From: Pempheris klunzingeri
Lineage: Eukaryota > Chordata > Actinopteri > Acropomatiformes > Pempheridae
Reading direction: 5' to 3'
DNA: 64,000 bases
Assembly (NCBI RefSeq): GCF_042242105.1
Contig: NC_092034.1
Coordinates: 624,144 to 688,143 of the forward strand
Below are positions 1 through 64,000 of the stretch, in pieces. Each line of letters begins with the position of its first letter. Within the stretch, counting starts at the first letter, position 1. The position numbers and the translations under genes were made by a program. The notes beneath the pieces were generated by a model that was not told the DNA's origin, did no database searches, and saw only the letters and a program-made list of their open reading frames with translations.

Positions 1-39
1 CACTGAAATAGATAAGTGTGTGTGTGTGTGTGTGTGTAG

Positions 40-2936
40 CTTCGTCCTGGCGGCCGTCTCTCCGGCAGTCGTGGTTCCTTCGATGTTGCTCCTGCAGAGG
101 GAAGGATACGGAGTGGAGAAGGTAACCAGTGGGGCGATGATCACTAGAACCAACTACAGAACACACAGAACCCTCTGTGACCACAACAACCACCTAAAGA
201 CCCCTAAAAACCTCTTTGTCTGCTTGAATCGTCTGAATGGTGCCTATAACCACCCACAGAACCTCTAGAACCTCTTTGGTCACTGCTAGAACCCCAAGAT
301 CGTCTGTAATGACCACTATAGTTCTCAGAAGACCATAAACCTTCTTAGTGACCACAAGAACCTCCTCTACAACCTCTTCAATGGGCATATGAATCTCCTA
401 GGAGCCATAAAACCTCCCAACAGCATGTAGAACATCCTAAAAGACCCTCCTCATTGACCACAAGAACCATCTATATCCCCTCAGGGACCGTTAGAACCCC
501 CTCAACCTCCTTGTCAGGGTTTCTTTAAGTGTGTGGAACAGCAAGTAGATCATCCCACAAGACTTACAGACCTTTTCATAGACTTTTAAACCCTGCCCTA
601 GGGACCCCTAGAACCTTCTCAATTACCACAAGAACCACCTATAGGACCTCCTGAAAGATCCCTTGACAACCCTCAGTGCCTATACAAATTTCCTAATGGA
701 GCACTAGAACCCTTTAAATAACAACCACGACCTCCTGCAGGACCCTTAGACCCTCCAAAAAACATCCAAAAAGACCGCTTGAAGCCCTTCAGTTAATACA
801 AGAACCACCTTTAACCCCCTTCAGTGATCACTAGAACCTCCTCAAGGACTAACACACCACTCCGTCGGTGTTCAGGTACCTTTAGCTCTAAAATCATCGA
901 GGCCCAGTAGAACATGGTAAATGATCCCTAGAACCTCCTCAGTGACCACTAGAATCACTAACAGGACCCCAGGAACTTACCTGTTGTAGTTATCATTAAT
1001 GTTCTGTGATGTTCTGTTAGCGTTCTACTGATGTCCTGTCCTGTTCAGGGAATCCCCACCCTGCTGATGGCTGCTGGGAGTTTTGATGATATTCTGGCCA
1101 TAACAGGGTTCTCTACCTGCCTGGGAATCGCCTTCTCTACCGGTCTGTACTGTTTGCTCTAGTCCGTTTCTTACTCTGCTCTGTTCCTTCCACTTCTGCC
1201 TCACTGTGTTGCGTCTGTTCTGCAGGTTCTACATGGATGAACATCCTGAAGGGTCTGCTGGAGGTGGTGGGAGGGATCATCGCTGGGATGATCCTCGGCC
1301 TGTTCTTGTGCTGCTTCCCCAGCAAAGACCAGGTGAGTGTGGTGTGATGTTGTTTTGTGTTATTTTGAATTGGTTCTTTAAATTTTCTCTCCGTCTGTCT
1401 CTCTGCAGGAGGACCTGGTGTTGACGAGGACTCTCGTACTCTTGGGTCTGTCCATATTTTCGGTCTTCTTCACTCATGTTATTGGTTTTGCCGGCGCCGG
1501 TGGTCTCTGCACGCTGGTGCTGGCCTTCCTGGCGGCTCTGGGCTGGAAGACCGACAAGGTACTTTACATGTGTCATTTAAAAAGTCACCATAAGTAAATG
1601 TTGGGTGCTGCTATTTACTCCTGGTCCAGTCACACTGGATGTGGTGGCAGGAGGGTTTAAGTACAAGAGAACCAGGAGAACCAGGAGAAAGGCTGTTTTA
1701 TTACTGTGAGCTTTCAGCGGCAGGTTGGTTAGGTTTAGGCAGGAACATTAAACACTAAATGTCTACTTTATCTTGCATCCAGGCCCCCGTGGCGGCCATG
1801 GTGGGTCGGTCATGGGATGTTTTCCAGCCGCTCCTCTTTGGTCTGATTGGAGCAGAGATCACCATAGCAACCCTCAGCCCGAGCACCGTCGGTAAGAACC
1901 ATTCAGAGTATCATTTGGACCTGTTCTCAGTAGCTGGAAACCAAGTGGACATTTTACCGTTTCAATAATTTTTCTAACAATCTTTGTCGGTCTCTTGGGT
2001 TCTCTGGGTCCAGGTCTGGGTCTGGCCTGCATCAGTATTGGCCTGGTGATCCGCCTGCTCGTCACCTTCCTTTTGGTTCATTTTGGAGGATTCAACCTGA
2101 AGGAGAAGTTCTTCATCTCTGTGGCCTGGTTGCCGAAAGCAACCGTTCAGGTTTGTGTTTACTACAGCGATGGGACCCCTAGAACCTCATCACTGACAAC
2201 AAGAACCACCTAAATGACCCCTAAAACCTCCAGTATGGTCAATAGAACCTTATAAATGATGACTGGGACAACCCAAAGGACCAAAAGAAGCTCCCCAATC
2301 ACCACGAGAACCTTCTAAAAGACCACTAGAATAACCTGCAGGATTTGTAGACCATGACTGACCATTAGAACGACCTCCTCATTGAGCACCAGAACCCCGT
2401 AAAGGAACCACTGAACCTCTTCAGTGACAACATGAGAACCCCTGAAGGACACATAGATCCTTCTAAAGGACCAATGGAATTGCTGACCATTAAAATCTTC
2501 CAAAGTTACCTGTAGAACCCTATAAAGAACCTCCAGAACCCCCTTGATCATGACGACATGAGTATTAAACACGTGTGTTTGTTTGTGGCAGGCGGCCATC
2601 GGCTCCAAGGCGTTAGACATGGCGAGGGAGGAGGGCAATGAGACATTGATCAAGTTCGGTTTGGACGTGCTAACGTTAGCCGTGTTAGCCATCCTGAGCA
2701 CAGCGCCCATCGGAGCGCTGGGTATCGGACTGGCAGGACCCCGCCTCCTGGCCCGCCAGGTCAAAGGTCAGCGCCCTGACCAGCCACAGCCTTATTTACA
2801 CTGTAGATGGAGGAGCAGGTTTCTGACATTTCTGATTTTAATCTCAGCAGACGACCCCGAGGGCGGAACCACGACTCCAACCAGCAATGGGATTGGTCAA
2901 GAAAAAGACAATGTGACCCTTGAGAGCAAGTTATGA
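40..2936 (+). CDS. slc9b2: Sodium/hydrogen exchanger 9B2 (NHA2), C-terminal eight exons
   Basis: Electroneutral Na+(Li+)/H+ antiporter of the CPA2/NHA family, a multi-pass membrane protein. Exons by GT/AG and phase: 40-121, 1049-1142, 1226-1332, 1409-1558, 1783-1891, 2014-2150, 2592-2766, 2851-2936 (about 313 codons). Read-outs match NHA2 transmembrane blocks in order: SFVLAAVSPAVVVPSML, GIPTLLMAAGSFDDILAITG, VLEV-like LLEVVGGIIAGMILGLF, FFTHVIGFAGAGGLC, QPLLFGLIGAEITI, KFFISVAWLPKATVQ, LAVLAILSTAPIGALGIGL, then a short hydrophilic tail ending ESKL and TGA at 2934-2936. All phases join without a stop. The DDILAITGF segment is the conserved acidic ion-binding region of NHA proteins (family knowledge). 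The 5' exons lie before the window. It could be the sister gene slc9b1; the family is certain, the member less so. Confidence 0.9.
140..985. repeat. Degenerate minisatellite in slc9b2 intron
   Basis: The intron between the first two visible exons is built from degenerate copies of a roughly 25-30 bp unit of the form gaccactagaacctcctca, with drifted spacing and sequence. No exon or RNA gene is visible in it. The same unit reappears in a later intron at 2165-2545. Confidence 0.7.
2165..2545. repeat. Second block of the same degenerate minisatellite
   Basis: The intron between slc9b2 exons ending 2150 and starting 2592 holds the same 'accactagaacc' motif family seen at 140-985, again degenerate. 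Several kilobases of unrelated exons and introns separate the two blocks. Confidence 0.65.
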
Positions 2937-3144
2937 GGCTTCTGATTGGACGAAACAAAAGACAGCTCCATGTCACACACACACCTGAAGGAAACCTTCT
3001 CTGGTGGCTGATGTGGTTTTTCTATCCCTGCTGTGTTTCTTTTGTGCTTTGTCATGCTAATGCTAATGTTTGCTAGCTAATGTCACTAGCCAAATGTCCA
3101 GGTATCGATGTGTTCCCTCTGATGTATACGACAGGACGACTGAT

Positions 3145-3150
3145 AATAAA
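3145..3150 (+). promoter_or_regulatory. Poly(A) signal of slc9b2
   Basis: AATAAA 209 bases after the slc9b2 stop codon; the first canonical signal downstream, so the likely end of the 3' UTR. Confidence 0.6.
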
Positions 3151-4400
3151 AGAGGACAAATATCCTCCCATACTACATCATCAAGTCCAAATACATGTAA
3201 TTTTACTATGTCAACAGACTCACTTTTATCTGACTTACTCTTGTAATTCTTTACATTTCATTTGTGTTCGCTGGTGGAAACTCACCATGATGTGCAGATT
3301 GTGTTCTGGAGGTTGGATGCTTTGAGCTGATGTTGACATAATGTGTATAAAACTGGTACAGTAGCTTCAGCATGACACCAATGTGGCATCAGTAGCCACA
3401 TATTATTAATTTACAGACACCTTAACGTTAGCTCATTAGCAGTGGGGCAAATTAAAGCAGAATACATGATGAGTTAGCTAGCTAACGCACACGTAGCATG
3501 CTACATTTATTAATTCTCCTCAAAGTTATTGTTTATTTGTCACACTTGGCTTCATCTTCAGATATTCTTCATCAGTTTAGTTGTTGTTATTCTATGATTG
3601 TATGTTGTACAGGTGAGACAAGTAATCATTTACTTGATTAGCTAGCATGCTAATCAGCGTAACAAGAGCGCATGATGATAAGTGTTTCTAGATCCTCACA
3701 GAGAAGTGATTCTATCTAGATATGGAGATAAAGAGTTCATATTATGGACAGATAAAGATGGAGATCCAAAAGGGACGTTACAGTGGAGTTCTTCTTAAAT
3801 CTGATTATTGCTAATCATTAAAACACATTCTAATGATCTTCTTTGTAATTGATGTCATTTCTCTCGTGATGATCGTGTCGCCCCTCGTCCTGTCACAGGG
3901 TACCGTCCACACAGCTCGCTCCACACTCACACACTCAGACCAACGCTGCAGAAAAGATAAATAAGTAGATGTTTTAAAAGGATGTATTTTTTAAAGGTGA
4001 GTGCAACATAATAAGACTCAGACAGGAATTTGTCTTCACACAAAGAATGAGCATTTCCTGTTTGTCTGCTGCTCGTGTCACGTTGTCTCCCTCACACCTC
4101 AGACCATCTCAGACCACAGACAGAAACCAGCCTGACGTGCTGCTAGCTGTAGCTTCATATCTGTCTGTCTGTCTGTCTGTCTGTCCTTTAGAAGGAGCAG
4201 GAGGTGAACCATGTTTCCTCTGGAAGGACTTCTGACTCCTGATGGATCTTCTGTGGATCTGATGGATCTTCTGTGGATCTGACGGATCTTCTGTCTCTCT
4301 GTGATTGAACCTTAATAAGACACAAACAGCATCAGATAAATACTGAATGACACCCAGAACCACATCTGATAACAGTTATGTTTCCAGCTCTGCTGTGGGC
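3151..4400. other. Intergenic spacer, slc9b2 to FCRL-a
   Basis: AT-rich sequence with scattered GCTAGC/GCTAAC words, a (CTGT)n run near 4160-4187 and three copies of a 20-bp unit (gatggatcttctgtggatct-like) at about 4239-4300. No coding signal or RNA gene recognised. Confidence 0.6.
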
Positions 4401-4513
4401 TGTTCTCACATCCCCCACCACCTCCACCCCCCCGCGGTTACTTTACCTCTGTTTTCACACCGTCTGCAGCCAGACGGTCAGAGCTTCAGCCTCAGCTTCA
4501 GCCTGCAGAGGCC

Positions 4514-7500
4514 ATGAAGGCAGCGCTGCTTTCCCTCCGTAAGTACGAGCGAGTGCTGGGGGGTCAGGAACACTCGCTGGGGGAGGACGAGAGGTTTCAC
4601 TGTATGTTCACTGAACTGGGTGGATTATTTCAAAGGAAAACAAGATGCTGAATTATTGTGAAGTTCTCACGTTTTAGTGATGGTTTTGAACAATGAAGTG
4701 GTCAAATGCATGTGTGAGTGTGTGTGTCTCTGCACACACACTCACACACACACACACACACACACACTCACTCAGTGATCTGGTGTGTTTCAGTGCTGCT
4801 GAGCTCCTGCAGGGTGTCGTCCCTCAGTCCTGGTAAGACCGACGCCTCCTGAATGTGTGACTGGTTGTTTTTAGCGTGTGATGTGAGGATTTGTTCTGCT
4901 CCTCTGGAAGGAGTCCGTCTGACTCCCCGGTCCAGGTGTTGGGACGTTGGTGTCATTGTAAAGTCTAAAGTTTCTGATAAACCTTCATGTGTGCCTGCTG
5001 CCCGCCACCTGTCGCCCACCACTTCCTGTCAGTCTGAGAACGGCTCGCCTGTTGCAAACAGAGACCACCTCCCGCTTCCACTGACAGCGCCCTCTAGTGG
5101 AAACTATGACGCGGGAGCCGAGCAGGAAGTCAAAACAGGAAGACAAATATGACTCTGAAGAATAACTGGTGGTACCGTCCAGAAAACGATGAGCACATGA
5201 TGTCTTGTTAGGATGCTAACGTTCTGCCTCCGTCTGTCTCCTCCAGCCTCGCTGACGGTGTCTCCCAGCAGGGGTCAGTACTTCGAGTATGAGGAGCTCT
5301 CTGTGAGCTGTGAACAGTTCGGCTCTGGAGAGTGGACGGTGTGGAGACACAACAGCAACAGGTCAGTTTATATCATCAGACAAATCATCATGAGAAAACA
5401 GACAAACGGCCAAGAGAAGCCGCTCAGTTTTCAAAATAAAAGCCCCCCTACAGACTGTCAGTGGTATATTCCAGCAGCACATCAGTATTATTCTCTAATG
5501 GGGGGGGGCACCAGGCCAGACGTCAGCCGCTCAGAGGGTTTTTAACACCATGACGACCAGAGGTTCATCTGGGATGGAGAAACACTCTGACTGTGACTTT
5601 AGCTGCTGTCTGTAGCTGCAGCACAACAAAGCAGGAAGTACATCCAAGAGACACATTTAAAGCAGCAGAAGAAGAAACGAGGCCTGTTTGATCCTGTTAG
5701 AGACACATTTAAAGCAGCAGAAGAAGAAACGAGGCCTGTTTGATCCTGTTAGAAACACATTTAAAGCAGCAGAAGAAGAAACGAGGCCTGTTTGATCCCG
5801 TTAGAAACACATTTAAAGCAGCAGAAGAAGAAACGAGGCCTGTTTGATCCCGTTAGAAACACATTTAAAGCAGCAGAAGAAGAAACGAGGCCTGTTTCAT
5901 CCCGTTAGAAACACAGCTTTGTTGTCATAGCAACAACAATAAAAAACAGAAAACAGGAAACGAACGGCAGTCTTCCAAGTTAAAAAATGCATGTTTTGTG
6001 TTGATCAAGAAGAAGAACGAGGCCTGATCACCGTAGCCAGACTGAACAAGGTGCCACCCTGGAGCTCGTTGTTGCTCTAAGGGTTAAACTGTGGCGTCTC
6101 CTCAGGTTGGGGGCTGCTCCCACCATGGAGCCCGTCCTGTCCCAGTGTGGCTCAGACTGGGGCAGCAGGAGCTCGTCCTCCTGCTACATCAAGACAGTGA
6201 AGGAGTCGGACAGCGGCGTGTACTGGTGTGAGTCCAACCAGCGACACAGCAGCAACGCCGTCAACATCAGCATCACCGGTAAGATCCAGGCCTCCTCCTC
6301 CTCCACCTTCATCACATTCAGTTTGAACACACCCTCATGTCTGTCCTGGGGGGGTTCTGTTCATGCTGGGGGTTAAATAAAACTGGGCCAGGCACTCACA
6401 CAGCTCAGGGGTCTGAAGGAAAGGTAACCAGGGTTTGTCAGGTGGTTCATGTGTGAACAAACAGACCAGTGGAAGAGAGTCTGGACTCGTCTGTCTCTGT
6501 GTTCAGGTGGTCCATCAGTGTTCAGGTGGTTCCTCTGTGTTCAGGTGGTCTACCAGTGTTCAGGTGGTTCCTCTGTGTTCAGGTGGTCTATCAGTGTTCA
6601 GGTCAGTGTTCAGGTGGTTCCTCTGTGTTCAGGTGGTTCATCAGTGTTCAGGTGGTCCATCAGTGTTCAGGTGGTCCATCAGTGTTCAGGTGGTCCATCA
6701 GTGTTCAGGTGGTTCCTCTGTGTTCAGGTGGTCCATCAGTGTTAAGGTGGTTCCTCTGTGTTCAGGTGGTCCATCAGTGTTCAGGTGGTTCCTCTGTGTT
6801 CAGGTGGTTCCTCTGTGTTCAGGTGGTCCATCAGTGTTCAGGTGGTTCATCAGTGTTCAGGTGGTTCATCAGTGTTCAGGTGGTTCATCAGTGTTCAGGT
6901 GGTTCCTCTGTGTTCAAGTGGTTCCTCTGTGTTCAGGTGGTCTGGTGATCCTGCACAGTCCCGTCCTCCCTGTGACGGGGGGGCAGGACGTCACCCTGCG
7001 CTGCACAACAAAGACGTCCTCCCCCATCCCGGCTGACTTCTATAAAGACGGCACCCTCATCAGGACCGAGCCCACAGGTCACATGACCATCCACAACTTT
7101 TCCAGGTCTGATGAAGGTTCCTACAAATGTGGCATCGGTGAAGAGTCTGAGTCCAGCTGGCTGCTGCTGGGGGGTAAAGTCACTCTGCTCACTTTATTTA
7201 TTTCAGCATCTTCAGCCTCTGGTTATCTGTTTACATGCCGGTGTAACGATCCAGTGAGAAGAGTCAGTGCCAATAAATCTCCCGGCCGATTGATTTGTCG
7301 CTAAAAGCTGCTGAGTGATGTTGGGACGGATCGGAACGAGGATCAGATTTAAAATGTGTTCAGATGTTAAATGATCACATATTTTCCTTTGTAAATGTTC
7401 TGAAACACAGCACAGTGTTTGCGATCAGACGTCACAGGTTTGTTTTCGTGACATCCTGCGGTGACCTTGGTTGTTTTATGTGGCTAATGGCTAGCAGCTA

Positions 7501-10500
7501 GCTAGCTAGCTAACAGGATAACGATCATCATTTAGCTTTTTTGATTCTTTTGTGTCATTTGGAGGAAGAATGTGGTTAAGTCATTGAAAACATTTAAAAA
7601 AATCTAAATGTGCTGCTAATAGAAGCACACAGGTACGGGGGGGTTCTTGTCCTTTCTTGGCCAGCGTCCTGCGGGCAGTATTAATTATGGATTATGATCA
7701 TAGATTATTATTGGATAGATTGATATTAGAGCAGCTGAAGTGTGACTGTACTGACGGCCTGTGTTCGTCCTCAGGAGACTCTGAGCCGCCGTCTCTCACA
7801 TTGTTGCCCGACTCGTCGCAGCTGTTTGAGTACGAGGACGTGACGCTGAGCTGCGGCGCCAACAGCAGCCGTCGGGGGTGGAGCATCGTCAGGGCCTCGG
7901 CCAACGTCCTGTCCGGCTGCGGGGAGCAGTGGGGGACTCGAACCTCGTTTGGCTGCGCCCTCCAGACCGCCAAGCAGTCCGACAGCGGCGTCTACTGGTG
8001 CCAGTCTGCTGCCAGGCAGCGGAGCAACTCTGTCAGCGTCAGCGTTCACGGTAGGAGCAACAACAGGGCTGTTTGCCCCCAGGGGCTGTTTGTTAGGGTG
8101 TATGTTAGTACATGTCAGAGGTGATGGTGTCCATCAGCAGGAGGCAGAGAACCGTCCGACGCACAGCGGAGTCCCTCAGGGAACCAACCGTGGACCTTTC
8201 ACCAAAATCTAAAGTCTTTCACAGCCGTAACTCCATTTCCCTGGTAACAGCTGACCGGTGGTTGCCCTCCCATCAGGTTCTCCCAACAGAGCCGACTGAT
8301 GTGGCCCAGGAAAGGGAGCTGTGGGGCCCCCACAGTGTTGCCAGGTGGGAAATGTAGAATTATCGAACCACAGACTTAAAATTATCGTATTTTGGGGTAA
8401 ATTATCGTCCACTCGTCATAACCAAAATAACAAGCTTACTGTTGGCGATAGTCAAATACAGTCGTTCTATATGTGTTTAAAAGCGTCCTCGTCCACTGCT
8501 GCGTGCTCCAGTTTAGTTGTGTTACACTAATGTGTCCCCCATAAACAGATGACAGGTGGGAACCAATGAGCTGAATCATGAGGCCACCCACCGTGAGGGA
8601 ACTGACACAGCAGGTTAACTTTTTTGAGCCAATCATGCTCGTTATTCCAAGACCAATGTCACCTGTATCCAGGTGCTCATATCTCACGCTAAACAAATTA
8701 CTTTTTTTGGTTGATTGATTGTACAGAGGGCAAAATTATTGTACAAATACGATAATTATTGTACACCTGGCAACACTGGGCCCCCATGGGTGAGCTGTTA
8801 GCATGCTAACGGTGGCTGTATTAGTAACTGACGTTAGCATGAGGCTAACGTTGAAGTTGTGAACAGCTGCTACAACCAGCTCACTGATGCAGGAAATGTC
8901 TGTGGCTTCATGTCCAGCGACACCAGCGACCCAAGAGTCTACAGTGAAGTCATCTGTTGTGTTATCAGTAACGTTTTCTTCCTCCGTGTTCAGATCAGCC
9001 GGTGATCCTGCAGAGTCCCGTCCTCCCTGTGACGGAGGGGCAGAACGTCACCCTGCTCTGCAGAACAAAGACGTCCTCCCACCTCCCAGCTCACTTCTAT
9101 AAAGATGGCCGCCTCATCGGGGCGGAGCCCACAGGTCACATGACCCTCCGCCGAGTCTCCAGGTCTGATGAAGGTTCCTACAGGTGTAACATCAGCGGCC
9201 AAGGAGAGTCTCCACCCAGCTGGGTCTACGTCACAGGTCAGGAGGCTGCTCATCTCACGTCTTAGCATCCGCAGCATTGATTTGATTGGCCAGCGCCGCC
9301 ACAGTTAGTGGAGTCAGGGAGGGCTCGCAGTGTTCGACCGTGGACGTCTACATTCATTCCTATGAAAGCTGCTCTGCGGAGCGTGAGGCCGATAAAGCTC
9401 CACTTCCTGGTATAAACTTTCTTCACCTGCGTCTGAGGGGCCAGATGGATTTTAAGGTTGTTTCCACCTGCTCACACAGTTAAAACCAGTTGAGGTGCTC
9501 GACTTTCAGCACCAAATACTAGAAATAATCCAGAGTGAGAAAACTGCAGTTAGCGAGCAGCTGTTTGTTCAGTTTCATGAACGGTGAGGCTGAAAACAGA
9601 GAGCACAGCGACACCTGGTGGTCTGGAGGAAACACAACCTGCTGAACCATGACACGTTCAGTTGGTTTCTGAAATTTGCATAAAAAGGTGGATGGAAATG
9701 AGGAGATGTGTCGAAACCTGGAACTAATTTCCAGATTTTATGTCCAGAAAGTGTGAAAATGTCACCAGCTGCTCAGATCTGAACCGTGACGCTGCTGTTC
9801 TGTGTTTCTGAGGCCTCAGACCTTTCCTGTCACCTGACCAGGCGTGTCTGCTGTACTTCCTGTCACCTGACCAGGCGTGTCTGCTGTACTTCCTGTCACC
9901 TGACCAGGCGTGTCTGCTGTACTTCCTGTCACCTGACCAGGTGTATCTCCTCTGTTGGTCTTAGATCCTCTCGGCTCGGCTCCCTCCTCCGCAGGTTTAA
10001 CCCCGTACGTGCTGATGCTGATCCGCCGCCTGGTGCTGGTCTCTCCGTACTTCCTGTCCACCGTCCTGCTGTGCTCTCTGTGCCGCCACAGGCCCACAGG
10101 TACGCCGGCCCAGCCCACCAATCAGCTGCCAGCGTGTCTCATCAGTCTGGATCAGTTCTCAGTGACAGCTTTAGTGTCGTGATGATTTCAGCTCTAAATG
10201 TGTAAAAGAAGTTCAGGTGTGTCGACAGCTTCATCCTCATTCCTCTACGGGCTTTTCTGTCATAGTTAGTGGTTAGTAGTTACTGGTGAGTAGTGAGTGG
10301 TTAGTGGTTAGTAGTTAGTGGTTAGTAGTTAGTAGTTAGTGGTTAGTGGTTAGTAGTGAGTAGTGAGTGGTTAGTAGTTAGAAGTTAGTGGTTAGTGGTT
10401 AGTAGTGAGTAGTGAGTAGTTAGTGGTTAGTAGTTAGTGGTGAGTAGTGAGTAGTTAGTGGTTAGTAGTGAGTAGTTAGTGGTTAGTAGTTAGTAGTTAG

Positions 10501-12297
10501 TGGTGAGTGGTTAGTGGTTAGTGGTTAGTGGTGAGTGGTTAGTGGTGAGTAGTGAGTAGTTAGTGGTTAGTAGTGAGTAGTTAGTGGTTAGTAGTTAGTA
10601 GTTAGTAGTTAGTGGTTAGTGGTTAGTAGTGAGTATTTAGTGGTGAGTGGTGAGTAGTGAGTGGTTAGTGGTTAGTAGTGAGTAGTTAGTGGTTAGTAGT
10701 TAGTGGTTAATGGTTAGTAGTGAGTAGTTAGTGGTTAGTAGTTAGTAGTGAGTGGTGAGTAGTTAGTGGTTAGTAGTGAGTAGTGAGTGGTTAGTGGTTA
10801 GTGGTTAGTGGTTAGTAGTGAGTAGTTAGTAGTTAGTAGTTAGTATTTAGTGGTGAGTGGTGAGTAGTGAGTGGTTAGTAGTGAGTAATTAGTGGTTAGT
10901 GGTTAGTAGTTAGTAGTTAGTGGTTAGTGGTTAGTGGTTAGTAGTTAGTGGTTAGTGGTTAGTGGTTAGTAGTTAGTAGTTAGTAGTGAGTGGTGAGTAG
11001 TGAGTAGTTAGTGGTTAGTGGTTAGTAGTGAGTGGTTAGTAGTGAGTAGTTAGTATTTAGTGGTGAGTGGTGAGTAGTGAGTAGTGAGTGGTTAGTGGTT
11101 AGTAGTGAGTAGTTAGTGGTTAGTAGTTAGTGGTTAATGGTTAGTAGTGAGTAGTTAGTGGTTAGTGGTTAGTAGTGAGTGGTGAGTGGTGAGTAGTGAG
11201 TAGTTAGTGGTTAGTAGTTAGTGGTGAGTAGTTAGTGGTTAGTGGTTAGTAGTTAGTGGTTAGTAGTGAGTAGTGAGTAGTGAGTAGTGAGTGGTTAGTG
11301 GTTAGTGGTTAGTAGTGAGTAGTTAGTAGTTAGCATTTAGTGGTGAGTAGTTAGTGGTTAGTAGTTAGTGGTTAGTAGTGAGTAGTTAGTGGTTAGTGGT
11401 TAGTGGTTAGTGGTTAGTAGTGAGTAGTTAGTAGTTAGTGGTTAATGGTTAGTAGTGAGTAGTTAGTGGTTAGTAGTGAGTGGTGAGTAGTGAGTAGTTA
11501 GTGGTTAGTAGTTAGTGGTGAGTAGTTAGTGGTTAGTAGTTAGTGGTTAGTAGTGAGTAGTGAGTAGTGAGTGGTTAGTGGTTAGTGGTTAGTAGTGAGT
11601 AGTTAGTAGTTAGTGGTTAGTGGTTAGTGGTTAGTGGTTAGTGGTTAGTAGTTAGTGGTTAGTAGTGAGTAGTTAGTATTTAGTGGTTAGTGGTGAGTAG
11701 TGAGTAGTTAGTGGTTAGTGGTTAGTAGTGAGTAGTGAGTAGTTAGTATTTAGTGGTGAGTGGTGAGTAGTGAGTGGTTAGTGGTTAGTAGTGAGTAGTT
11801 AGTGGTTAGTGGTTAGTGGTTAGTAGTGAGTAGTTAGTGGTTAGTAGTTAGTAGTTAGTAGTTAGTATTTAGTATTTAGTATTTAGTAGTTAGTAGTTAG
11901 TGGTTAGTGGTGAGTAGTTAGTAGTTAGTGGTTAGTAGTGTGTAGTTAGTATTTAGTAGTTAGTAGTTAATGTGTTTGGCACATTGTTACATTCATTTGC
12001 ATCAATTAAAGTGAAATCATTGTATTTATAAAACAAAGTTCTGCACAAACGAACAGCTCGACACGATTCAGCTCCTGTTTCCTCGACCTGGTTAAATATT
12101 CCAATCAATCAATCAGTGGGTCAATAAGTGTCCCTAGTTTGTTTTGTGTTTGTTTGGATGATTTACTAAAATTATTACTTAACCCGGTAGGAAAGAGCAC
12201 GCCCGTTTCCATGACGTCTCCCAGCGACGAAGAGGAGGGGCCGGACCAACCGTACGATGATGTCGTTGCTGATGTCACCACTGAGCATCATTTCTAA
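4514..12297 (+). CDS. Fc-receptor-like protein, four Ig domains, transmembrane arginines (FCRL-a)
   Basis: Type I membrane immune receptor of the teleost Fc-receptor-like group. Nine exons: 4514-4538, 4794-4832, 5247-5361, 6106-6278, 6937-7173, 7775-8050, 8994-9236, 9995-10099, 12191-12297; total 1320 nt, 439 aa plus stop, phases all consistent. The signal peptide ([13 protein letters not shown]) is split over two mini-exons, as in Fc receptors. D1 (LSVSC ... DSGVYWCES) is itself split by an intron; D2 (VTLRC ... DEGSYKC), D3 (VTLSC ... DSGVYWCQS) and D4 (VTLLC ... DEGSYRC) are single exons. The membrane exon reads [19 protein letters not shown] with two arginines inside the hydrophobic stretch. 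The short tail has only one tyrosine (PYDDVV) and no ITIM. D4 is almost identical to D2 of FCRL-b (24546-24788). Charged membrane residues suggest pairing with an ITAM adaptor (inference). Ligand unknown; no gene symbol is justified. Confidence 0.85.
5648..5907. repeat. 52-bp tandem repeat, five copies
   Basis: Five near-perfect copies of a 52-bp unit containing acacatttaaagcagcagaa and cgaggcctgtttgatcc, inside the intron that splits D1 of FCRL-a. Confidence 0.9.
6500..6940 (+). repeat. 19-bp minisatellite made of the D2 splice acceptor
   Basis: About 23 copies of a 19-bp unit, gtgttcaggtggttcctct or gtgttcaggtggtccatca. The last copy runs directly into the real exon: gtgttcag is the intron end and GTGGTC the first bases of D2 (exon start 6937). 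Each unit therefore carries a copy of the 3' splice site. The unit contains no stop in any frame, so the array is open in all three forward frames. Confidence 0.9.
8333..8778. mobile_element. Non-autonomous hAT-like element (MITE)
   Basis: A 446-bp element with perfect 15-bp terminal inverted repeats (CAGTGTTGCCAGGTG at the left, its complement at the right), followed by further imperfect inverted similarity (an ATTATCG-type word at each end). It is flanked by an exact 8-bp direct repeat, GGCCCCCA, at 8325-8332 and 8779-8786. An 8-bp target duplication with CAG-type ends is typical of hAT transposons. It lies in the FCRL-a intron between D3 and D4 and encodes no transposase. Confidence 0.85.
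9823..9950. repeat. 33-bp tandem repeat in FCRL-a intron
   Basis: Almost four copies of a 33-bp unit containing ttcctgtcacctgaccaggc and gtgtctgctgtact, just upstream of the transmembrane exon at 9995. Confidence 0.85.
10265..11968. repeat. 1.7-kb heptamer array
   Basis: A nearly uninterrupted array of 7-bp units of type GTTAGTG, GTTAGTA, GTGAGTA and GTGAGTG (GTKAGTR). It fills the last intron of FCRL-a (10100-12190). Variants such as GTATTTA and GTTAATG occur at scattered points. The G/T/A strand has almost no cytosine. Confidence 0.95.
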
Positions 12298-12336
12298 GCT
12301 AAACTGTTCGACTGTCTGACTCCACGTGTTTTCTAA

Positions 12337-12342
12337 AATAAA
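12337..12342 (+). promoter_or_regulatory. Poly(A) signal of FCRL-a
   Basis: AATAAA 40 bases after the FCRL-a stop codon; well placed to end the transcript. Confidence 0.7.
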
Positions 12343-12369
12343 TTTTAATTTTAAAAAAATGAACTAATA

Positions 12370-12810
12370 GTTAATGATTGTGCTAACTGGGCTAATGTTT
12401 GTGCTAACTGGGGCTAATGTTTGTGCCAACTGGGGCTAATCTTTGTGCCAACTGGGGCTAATGCTTGTGCTAACTGGGCTAATGTTTGTGCTAACTGGGG
12501 CTAATGTTTGTGCCAACTGGGGCTAATGCTTGTGCTAACTGGGCTAATGTTTGTGCTAACTGGGGCTAATGCTTGTGCTAACTGGGGCTACTGTTTGTGC
12601 CAACTGGGGCTAATGCTTGTGCTACCTGGGCTAATGTTTGTGCCAACTGGGGCTAATGCTTGTGCTAACTGGGCTAATGTTTGTGCTAACTGGGGCTAAT
12701 GCTTGTGCTACCTGGGCTAATGTTTGTGCCAACTGGGGCTAATGCTTGTGCTACCTGGGGCTAATGCTTGTGCTAACTGGGCTAATGTTTGTGCTAACTG
12801 GCTAACAGTC
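12370..12810. repeat. About 21-bp minisatellite (GCTAAT/GCTAACTGGG)
   Basis: About twenty copies of a 20-22 bp unit such as gctaatgcttgtgctaactg, directly downstream of FCRL-a. A related word (GTGCTAACTGGAGCTAA) forms a separate array inside Vset-1 at 13834-14072. Confidence 0.9.
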
Positions 12811-13500
12811 ACATGTTGAGGTTTGCACAGTCCTGCTTGCTGGCTGAACTTGTGCTCCGCCTGCTTGGTCGTGTCACTGCTCATGGTTTATCTCATGAGC
12901 TGAGATAAACCTTTGAATCCTTCCTTCATATTCTGCCGTGCTGTGTTTCTTTGCTGTGGTTGGGTTCATGTGTTTCCTGTTCATGACCTCTATGATTCAC
13001 TCCGACACGCTGTACAACACCTGTAACGGTCTAATTCCTGAGGAGAGCTCATACAAGCGATTCAACTGCAACTTCAGCAGAACAGCTCGGGCGCCGTCTC
13101 AGCACTGCGTGGGTCTACTTCCTGTAGTGTGGGTCTACTTCCTGTAGTGTAGGTCTACTTCCTGCAGCGCATGTCTCCTTTCTTGGCTTCGTGTCCATCC
13201 ACCTGCAGCCGTGGAGTCGGCCGGATGTTTGTAACTATTCCTGAATGAAATGAATCCAAAGCAGCCAGGTGACGACCTGCCAGTGAAGCAGCAGTGTCCC
13301 CAGTTCCAACATGGCCGACCTGACTCCTCTACTGTCGTCGTACAGAAACACAAACCGAAACGCTCTGACTTTTAAAAACCTGTCAGTTCACCCATGTCCC
13401 TTTAGAGGACTGATTTCTACCAGCAGAAGACAGAAGGCTTCACCTGAACTCTGTTCGCCTGAACAGGCTAAACCTGTCCTCCCAGTTCACCCTGCTCTCA
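12811..13500. other. Spacer FCRL-a to Vset-1
   Basis: No exon recognised. Contains three copies of a 20-bp unit (gtgggtctacttcctgtagt) at about 13107-13165. Confidence 0.5.
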
Positions 13501-13501
13501 T

Positions 13502-13597
13502 TTCCCAGAAACAGGAGTCCCCCCCCCCCCCCCCCCCCTTTTTATAAAGTATAAAATCTGACAGCTTTCTATCATTCAGGACAAACAGTGAACACAC
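13502..13597 (+). promoter_or_regulatory. Vset-1 core promoter
   Basis: TTCCCAGAA (TTCN3GAA, STAT-type palindrome) at 13502-13510, a polyC tract, TATAAA at 13543-13548 with a second TATAAAA at 13550-13556, then the leader word ACAAACAGTGAACACAC just before the ATG at 13607. The same order occurs before Vset-A and Vset-B. Confidence 0.6.
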
Positions 13598-13606
13598 ACT
13601 GCTGTC

Positions 13607-15087
13607 ATGGCGGCTGCAGTGATATTTGTGCTGGTCTTCACGTCTCTGTGGAGATTTACTGAGGCTGCAGGAGGTGAGTGTGTGTGTGTTCGGGGGATTT
13701 AAATTGAATATTGATTTACTATTATATTAATATTCAGTTCATGTAAAGAGCTGTGGATTGTTGAGCAGATCACAGTTCAGAAAAAAACAAACAGTAAAAG
13801 GGAGTCTTTAAAAGAGTATTAGCACCTGTGCTAATGGGCTAACACTGGATCTAGTAGCTGTGCTAACTGGAGCTAACACTGGAGCTAGTACCTGTGCTAA
13901 CTGGAGCTAACACTGGAGCTAGTAGCTGTGCTAACTGGAGCTAACACTGGAGCTAGTAGCTGTGCTAACTGGAGCTAACACTGGAGCTAGTACCTGTGCT
14001 AACTGGAGCTAACACTGGAGCTAGTAGCTGTGCTAACTGGAGCTAACACTGGAGCTAGTAGCTGTGCTAACAGTCACATGACACAGGAGCCCCGCAGCTT
14101 TAGGCAGCAGCCCTGCCGCTGTGTGTTCGGGTTCAGGAAAAGATGATGGCTGAGGGTCAGAACAAGAAGAGAAGTCATGAACTCTTTGCACGATACCAGC
14201 TTGGACCATCAACCCTCCTTCCTAAAGTGAGGCGAGCAGAGAGGGAGCAGAGCGATGCTTCTCCTCGTGATGTTCAGAGCGTTCGGTGGTTGAATCCTTC
14301 AGTCGTTGAGTCACCTCCAATCAAACAGACTTTTATGGGAAGTGACTGATGAATGCAGACGTCTGGAGGAGATGGGAGCAGGAGGACGAGGTGCAGAGGA
14401 GGTACAGGAGGTGGTGGAGCTGTTAAACTAACTGCTGCTTCCTCCTCCAGAGCAGCAGCAGGTGGAGGTGGTGTTGGTGGTGCAGCCTGGGGAGGACGTC
14501 ACGCTGCAGTGTGGAGCCCCCACAGGATCCTCCATCATCTGGGTGGAGTGGAGCAGACCTGACCTGGGGAGGTGTGTCTTCTACAACAGGGAAGGGCCCT
14601 CCTACACATCCTACCAGCATCCGAATGTGAGCGGTCGGGTGGAGCTCAGAGATCCACTGATGAAGGACGGAGACGCTTCAGTCGTTCTGAAGAACGTCAG
14701 CGTCGACGATGCAGGAACCTACACCTGTCTGGTTTTAGCTGCAAGAGACGGAGACACAAGGAGCCACAGGTGCTCCTGCAGGGTGGAGGTCAGGGGTGAG
14801 TGTGTTTCTGCAGGGTGGAGGTCAGGGGTGAGTGTGTTTCTGCAGGGTGGAGGTCAGGGGTGAGTGTGTGGAGGCAGGCAGCCATCATGATCATTACAAT
14901 AACTATAGTGGTGATAACAGCTCACCTCTGTTTCTGCTCCACAGGGCTCACCACCGAGGAGGAGGAGGGAGGGAACGAGGAGGGAAACACTAGAAAGACT
15001 AGACTGTCAGTCCGTCTGTCAGTTGGGCTTCTTTTTCTTGTTCTTGTTCTTGTTGCTGTTGGTGGATTTAGGATCTTAAGAAAACAT
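13607..15087 (+). CDS. B7/butyrophilin-type V-set receptor (Vset-1), 3' end not found
   Basis: Single V-set type I membrane protein. Exons: 13607-13673 (signal peptide [17 protein letters not shown]), 14451-14795 (V domain: [41 protein letters not shown]), 14945-15087 (acidic stalk [12 protein letters not shown], then membrane helix [18 protein letters not shown] and RILRKH). Phases 1-1-0 join cleanly. The WSRPD and DPLMKDGD words are typical of fish B7/butyrophilin-like V domains (family knowledge). The donor after RILRKH is the first GTGAGT of a 4-kb GT-rich array, and no cytoplasmic exon was found beyond it. Either the tail is encoded after 19.05 kb, or the transcript reads into the array, where the frame stays open until 15417 with Val/Cys/Ser repeats. 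The intact paralogue Vset-A ends in one exon. Ligand unknown. Confidence 0.75.
13834..14072. repeat. 34-bp tandem repeat in Vset-1 intron
   Basis: About seven copies of a 34-bp unit containing gtgctaactggagctaacac and tggagctagtagct. Confidence 0.9.
14782..14865 (+). repeat. Triplicated V-exon splice donor (32-bp unit)
   Basis: The end of the Vset-1 V exon and its donor (GGTGGAGGTCAGG|GGTGAGT) occur three times at 32-bp spacing, with GTGAGT at 14796, 14828 and 14860. Between copies lies tttctgcag, an acceptor-like sequence, so each extra copy also looks like a 14-nt mini-exon. The unit is not a multiple of three, so use of a later donor would change phase. Confidence 0.85.
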
Positions 15088-18000
15088 GTGAGTGAGAGTG
15101 TGTGTGAGTGTGTGTGTGCATGTGTGAGTGTGTGTCTGAGTGTGTGTGAGAGTGTGTGTGTGAGAGTGTGTGAGAGTGTGTGTGAGTGTGTGTGTGCATG
15201 TGTGAGTGTGTGTCTGAGAGTGTGTGTGAGAGTGTGTGAGAGTGTGTGTGAGTGTGTGTGTGCATGTGTGAGTGTGTGTCTGAGAGTGTGTGTGAGAGTG
15301 TGTGAGAGTGTGTGTGAGTGTGTGTGTGCATGTGTGAGTGTGTGTCTGAGAGTGTGTGTGAGAGTGTGTGTGAGTGTGTGTGTGAGTGTGTGTGAGTGTG
15401 TGTCTGAGTGTGTGTGAGAGTGTGTGAGAGTGTGTGAGAGTGTGTGAGAGTGTGTGTGAGAGTGTGTGAGAGTGTGTGTGAGAGTGTGTGTGAGAGTGTG
15501 TGAGAGTGTGTGTGAGAGTGTGTGAGAGTGTGTGTGAGAGTGTGTGAGAGTGTGTGAGAGTGTGTGAGAGTGTGTGTGAGAGTGTGTGTGAGAGTGTGTG
15601 AGAGTGTGTGTGAGAGTGTGTGAGAGAGTGTGTGAGAGTGTGTGAGAGTGTGTGAGAGTGTGTGTGAGAGTGTGTGAGAGTGTGTGTGAGTGTGTGTCTG
15701 AGAGTGTGTGTGAGAGTGTGTGTGAGAGTGTGTGAGAGTGTGTGAGAGTGTGTGAGAGTGTGTGTGAGAGTGTGTGAGAGTGTGTGTGAGTGTGTGTGAG
15801 AGTGTGTGTGAGAGTGTGTGAGAGTGTGTGTGAGAGTGTGTGAGAGTGTGTGTGAGAGTGTGTGAGAGTGTGTGAGAGTGTGTGAGAGTGTGTGTGAGAG
15901 TGTGTGAGAGTGTGTGTGAGTGTGTGTCTGAGAGTGTGTGTGTGAGTGTGTGTGTGCATGTGTGAGTGTGTGTCTGAGTGTGTGTGAGAGTGTGTGTGAG
16001 AGTGTGTGTGAGAGTGTGTGAGAGTGTGTGTGAGAGTGTGTGAGAGTGTGTGTGAGAGTGTGTGAGAGTGTGTGAGAGTGTGTCTGAGAGTGTGTGAGAG
16101 TGTGTGTGAGTGTGTGTGAGAGTGTGTGTGAGTGTGTGTCTGAGAGTGTGTGTGTGAGTGTGTGTGTGCATGTGTGAGAGTGTGTCTGAGAGTGTGTGAG
16201 AGTGTGTGTGAGTGTGTGTGAGAGTGTGTGTGTGTGTGTCTGAGAGTGTGTGTGTGAGTGTGTGTGTGCCTGAGTGTGTGTCTGAGTGTGTGTGAGAGTG
16301 TGTGTGAGAGTGTGTGAGAGTGTGTGTGAGTGTGTGTGTGCATGTGTGAGTGTGTGTCTGAGTGTGTGTGAGTGTGTGTGTGTGAGTGTGTGTCTGAGTG
16401 TGAGTGTGTGTGTGCATGTGTGAGAGTGTGTGAGAGTGTGTGTGTGCATGTGTGAGTGTGTGTCTGAGTGTGTGTGAGTGTGTGTGTGTGAGTGTGTGTG
16501 TGCATGTGTGAGTGTGTGTCTGAGTGTGTGTGTGTGTGTGCATGTGTGAGAGTGTGTGAGAGTGTGTGTGTGCATGTGTGAGTGTGTGTCTGAGTGTGTG
16601 TGAGTGTGTGTGTGTGTGTGTGAGTGTGTGTCTGAGTGTGTGTGAGTGTGTGAGAGTGTGTGTGAGTGTGTGTGAGAGTGTGTGTGAGTGTGTGTCTGAG
16701 AGTGTGTGTGTGAGTGTGTGTGTGCATGTGTGAGAGTGTGTCTGAGAGTGTGTGAGAGTGTGTGTGAGTGTGTGTGAGAGTGTGTGTGTGTGTGTCTGAG
16801 AGTGTGTGTGTGAGTGTGTGTGTGCCTGAGTGTGTGTCTGAGTGTGTGTGAGAGTGTGTGTGAGAGTGTGTGAGAGTGTGTGTGAGTGTGTGTGTGCATG
16901 TGTGAGTGTGTGTCTGAGTGTGTGTGAGTGTGTGTGTGTGAGTGTGTGTCTGAGTGTGAGTGTGTGTGTGCATGTGTGAGAGTGTGTGAGAGTGTGTGTG
17001 TGCATGTGTGAGTGTGTGTCTGAGTGTGTGTGAGTGTGTGTGTGTGAGTGTGTGTGTGCATGTGTGAGTGTGTGTCTGAGTGTGTGTGTGTGTGTGCATG
17101 TGTGAGAGTGTGTGAGAGTGTGTGTGTGCATGTGTGAGTGTGTGTCTGAGTGTGTGTGAGTGTGAGTGTGTGTGTGTGAGTGTGTGTCTGAGTGTGAGTG
17201 TGTGTGTGCATGTGTGAGAGTGTGTGAGAGTGTGTGTGTGCATGTGTGAGTGTGTGTCTGAGTGTGTGTGAGTGTGTGTGTGTGTGTGTGAGTGTGTGTC
17301 TGAGTGTGTGTGTGAGTGTGTGTGTGCATGTGTGAGTGTGTGTCTGAGTGTGTGTGAGTGTGTGTGTGTGAGTGTGTGTCTGAGTGTGTGTGTGAGTGTG
17401 TGTGTGCATGTGTGAGAGTGTGTGAGTGTGTGTGAGTGTGTGTGAGAGTGTGTGTGAGTGTGTGTCTGAGAGTGTGTGTGTGAGTGTGTGTGTGCATGTG
17501 TGAGAGTGTGTCTGAGAGTGTGTGAGAGTGTGTGTGAGTGTGTGTGAGAGTGTGTGTGAGTGTGTGTCTGAGAGTGTGTGTGTGAGTGTGTGTGTGCATG
17601 TGTGAGTGTGTGTCTGAGTGTGTGTGAGAGTGTGTGTGAGAGTGTGTGAGAGTGTGTGTGAGAGTGTGTCTGAGAGTGTGTGAGAGTGTGTGTGAGAGTG
17701 TGTGAGAGTGTGTGTGAGTGTGTGTCTGAGAGTGTGTGTGTGAGTGTGTGTGTGCATGTGTGAGTGTGTGTCTGAGTGTGTGTGAGAGTGTGTGTGAGAG
17801 TGTGTGAGAGTGTGTGTGAGAGTGTGTCTGAGAGTGTGTGAGAGTGTGTGTGAGAGTGTGTGAGAGTGTGTGTGAGTGTGTGTCTGAGTGTGTGTGAGAG
17901 TGTGTGTGTGCATGTGTGAGAGTGTGTGAGTGTGTGTGAGAGTGTGTGTGAGTGTGTGTCTGAGAGTGTGTGTGTGAGTGTGTGTGTGCATGTGTGAGAG

Positions 18001-19050
18001 TGTGTCTGAGAGTGTGTGAGAGTGTGTGTGAGTGTGTGTGAGAGTGTGTGTGAGTGTGTGTCTGAGAGTGTGTGTGTGAGTGTGTGTGTGCATGTGTGAG
18101 TGTGTGTCTGAGTGTGTGTGAGAGTGTGTGTGAGAGTGTGTGAGAGTGTGTGTGAGAGTGTGTGAGAGTGTGTGTGAGAGTGTGTGAGAGTGTGTGTGAG
18201 TGTGTGTCTGAGTGTGTGTGAGAGTGTGTGTGAGAGTGTGTGAGAGTGTGTCTGAGAGTGTGTGAGAGTGTGTGTGAGAGTGTGTGAGAGTGTGTCTGAG
18301 AGTGTGTGAGAGTGTGTGTGAGAGTGTGTGAGAGTGTGTGTGAGTGTGTGTCTGAGTGTGTGTGAGTGTGTGTGTGTGAGTGTGTGTGTGCATGTGTGAG
18401 TGTGTGTCTGAGTGTGTGTGAGTGTGTGTGTGTGAGTGTGTGTGTGCATGTGTGAGTGTGTGTCTGAGTGTGTGTGAGTGTGTGTGTGTGAGTGTGTGTG
18501 TGCATGTGTGAGTGTGTGTCTGAGTGTGTGTGAGAGTGTGTCTGAGAGTGTGTGAGAGTGTGTGTGAGAGTGTGTGAGAGTGTGTGTGAGTGTGTGTCTG
18601 AGTGTGTGTGAGAGTGTGTGTGAGAGTGTGTGAGAGTGTGTGTGAGTGTGTGTCTGAGTGTGTGTGAGAGTGTGTGTGAGAGTGTGTGAGAGTGTGTGTG
18701 AGTGTGTGTGTGCATGTGTGAGTGTGTGTCTGAGTGTGTGTGAGTGTGTGTGTGTGAGTGTGTGTGTGCATGTGTGAGTGTGTGTCTGAGTGTGTGTGAG
18801 TGTGTGTGTGTGAGTGTGTGTCTGAGTGTGTGTGTGAGTGTGTGTGTGCATGTGTGAGAGTGTGTGAGAGTGTGTGTGAGTGTGTGTGTGCATGTGTGAG
18901 TGTGTGTCTGAGTGTGTGTGAGTGTGTGTGTGTGAGTGTGTGTCTGAGTGTGTGAGTGTGTGTGTGTGAGTGTGTGTCTGAGTGTGTGTGTGAGTGTGTG
19001 TGTGCATGTGTGAGAGTGTGTGAGTGTGTGTCTGAGTGTGTGTGTGAGTG
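15088..19050. repeat. 4-kb GT-rich array with higher-order structure
   Basis: Almost pure G/T/A sequence made of GTGAGAGTGTGTGT, GTGTGCATGTGTGAG and GTGTGTCTGAG words. It begins exactly at the Vset-1 donor GTGAGT. A long block repeats at about 556 bp: the rare word gtgtgcctgagtg is at about 16265 and again at about 16821 in the same surroundings. Alternating purine-pyrimidine tracts are candidate Z-DNA. Open frames of over 1200 codons on the minus strand (His/Thr/Ser repeats) are artefacts of the repeat. Confidence 0.95.
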
Positions 19051-19211
19051 AGTGACTTCACTCTGAATCAGTGTCAAAAGAGTTTCTAGGTATTTGGAAG
19101 GTTTTATTTATTTAGCATGAGATCAGTGAAGCACTTTACTGGATGATGCTAAACCATCAGCAGCCTGCTGCAGTGGAGCAGTGATCGGCTTAGTCATCAG
19201 TTTCTGTATTT

Positions 19212-20569
19212 AGGGCCCGAGCACCAAGCGGTGCGAGGACCCTATTGAAACTGCGTGGAGGAAAAACATGCAAGGGAGGAAACGTGCAAGTACCCAAGAA
19301 CCAAGAGGTGTAAGGTGTAGGGACCCCACACGCCCCGAGCACGAAGGGGATGAAAAAATACGTCAAATGCAAAAAACCAGGCGACCAGGGGGCCGAAAAC
19401 ATAGTTGAAATGCAAGGAATTATTCTTCTTCTCCTTTTCCCAAATGAATTGCATTTTTGGGGGCCTAAACATGCACGAAAACTCATGAAACTTTGCAGAA
19501 AATTCAGTCGTGGTGAAAAATTACGTATTTCATAAGTTTTGCAAATGGCCGTGACAAAATGGCTCTGTAGCGCCACCTAAACTCAGCCCCGGAACTGCGT
19601 TTTATGTACATGTACGAAATTTGGTGGGTTCATGTATCTCTTCGAGACGAACAAAAAAGTCTCTTGGAGTGATGACCTCAACCCAACAGGAAGTCGGCCA
19701 TATTGGATTTTTCACGCATTTTTGGCGATTTACGGGACGTAAATGAACGAACTAGTCCGAGGGGGTTGAAGCGATCGACTTCAAACTTGGTCAGCTGGTA
19801 GAGAAGGCATCAACGATGAAAAGTTATTAAAGGTCTCTACAGATTTGGAACGGTTTGGGCGTGGCGAGCTGTCAAAGTTCACTGTCTCGCCATGACTCGC
19901 CATCAAACAGGAAGTTGTTAATAACTTGACTGTACATGATCCAATCAGCACCAAACTTGACATGTCTGATGAGAGTCCCGCCCTGTTGCCGTGACGACGC
20001 GGCCATTTTCGATAATGCATTTTCCTTCGCCATGAGCATTAAAAGTGCTGTAACTCCACTATACAAGATCCTATCTTCACCAAATTTATACCGTTTGATG
20101 ACTGTCCGGCTCTGAAGACATGTACATGCCCATTTTTAACAATAGTCATAGCGCCACCTAGTGGCAGGAGGAAGTGCATGTTTTTTTCTCCAACGTCTCT
20201 CTCTCTCTCAGGAGGTTAATCACAGCTATTTCAAATTTGATCAGTGGAGAGAAGAGGGTCTGCTGAACACGTACATGTAGAACTACACTCATTGCGCCAC
20301 CTGGTGGAAACAGGAAGTAACACCTCCGTGCCAATAATCATTTGATTTGCATGAAATTTTCACAGTGTAGTCAACACTTCATATACTGGAATACAGGATG
20401 TGATTAGTGACTGTTCTCTAGCGCCACATAGGGGACACAGGAAGTGACATGTAACTCCTTCATGCACTGTCCAAAATACATGAAAATTCTGAATCGTATG
20501 GAAGGGTCAGAGTCCAGCAACAGGACGAAGCCGCCGCACACCCCGACATGCAGGAAGGTGCGAGGGCCC
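19212..20569. mobile_element. Teleost interspersed repeat (GGGCCCGAGCACC type)
   Basis: Begins AGGGCCCGAGCACCAAGCGG and ends GTGCGAGGGCCCT, an inverted AGGGCCC at the two ends. The body has poly-pyrimidine TTCTTCTTCTCC and repeated gcgccacctagtgg-type words. From memory this matches a high-copy fish repeat whose members often start with GGGCCCGAGCACC; its class is not assigned here. No coding capacity seen. Confidence 0.6.
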
Positions 20570-20609
20570 TCCAACGCTCCTCCAATGCAGCTTTAATTTA
20601 TTGTTTGTT

Positions 20610-20715
20610 TTTCTACCTGTTTTACTTGTTGTACTGCACTTTTATTTGTATTCTGTACGGCGACCTTGAGAGCCTTGAAATCGCCCTAAATAAAATGTAT
20701 TATTATTATTATCTC
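20610..20715 (+). mobile_element. Retroposon 3' tail ending in (ATT)n
   Basis: cggcgaccttgagagccttg followed by aaataaaatgtattattatt, the kind of 3' tail left by fish LINE/SINE retroposition. Directly follows the element ending at 20569. Confidence 0.5.
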
Positions 20716-21747
20716 ATATTATTCCCACAGTTTTATTTGTTCTGTATTTTGACTGTGTTTCTGCTCGAAGCCTGTTCTTATTGGGAGGCGGCAATAATTA
20801 TAATAATTATACCGAGGTCCTGTCTGCTTTTTGTCCCCCCCCCCCCCCCCCCCCCGGTGGCCCCCTGCTGACATATACGGAGCCTGTATTGATCACTGTA
20901 CAGCATGATGGTAGCGCTACACTGCTGGATGATACAAGTTTGTTAAAATGGGGGGGGGGCAGGTTAATTCCAGTCTGGGGGGAAGTTGAGCCGGTATATG
21001 ATCAAATTATTACAAACATATTGTAAATGTAATCATTACACTTTATTTCTGTGATTATCCCGTGATGGAGGATTGAGAACGAGCCCTGAGCTCGTCTCCC
21101 TGATGATGGACTGTTTCTCCAGAGGCTGCTCTGAATGGTTCAGCCTCAGACGACACAGACTTGACGAACCTGGACCTTCAGCAGGACTCAGAACTGAAAT
21201 AAAAGCTTTTGATTCAGCAGCAGGAAACACGAGCGTTCACTTTCACTTCCACACAATCACTTCACTCATGTCTTTCATTCGTCCCCCAGCAGATTCTCCT
21301 CATGCTGAACCACCTGGACTCACTTTACTGTCATCTTACAGTCGCTTTAAATGAACGGCCGACTCCAGGATGTTGTTCCCAGCAGACGCTGAGGCGGCGG
21401 GAGGTGGAGCAGTGGGGACGTTCCCACAGTCTGGTTCTGTGTCGGCTCTGACTCCACCCAGGAGCAGCTCAGGGGAGTCGTCTGACTCCAGCAAACATCA
21501 GAAGAAACAACTGAAGCTTTCCAACCACAGAGATGTGACCATGTTCTCTCTAACCAGGTCACATGTTCCACCCAGCAGCGATGTGAAACCCACAGAACCA
21601 CACGACAAACACCAGAGCGACACTTTTATTGGTGCTGCAGAGAAACAAGCTGAAAAAGAGCAAAGCTACAGATGAACCACAGAAGAAGAGAGTGGATTGT
21701 GTTGATGAGGACAGGAGGCGCTGTGACACCAGTGTGGTTCAGAGGAC

Positions 21748-22013
21748 GTGGAGGAAGAAGAAGGTCCTGACGTGGAGGAAGAAGAAGGCCCTGACGTGGA
21801 GGAAGAAGAAGGCCCTGACGTGGAGGAAGAAGAAGGTCCTGACGTGGAGGAAGAAGAAGGGCCTGACGTGGAGGAAGAAGAAGGTCCTGACGTGGAGGAA
21901 GAAGGGCCTGACGTGGAGGAAGAAGAAGGCCCTGACGTGGAGGAAGAAGAAGGTCCTGACGTGGAGGAAGAAGAAGGTCCTGACGTGGAGGAAGAAGAAG
22001 GTCCTGACGTGGA
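21748..22013. repeat. 24-bp minisatellite, left-arm copy
   Basis: Eleven units of gacgtggaggaagaagaagg-tcct, one of them 3 bp short. The mirror array in the right arm (44010-44086) has only three. Open in several frames, but no other coding sign. Confidence 0.9.
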
Positions 22014-22174
22014 GGAGCAGCTGCAGGCTGGCTCATCAGCAGCTGGACCGCTGAGGAGGTGTGAAGGTCGACCTCAGTGAAGAGACGACTGGAAACTCTG
22101 GACTCAAACACAAACAGTTCAGACAAATGAAAAGCTGAGAAACAGCCCCCCCCCCCAGCAGATTAACAGGTTCA

Positions 22175-22180
22175 TTTATT
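22175..22180 (-). promoter_or_regulatory. Poly(A) signal of FCRL-b
   Basis: AATAAA on the minus strand 57 bases past the FCRL-b stop codon. A second AATAAA overlaps the stop itself at 22235-22240. Both are kept in the right-arm remnant. Confidence 0.55.
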
Positions 22181-22236
22181 CAGAAAATCAGTTTTCACCT
22201 AAATAAACTAAGATGTCGTCCTGACAGAAGCTTTTT

Positions 22237-25127
22237 TTATTCTGACAGACAGTATTTCCCATCAGGCCGCTGCACCTTTTGTCCTGTTTGGTCTCTGATG
22301 ATGATTTGTCCATAAATTACGTTTTCTGGATCTGAAACTGGACCTGCAAAATAAAATACATAGAGTTCACTTTAATAATCTGCTGTTAGTCTGATGTTAA
22401 TCTGCTGTTAGTCTGTTGTTAGTCTGTTAATCTGCTGTTAGTCTGTTGTTAGTCTGCTGTTAGTCTGTTAATCTGATGTTAGTCTGCTGTTAGTCTGTTA
22501 ATCTGATGTTAGTCTGCTGTTAGTCTGTTAATCTGATGTTAGTCTGATGTATGTCTGTTAATCTGCTGTTAGTCTGCTGTTAGTCTGATGTTAGTCTGTT
22601 AATCTGATGTTAGTCTGCTGTTAATCTGCTGTCATGACGGGACGCTAGCTCGGGGACGTAGCATAGTTAGCTCGCTAGTTAGCAGGTGAAGAGAAGATGT
22701 AGCTCACTGAGCGGTTTGACTCCAAACTAAATGGTTCTTCTTCTTCTTTGGTACATTTTCACCACAAACTGAGACTTTACTGACTTTAAAATCATCTTTG
22801 AACTGACAAACATCCTGTGAGAGATTCAGGGAACAATTCAAACTTTATTTGTCTCTTTGTCTTCTTCTGAAATCAGGTCTGTTTTCTAGCGTTGGTCCGT
22901 GATGGAGACGAAGAAGAGCAGTTTTACCTCTGATCCTGTTTGGTCTGACGTCTCTGATGACTATTTTTCCGTAACAGACGTCTTCTGTCCTTCTCACAGC
23001 CGAGTAGACGGCAGCAGGATCCGTCTCTGAGGAATAAAAGGCCCTGAACTCACATCACTGGAGCATTACAGCTGTTAGGATATGAAGTGTTCCCACTGCT
23101 GCAGAAACTACACACACTGGTTCAGATTCATCATTCATTTATATTATTTCTTTGTTTTATTAGCAGCCCCACAGGAAATGGACAGGTCCGTGTTCAGAAG
23201 TGTTTTTATCAGAAACAGGAAGTTCGGCGACCACAGAGCTGCTCTTTTCTGTTAGCAGATGAACCATAGAGACAGAAACCCACAGGGTGAGCTGCTGCCA
23301 TCAGCTAGAACAACCACACTGAGCAGGAAACAACATCTACGTCTGCCTTATTTTCAAATGTAACACTAACAAGTGTCCTCTTAAGGTGTGAATCTCATGT
23401 GGTCCTCACATGGATATAAGGACAAGAACACACACACACACACAGTTAGGATCAATAAAACCATCATTACCGCGGCTCCCTCTGATTGGCTGCTGCAGGT
23501 CAGCAGGTGTTCTTACACCATCTCCCACTTCAGTGGCTGAAATCAACCAAAATGGACAGAAATTTCTATTTTATTTCTGTTTTGAACTCGACACTGATTT
23601 GGATTTTAACCTTCTAAAAATTCTCACTTCAAAACCACCAGACTCCTTTGACAAAAACAGTCATTTCACCTTGAAGGTGGAGGGAGCTGCAGGTCTGCTG
23701 CTGTCTCAGTTAATGAACACATTCGATTGGATCTGAAGTTAAAACACCATTTAAAACGCCAAAGTCACAAAATAAAACAACCAAAGTGATCAATAGAGGC
23801 AGCAGCAGAGCAGCAGCTCCTGTGTCCTGTGAGCTAAAATCACTGCTTTTGTCAATGGAGTCTGGCGTGTTTGAAGTGATTGACAGAGCTCAGAGTCTGA
23901 AAGCAATGAAAGCAGAGAAATATTCAAAATGCACAATTAAACTATTTTCTGCCCCCCCATCGACAGCGGTACATTGCTCAGTGTTTTCAGAAATAATCTG
24001 AACTGTCCCTTTAAGGACGCAGTTTGTAAATGGAGTCGAAAATAGAAAGTTGAAATTTTATAGTTAGTTTCTACGTGAGTGTAAATATTCAGAGTCAAAA
24101 GTGCAGCAGATGGTTGTAAATAAATCATGAAGCACAGTTTGTGTTCTTTACTTTCTTGTCTCACCTTTAGGTTTCCTATTGAAGCACCGCAGAACCAGCA
24201 GAACCAGCAGAACCATCAGAACCAGAACACAGACGGATGGAAGAGCAGACCACAACACGGAGGAGGAGGAGGGTGTTGAAGGAGGACCGGCAGTGGTGGG
24301 TTTCTCTAAGATGAACAAAAAATCAAAATGTTTTCCTGGTTTGATTTTCAGTGTTTGATATCAGATGAATCTCGACATGAAGGCGACCCTCTGACCTGTG
24401 ACCCTCTGACCTGTGACCCTCTGATCTGTGACCCTCTGACCTGTGACCCTCTGACCTGTGACCCTCTGACCTGTGACCCTCTGATCTGTGACCCTCTGAC
24501 CTGTGACCCTCTGACCTGTGACCCTCTGATCTGTGACCCTCTGACCTGTGACGTAGATCCAGCTGGGTGGAGACTCTCCTTGGGCGCTGATGTTACACCT
24601 GTAGGAACCTTCATCAGCCCTGGAGACTCGGCGGAGGGTCATGTGACCTGTGGGCTCGGCCCCGACGAGGAAGCTATCTTTATAGAAGTGAGCTGGGAGG
24701 TGGGAGGACGTCTTTGTTCTGCAGCACAGGGTGACGTCCTCCCCCTCCATCACAGGGAGGACGGGACTCTGCAGGATCACCGGACCACCTGAACACAGAA
24801 ACTGCAGCCTGTCATGGGTCCACACGGCTTCATCAGCGCCCCCCCTCCTCCGGCCGGTCTTACCAGTGATGGTGATGGTGATGGGGGAGCCGGTGGCTCC
24901 CTCTCTGGACTCACACCAGTAAACTCCACTGTCCAGTGTGATGGAGTCAATGATGTCACAGGAGGGACCAGAACCTTCTCCCCAGTCTCCTCCACACTCA
25001 GTCCTGGTTTCTTTACTCGTGTTCCTCCTCAGCGTCCATTCAGCAGAGCCGCCGTCGTCCTCACAGCTCAGAGAGACAAACTCTTCTTCAAACAGCTGAG
25101 AGCTGCTGGGACTCACAGTCAGACGAC
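22237..25127 (-). CDS. Inhibitory Fc-receptor-like protein, two Ig domains, ITIM-like tail (FCRL-b)
   Basis: Type I immune receptor on the minus strand. Exons found: D1 25127-24864 (FVSLSCEDD ... DSGVYWCES), D2 24788-24546 ([20 protein letters not shown] ... [10 protein letters not shown]), membrane exon 24305-24165 ([20 protein letters not shown] then RCFNRKPKG), tail exon 23026-22928 (AVYSAV and VCYGKIVI) and last exon 22343-22237 (NVIYGQIII ... KYCLSE, stop). Together 284 codons after a phase-1 signal exon. VCYGKI and VIYGQI fit the ITIM consensus (V/I/L/S)xYxx(V/I/L), which recruits SH2 phosphatases when phosphorylated (family knowledge). D2 nearly equals D4 of FCRL-a. The signal-peptide mini-exons, expected above 25130, were not identified, so the 5' end is incomplete. 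The D2 donor sits in a 15-bp ladder of donor copies. Confidence 0.8.
22372..22640. repeat. GTTAGTCTGCT/GTTAATCTGAT minisatellite
   Basis: About 25 copies of a 10-11 bp unit in the intron between the two tail exons of FCRL-b. Confidence 0.85.
24386..24552 (-). repeat. 15-bp minisatellite made of the FCRL-b D2 splice donor
   Basis: On the minus strand D2 ends TACGTCACAG followed by gtcagag; the next bases are eleven tandem units of GGTCACAGGTCAGAG. Each unit thus re-creates CACAG|GTCAGA. Three units carry ACAGATCAGA, lacking the GT. The unit is 15 bp, so every copy has the same phase and translates as (V/T)GQR-type pentapeptides with no stop. Confidence 0.9.
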
Positions 25128-25132
25128 CTGCA

Positions 25133-26470
25133 GGGATTTAGGATACAGAAAACCTAAAACCAAGAACAGGACTATGACACAAGCTGAGGACCAGTGATCA
25201 GGTGAACCGACGGGAAGAGTTTAATAAGACAGAGTCCAGAAACACAGCTGCCGTGCACACATGCATGATCCCCACTGTTGTGGTTCTGCAGAGAGTTTTA
25301 GTTCTTTCTAACCTGGTCAGTGTTTCCAGGGTGTTACTACAGAGTCGAGCTTCATCACGTTCATCATGGCTTTACTCTTAGTTTTATCACAACATGTCGT
25401 CTGAAGGACACGAACAAGAAAATACACCGTATTCGACGATATGCAGACAATGGAACTGTCTCTGTAGGAAGTGAACTGAAGGGAGCTCAGAGCTCAGTGT
25501 TAAACTGCTTCTCTCAGCTGGATTAATGATGGAAATGATCGACTGCAAATGCCTTTAAATCCCGCTGAGACAGTTTGGACCTGTTGAGTTGACAAAGAAG
25601 GTGATTTCATGCTAAGAGCTGTTTTCGTGACTCACCGCTGTCGCTCAGACTCCACATGTCAGATGAACTCGTCTTTAATCCGAGTAGCTCCAGAGTCTGA
25701 CGGCTCGTCTCAGAGAGAGCAGATCAGCGACACTGAGACTGGCTGCGTCTGTCAGGAGGTCTTAGAGGTGACGTCCGAGCTCAAAGTGAAGCAGGAAGCG
25801 TTAAAGGCAGCTTGTGATAAACAGCCGAGTGGTCGTCCTCTCTCCAGACACCTCCCTCCCTCTGCGCTGCTCCTCTTTGTTCCTGTGAAGCTCGCTGACG
25901 TGGACGGGAACAGTTTGTAGCTGTGATAACAGCGGAGCTGGGAGACAAATTAAAGAGTGGACATCATGGATTTAGTAGAACATCACAACTGTGACTTCCT
26001 GAAACCTTTGAACACTAGATTTCTCTCTGTTTGCTCTTTATTCTGCTTTTCCTCACTTGTTCTCTCAGTTTCGATCAATGAAATCATATTTCTATAACAA
26101 ACTTTGCTGATCAGTAAAGGTGTTTGTATCTTTCTCCCTCTTGGTGATGTGAAAGCAACACTTCTGTAAAACCAGCTCAACCCACAAACTTCCTCTGCAT
26201 GCGTGAGTTTACTGACAGGAAAAGAGGCGATTTGGGTTCATTTAGCAGCTCAGAGGTGAACCATCACTAAATACAGTGCGACAGGTGAGGAGGGGTGAGA
26301 CAGGTGAGCTGCAGACAGCCCAGCGTCCGTCTGGTGGAGGAGACTGAAGAGAAAATGATGGTTTCTGGGAGTTATGATATACAAACGGACAGACGACTGA
26401 TGGGTTCAGCATAACGTCACTCATCAGTAATCATATTACTGTTATTTATTTTATTTTATTTATTGTTTTA
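25133..26470. other. Duplicated spacer between FCRL-b and Vset-A
   Basis: No exon recognised with confidence. It is nearly identical to 42515-43640 reversed; for example, 25609-25920 reads the same as 42982-43293 by eye. It contains shared short open frames on both strands without family features. The signal-peptide exons of FCRL-b may be in or above this stretch. Confidence 0.5.
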
Positions 26471-26544
26471 ATTATGTTTTATCAGAGCTTGCAGCAGCAG
26501 CAGCAGCCCCGTCCAGCAGGGGGAGCTCTAGGACCAGATCCTGA

Positions 26545-26635
26545 CCAAGGTGAAGGCCCCGGACCAGATTGTGACCCAGGCGAAGGTCCCGAACCAGATT
26601 GTGACCCAGGTGAAGGTCCCAGTGTGTAAAAAGAA
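26545..26635. repeat. 30-bp tandem repeat, three copies
   Basis: Three copies of a 30-bp unit containing ccagattgtgacccaggtga and aggtccc. Confidence 0.8.
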
Positions 26636-26689
26636 AGCAAGGACGGTGAGCTCGTGTCGATGGGCTATTTTGTGTGAAACTTTTATGAG

Positions 26690-26800
26690 CAAAATCAATC
26701 AAATCAAATCAACTTTATTGACCAAGTTTGAACAGACAAACAAGGAATTTGACTTGCTGAAACTTGACTCTCTGTGTACAGTAGAAGGAAAGAGCAGGAC
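26690..26800 (-). mobile_element. LINE/SINE 3' tail, reversed
   Basis: aatcaaatcaactttattga followed by ccaagtttgaacagacaaac and aaggaatttgac, the complement of a common fish retroposon 3' end with its AATAAAGTTGATTTGATTTG-type tail. Assigned from memory of such tails. Confidence 0.45.
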
Positions 26801-26837
26801 AATATAAACAGTATAGAAGTCAACGGTATTATTATAA

Positions 26838-28388
26838 GAAACACACCCACATTCTTTCATGGACAGCAGAGATTATTCCCATCACAGCCGGAGGGTTCAG
26901 TCAGTCTGAGAAGAGCCTTTAATTCAGGTTCACAGGTGAAATCCAACGCTGGGGTTCAGGCAGCGCCGGGCTCGTGACTGGTTCTGGTCAGAGGAGCCAA
27001 GAACTGGGTTTTCCAACAGATCTTAAAGGTCCTGACAGAGATTATCACACGCAACCATTGTTTTATTGGATTCTGAGGTCCGTGCGTCAGTCTGTAGCAG
27101 GTTTCTGTTTCTGTTTCTTACAATCAAGAACATTTCATCTCTTCTTTCTGATTCTCCAAACACCAGTCTGTACGGTCAGACTCACCCTCACAGTGAGGGA
27201 GAGGTCTGTTAAAGCAGAAGAACGTTTTCTTTGAATCATCAAAGTTAGTAGTTATCAAACCCACAAAGGTGAATGAGAAAGCCCCCGAAGCCAGTTAGCC
27301 AGAGAGAAACTCTATTGTAACTCTAGACTGTATCAGGCTACAGAGGCATTTTGGCTGGTGTTGTGCCGCAAGATTATTATAATGTAAAAAATGTGCCGTG
27401 GGTCAAGAAAGGTTGAAACTCTGCTGTAGACGACCACATACATGGCCGCAGGCGCTCAGATGTTCCAGCAGAGGAGGCCAAAGATGAGCCAGCGTTCAGG
27501 TCTGCTGCTTATTTTTAGATTGGACTCACGGTACAAACATAAAGCAGAGATACCTGGAAACTTTAAAATCACAGCTAACAAACATGTTCTCCGTCTCTGT
27601 GGTTGACTTTTCCATCCAAATCAGATTGTACCTGTACAACCTGTGGTCATGTTCCCTCTAAAGGATCCAAAGGTTCTAACGCAGGAGGAGACGACCAGAA
27701 TCACTTTAACTTTAACTTCAACATTTCTATAAATATAACATTTCAAATGATCAACAATCTAATCTGTATATGGCATCTGGAAACATCCTCACTCTATATT
27801 CTGTACATACTTTCTATATTTCTTTGCACTTGCTGCTAATTGCACTTCTGGTTAGATGCCAAACTGTATTTCATTGCCTTGTACTGTGCAGGTGTTTAGC
27901 TAGAAACTCTGATATTACAACAAAATGTCTTCAATGTTAATAAGCACTTCAAATCATCAAGTGTTTCATGTGTTTCTCAGACGTTGTTCAGGTCAGTGTG
28001 AGCTGACAGACTGGTGTCTCCTCTGGTAATTTAAGAAGTAGATGTAATATCTTGACTGTAAGAAACAGAACGTTCTTGTTTTATAAACTTATTCCTACGC
28101 AGACAACGCTGACGGCTGCTGCAGACTGACGTACGGACCTCAGCGTCCAATCAATGGTTACGTGTGATATTGTGACGCTCTGCCCTTTAAGATCTGTTGG
28201 AAAACCCAGTTCTCGGCTCCTCTGACCAGAACCAGTCATGAGCCCGGCGCTGCCTGAACCCCAGCGTTGGATTTCACTGGATTTCACCTGTGAATCTAAA
28301 TTAAAGGCTCTTCTGAGACCGACTGAACCCTCCGGCTGTGATGGGAATAATCTCTCCTGTCCATTAAAGAATGAGGGGGTGTTTCTTC
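26838..28388. mobile_element. Fold-back element with about 300-bp inverted arms
   Basis: 26838-27130 and 28045-28388 are imperfect inverted copies of each other (shared words include agagattattcccatcaca, gggttttccaacagatctta and tctggtcagaggagcc). A loop of about 900 bp lies between them, and contains a retroposon-like tail (ctgtatttcattgccttgta). The right arm of the large palindrome has no counterpart, so it probably entered or was lost after duplication. No transposase frame. Could be a non-autonomous DNA element or a local inverted duplication. Confidence 0.55.
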
Positions 28389-28579
28389 AGCTGTTTGGCT
28401 CCAACATGCAGAGACACATGATGTCTGTCGTCTGTCTGTCCATGTTCAGTGAAGCAGACTGTTTTCTTATAAACTGCTCTGTGGTTTCACATTCACACTT
28501 CACTGAGTCTGTTCAGGCTCCGTTTGAATGTTTGAATGTCAACATCTCTCTGAGTCCACCCACTTTTCTCTGCTCTCAT

Positions 28580-28729
28580 TTCACAGAAATCATGTGACAC
28601 AGGAGCCTCCCCCTTCCTTCCTCCCTCCCTTCCTCCCTCCCGCCAGCAGGCAGGGAGAGGCTCAGCTATATACAAAAGCTTCCTGCTCCTCTTCTTCACC
28701 GAGGACAAACAGTGAACACACTCTGCTCT
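28580..28729 (+). promoter_or_regulatory. Vset-A core promoter
   Basis: TTCACAGAA at 28580-28588, immediately followed by the E-box-like ATCATGTGAC and ACAGGAGCC, a pyrimidine tract, TATATA at 28667-28672, and the leader word ACAAACAGTGAACACAC. Same block as Vset-1 and Vset-B. Confidence 0.65.
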
Positions 28730-28764
28730 CATGGTATCACATGAACCTTGGTCGTCACACAACA

Positions 28765-29170
28765 ATGAAAACGGCTGCAGTCACGTCGGTGCTCTTCGTC
28801 ACTCTGTGGAGGTTTTCTCAGGCTGCAGAAGGTGAGTTTTCTAGTTCATGCTCATTATTCTGGCTTTCTTCTTTAACTTCTTCATTTCACCCTTTAGTCT
28901 CAGTCAGGAGGGTTTTTATTCTTCTTTAACTTCTTCATTTCACCCTTTAGTCTCAGTCAGGAGGGTTTTTATTCTTCTGTATTCTTGAGAACTCGTGCAC
29001 GTACACGAAAACAGCTGCACACTGTAGTGATCTCTAAGCAGGGTTAAACATCTGATCTGTTTGGGAGCAGCCTGGAAACCTGATTGGTTCAGTGCAAATA
29101 AACAGACTGAGACACACAAACACAGAACAGGTCGAACAGGTCAAGACAAGCTGAGTTAATGGATAATGGA

Positions 29171-29204
<34 letters not shown>

Positions 29205-30868
29205 ACTGACACACACACACACTCTCACACTCTCACACACACACACAGACACACTGGAAAAAATGACGCAGTGGATCTGGAGTCAAACTGAAAATTCAAT
29301 TTCTTTTTGCACTATTTCTTTCATCTTGCACTTTCTGCCTCTTTCCACCTCAACATTGTTTTTTTTGCACCGTCCATGAGAGCTGCTGCTTTTATTCCAG
29401 TGTCGTTGTGCTTCGTGCTCAATGACAATAAAAGAATTCTGATTCTGATTCTGAAGCTGGTGTCGACTGATTCTTAGATTTTCCTCAACAAACTAAAGAA
29501 CGAGAAACTAAAGAGAGCGAGAGAGTACAAAGACGGTTAATGCTGACGCTGAACAACAAGAGAGGAGGAGGAGGAGCAGGGGGAGGAGCAAGGGGAGGAG
29601 GAGCAGGGGGAGGAGGAGCAGGGGGAGGAGGAGCAGGGGGAGGAGCAAGGGGAGGAGGAGCAGGGGGAGGAGGAGCAGGAAGAGGAGCCTATTTCCTTGC
29701 AACAGCTGTCGTCTCTCTCAGCGTTTCATGGAAAAGGAAAACAGAAGTTCAGCTCACTGTCGTCTGGACGTGACTGTTTCAGGACTTTTTCACATTTAGT
29801 TTTGGTCTCTGGTCTTTTGGACGTAGTCGTACTTTCCTCCAGGCTGTAAAGGCAGTCACATGACCGCCACTGTGATGCATCATGGGAAAGGTCACGGTGC
29901 CATGGAGGGTTTGAATGGTCCACGAAAACCTCTGACCGCCATGAGAGACGGAAATAGAACTAGAAACGGTTGGCCATTGACACAGCTAACAGCATGCTAA
30001 CAACATGCTAAACGCACAGCTAACAGCATGCTAACAACATGCTAAACGCACAGCTAAGAGCATGTTTCTCAGCCGCCTCACATGACGCTCAAACACTAGT
30101 AGCAGCTGCTCAGACAAAAGGTTTTTTCTCGTCTTTCCACACAATCACAACCAAAGAACCCTTGCTGACTGTTACTTCCTGTTTTGTTGTGTTTCAGACA
30201 TGCTGACAGTGACATCATTCACTGGGCAGAACGCTGTCCTTCAGTGTTTGTACCCCAACCAGGACGCCGTCACTAAGATCGCGTGGACTCGGCAGAACCT
30301 GAGCGACTACGTGCTGTTCATCAGGGAGAACCGCTCGTATGAAAGGTACCAGAACCCGGCGTTTGTGGACCGAGTGCAGCTCAGAGACCCTCAGAGAGGA
30401 GACTTCTCTCTGGACATGAAGAGGGTGACGGCCAACGACACGGGGGTGTACGAGTGTGTGGTGTCCTCCTCCAGCAGAGCTCGCAGCAGGAGAGCAGCCG
30501 TGTTCAGGCAGACGGTCAGCCTGAAGGTCAGGAGGTCGGCTGATTCAGGTAAACGCTGCTTCCATTGAGTCGGACTCTGTGTTGCTCTTCATCATCAGCT
30601 GCCTCACACCTGTTTCTGCTCTGCAGGTCTGAACGCTGAGCAGAAGGAAGGAGCCAGGGCTGCACCCACTGCTGCTCCTAGACCCAATGATCCACCCACT
30701 GCTGGAGGTCCTAAACAGCATTTTGTTCTGCCGCTCATCGGTCTTGTCCTTGTTGGGTTTGTTGTTGGGTTTGTGATCTTTAAGAAATACACCTCCTCCA
30801 AGAGGCGGGAGGAGGTTTTCACTGTGCCCAGTGAAAACCTCCATGAGAGGAAGTTGCCACTGCTTTAG
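28765..30868 (+). CDS. B7/butyrophilin-type V-set membrane receptor (Vset-A)
   Basis: Complete three-exon type I membrane protein of 219 aa: 28765-28831 (signal peptide MKTAAVTSVLFVTLWRFSQA), 30198-30548 (V domain: NAVLQCLYP, KIAWTRQNLSDYVLF, DRVQLRDPQRGDFSLD, NDTGVYECVV) and 30627-30868 (Pro/Ala stalk, membrane helix FVLPLIGLVLVGFVVGFVIF, tail KKYTSSKRREEVFTVPSENL to stop). N-glycosylation sequons are visible at NLS, NRS and NDT. The tail has no tyrosine-based signalling motif beyond a juxtamembrane KKYTSS. An in-frame upstream ATG at 28741 would add eight residues; 28765 is preferred because it matches the 67-nt signal exons of Vset-1 and Vset-B. An out-of-frame ATG lies at 28731. It is divergent from FCRL-b and is the mirror of Vset-B. 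Ligand unknown. Confidence 0.85.
28866..28976. repeat. 53-bp direct duplication in Vset-A intron
   Basis: ttctttaacttcttcatttc ... gagggtttttattc occurs twice in tandem; the right arm has a single reversed copy near 41640-41690. Confidence 0.85.
29169..29250. repeat. (CA)n microsatellite
   Basis: Interrupted CA repeat in the Vset-A intron. Confidence 0.9.
29330..29458 (+). mobile_element. Retroposon 3' tail ending (TTCTGA)n
   Basis: ctcaatgacaataaaagaat followed by tctgattctgattctga, a characteristic fish LINE 3' end with a hexamer tail. Confidence 0.55.
29559..29690. repeat. Purine-rich minisatellite in Vset-A intron
   Basis: Repeats of gaggaggagcagggg (15-18 bp). The mirror intron of Vset-B has a related purine-rich array on the same transcript strand at 41010-41285. 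Confidence 0.85.
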
Positions 30869-31140
30869 CTCAAACCTGCAGCAAACCTTCAACGGACGAG
30901 GTCGTCCAACTGCACTTCTTCCAAATGACTGCTTACCCTTCAGGGTCACCCCCCACACTTCATCCCTGAGTGATGTGTGAAGGTGAAACCACTATGACTA
31001 TGAATGTATCTTTAGACTAGTCCTTCCTGAACACACTAAAGACATTTAGAAACAACAACGCTTCACATCGTAACCTCCTCCCCCAAAAAGTAATAGCAGT
31101 AACTCCGCCAGAGTGACTCACTTTGCCGGTCCCAAGCCCG

Positions 31141-31735
31141 GAAGAGGAGGAGGGTTGGGCGAGGAGGAGGGTAGGATGAAGACGAGGGTAGGATGAGGAA
31201 GAGGGTAGGATGAAGACGAGGGTAGGATGAGGAAGAGAGTAGGTCGGGTACGAGGGTAAGACGAGGAGGAGGGTATGACGAGGAAGAGGGTAGGACAAGG
31301 AAGAGGGTAGGACGAGGAAGAGGGTAGGACGAAGATGAGGGTAGGACAAGGAAGAGGGTAGGACGAAGATGAGGGTAGGACAAAGATGAGGGTAGGACAA
31401 GGAAGAGGGTAGGACAAGGAAGAGGGTAGGACGAAGATGAGGGTAGGACGAGGAAGAGGGTAGGACGAGGAAGAGGGTAGGACGAGGAAGAGGGTAGGAT
31501 GAAGATGAGGGTAGGACGAAGATGAGGGTAGGACGAGGAAGAGGGTAGGACGAGGAAGAGAGTAGGACGAAGATGAGGGTAGGACGAGGAAGAGGGTAGG
31601 ACGAGGAAGAGGGTAGGACGAGGAAGAGGGTAGGATGAAGATGAGGGTAGGACGAGGAAGAGGGTAGGACGAAGATGAGGGTAGGATGAAGATGAGGGTA
31701 GGACGAGGAAGAGGGTAGGATGAAGACGAGGGTTA
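31141..31735. repeat. 17-bp minisatellite downstream of Vset-A
   Basis: About 35 copies of gaggaagagggtaggac and variants. The right arm retains only about one unit (gaggagggtaggacata, reversed at about 39545-39562). It ends in GGGTTAGGGTTAGCCCCTAACCC-like telomeric words at 31732-31752. Confidence 0.9.
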
Positions 31736-31769
31736 GGGTTAGCCCCTAACCCACCCCAACCGTCTTTGG

Positions 31770-31775
31770 ATTAAA
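31770..31775 (+). promoter_or_regulatory. Possible poly(A) signal of Vset-A
   Basis: ATTAAA in a block (gtctttggattaaac) that is conserved, reversed, at 39504-39509 downstream of Vset-B. It is far from the stop codon, so a nearer unseen site is possible. Confidence 0.35.
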
Positions 31776-31799
31776 CATGATGTTCTAACATTTATTAAA

Positions 31800-31893
31800 G
31801 AGTTTGGTTCTGACCTGCTCTTTATGTAAAGCATCCTGAGATAACGCTGTTGTGAATTGGTGCTATATAAAAAAGATTGATTGATTGATTTAC
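31800..31893 (+). mobile_element. Retroposon 3' tail with (GATT)n
   Basis: gttgtgaattggtgctatat followed by aaaaaagattgattgattga, a common fish retroposon 3' end. It is absent from the mirror position in the right arm, so it was inserted or lost after duplication. Confidence 0.55.
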
Positions 31894-31935
31894 CAGGACA
31901 AATCTGATTTATCTAATGTGGCTCTAAACCAGTGT

Positions 31936-33071
31936 TCAATGACCAGTGTGATCTCCTGAGGATACTTCCTTAACCCTTTAACCTTCTGCTCAACCACATG
32001 GTAGAGCACATTTTGACTCACTATATCTTATTGAAAACATGTTTTACTTACGACATCTCAACCGTTTGGTGGAGGCCAAGATTTCAAAAAATGTCTGTTC
32101 ATAAAAAAACAAAGATTTTTGTAATTAGTACCCCAAGGAAATACAATATATAAAGAAAACATTTTTTCATTGCTTTTTTCTTGGTGTAACCCTGGTGTTC
32201 CACCTTAAACTGACAGGTGTAATGAACTCAGGTGACAAACAGTGATGTATTACATCACATGATCAGTTATTTTGGCCTGTTTCACTGGCAAAGTCAGAGA
32301 AACGAACCAAGAACCAACAGAAGAACGTCCATCTGTAGCTCTAAACATGTTCAGGGTTTGTTCCTGCATCTGTTAAAATCACATGCAAATAGCAAATCAT
32401 GCAAATGAGGCGATGGTGGCTTTCAGTGGCTTCTAGCACCTTTTTCCTGGCAACAGTTTGACCTGTCTGTCGACGTCAGAGGTAATTAAAGAGCTTCCTG
32501 CGTGAATTATTATGATAACCTCTGTGTTGTTCAGCATCAAAAGATCTGAGCTTTATTTTGTTTCCACGTATGTTTTATAAAGATAAGAAGTGTGTTCTTA
32601 TAGAAATATGCATCTAACAAACAGATGAATAAGCTGATATAATAAAGTGTGAATTATAAAATGATATAATTTCTTCTTAAATGACCAAAACACAGAAAGA
32701 AACTTCCAGAAAGCGTCACAGCTTTAACGGACTCTTTCTCAAAGTTCTACAAGACCTCAAAATGACAAATGTTTTTTAGAAAATCTTGTAAGTATATTAA
32801 AAATAAAAACCTCAAATATCACATGTTCATGAGGTTTTACTGCTGAAGAACCTTTAGGCAGCTCACCTGGATCACACCTGGATCACAGCTCACCTGGATC
32901 ACAGCTCACCTGTAATGTAAGTCTTGTAACGTAAGTGTTCTAAGCTGCTCGATGCTGATCGCTGATTATGATGTGATGTATTGATCATATTAGCTGAAGA
33001 CGAACTGGATGATTTATTGAAATATGAGGTTCGTTAGTTTATTGTGGACAAAGGGACAAAGTACAAATACA

Positions 33072-33150
<79 letters not shown>

Positions 33151-34315
33151 AGAGACGATCTACAAGCTGCTTTCCATCTGCAGGTGTTCACACAATACAC
33201 AACATTTACATTTTCATCTTGTTTCCTCAAAAAGCAATTTCAGCATATTTCATTCCAAAAACACAGGTTTTAAAATCCTACTTAAAAAAATCAATTTATC
33301 AATAGTCTAGTCAATATTGACCAGAGAAGACGTGACACTGCTCTGGATTAAAAACATGCCAGTGCAAATGAGGATCTGTTTTGTTTAAAGGTGTTGCACC
33401 AACCTGTACTCTGTCCATGACACATGAGATCTGTATTTATAACCAAAGACTCTCACGTTAAATGTGTGATCTTTAAAAAAGGCCGTGGGAGGAAACAGAA
33501 AGACGACCAGAGGAGGGAAACCACCTGGAGGAAACACGAGCAGGCCTCAGGCCTAAAGACAGAGGTGACATATGATGCAGAGGAAATAGGAACTAAGACA
33601 TCAGCGCTCAAAAACCCCTGAAAAGACCCACGGACCTGAAACCACAGACTGAAAGAGACCGAAGCTTCTCAAACTTCTCAGACTTAAAGATCAGAGAAAG
33701 AAACTGGGAGCTGCTGCTGAAGAGGACAAACCAAATACCAGAGGTCAGAGTGGACATTTCATGGACATTAGGAACTGAAACCATGTTCTGGAGGCAAAGA
33801 AAAGGTTTCTATGTTCAGATCAGTCAGATCAGTGCTGGAGTTTAGCTCTCTGGATCTGGAGCTGCTCCCTCATTCCTGTGTGATTACAGATCTACTCCCT
33901 GACCAGAGGGCGGATCTCATTCCTGTGTGATTACAGAGCTGCTTCCTGCCGAAGCTGGCTGGGATCCATCTTCTCCCTCTGTGTCTGGACTTCACCACAC
34001 ATGACTCAACAGGAGCAGATCAGGAGACAGCATCATGAGATCAGCTGCTGCTGAGTGTCCCTCTGCAGCTCTGTGGATCTGTGTGGATCTCTGTGGATCT
34101 GCTTCTATCTGATAGAGATCTTTGTGTCGTGTTTTGGGCTTTGGTATCCTTCCTGGATGGAACGCCCTCAGAAACCATCTTAGATGAATCTAATCTTGAT
34201 GAAATGTGACCCGACCCGTCCGGGGAGGAGCTGAACCACTTTGGTTTCTACTGAAGGAAGGAAGTTCACTGTTTGAGTAACAAACTCAAAACGAGAGCAG
34301 AGGAAGTTCCCCTGA
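31936..34315. other. Unique spacer inside the inverted duplication
   Basis: AT-rich, no exon or RNA gene recognised. Holds a (TA)n microsatellite at about 33075-33147 and three short copies of cacctggatcaca near 32873-32912. Confidence 0.6.
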
Positions 34316-34321
34316 AAACTA

Positions 34322-35393
34322 CAGGCTCTGAATAACTGAGTCTGAATAACTGAGTCTGAAGAACAGTCTGAATAACACAGTCTGAAGAACACAGTCTGAA
34401 TAACACAATCTGAATAACACAGTCTGAAGAACACAGTCTGAAGAACAGTCTGAATAACACAGTCTGAAGAACAGTCTGAATAACACAGTCTGAAGAACAC
34501 AGTCTGAAGAACAGTCTGAAGAACACAGTCTGAAGAACAGTCTGAAGAACACAGTCTGAAGAACAGTCTGAATAACACAATCTGAATAACACAGTCTGAA
34601 GAACACAGTCTGAATAACACAGTCTGAATAACAGTCTGAATAACACAATCTGAATAACACAGTCTGAAGAACACAGTCTGAATAACACAATCTGAATAAC
34701 ACAGTCTGAAGAACACAGTCTGAATAACACAGTCTGAATAACAGTCTGAATAACACAATCTGAATAACACAGTCTGAATAACACAGTCTGAATAACAGTC
34801 TGAATAACACAATCTGAATAACACAGTCTGAATAACAGTCTGAATAACACAATCTGAATAACACAGTCTGAAGAACAGTCTGAAGAACACAGTCTGAAGA
34901 ACACAGTCTGAAGAACAGTCTGAAGAACACAGTCTGAAGAACACAGTCTGAAGAACAGTCTGAAGAACACAGTCTGAAGAACAGTCTGAATAACACAGTC
35001 TGAAGAACACAGTCTGAATAACACAGTCTGAATAACACAATCTGAATAACACAATCTGAATAACACAGTCTGAAGAACAGTCTGAAGAACACAGTCTGAA
35101 GAACAGTCTGAATAACACAATCTGAATAACACAATCTGAATAACACAGTCTGAATAACACAGTCTGAATAACACAATCTGAATAACACAATCTGAATAAC
35201 ACAGTCTGAAGAACAGTCTGAAGAACACAGTCTGAAGAACAGTCTGAATAACACAGTCTGAATAACACAATCTGAATAACACAGTCTGAAGAACACAGTC
35301 TGAAGAACAGTCTGAAGAACACAGTCTGAAGAACAGTCTGAATAACACAGTCTGAATAACACAGTCTGAAGAACACAGTCTGAAGACAGAGAA
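34322..35393. repeat. AGTCTGAATAACAC / AGTCTGAAGAAC array
   Basis: About 80 copies of interleaved 14-bp (agtctgaataacac) and 12-bp (agtctgaagaac) units. The minus strand is open over more than 400 codons only because the unit lacks stops. Confidence 0.95.
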
Positions 35394-35439
35394 ACACAGA
35401 GGAACACTGAGGAACACTGAGGGAGCGTTTCTTATCTGA

Positions 35440-35501
<62 letters not shown>
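35440..35501. repeat. (CA)n microsatellite
   Basis: About 30 uninterrupted CA dinucleotides. Confidence 0.95.
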
Positions 35502-35503
<2 letters not shown>

Positions 35504-35630
35504 GCCCTGACGGATAAGAGGTGTAGAAAATGAGATGAGGTGTGACGGGACGTTGTGAGTGTGAGTGTGACTGAGACGCCCCCTGCTGGACCGTCCCTGC
35601 ACAGCACTGTCACAGCTTAATGAGAGAGGT

Positions 35631-35735
35631 TCTCTCTCCCTCAGGTGTGTCTGTCTCCCCCTGTCTCTCTCCCTCAGGTGTGTCTGTCTCCCCCTGTCTC
35701 TCTCCCTCAGGTGTGTCTGTCTCCCCTGTCTGTTG
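35631..35735. repeat. 33-bp tandem repeat, three copies
   Basis: tctctctccctcaggtgtgt plus ctgtctccccctg, three copies. Confidence 0.85.
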
Positions 35736-35807
35736 CCAGAGTCAGGAGGGTTACTCCAGGTCATCTCCCCACACACCTGCAGTCACACCTGTTCCTGATC
35801 TTCCTCG

Positions 35808-35873
35808 TCCTCCTCCTCCTCCTCCTCCTCCTCCTCCTCCTCCTCCTCCTCCTCCTCCTCCTCCTCTTCCTCT
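35808..35873. repeat. (CCT)n microsatellite
   Basis: About 21 CCT triplets with minor interruption. Confidence 0.9.
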
Positions 35874-35979
35874 CTTCATAAGGTCACCCTTTCACTCACT
35901 GCCAGATTGTCTGTTTCCTTATAGTTATTTCAGACTCCTTGTTTCCAGATTCACGATCGCTTGTGCTGGTATTTGTTCC

Positions 35980-38862
35980 TCATCTCCGTCCCTGTTCCCT
36001 CCTGTTCCCTCATCTCTAGCCTCCTGTTCCCTCCTGTTCCCTCATCTCCAGCCTCCTGTTCCCTCCTGTTCCCTCATCTCCAGCCTCCTGTTCCCTCCTG
36101 TTCCCTCATCTGCAGCCTCCTGTTCCCTCCTGTTCCCACCTGTTCCCTCATCTGCAGCCTCCTGTTCCCACCTGTTCCCTCATCTGCAGCCTCCTGTTCC
36201 CTCATCTGCAGCCTCCTGTTCCCTCATCTCCAGCCTCCTGTTTCCTCCTGTTCCCTCACCTCCAGCCTCCTGTTCCCTCCTGTTCCCCCCGTTCCCCCCT
36301 GTTCCCTCCTGTTCCCTCTTGTTCCCTCCTGTTCCCCCCTGTTCCCTCTTGTTCCCTCCTGTTCCCTCATCTCCAGCCTCCTGTTCCCTCCTGTTCCCTC
36401 TTGTTCCCTCCTGTTCCCCCCTGTTCCCTCTTGTTCCCTCCTGTTCCCTCCTGTTCCCCCCTGTTCCCTCCTGTTCCCCCCTGTTCCCTCTTGTTCCCTC
36501 CTGTTCCCTCCTGTTCCCCCCTGTTCCCTCCTGTTCCCCCCTGTCCCCCCCTGTCCCCTCCTGTTCCCCCCTGTTCCCTCCTGTTCCCTCTTGTTCCCTC
36601 CTGTTCCCCCCTGTTCCCTCTTGTTCCCTCCTGTTCCCTCCTGTTCCCCCCTGTTCCCTCCTGTTCCCCCCTGTCCCCCCCTGTCCCCTCCTGTTCCCCC
36701 CTGTTCCCTCTTGTTCCCTCCTGTTCCCTCCTGTTCCCCCCTGTTCCCTCCTGTTCCCCCCTGTTCCCCCTTGTTCCCTCCTGTTCCCCCCTGTTCCCTC
36801 CTGTTCCCCCCTGTCCCCCCCTGTCCCCTCCTGTTCCCCCCTGTTCCCCCCTGTTCCCCCCTGTTCCCTCCTGTTCCCTCTTGTTCCCTCCTGTTCCCTC
36901 TTGTTCCCTCCTGTTCCCTCTTGTTCCCTCCTGTTCCCTCCTGTTCCCCCCTGTCCCCCCCTGTCCCCTCCTGTCCCCTCCTGTTCCCTCTTGTTCCCTC
37001 CTGTTCCCCCCTGTTCCCTCTTGTTCCCTCCTGTTCCCTCCTGTTCCCCCCTGTTCCCTCCTGTTCCCCCCTGTTCCCTCTTGTTCCCTCCTGTTCCCTC
37101 CTGTTCCCCCCTGTTCCCTCCTGTTCCCCCCTGTCCCCCCCTGTCCCCTCCTGTTCCCCCCTGTTCCCTCCTGTTCCCTCCTGTTCCCTCCTGTTCCCCC
37201 CTGTTCCCTCCTGTTCCCCCCTGTTCCCCCTTGTTCCCTCCTGTTCCCTCCTGTTCCCCCCTGTTCCCTCCTGTTCCCCCCTGTCCCCCCCTGTCCCCTC
37301 CTGTTCCCCCCTGTTCCCCCCTGTTCCCCCCTGTTCCCTCCTGTTCCCTCCTGTTCCCCCCTGTCCCCCCCTGTCCCCTCCTGTTCCCCCCTGTTCCCCC
37401 CTGTTCCCTCCTGTTCCCTCCTGTTCCCCCCTGTTCCCTCCTGTTCCCTCTTGTTCCCTCCTGTCCCCCCCTGTCCCCTCCTGTTCCCCCCTGTTCCCTC
37501 CTGTTCCCTCCTGTTCCCTCCTGTTCCCCCCTGTTCCCTCCTGTTCCCCCCTGTTCCCTCCTGTTCCCTCTTGTTCCCTCCTGTTCCCCCCTGTTCCCTC
37601 CTGTTCCCTCCTGTTCCCCCCTGTTCCCTCCTGTTCCCCCCTGTCCCCCCCTGTCCCCTCCTGTTCCCCCCTGTTCCCTCCTGTTCCCTCCTGTTCCCCC
37701 CTGTTCCCTCCTGTTCCCCCCTGTTCCCTCCTGTTCCCTCTTGTTCCCTCCTGTTCCCCCCTGTTCCCTCCTGTTCCCCCCTGTTCCCTCCTGTTCCCCC
37801 CTGTTCCCTCCTGTTCCCTCTTGTTCCCTCCTGTTCCCCCCTGTTCCCTCCTGTTCCCTCCTGTTCCCTCTTGTTCCCTCCTGTTCCCTCTTGTCCCCCC
37901 CTGTTCCCCCCTGTTCCCCCCTGTTCCCTCCTGTTCCCTCTTGTTCCCTCCTGTTCCCCCCTGTTCCCTCCTGTTCCCCCCTGTTCCCTCCTGTTCCCTC
38001 TTGTTCCCTCCTGTTCCCCCCTGTTCCCTCCTGTTCCCCCCTGTTCCCTCCTGTTCCCCCCTGTTCCCTCTTGTTCCCTCCTGTTCCCTCCTGTTCCCCC
38101 CTGTTCCCTCCTGTTCCCCCCTGTCCCCCCCTGTTCCCTCCTGTTCCCCCCTGTTCCCTCCTGTTCCCCCCTGTTCCCTCTTGTTCCCTCCTGTTCCCTC
38201 CTGTTCCCCCCTGTTCCCTCCTGTTCCCCCCTGTCCCCCCCTGTTCCCTCCTGTTCCCCCCTGTTCCCTCCTGTTCCCCCCTGTTCCCTCCTGTTCCCTC
38301 TTGTTCCCTCCTGTTCCCTCCTGTTCCCTCCTGTTCCCCCCTGTTCCCTCCTGTTCCCCCCTGTTCCCTCCTGTTCCCTCTTGTTCCCTCCTGTTCCCTC
38401 CTGTTCCCTCTTGTTCCCTCCTGTTCCCCCCTGTTCCCTCCTGTTCCCTCCTGTTCCCTCTTGTTCCCTCCTGTTCCCTCTTGTCCCCCCCTGTTCCCTC
38501 CTGTTCCCCCCTGTTCCCTCCTGTTCCCTCTTGTTCCCTCCTGTTCCCCCCTGTTCCCTCCTGTTCCCCCCTGTTCCCTCCTGTTCCCTCTTGTTCCCTC
38601 CTGTTCCCCCCTGTTCCCTCCTGTTCCCCCCTGTTCCCTCCTGTTCCCCCCTGTTCCCTCTTGTTCCCTCCTGTTCCCTCCTGTTCCCCCCTGTTCCCTC
38701 CTGTTCCCCCCTGTCCCCCCCTGTTCCCTCCTGTTCCCCCCTGTTCCCTCCTGTTCCCCCCTGTTCCCTCCTGTTCCCTCTTGTTCCCTCCTGTTCCCTC
38801 CTGTTCCCTCTTGTTCCCTCCTGTTCCCTCTTGTTCCCTCCTGTTCCCTCCTGTTCCCTCGT
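35980..38862. repeat. 2.9-kb decamer array CTGTTCCCTC/CTGTTCCCCC
   Basis: Begins as a 20-35 bp unit with 'catctccagcctc' inserts (35990-36390), then becomes a pure array of 10-bp units CTGTTCCCTC, CTGTTCCCCC, TTGTTCCCTC and CTGTCCCCCC. The minus strand is purine-rich with runs of five to seven G every 10 bp, a strong G-quadruplex candidate. It is open for 800-1080 codons on both strands, which only reflects the absence of stops in the unit. Confidence 0.95.
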
Positions 38863-39569
38863 CTCTGTGTGTGACACAAACTGAACACAGACGTGGAAGA
38901 AGTGCAGCTTTTCCTGATGCTGTGTATCTTTATTGTTTTATATTTCCCATCATATTAAAAACACTTCATGACATCGTTTCATTCATTCAGTGGTTAAATG
39001 TGTTTTCTTCTGAAAGCTGAGTGTAAAAACATCTTTTATAAAACATGAGTGGAAACAAAGCAAAGCTCAAATAAGAACTCCTGACGGCTTATCACAACAA
39101 TTCATGCCTGAATATTTAATCACCTCTGTTTATTGTGGAGGTGAGCTGAAGCGCTGCAGGACGGAGGAACGATGTCGTGCAGGAGACAGAGTGAGTAAAA
39201 GACACCCTGAATATGTTCAGAGCGACTAATGAACTTTCTTCTGTTGATTCTTGGTCTGTTTTTTTAGAAACAGGACAAAATACCTTCATGACTGAAAAGC
39301 TTTGTCTCGTCCAGCACGTCGACCGGTAGGGTTCTGCAGGGTACGTCATATACTGTGCATAGAAAGGAACTATATCAATGAATATATGTTGAGCATTTCT
39401 AATGTACGTAGATCATTCTGACCTGGTTAACATTGTTCCCCCCCCTGATCTAGAGCCACATTACATAAGTCAGCTTTGTGCTGGTAAATGTTAGAACATC
39501 ACGTTTAATCCAAAGACGGTTCTGTGGGGGAACTGCTCGCTCTATGTCCTACCCTCCTCCTCTGAGGTT

Positions 39570-39643
39570 TTGGACGGAAGAAGAATAATAAGTCAGATAA
39601 GTATGGAGAATAATAATAGTGGGCCTTGCTTGCAAGCGGCCCA
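39570..39643 (-). mobile_element. Interspersed repeat fragment abutting Vset-B stop
   Basis: On the minus strand: gtgggccgcttgcaagcaag, gcccactattattattctcc, ending near ttattattcttcttccg. This resembles a high-copy fish repeat starting GGGCCGCTTGCAAGC (from memory). It starts at the last bases of the Vset-B reading frame and sits where Vset-A has its membrane exon. Confidence 0.5.
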
Positions 39644-41749
39644 CTAATGACAACAACAAGGACATATGGGACATTCATGAGGACATGGACAATCGGGTGG
39701 ATCATTGGGTCTAGGACCTCCAGCCCTGGCTCCTCTTGGCTCAGCGTTCAGACCTGCAGAGCAGAAACAGGTGTGAGGCAGCTGATGATGAAGAGCAACA
39801 CAGAGTCCGACTCAATGGAAGCAGCGTTTACCTGAATCAGCCGACCTCCTGACCCTCAGGCTGACCGTCTGCCTGAACACGGCTGCTCTCCTGCTGCGAG
39901 CTCTGCTGGAGGAGGACACCACACACTCGTACACCCCCGTGTCGTTGGCCGTCACCCTCTTCATGTCCAGAGAGAAGTCTCCTCTCTGAGGGTCTCTGAG
40001 CCGCACTCGGTCCACAAACGCCGGGTTCTGGTGCCTTTCATACGAGCGGTTCTCCCTGATGAACAGCACGTAGTCGCTCAGGTCCAGCCGAGTCCACGCG
40101 ATCTTAGAGAAGGCGTCCTGGTTGGGGTACAAACACTGAAGGACGGCGTCCTGCCCGCTGAACGATGTCACTGTCAGCATGTCTGAAACACAACAAAACA
40201 GGAAGTAACAGTCAGCAAGAGGAACGCTCGCTATGGCGGTGCTGAGTGCTTTTATCCCTTTATACAAGTGCTGTTAGCCTGTTGTTAGCATGCTGTTAGC
40301 ATGAGATCTTGTCTAAATGACACGCGGTTGGTGGGAACTACTTTTTCTTCCGCCTGGGTAAGTGCGTCATGCGTAAGCGCAGCGGCACGCTGCTCCGTGC
40401 TGTCAGTCAGTCACAGTGTGAGTTGTTCCTGAACAAGAACCTGTGAATGAGGAACAACAGTGTCAGTGTTGGATGCTGTGTTATTCACATGTTCACTATT
40501 TACATGTTAACATGTCCATGTAACGTGAATTAAGACGCAAGTTTGCATCTTTATAGTGGTTCTTAATAATTAAAGAAGAATTTATTTGAATGTTTTTATA
40601 ATTGTACTCATTTTCTTTGTTTCACAGAAACACCATTTTCACATATTTTGTATGATTGTGTCCTCCCTTTGGTTTTTCTATTGTTGTATTAACTCGGCTA
40701 TATTGTAAATGAGGCCGCTACCTCAATATACTTCAGAGTTTAAAATAAATAAAAAAACAAATGACTCTGCCTTATATTTGAAATACACTTCTTTTTTTAG
40801 ATTCAAAAGACATATTAGGTGTAGTCGCATAAAATATAGGTATCGGTGTTGGTGTCGCCGATACCAGCCTGAATTTTACTCAGTGTCGGATCGGAAAGGA
40901 AATCAGTGGTATGGAACATCACTACTCAGGAGGAGAAACTTTGTTTTCCCTTTTCTATGAAACACTGAGAGAGACGACAGCTGCTGCAAGAAAATAGGCT
41001 CCTCCTTCTCATCTTCCTCCTCCTCCTCCTCCTCCTCCTCCTCCTTCTCATCTTCCTCCTCCTCCTCCTTCTCATCTTCCTCCTCCTCCTCCTCCTCCTC
41101 CTCCTCCTCCTCCTCCTTCTCATCTTCCTCCTCCTCCTCCTTCTCATCTTCCTCCTCCTCCTCCTCCTCCTCCTCCTTCTCATCTTCCTCCTCCTTCTCA
41201 TCTTCCTCCTCCTCCTCCTTCTCATCTTCCTCCTCCTCCTCCTCCTCCTCCTCCCCCTCCTTCTCATCTTCCTCCTCCTCCTCTTAGGTTTTAGTTCTTT
41301 AGTAGTTTGTCGTGGCAAATCTAAGAATCAGTCGACAACTCAGAGATCCACTGCGTCATTTTTTTCAGACTGTTTCCAGGCTGTTTTCCAGACTGTTTTC
41401 AGACTGTTTTCAGACTGTTTCCAGACTGTTTCCAGGCTGTTTTCCAGACTGTTTCCAGGCTGTTTCCAGACTGTTTTCCAGACTGTTTTCAGACTGTTTC
41501 CAGGCTGTTTTCCAGACTGTTTTCAGACTGTTTTCAGACTGTTTCCAGGCTGTTTCCAGGCTGTTTTCCAGACTGTTTTCCAGGCTGCTCCCAAACAGAT
41601 CAGATGTTTAAACGTTGTTTCTCATGAATACAGAAGAATAAAAACCCTCCTGACTGAGACTAAAGGGTGAAATAAAGAAGTTAAATAAGCAGCAGAATCT
41701 ATTTTATTGATGAGAAACAAAAACATCTATGACGTCATCTAACTATAGT

Positions 41750-41803
<54 letters not shown>

Positions 41804-41988
41804 GTTCTCAATACTACATCATACAACAATCACAGAAATAAAGTGCTTCATATAAAATGTAATAAAATATCAACTCCCAATACGAACAGGCTTCGAGCCG
41901 ACAGAATACAGACGTTCATAAAAAGTGTAAAACTGAGAAGCATTGATATGATGTTTGTAATTAATGTATCTCAGTTTGACAATCACTG

Positions 41989-42020
<32 letters not shown>

Positions 42021-42037
42021 TCAGAGGTCACCTAAAC

Positions 42038-42098
<61 letters not shown>

Positions 42099-42179
42099 AC
42101 ACACACACTCACCTTCTGCAGTCTGACTAAATCTCCACAGAGTCGTGAGGAAAACCACAAATATCACAGCAGCCGCCAT
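39644..42179 (-). CDS. V-set protein without membrane anchor (Vset-B)
   Basis: Mirror paralogue of Vset-A on the minus strand: 42179-42113 (signal [20 protein letters not shown]), 40182-39832 (V domain: DAVLQCLYP, KIAWTRLDLSDYVLF, NDTGVYECVV), 39753-39644 (GLNAEPRGARAGGPRPNDPP then DCPCPHECPICPCCCH, stop). Total 528 nt, 175 aa, in frame throughout. The first two exons have exactly the lengths of Vset-A (67 and 351 nt), but the third exon has no hydrophobic helix. In the next frame the same bases read IVHVLMNVPYVLVVVI, which looks like the ghost of a membrane helix. So a frameshift turned the anchor into a short cysteine-rich tail, and a repeat fragment follows the stop. The product would be secreted, or the gene is a young pseudogene. 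One sequon of Vset-A (NLS) is lost. Confidence 0.7.
40640..40935. mobile_element. Fragments of interspersed repeats
   Basis: A retroposon-like end (attgtaaatgaggccgctac, aataaataaa) followed by tatcggtgttggtgtcgccg and ataccagcctgaatttt..ggaacatcactac, resembling fish hAT-type repeats with 'TATCGG' words. Within the Vset-B upstream intron region. Assigned from memory. Confidence 0.4.
41010..41285. repeat. (CCT)n-TTCTCATCTT minisatellite in Vset-B intron
   Basis: CTCCTCCTC runs punctuated by CTTCTCATCTTC every 20-50 bp; the counterpart of the purine-rich array in the Vset-A intron. Confidence 0.9.
41367..41590. repeat. GACTGTTTTCCAG/GGCTGTTTCCAG array
   Basis: About 18 copies of an 11-14 bp unit agactgttttc/caggctgtttcc in the Vset-B intron. 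Confidence 0.9.
41755..42112. repeat. CA/TG microsatellites around unique core
   Basis: (CA)n at 41755-41801, (TG)n at about 41990-42018 and (AC)n at about 42038-42110. The last abuts the Vset-B signal-exon donor (GCAGAAG, then gtgagtgtgtgtg on the minus strand). Confidence 0.9.
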
Positions 42180-42194
42180 GACAGCAGAGTGTGT

Positions 42195-42274
42195 GTTCAC
42201 TGTTTGTATCCTCAGTGAAGAGCAGAGGCTTTTATACTGGAGGGGGGGCTCCTGTGTCACATGACTTCTGGGAA
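42195..42274 (-). promoter_or_regulatory. Vset-B core promoter
   Basis: On the minus strand: TTCCCAGAA (42274-42266), then GTCATGTGAC and ACAGGAGCC, TATAAAA (42236-42230) and the leader word ACAAACAGTGAACACAC before the ATG at 42179. Confidence 0.65.
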
Positions 42275-43757
42275 AACAACACACACAGACACACACACAC
42301 AGACACACACACACAATAACACACACAGACACACACACACTAAATCAGTGACAGAGTCTTCGTCACACACACACTAACACCTGGACACACACACCTGAGT
42401 GGAGACGGACAGACGGACATTCACAGTCAGGATGTAACAGGTGAACAGGTGAACACTTACTTCACTCTCAGGTGAGACAAACTGTGCATGAGGACGAGCT
42501 GAAAGCCTTTAAAACTCCCAGAAACCATCATTTTCTCTTCAGTCTCCTCCACCAGACGGACGCTGGGCTGTCTGCAGCTCACCTGTCCGCAGCTCACCTG
42601 TCTGCAGCTCACCCGTCTGCAGCTCACCTGTCTCACCCCTCCTCACCTGTCTCACTGTGTTTAGTGATGGTTTGCCTCTTTTCCTGTCAGTAAACTCACG
42701 CATGCAGAGGAAGTTTGTGGGTTGAGCTGGTTTTACAGAAGTGTTGCTTTCACATCACCAAGAGGGAGAAAGATACAAACACCTTTACTGATCAGCAAAG
42801 TTTGTTATAGAAATATGATTTCATTGATCGAAACTGAGAGAACAAGTGAGGAAAAGCAGAATAAAGAGCAAACAGAGAGAAATCTAGTGTTCAAAGGTTT
42901 CAGGAAGTCACAGTTGTGATGTTCTACTAAATCCATGATGTCCACTCTTTAATTTGTCTCCCAGCTCCGCTGTTATCACAGCTACAAACTGTTCCCGTCC
43001 ACGTCAGCGAGCTTCACAGGAACAAAGAGGAGCAGCGCAGAGGGAGGGAGGTGTCTGGAGAGAGGACGACCACTCGGCTGTTTATCACAAGCTGCCTTTA
43101 ACGCTTCCTGCTTCACTTTGAGCTCGGACGTCACCTCTAAGACCTCCTGACAGACGCAGCCAGTCTCAGTGTCGCTGATCTGCTCTCTCTGAGACGAGCC
43201 GTCAGACTCTGGAGCTACTCGGATTAAAGACGAGTTCATCTGACATGTGGAGTCTGAGCGACAGCGGTGAGTCACGAAAACAGCTCTTAGCATGAAATCA
43301 CCTTCTTTGTCAACTCAACAGGTCCAAACTGTCTCAGCGGGATTTAAAGGCATTTGCAGTCGATCATTTCCATCATTAATCCAGCTGAGAGAAGCAGTTT
43401 AACACTGAGCTCTGAGCTCCCTTCAGTTCACTTCCTACAGAGACAGTTCCATTGTCTGCATATCGTCGAATACGGTGTATTTTCTTGTTCGTGTCCTTCA
43501 GACGACATGTTGTGATAAAACTAAGAGTAAAGCCATGATGAACGTGATGAAGCTCGACTCTGTAGTAACACCCTGGAAACACTGACCAGGTTAGAAAGAA
43601 CTAAAACTCTCTGCAGAACCACAACAGCTGTGTTTCTGGACTCTTCCATGTTCGGTTCATTTGACTTTTTATATATCTACATATCGCACACACACACCTG
43701 TGATGTTGGTGCTTCTACATCACACAGTGCAGTCTCTCTCTCTGTTATATTAACAAT

Positions 43758-43784
43758 GATGGGAAATACTGTCTGTCAGAATAA
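43758..43784 (+). pseudogene. Remnant of mirror FCRL-b last exon
   Basis: gatgggaaatactgtctgtc plus agaataa is the last nine codons and stop of FCRL-b, in mirror orientation, followed by the same 3' UTR with AATAAA. About 110 bp of unrelated sequence precedes it, after which the arm resumes at the counterpart of about 25230. All Ig, membrane and first tail exons are gone. Confidence 0.75.
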
Positions 43785-44009
43785 AAAAAGCTTCTGTCAG
43801 GATGACATCTTGGTTTATTTAGGTGAAAACTGATTTTCTGAATAAATGAACCTGTTAATCTGCTGGGGGGGGGGGCTGTTTCTCAGCTTCTCATTTGTCT
43901 GAACTGTTTGTGTTTGAGTCCAGAGTTTCCAGTCGTCTCTTCACTGAGGTCGACCTTCACACCTCCTCAGCGGTCCAGCTGCTGATGAGCCAGCCTGCAG
44001 CTGCTCCTC

Positions 44010-44086
44010 CACGTCAGGACCTTCTTCTTCCTCCACGTCAGGACCTTCTTCTTCCTCCACGTCAGGACCTTCTTCTTCCTCCACGT
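44010..44086. repeat. 24-bp minisatellite, right-arm copy
   Basis: Three units of the repeat that has eleven units at 21748-22013, in reverse complement. Confidence 0.9.
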
Positions 44087-44343
44087 CCTCTGAACCACAC
44101 TGGTGTCACAGCGCCTCCTGTCCTCATCAACACAATCCACTCTCTTCTTCTGTGGTTCATCTGTAGCTTTGCTCTTTTTCAGCTTGTTTCTCTGCAGCAC
44201 CAATAAAAGTGTCGCTCTGGTGTTTGTCGTGTGGTTCTGTGGGTTTCACATCGCTGCTGGGTGGAACATGTGACCTGGTTAGAGAGAACATGGTCACATC
44301 TCTGTGGTTGGAAAGCTTCAGTTGTTTCTTCTGATGTTTGCTG

Positions 44344-44475
44344 CTGTATTTTTATTCTTTTGTTTTGTGGAGGGAAACGAACAAAGTAAGAATTTCATTG
44401 CTCAGTGTCACCACCGTGTTCTTACTGTGCACATGACAAATAAACATCTTGAATCTTGAATCTTGAATCTTTTAG
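44344..44475 (+). mobile_element. Retroposon 3' tail with (TTGAATC)n
   Basis: taagaatttcattgctcagt ... cacatgacaaataaacatct, then three TTGAATC copies. It interrupts the arm homology between the blocks at 44343 and 44487. Confidence 0.6.
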
Positions 44476-44894
44476 CTGAAATTACCCCCCCCCCCCCCAT
44501 TTTAACAAACTTGTATCATCCTCCAGTAGCTACAAACTACTACTGATACTGATAACTACATGAAACTGCTCATACTTGTGTGCTTTTACTGCTGATGCTG
44601 ATACAGATTACTCCTGAAATACTAATAATGATATAAAATGGACGGAAAGAGACGGCTGTTACAGAAATGTGAGGGAGAACCGCAAACCACTGTCTTATTT
44701 TGAAGGATACGCACCGGAAGTTCTAGTTGTGACGCTTCTGTTGGCGCTAACACTGTTTCGCTAAAGGTGTGAACGTGTTTGTCTTGTGCAGGTACAGGTG
44801 GTTTGTTAGTGTGAGGACAAACTACACAGTTCGGCAGGCGTGTTTTATTCTGAAGGGATCGCGGCGGAAGTCTCGTTGTAGTTGCTGCTAGCGT

Positions 44895-45580
44895 CACCGC
44901 CGCCATGTTGGATAGAACCGTTAGCAGCGCCGGTTCCTCCCGCTGCCTCCGGTGAGTCACCTGTTGGTTTTTTAATCTCAGGTACGGATCAACGGCCCGC
45001 TCCGCCGCCATCTTGGCAATAACTTCCCAACGTGAATCAGTTATTTCAGGTCGTTTTGTGGCCGTTTGACTTGTTGAACCACATCCGCTGTTCTTCTGTA
45101 GTGAGATTACAGCTAAATGTTTGCTGTTCCTGGTGCTTTTCTTTTGAAGTTGCACTAAACTGTGAGATTAGTTCATCAGACTCACGACTTTTGGGCTGAA
45201 ATAAGATTTTAATTCGGTTATTTGTGAACATTTGCTCATTTCTGAAAACTGCTTCCTGGTTATGTCGCTCCTGCGGTCCCACGTGACCGCCGTCAGTCTT
45301 ATCGGCTGTCTCCGTTTGCAGACGTCATGTCTCGCTGGCGGGAAAGGAGGAACGGCGGCGGCCATTTTGTGTGTCGCCTCAGTGTTGAGGGGGTTTGAAG
45401 AAGGAAGCAGGAGCTCTTCACCTGAGGTGAGTTTGTTCACGTTCATCCTCTGGGCGCCATGTTGTGTCTTTTTTTCCAGGTAAATGAGACGTCCAGGTGA
45501 CGTACCAGCCTTCACATAGATAGGTAGAAATATAGAAATGTAGACGCCTCAGTGGCGGCTGTCTGTCGGCCATATTGGGC
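44895..45580. promoter_or_regulatory. CpG-rich stretch with five YY1-like motifs
   Basis: GCCGCCATGTTGG at 44899-44911, CCGCCATCTTGG at 45005-45016, GGCGGCCATTTTG near 45357-45369, GCGCCATGTTG at 45454-45464, GGCCATATTGGG at 45568-45579. All have a CCATNTTG core in the same orientation, in locally CpG-richer DNA. It may be the promoter of a zinc-finger gene of which 46.85-47.06 kb is a broken remnant; no clear exon was found in it. Confidence 0.4.
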
Positions 45581-46680
45581 CTGATGCTCTTTTCACTCTG
45601 AACAGATCTGAGTTTGGTTTGTTGTGAAGGTGAGAAACTGAACATGAGGAAACATCAGGAGTGACTTATTCAGGCTGTTTCTCCAAATAATGTAGATTTC
45701 TGTCACTGTCGGTAGCTGTAACGGTTTCCCCAGTATCACCTGAGGGTCTGACTAATACCTGGAAGAGCCATTACCGTTCCACTAGGTTCATATGCAATGA
45801 AACACTCCGTAGTCCAGTAAATAGGACGGATCATAGATACGACATGACAACAGGAGATATTTCTAGTCCCTCATCTCAGCTGCTAGCCACAAAGCTATGG
45901 TTATGCTAGCCACAAAGCTAACATTATGCTAGCTAGATTCAGCATAAATAACGCTGCACACGGTTGATCATCAGTAAATATAACGTCACAGCATGTTTAC
46001 TAGTTAGCAGTAGCAGCTAACGGCTGCGTCAGTGTCCCCAAACCAGCGTGAAGACGTTCAGATCAGCTGACTTCACCTGCAGGATCTCCCAGTGAACGGG
46101 ATCAATGATGATTAAACAGTTCAGAGGCGTGATCAGAAAGTGATCATGTGACCCAGAGTCTCAGTGAGGTCAGAGGGGATCGGTCTACTTCCTGCAGCTT
46201 GTGGTGGAGGAGGACACTCAGTGCTGGAAACCAGTTAGCTTGTTAGCACGTTGTAAACGGAGGCTCTGACTGCGTCCCTGTTGCTATGGTTACTGCAGCC
46301 AGCACTTTAAGTCAGATGGCGAACAGTTTGACTGAACTACTCAGTATCCATCATCATCTTAAGACTGCATGCTGTGTATCTATAAAGGATAATGATGGTG
46401 ACAGGTCTGTCTGTGGTGTCTGTTAAAGCTGATCAGATCCTCCCCCACTGACTGAATCTGACTCAGTTCAGTTTCTCACCTTCACAACCAACCAAACTCC
46501 ATTCAGATCTGTTCAGGATGAAGAGATTTGGAGTTGGTTCTGTGAAGCCTCTCAGTTTAACGGCTGATCTTGACCTCCCTAATGTTGGTGGCTGTGTTTT
46601 GTGTTGCTGTAGTCGTTCACAGCTTTTAGAAACACTTAAATATTCTACTGTGGAATATTAAGTTGTTGTTTTAGCGTCTG
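45581..46680. other. Spacer without recognised gene
   Basis: No coding exon, RNA gene or clear repeat seen; a few GCTAGCCACAAAGCTA words near 45890-45930. Confidence 0.5.
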
Positions 46681-46848
46681 ACTTGGTGCCACAGATCACT
46701 GGATGTAGAGGAAACGGTGGAGATGGACGGTCGATGGCCGTAGAGTTACCTCACTCTCTCTCTCTCTGTCGCTATAGAAACAGAGCGCCGCCAAAAAAAG
46801 CCGGATGTCACCGCCGTGAGATAGAAATCTCTACATCACATCGATTAA

Positions 46849-47060
<212 letters not shown>

Positions 47061-47612
47061 TCTGTTCCAGTGATCAGAGGGAAAACAGGCACAAACACTG
47101 AGACGCTTTTTGTTTAAAACATTTATTTAAAACAACAAAGACACAAGAGGAGGAAGTGAACGTGTTTAATTATATCATGTGTGGATGTAAATGAGCATGT
47201 TGACATTGTGTATTCTTTAAAGCGTCAACATGTTTTACGTCGACCGTAAAAATGTTTTCAGCTCGTGTGAACGTGAGGAAACGCAGACGTCGGTGTCCTC
47301 AGGACTCGACCCTGTGACGCTGTATGTCTGCAGCGGCGGGCGTGAAGCCAAAAGGGTTCAACTTCAGAATCAGCTGGATCTTCTGACAGACGTTCACACT
47401 CCCATATCATGGAGCGTGTGCACTAGCGTCTGTGCTAACTTCCTGTTAGCTGTGTGCTAACTTCCTGTTTGTCATACGTTAGCTTGAGTTGGGATAAAAT
47501 TATTAAATCGTCTTCGGACCAAATGGATCAAATTGTCAGACGTCTTTTTTTTTTGGGTCCAGCAGCGTCATGTGACCGACGCCGTTGTCACTTCCTGGGG
47601 GCGTGGCCATGA
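47061..47612. other. Downstream region of gp1ba
   Basis: No gene recognised. Probably includes the gp1ba 3' UTR; TTTATT (AATAAA on the minus strand) at 47122-47127 is a possible poly(A) signal. Confidence 0.4.
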
Positions 47613-50600
47613 CTATTTAGGGGAATCATCAGGAGGCGTGGTCACTCCCCAGGGCATGCTGGGTAAATAATGTGCCAGCCACTCCCCCCAGCTGCTTCTG
47701 GGCTCCTTTCCTTCCTCCCCTCCTCCTCCTCTCTTCACCTCCCACCCCCCCACCACCCAGTCCAGCTCCTCTCTCCCTCCCCCCGCCTCCTCTCTCTCCT
47801 CCCTCAGAATTACACTGTAGCACTTCCTGGAAACTCCTTCTCCTCCTCCTCCTCCTCTCCCCTCTCCTCCAGCTCCTCCTCTCCCCTCTCCTCCACCTCC
47901 TTCCTCTCTCCTCCTCCCTCCATCCTCTGCAGAGACCTGCCATTCCTCCATCACATCCCTCCATCCGTCTATCTCCTCCTCCCTGCTGATCAGACGGTAC
48001 ACTGTCTTCCTGTACACTCCTCTCTCCTCCCTCTCTCCTCCTCCTTCTCTCCTCCTTCCTTCTCTAGTCGGCTCCAGAGGGACAACGAGGCATTCCTCCC
48101 CTCTCGCTCCCCCTCCCTCACCTTCCCTCCCTCCATCTTCCCTCTCCACAGCTTCTCCTCTGTCTCTGTGGATGAGGAGAACGGATCGATACACCGTCCC
48201 TCCTCCTCCTCCTCCTCCTCCTCCTGCCACCTCCTTTCCTTCCCTCCCGCAGTACGTTAACAGCTTCAGCCCCTCATTACCTCCCCCCCCCCTCCTCAGT
48301 GGCTCGTACACCCTCCTGTACCAGACCGCCAGCGCCGCCGCAGTCGCCAGCGTGCACGCCGCCGACGCCACACACAGCAGCAGACCTCCTGCGAAAAGCC
48401 ACAAGCAGAACACGCCTGCTCCTCTGGCCACGCCCACTACAGCGCGTGGAGGCGGGGCCCACATGGGGGGGGGGGTGTCCACCTGGGGCCGCACCGTCGG
48501 GGTCACCGTCCTGACAGGTTTTGCCGGAGTAGTGGGAGGAGGAGGAAGAGTAGGAGGAAGAGGAGGAGGAAGAGGAGGAGGAAGAGGAGGAAGAGGAGGA
48601 GGAGGAGGAGTAGTGATACCAAGAGTAGTAGGAAGAGGAGGAGGAGCAGTAGGAGGAGGAGGAGCAGCAGTAGGAGGAGGAGGAGCAGCAGTAGGAGGAG
48701 GAGCAGTAGGAGGAGCAGTAGGAGGAGCAGTAGGAGGAGCAGCAGTAGGAGGAGGAGCAGCAGTAGGAGGAGGAGCAGTAGGAGGAGGAGCAGCAGTAGG
48801 AGGAGGAGCAGTAGGAGGAGGAGGAGCAGTAGGAGGAGGAGCAGCAGTAGGAGGAGGAGGAGCAGCAGTAGGAGGAGGAGGAGCAGCAGGAGGAGGAGGA
48901 GGAGCAGCAGGAGGAGGAGTTGTCACATCAGTGCTGATGGTCGGCGGCTGGTCTAAGTCTCCGGTTGGTCCTGAGTCCGTGGAGCTCGGACACAGGTGGG
49001 ATTCCTCCAGCTTGACCACAGGTGTCCCTCGGAGCCACGGCGGAGAGTCGCACGCCTGAGGACAGAAGACGAGTCACAGCCGGAGTGAATGGATCCTGTT
49101 TTTACTCTGAACCTGATGTAAACCCTCATCTGGACTGGATTCTGTCCAGGTCTGAGGCAGGTTCAGGAAATAACAGCTCCAGTCTCCAGGAGACGGGACG
49201 TCACAGTCAGGTGCTCTGACAGAGAGGAAGAGGAGGTCACCATGAAGCTGCTGCCTTCAGGTCCCTGCAACACCTGGATGAGCTGACGGCTTCGTTAGAG
49301 AGCCTCATTATCAGACTGACAACATCCACATGGTGGTGGTTCCCCAGGAGAGCAGGAGAGGAGCGGCCATGTTGGATTTCTTTACTCCCAGGTGTACATC
49401 CATCTGCCTGTCTGCCCTCAAATCTGTGTTTGATGTCATAACAAAGTGCCCCTGTTGACTATGAGCGTGTCAAAGTGATCAAAACCAAACAAGTGTGTGT
49501 TTTCAGCTTCCTGGAAACATGAGCAGCGTCGGCGTCCCGCCCTCCCGCACAGATCTGAGCCCCCCCACAAAGACACCCTCTGATTGGCTGGTCTGTGACG
49601 CCCTGTGATGTCACCCTGAAGGTGTTTTTAGAGGAACCGTTCCAAACCAGACGTTTCTTTACTCACCACGCTGTCGGGGTCGGTCTTGATGAGCGGGCCG
49701 TCCCTGACGTAGATGTTGTAGTCGTAGTCGTCGAGGTATCGCTTTAAGTACCCGAGGGAGCAGGAGCAGGCCCAGGGATTGGCTGACAGGTACAGGTACG
49801 GCACCTCCTCCTTCTGGCTGAACCAATCATCTGGCATCACCTTGATCTGGAATTACAAGGAAAGTCAGACACGCCCCCTCCGCCCCCGGCAGGTGAGAAC
49901 ATAGACGGCCACTGCAACAAACATGTAAAGGTTTATTCTCTCGGGTGTTCACACACCTTGTTGTCCTCCAGGAAGAGCGTCTCTATGGCGGCGAGGGGGT
50001 GGAGCATGAGGGCCGGGAGCACCTTGATACGATTGGACGACAGGTCGAGGATCTGGAAGGTGGGACAACCAGTCAGAGGGGCTGCGCTGAACGTATCCAG
50101 GTATGGAAGCTAAGCTAACAGCTAACATGCTGCTGAGCTTCATCCTGACTCCTTAAATGGTTCAGATTATGATTCAAGTTCTGAAATTAGCCCCGAACAC
50201 GCTGTGTGATACCGACCGCTAACATGCTAACGCTAACGCGCTGACCTCCAGCCGGCTGAGTCCAGAGAAGGTGCGGTCGCTCAGGGCCTCCATGGCGTTG
50301 TTTTCCAGGTAGAGCTCAGTCAGGGCCGGACAGGCGGAGAAGGAGCCGTCGGGGAGGGAGGTGAGGCGGTTGGAGCCCAGGCGGAGGACACTGAGGCTGG
50401 GCAGGAGCGGAGAGACGCTGGGGGGCACCTCTGGAACCTGGACGCACACACGTCTTTAATCTGTGCCAACAACATCAGCTGGCTTTAACCTCTTAGATTC
50501 AGTATTTATCTGTTTTCACCTTGTTGCCTGTGAGGTCGATCTCATAGATCTCTGTAAAGGTCGCGAAGGAGGACCAGGACAGACTGGAGAACAGGTTTCT

Positions 50601-52186
50601 GGGAAACAACAGAACCTGAAAACAGAGAGAGTAGAAGAAGAAGAAGGAAAACACTTCCTGTCAAGCTGTCGTCTTATCGGACTGAACCAGTGGTGTCTTC
50701 CTGTCCGTCAAACACGCAGTGAGTCTAGTTAATATGTTTAACTAGCAGTGAGTCTAGTTAACATGTTTAACTAGCAGTGAGTCTAGTTAATATGTTTAAC
50801 TAGCAGTGAGTCTAGTTAATATGTTTAACTAGCACTTTGTTTCTCCTCACATCTTAAACCTGTTGTAGAGCGTCATGCATCGATTCTTTGGGTTCTCAGG
50901 GTTCAGCCGGAGATGCCTGTTGAGTCGTGCTCTCCACTATTGCGTGTCCTCAGAAGATAATTTACTGCCTTAAAAACACTCCTATCTGCTGCTGTCAGTT
51001 TAATCAAGCTGCTCTGCTCACATTTCAAACGCTGCACGTCTCAGATAACAACAAGTTTCCTCTGAGGGGAACTCCACAGGATGTCCAGCTGTCCCAAACA
51101 AACACTAATGAAGACATCAGAGAACGTAGCGTCTCATAATCACGAGAGAACATGAAATATGAGAGAACAGGTGCTGTGTAGTCATGACCAATCAGATTCT
51201 GACACCTGATACTTGATTTCTGTGGAGAAACAATAATGGAGAGCTAACTCTGACCCACAAACAGCCTTTATATCTGCACACGCACCAGACTACATTCACT
51301 AAAACAGGGATTTTAGAGAACAGGACACAGGAGCTGCTGCTCTGCTGCTGCCTCCATCAGTTAGTGTGTTTGTGTTGTTGTGAGACTTTGGTGATTTAAA
51401 GGTTTAGTTTGTAACCAAACTGATGTATTAAAACACCAAAGACACAACGATTACAGCAGCAGCTCCTGTGTCCTGTTCTCTAAAATCCCTGTTTTAGTGA
51501 ATGTAGTCTGGTGTGTGTGCTGTTTGTGGTTAAACCAAAAGGATCTTCCAGGTCTCTCTCTGTAGGGATCCTTTCCATGATGCTGTCACACACTTAGAAT
51601 AACACTCTGAGCCTGTCAGTGGATCAAACAAGCTCTTTTAGTGGACCTACTGTGATCAGGTGCAGTTGTGCAGTTGGAGAACGTTCTTCTTTAATAGTCT
51701 TGTTTTTTTAGACTTTTTATACGTTCATCAGACTTGATGGTGGTTATTTCGATCAGTGAAGCTAACAGTCTTTATTACCCACACAGACTGATGTTCTGAT
51801 CAGGATTATTATCTGATGTGTTTGGCTCACAGACTGTTGATGAAACAGCAGATTCTGCTGAAAATGGATCATTATTTAAGCCCATTAAAACTCTAAAGCC
51901 TTTGTGTGAGCGTGTTGATCGCTGCTCCATTAATCTGTCCAGATTAAATCAGGTGGAGCCGTCGTGTCTCCACCTTAAACCTTCCTCTCAGTCTCTGTCT
52001 GATTCATCAGACTTTATCTCTTACCTTGGTCGTGGGTTCGAATCCCGCCGGGACGTCGCTGAAGCCGGCCGCCGTGCAGTTCTCCCTCGGCCGGTGGTCC
52101 TTGTCCCTGTCGCTGTGGCAACCGGCCACCGCCGTGACCACGGCAACGCGGGACAGGAGGAGGACGAGGAGGATGAAGAGCTGCAT
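47613..52186 (-). CDS. gp1ba: Platelet glycoprotein Ib alpha chain (von Willebrand factor receptor subunit)
   Basis: Thrombocyte/platelet adhesion receptor. Six exons, all phase 0: 52186-52025, 50615-50520, 50437-50246, 50052-49957, 49846-49667, 49055-47613; 722 aa. Signal MQLFILLVLLLSRVAVVTA; a Cys-containing N-cap; about five leucine-rich repeats (for example LSVLRLGSNRLTSLPDGSF, ALTELYLENNAMEALSDRTF, LDLSSNRIKVLP); C-cap NPWACSCSLGYLKRYLDDY followed by YVRDGP ... SVACDSP, close in layout to human GPIb-alpha. Then a long Pro/Ala/Thr mucin-like stalk, a membrane helix near residues 465-488 (LWLFAGGLLLCVASAACTLA) and a Gly/Glu-rich tail of about 234 aa. Human GP1BA has a single coding exon and a shorter tail, so the intron count is a difference. 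The neighbour kif1c also lies close to GP1BA in mammals, which supports the call. Another LRR-mucin receptor is the alternative. Confidence 0.75.
48540..48915 (-). repeat. Coding minisatellite of the gp1ba mucin stalk
   Basis: Reads GGAGGAGGAGCAGCAGTA-type units on the plus strand. On the coding strand it gives TAAPPPPTAAPPPTAPPP-like repeats with Thr at regular spacing. It stays in frame, as expected for a coding VNTR; the human gene also has a length-variable mucin repeat (family knowledge). Confidence 0.8.
50735..50835. repeat. 29-bp tandem repeat in gp1ba intron 1
   Basis: Four copies of agtgagtctagttaatatgt plus ttaactagc. Confidence 0.9.
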
Positions 52187-53300
52187 TCTGGAGCGAGACG
52201 GTCAGCTCCTGAGAGAAACTGAAGGGAAACGCTCAGAGTCCCAGTAAGTATCCAGTGTGAGTGTGTGAATGATTGACAGCTGCTGGAGCAGGAAGAGTGA
52301 TAGAGTGTGTTTATCTGAGACTCTCCATAACTTTCTGTTTTTCCTGCTTGTGGAGTTGTTTGAATGTCTGAAGCTTCCTGCTGCCGCTCAGAGACACTGA
52401 CTCCGTTTCACACTTCTGTTTTGAATTAAAAAGAGAATTATTTTCCACATTGTTTCCCATTATCACACTCTGATGGGTCAGTGATCAGCAGCTACACTGA
52501 TTTTGATGCAGCATTGTCTGAAGTACAGAACTTCACCCGTCCATTACTGGTTTTTATGCAACACTCCTGTGGGCGCCCCCCAGGCAGCAGCACCCCCACA
52601 GCAGCATGGACTCACTGAGTTCGCTTTGAGCTACAGAATAGAGTCCGTTAAAGTGAGCAGAATTATCTGTGAGCAGCTCCTGTTGTAGTGGATCCATTAA
52701 TGATCAGACAGCTGTCAGTGGATCACTGGGAGACTGGAGGAAAGTTAAAAACAGGTTCTGCAGTAAGAATTTTCAGTAAAAAGCCCTGAGTTTGTCTTTA
52801 CAGGCGTCACCTTCATCAGTTCATCAGTGTGTGCTATATTTAGAACATTTCACTGCTGTACTGTATATGGCTCTACTCAAAGCCACCAGACTCCTTTGAC
52901 AAAACACTAATTTTACTTCACAGGACACAGCAGCTGCCAGACTAGTTGCTTTGACTCATTAGTTTGGATCCAAATCAACCTTTTAAAACACCAAAGTCAC
53001 ACACTGGCACAAACAAACTGAGTGATGGAGGCAGCAGCAGCTCCTGTGTTCTGGGAGCTAAAATCTCTGTTTTTGTGAATGGAGTCTGGTGGTGTTCGGC
53101 GCTGGCAGGGCTTCCCTGTCAGAGAGGGCTGTTTGACAGCAAGTGAAAGTGGTGAAAATGTTCTAAACAGAGGGAACACTTGAGCTGACGTTCTCTAATC
53201 GTTCTTTATGCAGCCACCCGCCGTGGTGTGTTCAGGGCCGCCTGTCTGGAGGGAAACAGTAAAGGAGGCGAGTCGCGCTGAGTTTCGTTCTTTCTGACGG
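52187..53300. other. Spacer between kif1c 3' end and gp1ba 5' end
   Basis: No additional gene seen. It should contain the gp1ba promoter (minus strand, upstream of 52186); no TATA box was identified with confidence. Confidence 0.5.
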
Positions 53301-53306
53301 TTTATT
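53301..53306 (-). promoter_or_regulatory. Possible poly(A) signal of kif1c
   Basis: AATAAA on the minus strand, 2.95 kb past the kif1c stop. It would imply a long 3' UTR spanning 53307-56253. Confidence 0.4.
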
Positions 53307-56056
53307 GCCATCTTGTCGTCTGCAGGTAGAGCCTGAGATTGGTTCCTGATACAACAAACACAACAACAGACACAACAACCCCACACAGACAGGAAAACTA
53401 CTGAGGGGCTCTGAGCCAATAGGAGGAGGGCTACGCCGTGATGTCATCATGTCTGTGCCTGTGCTCCGGGGGCCTGAGGACGCTGTGATGTCACAGAGTC
53501 TGAGGCTGCGATTGGAGCAGAGGTGCAGGGAAGGGGCGGGGCCAGTAAGTCTGGGGAGTTCGAGTGGGCGTCGCCATGGCAGCGCCCCCTCTTGCCCCGC
53601 CCCCTCACCCCCCCTTAGGGCCCCTCCTCCTCCTCAAACCTCCAAAACAACAAAACTACACAGACGATTAGAAGAAAAACGATCAAACCACCTTTATAAA
53701 GTAAAACAAACTTTAGATAATGATTCTAAATTAACCCCGAAAACACACACATACACACACATACACACACACAGACGTCCAACACACACACATGAACACA
53801 CTCAGGCAGTTGCATGAGGGCGAAGAAGCTCCCTTTAGCAGCATCCAAAAGAACCCAATAATAATGACACGTTGTAATAATCATATTAATGATAGTGATG
53901 ATGGCGTCATGACATCACAAAGCAAAGGTCAAACATGTAGGCGGGGTTAAAATACTCAGGACAAGAAGCAAATGAGTACACAAAGAAAAGATATCAGCCA
54001 ATCAGAAGCCCAAGCTGGAAATAAAAACAAGTTAAAAAAAATAAAGAACAAAAAGGAAACATCGTTTCCCATCAAGCCCGGCGGTGGCAGCAGGTTATCA
54101 AGATTGTCCTGTGATTGGTTGATTCCAGAGACAGCAGAGCAAAACTCCTGCTGATGTCATGCTTCTCTGGCCAATCACAATCATTCCTGGTGTTTTTGTC
54201 ATCGTCATCATCGCGGCGGCTCCCTCCCCGACTGGCCGTGCCATCGGGGGGAGCGCTCCCATTGGTTGACCTTCTGTGCAAAGGTCTTAAAGTGACGGAG
54301 CGCAAAGACGCTCTACTCGTCATCTCCCACAATGCCTTGCTCTGTGCGGTAAACATGTCGTCATCCAGGGCAGGTGAAACACTCGGAGGCTGCGTTCACG
54401 TCGACGAGGGAAGCTGGGAAATTTGTGGCAGGGTGGTCGCCATTACAACGTCCTACGTTCTGGAGGTGCTTTGAACACAACACAAAACCCCCCCACATGA
54501 CTTCCTGCGTCTGACGAGACCTCACAGACAGAATACTAATCAGCAACTACTTGGATAATCAATCATCACTTTTTAAAGCTCCTCCTTAACATTTCAGTTG
54601 ATTTCTAATCGATGAATCAATAATGGATGATGTGACACATCAGCGTGTTTCAGCATCAAGAAGAACTACCCTTAAAGTGACATTAAACGCAACATCACAC
54701 GGGGCAAAAGCCACATTTTCCAACTTCCTGACGTCGCAGGAAGGCAGCCGGTTACTTCCTCGTCCCTTCTCGTCCCGCTGACGTGGACAGAAAGAACCAA
54801 ATATTGTCACATCCTGTAAAATCCCACAGAACGTCTCAGGTCTCATTCCTCCTCACTCGTCCGTCTTCTCTCATCTCACACTCCGTTTCCCAGAGTTCCT
54901 TGCCAACGCGGCCCTACATTTACCTTAATCCCTTGTGTTTCGTATTTCCTACATCTCCCGTGTCTGTCAGATAAGTCGGTATTCCTACATCTCCCATGAG
55001 GCATCACCTTACCGGGTATCACTTCCTACGTTTCCCATGATTGCCGGAGCCAGTGACGGTGAGCGTGTTTCATAAGTCGAAGCCTTTTTTAAAAAATAGA
55101 TTCATCTTCGTAAAAACATCACGACACATAAGTCAGGAAACACTTCAAATATACACACACGACGCTTCCAAAGGTTCTACATGCCAGTCTGTCTGCTCCT
55201 CTTCCTCACCTCGTCCTCTTCCTCCTCTAATCGGAGGTTTTCTGTCTTTCTGCTCTCCACCGTCCGTCCGTCTGTACAGCAGTGTGTCTGTCAGCCCGCT
55301 GCTCTCCTGTAGGAGGCGCCGCAGAGCAAACCTTCTTTGGTTTTTTAGCACTCAGAGACGCAGCGTTCAAGTCGCACGGGAGAGACGGAAACTACGAGCC
55401 TCAGGCCGGGAGGAAAAAGTTCCCAACAGCTCTCAGGTGCAAAATCTGATGTTAGGGGTGAAAAGTCTGAGTCACTTCCAAGCTGCTGCTGAAGTCGTAC
55501 AAACTGTAATTCCCATTCAACTTGAACGCTGCCTTGGCTAGGCTAGGCTAGGCTAGGCTAGGCTAGGCTAATACTTTGACCTGTGCTAAACTTGGGCCTG
55601 TGCAGCACTTCACCACTTAGCATATTAGCCTAAAAAGCTAAACAGCCACTCATTGCTCCCTGCGCAGGCTAACTGGCTAGCTCATGCTAACACAGACCTC
55701 TCACGCTAGTTAGCCTCCTGGGCTAACAGCAGCTAAAACAGAGGAGCTCAAACTCATTTTAATACAAACGCTGCTCCTGCTCGGGAAAAACAACCCAACG
55801 TACTTCATTGTTGAGTATAAAACAGCTTCAGCAGGAGACTCCTGCTAACAGTAGCTAGCATCAGAGGCTAACACTTTAGCGTCAAGGCAAAACGATCAAT
55901 AAAATCAATAAAACTACATCGTTATGTTCTAAATGTCCATCCTGTCCATCGGCCTGACAAACGGCACAAACATAGAAAGTAACAATAATCCGCTTTTCCT
56001 AAAACAGTGTCGTTATGGCAACAGCTAACCCGTGCAAACGTGAAGGAGCAAGCACT

Positions 56057-56087
<31 letters not shown>

Positions 56088-56147
56088 CAGAGGACACAGG
56101 ATGTGTGATGTTAGTTGGTGTGTGACAGGCAGTATTGTAAAGGTGCT

Positions 56148-56188
<41 letters not shown>

Positions 56189-56253
56189 CCTCTTCTCTAC
56201 AGCCTCAGCCTCCGTCTCCTGCAGCCAATCAGAGGCCTCCCTGGGGTCAGAGG
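53307..56253 (-). other. Probable kif1c 3' UTR
   Basis: No protein-coding exon recognised. Contains CA-rich runs at about 53743-53802, a (GGCTA)n pentamer run at about 55532-55570, many GCTAGC/GCTAAC words at 55.6-55.9 kb, and (CA)n microsatellites at about 56056-56083 and 56150-56187. Assignment to the 3' UTR rests on the stop codon at 56254 and the downstream AATAAA. Confidence 0.45.
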
Positions 56254-59200
56254 TCAGATGGGGGTCTCCTTGTTGTGTTTGAGGTCCGGTGCGCTGAACT
56301 GTCGTCTCATCCTGGGCGGGGTGGTGAAGCCCCACCCACCCTGCGGAGGCCCCGCCCCCAGCATCATGTCAGCGGGAGGGGGCGGGGCCCCGGAGCGCGG
56401 CAGGCTGTGGTAGTTGGGGTGAGGTCCTGGCTGGAATGGTGCATTGTGGGGGTTGTAGTAGGGGTGGTGGTGGAACTGATGGTGCTGGTGAGGGTTATAA
56501 TGGAAGCTTCTGTCTCTGTCCCTCCCTCCTCCTACTCCTCCTCCTCCTCCTCTCCACTCTCCTCTCTCCCCGCCTGACCCGGGCGACACCCCCCTCCTCT
56601 GTCTTGGTCGCCCCTGGTGACCTCCGCCGCCATGATGTTGATCGTTGTCATAGTTACTGTTGCCGTGGGTGGAGCTGTCCAGAGAGTTGCGGCGGTGGCG
56701 GCGCTGGTGGTTTTGGTTGTTGCCGTGGTGCTGGTAGTGGAAGCTGCCCTGGTTACCCTGGTTGCCTTGGTTACGTTGTTGCCAGGCACGATGAGGGCTG
56801 GGCGTTCGCATGCGGGGGGGCTGAGGCTGGAAGGGGAGGGGCAAGAGAGCAGGGGACTGACCCTGAGGAGGAGGAAGAGGAGGTGGTGACGGAGAACCTT
56901 TACCCTCCACTCCTCCTCCCCCCTCCTCCCTCTGCTCCGCCCCCTCCCCTCCTGCCTCCCCCAGGCCCAGAGCCTGCAGGGCGGCGCTGGCTGGTCCCCA
57001 TGACAACCGATGGGCGGGGTTACTCTTGAAGGGGAACTTGAGCTTGCACTCCTGCGGAGGGATGAAGCGGCCGGTCCCGGGGAGGTGAACGGGGACAACG
57101 GGGGAGTTCTGACCTGCAGGACGGGGGACACAGGGGGGGAGAGGTGATTTAAAGGGTTTGTTCAGATCCAACACTGTACGAGACTGACACGGGTTAAACA
57201 TGAGCGGCATCATGGGACACGGGTTAAACGTGAGCGGCATCATGGGACACGGGTTAAACGTGAGCGGCATCATGGGACACGGGTTAAACGTGAGCGGCAT
57301 CATGTGACACGGGTTAAACGTGAGCGGCATCATGGGACACGGGTTAAACGTGAGCGGCATCATGGGACACGGGTTAAACGTGAGCGGCATCATGTGACAC
57401 GGGTTAAACGTGAGCGGCATCATGGGACACGGGTTAAACATGAGCGGCATCATGTGACACGGGTTAAACGTGAGCGGCATCATGGGACATGTGGATCCAC
57501 TGACCCTGGCTTTGGTTCTGGTTCTGTCCTCGGAGCTTCTTGGTGATGTTCTGCTGCTGCAGGTTCAGGATCCGCTGCTGTTCCTGCTTCAGCCAGCGGA
57601 GGCGTCCTCTCCTGAACGCCGGGTCCTCGTCCATCAGCCGCTTCACTCTCACCTCCGGCACGCGCGCACCTTCCTCCGCCTCGCCCCCGTCGTTCTCGGG
57701 GGACCCGTCCTCCTGGCCGTTCACGTCTTCGTCCTAGAAACGAGAGGAAACCAGAGGGAGGGGGGGGGTCAGAGAGCTGTCGCTGGGCGCCTGGCGGTCA
57801 GCCAATGGCCCCTGACGTGTGGACGTACCTGAACAGGTATGATGCTCTCCATCTTGATCATTCTGTCTCTCAGAGCTTTGATCTCCTCGTCCTTCATGTT
57901 GTTCTGCAGCTTCACCTCCTGAAAGAGTCACGGCCGTGTTAGCTTTATAATGAGCTAACGTTAGCATGCTAAAGGAAGACAGGTTCAGACAGGACCCTCC
58001 TCTGATTGGTCAGTGAGCAGGTAGCCCCACCCTGTAGTTTTGAACAGAGCAATAATGTAGCAGCTTCTTTACACAGACTGATACCGACCAATCAGAGGAC
58101 GCTTCTTTACACAGACTGATACCGACCAATCAGAGGACGCTTCTTTACACAGACTGATACCGACCAATCAGAGGACGCTTCTTTATAGACTGATACCGAC
58201 CAATCAGAGGACGCTTCTTTATAGACTGATACCGACCAATCAGAGGACGCTTCTTTATAGACTGATACCGACCAATCAGAGGACGCTTCTTTACACAGAC
58301 TGATACCGACCAATCAGAGGACGCTTCTTTATACAGACTGATACCGACCAATCAGAGGACGCTTCTTTACACAGACTGATACCGACCAATCAGAGGACGC
58401 TTCTTTACACAGACTGATACCGACCAATCAGAGGACGCTTCTTTATAGACTGATACCGACCAATCAGAGGACGCTTCTTTATAGACTGATACCGACCAAT
58501 CAGAGGACGCTTCTTTATAGACTGATACCGACCAATCAGAGGACGCTTCTTTATACAGACTGATACCGACCAATCAGAGGACGCTTCTTTATAGACTGAT
58601 ACCGACCAATCAGAGGACGCTTCTTTATACAGACTGATACCGACCAATCAGAGGACGCTTCTTTATACAGACTGATACCGACCAATCAGAGGACGCTTCT
58701 TTATACAGACTGATACCGACCAATCAGAGGACGCTTCTTTATACAGACTGATACCGACCAATCAGAGGACGCTTCTTTACACAGACTGATACCGACCAAT
58801 CAGAGGACGCTTCTTTATAGACTGATACCGACCAATCAGAGGACGCTTCTTTATACAGACTGATACCGACCAATCAGAGGACGCTTCTTTATACAGACTG
58901 ATACCGACCAATCAGAGGACGCTTCTTTATAGATTGATACCGACCAATCAGAGGACGCTTCTTTACACAGACTGATACCGACCAATCAGAGGACGCTTCT
59001 TTATAGACTGATACCGACCAATCAGAGGACGCTTCTTTATAGACTGATACCGACCAATCAGAGGACGCTTCTTTACAGACTGATACCGACCAATCAGAGG
59101 ACGCTTCTTTACAGACTGATACCGACCAATCAGAGGACGCTTCTTTATACAGACTGATACCGACCAATCAGAGGACGCTTCTTTATACAGACTGATACCG

Positions 59201-62200
59201 ACCAATCAGAGGACGCTTCTTTATAGACTGATACCGACCAATCAGAGGACGCTTCTTTACACAGACTGATACCGACCAATCAGAGGACGCTTCTTTATAG
59301 ACTGATACCGACCAATCAGAGGACGCTTCTTTACAGACTGATACCGACCAATCAGAGGACGCTTCTTTACAGACTGATACCGACCAATCAGAGGACGCTT
59401 CTTTATACAGACTGATACCGACCAATCAGAGGACGCTTCTTTATACAGACTGATACCGACCAATCAGAGGACGCTTCTTTATACAGACTGATACCGACCA
59501 ATCAGAGGACGCTTCTTTACACAGACTGATACCGACCAATCAGAGGACGCTTCTTTATAGACTGATACCGACCAATCAGAGGACGCTTCTTTATAGACTG
59601 ATACCGACCAATCAGAGGACGCTTCTTTATACAGACTGATACCGACCAATCAGAGGACGCTTCTTTATACAGACTGATACCGACCAATCAGAGGACGCTT
59701 CTTTATAGACTGATACCGACCAATCAGAGGACGCTTCTTTATAGACTGATACCGACCAATCAGAGGACGCTTCTTTACAGACTGATACCGACCAATCAGA
59801 GGACGCTTCTTTACACAGACTGATACCGACCAATCAGAGGACGCTTCTTTACACAGACTGATACCGACCAATCAGAGGACGCTTCTTTATACAGACTGAT
59901 ACCGACCAATCAGAGGACGCTTCTTTATACAGACTGATACCGACCAATCAGAGGACGCTTCTTTATAGACTGATACCGACCAATCAGAGGACGCTTCTTT
60001 ATACAGACTGATACCGACCAATCAGAGGACGCTTCTTTACACAGACTGATACCGACCAATCAGAGGACGCTTCTTTACACAGACTGATACCGACCAATCA
60101 GAGGACGCTTCTTTACACAGACTGATACCGACCAATCAGAGGACGCTTCTTTACACAGACTGATACCGACCAATCAGAGGACGCTTCTTTATAGACTGAT
60201 ACCGACCAATCAGAGGACGCTTCTTTATAGACTGATACCGACCAATCAGAGGACGCTTCTTTACAGACTGATACCGACCAATCAGAGGACGCTTCTTTAT
60301 AGATTGATACCGACCAATCAGAGGACGCTTCTTTACACAGACTGATACCGACCAATCAGAGGACGCTTCTTTATAGACTGATACCGACCAATCAGAGGAC
60401 GCTTCTTTACACAGACTGATACCGACCAATCAGAGGACGCTTCTTTATAGACTGATACCGACCAATCAGAGGACGCTTCTTTACAGACTGATACCGACCA
60501 ATCAGAGGACGCTTCTTTACAGACTGATACCGACCAATCAGAGGACGCTTCTTTATACAGACTGATACCGACCAATCAGAGGACGCTTCTTTATACAGAC
60601 TGATACCGACCAATCAGAGGACGCTTCTTTACACAGACTGATACCGACCAATCAGAGGACGCTTCTTTATAGACTGATACCGACCAATCAGAGGACGCTT
60701 CTTTATAGACTGATACCGACCAATCAGAGGACGCTTCTTTATACAGACTGATACCGACCAATCAGAGGACGCTTCTTTATACAGACTGATACCGACCAAT
60801 CAGAGGACGCTTCTTTATACAGACTGATACCGACCAATCAGAGGACGCTTCTTTATAGACTGATACCGACCAATCAGAGGACGCTTCTTTACACAGACTG
60901 ATACCGACCAATCAGAGGACGCTTCTTTACACAGACTGATACCGACCAATCAGAGGACGCTTCTTTATAGACTGATACCGACCAATCAGAGGACGCTTCT
61001 TTACACAGACTGATACCGACCAATCAGAGGACGCTTCTTTATAGACTGATACCGACCAATCAGAGGACGCTTCTTTACAGACTGATACCGACCAATCAGA
61101 GGACGCTTCTTTACAGACTGATACCGACCAATCAGAGGACGCTTCTTTATACAGACTGATACCGACCAATCAGAGGACGCTTCTTTATACAGACTGATAC
61201 CGACCAATCAGAGGACGCTTCTTTACACAGACTGATACCGACCAATCAGAGGACGCTTCTTTATAGACTGATACCGACCAATCAGAGGACGCTTCTTTAC
61301 AGACTGATACCGACCAATCAGAGGACGCTTCTTTATACAGACTGATACCGACCAATCAGAGGACGCTTCTTTACAGACTGATACCGACCAATCATGAACT
61401 CACCTCCAAAATATCAGTCAGTTTGTCGATGTGAGCCTTCAGGTCATACATGTTTTTATTCTCTCCTCCCTCCCCCGCCTCTCCTCCTCCTCCTCCTCCT
61501 CCTCCTCCCCCTTCCTCCGTGGGGGGGCTCCTCTCCTCGCCGATGCCCACGGTGTCACAGACGTCCTGGGCCACGGCCCTCCAGCTGTCCTTCTCACTGG
61601 AGTCCTTCTTGGCGTACATGCGGCAGAGTTCCTTCATCTTGACGATGGACAGCGCCTCGATCTCCTGACGGGAGTGACGGAAGTCTCCCAGAGCCACCTG
61701 GGGGGAGGGGGGCACACAGTGGGGGGGGGGGGCACACAGTGGGGGGGGGCACACAGGAGCATATTAGAGACACAAACACAGCTGGTGAATGTTTAACCCT
61801 CTGCTCTCTGCTGCTGCTTCTTCTTCTGGTGACGTCATTTCTTGGAGGATCTTCTTCTTCTTCATGTCCCTAAAATGTGTCCAACCTCAGCTAGAAGGTT
61901 CCAGAAGTCAGTGAAGCAGAGTGAGTGAGAAAAGACTTCAGACTGTACACCTGTGTGTACCTGTGGGTGTGTACCTGTGTGTGTGTACCTGAGTGTACCT
62001 GTGTGTGTGTACCTGTGTGTGTGTACCTGTGTGTGTGTACCTGAGTGTACCTGTGTGTGTGTACCTGTGTGTGTGTACCTGAGTGTACCTGTGGGTGTGT
62101 ACCTGAGTGTACCTGTGTGTGTGTACCTGTGTGTGTGTACCTGTGTGTACCTGTGGGTGTGTACCTGAGTGTACCTGTGTGTGTGTACCTGTGTGTGTGT

Positions 62201-63256
62201 ACCTGTGTGTACCTGTGGGTGTGTACCTGTGGGTGTGTACCTGAGTGAGTGTGTGTGTGTACCTCGTAGCAGATCTCCTTGACCGCCTGCATCCTCAGGT
62301 CGTCCACTGTGACCCGTTTGGGGTCTTTGCTGATCCTCCTCCTCTGAGGGATCTGATAGACTCTGAGAGGCTCCCTCCTCTTCCCACTGCTGGGCAGACC
62401 ACAGCGCTTCACTATGGACTGCACCTGGGGGGGAGACAGACAGGTGAGAGACAGGCAGAGAGACAGGGGAGAGACAGACAGAGACAGGTGAGAGACAGAC
62501 AGGTGAGAGACAGGCAGAGAGACAGGTGCGAGACAGACAGACAGACAGGTGAGAGACAGACAGACAGACAGATAGACAGGTGAGAGACAGACACACAGAC
62601 AGACAGACAGGTGAGAGACAGACAGACAGACAGGTGAGAGACAGAGACAGGTGAGAGACAGGCAGACAGGTGAGAGACAGACAGGCAGACAGGTGAGAGA
62701 CAGACAGGTGTGTGTACCTTGTTAGCAGGTAGTTTCTCTCTCAGAGACGAGATGAGCCTCCAGCTCTCCTCACAGGACCGTTTGTCTGAGTCGTCCCCAC
62801 TGTCACTGTCTGCATACTGATCAGAGTATTGATTATTGATTAGAGAGTAAGCTTGTACAAATAGAGTGACAGAGACAGACAGGTGAGTCAGAGACAGACA
62901 GGTGAGACAGAGACGGACCAGCCTGTGTTGCTCCAGCAGCAGGTCGGCCTCCTCCTTCTCTTTGCGGTACTGAGTCTCCATGTCCTGAAGCCTAGAACAC
63001 AGACAGACCCATCAGCCAATCAGCATCGACCTGAGCGTCTATCAGCCAATCAGCATCGACCTGAGCGTCTCTTACCTTTTCTCCATCTCCAGCTTGATGT
63101 CGATGCCCTGTTTCTCCAGCAGCTCCCTCTGGGCGTAGTTCCAGTCCTCCGGCTCCTCCTGCTGCTCGGCCGTGACGCTGCGCTCCCTCTCCATCCTCGC
63201 CTGCTCCGGGTGGTTAAACCTGAACACGTGGCTCTTCCCCATCACGATGCGGTGAC
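56254..63256 (-). CDS. kif1c: Kinesin-like protein KIF1C, last eight exons
   Basis: Plus-end-directed kinesin-3 motor for Golgi/ER and vesicle transport; the motor-domain exons lie beyond the window. Exons: 63256-63076, 62991-62919, 62816-62718, 62424-62263, 61697-61404, 57918-57829, 57733-57505, 57113-56254; phases close, about 662 aa. The first exon is the end of the FHA region ([20 protein letters not shown]), then a coiled coil ([18 protein letters not shown]). KIF1C-specific blocks follow: [92 protein letters not shown] and [11 protein letters not shown]. The tail is Pro/His/Gly-rich, with RRNSLDS (matching the mammalian 14-3-3 site) and the C-terminal [16 protein letters not shown]. Introns are heavily loaded with minisatellites. 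Confidence 0.95.
57183..57488. repeat. 30-bp minisatellite in last kif1c intron
   Basis: Ten copies of a 30-bp unit containing cacgggttaaacgtgagcgg and catcatggga, filling most of the 391-bp intron between the last two coding exons. Confidence 0.95.
58062..61395. repeat. 3.3-kb array of 36/38-bp units with CCAAT boxes (kif1c intron)
   Basis: About 90 copies of a unit containing gataccgaccaatcagagga and cgcttctttata(ca)gact, either 38 or 36 bp long depending on a two-base 'ac/ca' insert. Every unit carries CCAATCAG. The order of 36- and 38-bp variants itself repeats: the same series starts near 59183, 60333 and 60927. The array fills the intron between exons 61697-61404 and 57918-57829. Confidence 0.95.
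61950..62262 (-). repeat. CAGGTACAC array at a kif1c splice donor
   Basis: On the minus strand the exon ends GAG|gtacacacacac, and the intron continues with about 20 copies of a 10-14 bp unit CAGGTACACACA / CAGGTACACCCA. Each copy contains CAG|GTAC, a donor-like word. Confidence 0.9.
62435..62712. repeat. (GACAGACAGGTGAGA)n filling a kif1c intron
   Basis: The 293-bp intron between exons 62816-62718 and 62424-62263 is almost entirely gagagacagacaggt-type repeat; on the sense strand it is a continuous pyrimidine-rich CTCACCTGTCTGTCT tract. Confidence 0.9.
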
Positions 63257-64000
63257 CTGGACGTAAGCACGACACTCGTTTATGACGCGGGCTTCAAAAT
63301 AAAAGCTTCGGAGTGCTTCAAAATAAAAGCATTTAGCATTAAATATCAAACAAGCTGAGCGGAAACATAAATATTTTTCCTTCAGTAGCTGTAATGAATA
63401 TTTTATCATAGTGACTCAGCTCATCGTTCATCTGTCCGGCTACAACTTTACTGTCATGGTTCACTCATCGCATCATTTTCAGGAAAAGAAAGCTGTGTTA
63501 GCTTATGCTAACTGATGCTAACTGATGCTAGCTGATGCTAACTGATGCTAACTGATGCTAGCTGATGCTCATGACAGGATTGTACCAAGCAGATGAGTGC
63601 AGGTCAGGTGACTGTGAGGTCTAACACAGAACTACAGATCAGGCCTCAGGATTTAGAAGTTTGGCTCCGTCTGAGCTTTAAACTGCAGCTTTTTCTTCCC
63701 GTCATGTCAGAGATCCACTGGCAGCAGGGAGGTTTAGCGCCAGTTTTACATGTTCGGAGAAACACGTTTTCACGCAGGATGACGCCGAAGCACCGACACC
63801 GTGGACAGAGCGAGGCATTGATTTCTAACGTGGTAAACCCCCTGAGAGGACGACCTCTTTATTGGGTACTGTACTGTATTGAAACATATTTCTGACGTGT
63901 TAATGTGGATGCGAGCTGGACGTAGCGCTCCGGTCCTCGCTCTGCAGCTAAAGGGCCGGTGGAGGGTTTGACTCCAGAGTTTTGGCACCTTGTTTGAGGA
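63257..64000. other. kif1c intron reaching the window edge
   Basis: No exon recognised. Includes a short GCTAACTGAT decamer run at about 63508-63570. Confidence 0.5.

Follow-up and report, generated by a model that had tools for sequence, protein, structure and literature searches.

The 64,000-nucleotide stretch of Pempheris klunzingeri DNA analyzed here (the window) carries two neighboring FCRL-like receptor genes, gene A on the plus strand and the two-domain gene b on the minus strand. Gene b featured a D1 Ig exon of 264 nt (24864..25127), a D2 Ig exon of 243 nt (24546..24788), and a 141-nt exon for the stalk and a transmembrane-like segment judged by eye (24165..24305), all three with phase 1 on both sides. 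These were followed by a cytoplasmic exon with VCYGKI (22928..23026, boundaries checked) and by the last coding exon with VIYGQI and the stop codon (22237..22343; acceptor checked, stop assigned by eye). VCYGKI and VIYGQI are taken to be ITIM-like motifs on the basis of the ITIM consensus. Joined in phase 1, the five exons read open up to the stop and presented the FCRL/FcR-like layout, in which each Ig domain occupies one phase-1 exon and is followed by a transmembrane exon and cytoplasmic tyrosine motifs. FcgammaRI and FceRI chains aligned over D1-D2. Among solved proteins the best match to D1-D2 was FCRL5 (1.9e-17), over query residues 65-155 and so for the most part in D2; the FcgammaRI match spanned both domains (1.3e-10, residues 3-154). 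The Pfam search returned Ig_3 on D2 only (3.2e-11, residues 91-156) and no domain on D1. The 75-nt intron between D1 and D2 (24789-24863, minus strand) is a multiple of three and contains no in-frame stop; its retention would keep the frame and add 25 residues.

Simple scans, which can miss a short or distant exon, revealed no exon that convincingly encodes a signal peptide of gene b. When a start, a hydrophobic stretch, and a phase-1 donor were required between 25.14 and 33 kb, one match was obtained (30721-30610), antisense to a V-set domain gene. A looser scan of 25.13-30 kb, with no donor test, yielded 13 hydrophobic starts, for example MHVCTAAVFLDSVLLNSS at 25266 and another at 27443. The likeliest first exon by position, 25657-25636, reads only MWSLSDSG. 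Further FCRL exons were absent from the 44 kb before and the 20 kb after the window in a tblastn search (E <=0.01). The V-set domain gene itself is present as two inverted copies (30161-30697 and 39695-40219) that are 95% identical and have long tandem arrays between them.

Gene A has a full signal peptide, which reads into its D1, and four Ig domains as judged by alignment to gene b and by eye. Its first Ig domain is split between exons 5247-5361 and 6106-6278 (plus strand) by an extra intron (CAACAG|GTCAGT ... CTCAG|GTTGG) containing a 52-bp array, while D1 of gene b is one exon; the extra intron is a possible intron gain. The transmembrane-like exon of gene A (9995-10099, plus strand) contains arginines, identified by eye, as in activating receptors, and together with the ITIM-like motifs of gene b this looks like an activating/inhibitory pair. 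Gene A also carries an array at a junction, with a unit of mostly 19 bp in 24 acceptor-like copies (6499..6941, plus strand; copies from 6506 to 6936), the last of which is the D2 acceptor 6936|6937. AG ends 23 of these 24 copies, and the exception, the copy at 6917 adjoining the authentic site, ends in CAA. A step of 19 bp shifts the reading frame, so that the upstream sites are in part out of phase; seven of these acceptor-like sites combine the right phase with an uninterrupted frame and would add 19 to 137 residues.

At the donor end of D2 in gene b, TRF called a tandem repeat at 24385-24552 (period 15, 11.2 copies, 96% matches, score 315). Eleven full copies of the unit TCACAGGTCAGAGGG are in register with the exon end, running on the minus strand from 24551 down to 24387 (24387..24551). 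The period-15 self-match score of the array was 129, and none of 2000 mononucleotide shuffles of 24100-25140 scored above 10. The eleven 15-bp copies proposed in the initial annotation are thus real by the TRF call, the list of units, and the shuffles; its exact registration of the array on the D2 exon end was also borne out, copy 1 (24551-24537) spanning the boundary after 24546. Each unit consists of TCACAG, then G or A, then TCAGAGGG, the donor +1 position being the sole variable base, and is made up of 7 exonic and 8 intronic bases at the predicted exon boundary. An identical intact donor, CAG|GTCAGA, was found in 8 of the 11 copies. The presumed authentic one is that of copy 1, whose last D2 exon base is 24546, the same position as in a 93%-identical paralogous exon; the seven others have their last exon base at 24516, 24501, 24471, 24456, 24441, 24411, and 24396 (minus strand). 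The three copies said to have lost the GT were identified as copies 2, 5, and 9, which read CAG|ATCAGA (24531, 24486, and 24426, minus strand). Written from copy 1 to copy 11 with G for intact and D for dead, the pattern is GDGGDGGGDGG. Copies 4-7 and 8-11 both read GDGG, which is compatible with growth in four-unit blocks.

The paralogous exon is D4 of gene A (8994..9236, plus strand), which aligned to D2 of gene b with 93.05% identity over 259 bp, the alignment ending 5 bp beyond the junction 9236|9237. Here the donor, GTCACAG|GTCAGGAGG (CAG|GTCAGG), occurs only once. If the state in this one homolog is taken as ancestral, the array appears to be derived, the junction having been tandemly duplicated in gene b. 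A genome-wide pattern search with a 20-mer (<=1 mismatch; assembly of 645.9 Mb in 439 contigs) found 15 places: ten in the window array, four on contig C13, and one on contig C18. In the part that was read, the C13 array has a similar unit arranged differently from the window array. Also in the window, a 30-bp array (57186-57489, minus strand) starts about 15 bp past an apparent donor, near the junction and not across it; the exon beside it is presumably kinesin KIF1C-like.

The D2 donor after 24546 and the transmembrane acceptor TTTTTTGTTCATCTTAG|AG at 24306|24305 are joined in phase 1 on both sides, and the reading from D2 into the transmembrane exon is open for all 11 copies. From the eight intact donors, introns of 240, 210, 195, 165, 150, 135, 105, and 90 nt result, with 0, 10, 15, 25, 30, 35, 45, and 50 residues added as a (G/D)QRVT stalk before EKPTTAGPP. 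The proposal that intact copies are equivalent donors in the same phase was therefore upheld by eight identical sites, all phase 1, leading into an open transmembrane exon. The absence of a stop from the unit was also correct, but the open frame is weak evidence because all three minus-strand frames of the unit are free of stops. Two parts of the earlier proposal required adjustment. Among its example junctions, 24546 and 24516 are GT donors while 24531 belongs to a dead copy, so the possible extended isoforms are those with 10, 15, 25, 30, 35, 45, and 50 additional residues. Likewise, one pentapeptide per step is right as to phase, but with copy 2 dead the smallest extension is 10 residues and not 5.

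When the minus-strand GT sites from 24640 down to 24150 were scored with a donor frequency matrix, which gives rough ranks, only nine exceeded 2, namely the eight donors of the array, at 2.98 each, and the donor of the transmembrane exon, at 6.72 (matrix maximum 8.63). An array donor this weak (2.98 of 8.63) could favor competition among donors. The unspliced frame passes through the array and stops shortly beyond it (MSRFI), and a retained D2-transmembrane intron would yield a form without the membrane exon. As far as sequence can indicate, the layout is that of a series of in-phase donors equivalent to one another.

Of the bases in the window, 31.7% belong to tandem repeats (66 merged arrays; 20 minisatellites with a period >=9 and >=5 copies), and for a junction to lie in an array is therefore not rare here. 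When all 63,999 rotations were evaluated, the FCRL junctions of the two genes were not enriched inside minisatellites, 2 of 26 being observed against 6.3 expected. For junctions located in an array and within 20 bp of its edge, the count was 2 against 0.35 expected (P 0.049; 26 junctions, 20 minisatellites), and 20,000 random rotations of coordinates deviating by as much as 4 bp agreed with the full rotation set. The registration is thus slightly above chance, and some selection on the array register may have acted. The rotation result reads as arrays being permitted no farther than the exon edge and is not proof of function. In both junction arrays a dead copy adjoins the authentic site: copy 2 in gene b, where 3 of the 10 other copies are dead, and copy 6917 in gene A, where this applies to 1 of 23. 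If dead copies were placed at random, the joint probability would be ~0.013; the coincidence was noticed after the fact, and post hoc it hints at competitors being suppressed rather than exploited.

An inverted duplicate of gene b (42513-44343, corresponding to 21489-26373) keeps the 5' part of the gene (42852-43627 = 25275-26050, 776 bp, 100% identical) and its 3' end (99%), lacks D1 to the transmembrane exon, and has ~130 bp between the kept parts. A 24-bp array near the 3' end of gene b (21745-22016) contains 11.5 copies, versus 3.5 copies in the inverted duplicate (44005-44087), while the flanks of the two arrays are 99.1% and 99.4% identical. These copy numbers within 99%-identical flanks indicate a recent copy-number change at this neighboring array, and such change appears likely in the neighborhood of gene b.

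We consider the gene b array to be probably a 'mirage', a nearly neutral repeat in which copy 1 is mostly used and later copies are used to some extent. In a fish-like FCRL gene that encodes ITIM-like motifs, a short segment straddling the exon-intron boundary would have been tandemly duplicated. Slippage or unequal exchange would then have enlarged the array, with growth in four-unit blocks perhaps coming last. Since each duplication took the boundary along, eight units would still be identical in-phase donors. Copy 1 would probably serve most transcripts, so that the normal receptor is made, and later intact copies, copies 3 and 4 first, would be used at a lower level, adding 10 or 15 (G/D)QRVT residues. 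Use of later copies would be harmless because the units are in frame, and near-neutrality would explain the persistence of the array, every intact donor giving an open frame and a plausible intron. In favor of this reading are the single-copy donor of the homologous exon, the comparable array on the acceptor side of an exon in gene A, the abundance of arrays in the window, and the copy-number turnover close by; the slight edge excess and the weak donor count against it. That copy 1 probably carries most splicing is suggested by IFI6 and the amphioxus genes, that is, by precedent, and the precedents are mixed, since ABCA7 and the CBS intron 7/exon 8 junction point the other way.

The same eight identical in-phase donors, each leaving the frame open and an intron no shorter than 90 nt, would also suit a regulated or polymorphic stalk ruler in which several donors are substantially used, copy number varies between fish, and stalks are up to 50 residues longer. 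In human IFI6 a minisatellite at the donor gives rise to three mRNAs, according to the part of PMC4526556 concerned with it, and the CBS 31-bp junction VNTR varies between 16 and 21 copies in people, as given in the portion of PMC2630376 on that repeat; close to gene b, the 24-bp array has changed copy number. We nevertheless regard such a ruler as unlikely. Copy 2, which would be the natural first alternative, is dead, the amphioxus AG/GT repeats reportedly left regular splicing undisturbed (PMC3087553, in its account of those genes), and the QRVT stalk bears no sequence sign of selection; a functional, tuned stalk is possible but unsupported. Very unlikely, in our view, is an extended version in which donor choice and allele copy number set the stalk length of an inhibitory FCRL, with the sister acceptor array adding in-frame D2 steps of ~19 residues.

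Less easily dismissed, although we hold it only as a tentative possibility, is that gene b is degenerate and makes no surface receptor, so that array splicing is without consequence; this would be compatible with a mirage origin. It is favored by the want of a convincing signal-peptide exon in simple scans and by the inverted duplicate at 42.5-44.3 kb, which lacks D1 to the transmembrane exon and keeps the 5' part and the 3' end. However, those scans could miss a short or distant exon, the adjacent gene A has a full signal peptide, and in gene b itself D1, D2, the transmembrane exon, and the two cytoplasmic exons are open and in phase 1, with intact ITIM-like motifs. A role of the array as a seed of intron gain or exon growth, in which units holding both AG and GT (CACAG|GT) could become exon or intron as in mirages, strikes us as the most improbable reading. 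The unit does contain CAG|GT, the model has been described for amphioxus globins (in the relevant part of PMC3087553), and D1 of gene A, unlike that of gene b, is split by an extra intron with a 52-bp array. But that array lies 286 and 189 bp from the boundaries of the gene A D1 intron, and the AGs of the gene b array look like poor acceptors because the unit lacks a polypyrimidine tract.

If several donors were used, one locus would provide a native receptor series differing only in the spacer, in steps of 5 to 10 residues, and the effect of Ig-to-membrane distance on inhibitory signaling would become testable with native isoforms. Even if copy 1 alone were used, eight identical donors in a row, with exon and acceptor held constant, would show cleanly and in a natural setting which of several equal 5' splice sites the spliceosome selects.

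In the part of the open-license literature that was searched with FCRL and fish, none of the titles concerned an array at a splice junction of an FCRL gene from fish. Arrays at junctions are known from other genes. The amphioxus 'mirages' of Adh3 and the globins BflGb6 and BflGb9 are minisatellite-like tandem duplications at exon-intron boundaries; in the sections of PMC3087553 that treat them, both 5' and 3' boundaries are affected, the repeats are length-unstable, many units keep AG/GT, and regular splicing is reportedly undisturbed. The same sections propose, for the globins, a mirage model of intron gain, with degenerate repeats within a supposedly gained intron (PMC3087553). As in the mirages, the gene b unit spans the predicted boundary, is single-copy in one homolog, and keeps the GT in 8 of 11 units. 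It differs from them in belonging to a vertebrate-like immune receptor, in having a 15-bp unit that is a multiple of three, and in the near-identity of its copies.

With human IFI6 (6-16/G1P3), gene b shares an in-frame unit with several intact donors, here 15 bp and eight donors. In the IFI6 splice-donor minisatellite, the first repeat is said to be the exon end and the unit to be 12 bp and in frame, and the 130-residue form is reportedly the product of the first donor. Downstream donor use has been reported for IFI6 and is putative in gene b, three of whose copies lack GT. The IFI6 portion of PMC4526556, which cites Turri 1995, specifies that two downstream repeats serve as donors, giving the three mRNAs, and that the 130-residue form predominates.

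In human ABCA7, exon 18 has as its donor the first GT of a 25-bp VNTR in intron 18. Splicing also takes place from the next unit downstream, giving a form that the pertinent part of PMC5954066 does not call minor. The same part correlates VNTR length, which ranges from ~12 to 427 units among alleles, with exon 19 skipping (PMC5954066). Unlike the unit of gene b, the 25-bp unit is out of frame. The CBS VNTR, c.1444_1467+7(16_21), crosses the boundary as in gene b, with 24 exonic and 7 intronic bases by its notation, but its 31 bp are not a multiple of three and CBS is an enzyme, not a receptor. An acceptor-side case in the same gene is 844ins68, a duplicated intron 7/exon 8 junction of which the distal site is strongly favored, as stated in the passage of PMC2630376 on this insertion. 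Part of PMC2812944 likewise considers tandem repeats located at exon-intron boundaries in duplicated genes of humans. With the amphioxus mirages, IFI6, ABCA7, and CBS as its counterparts, the gene b array belongs to an already known kind.
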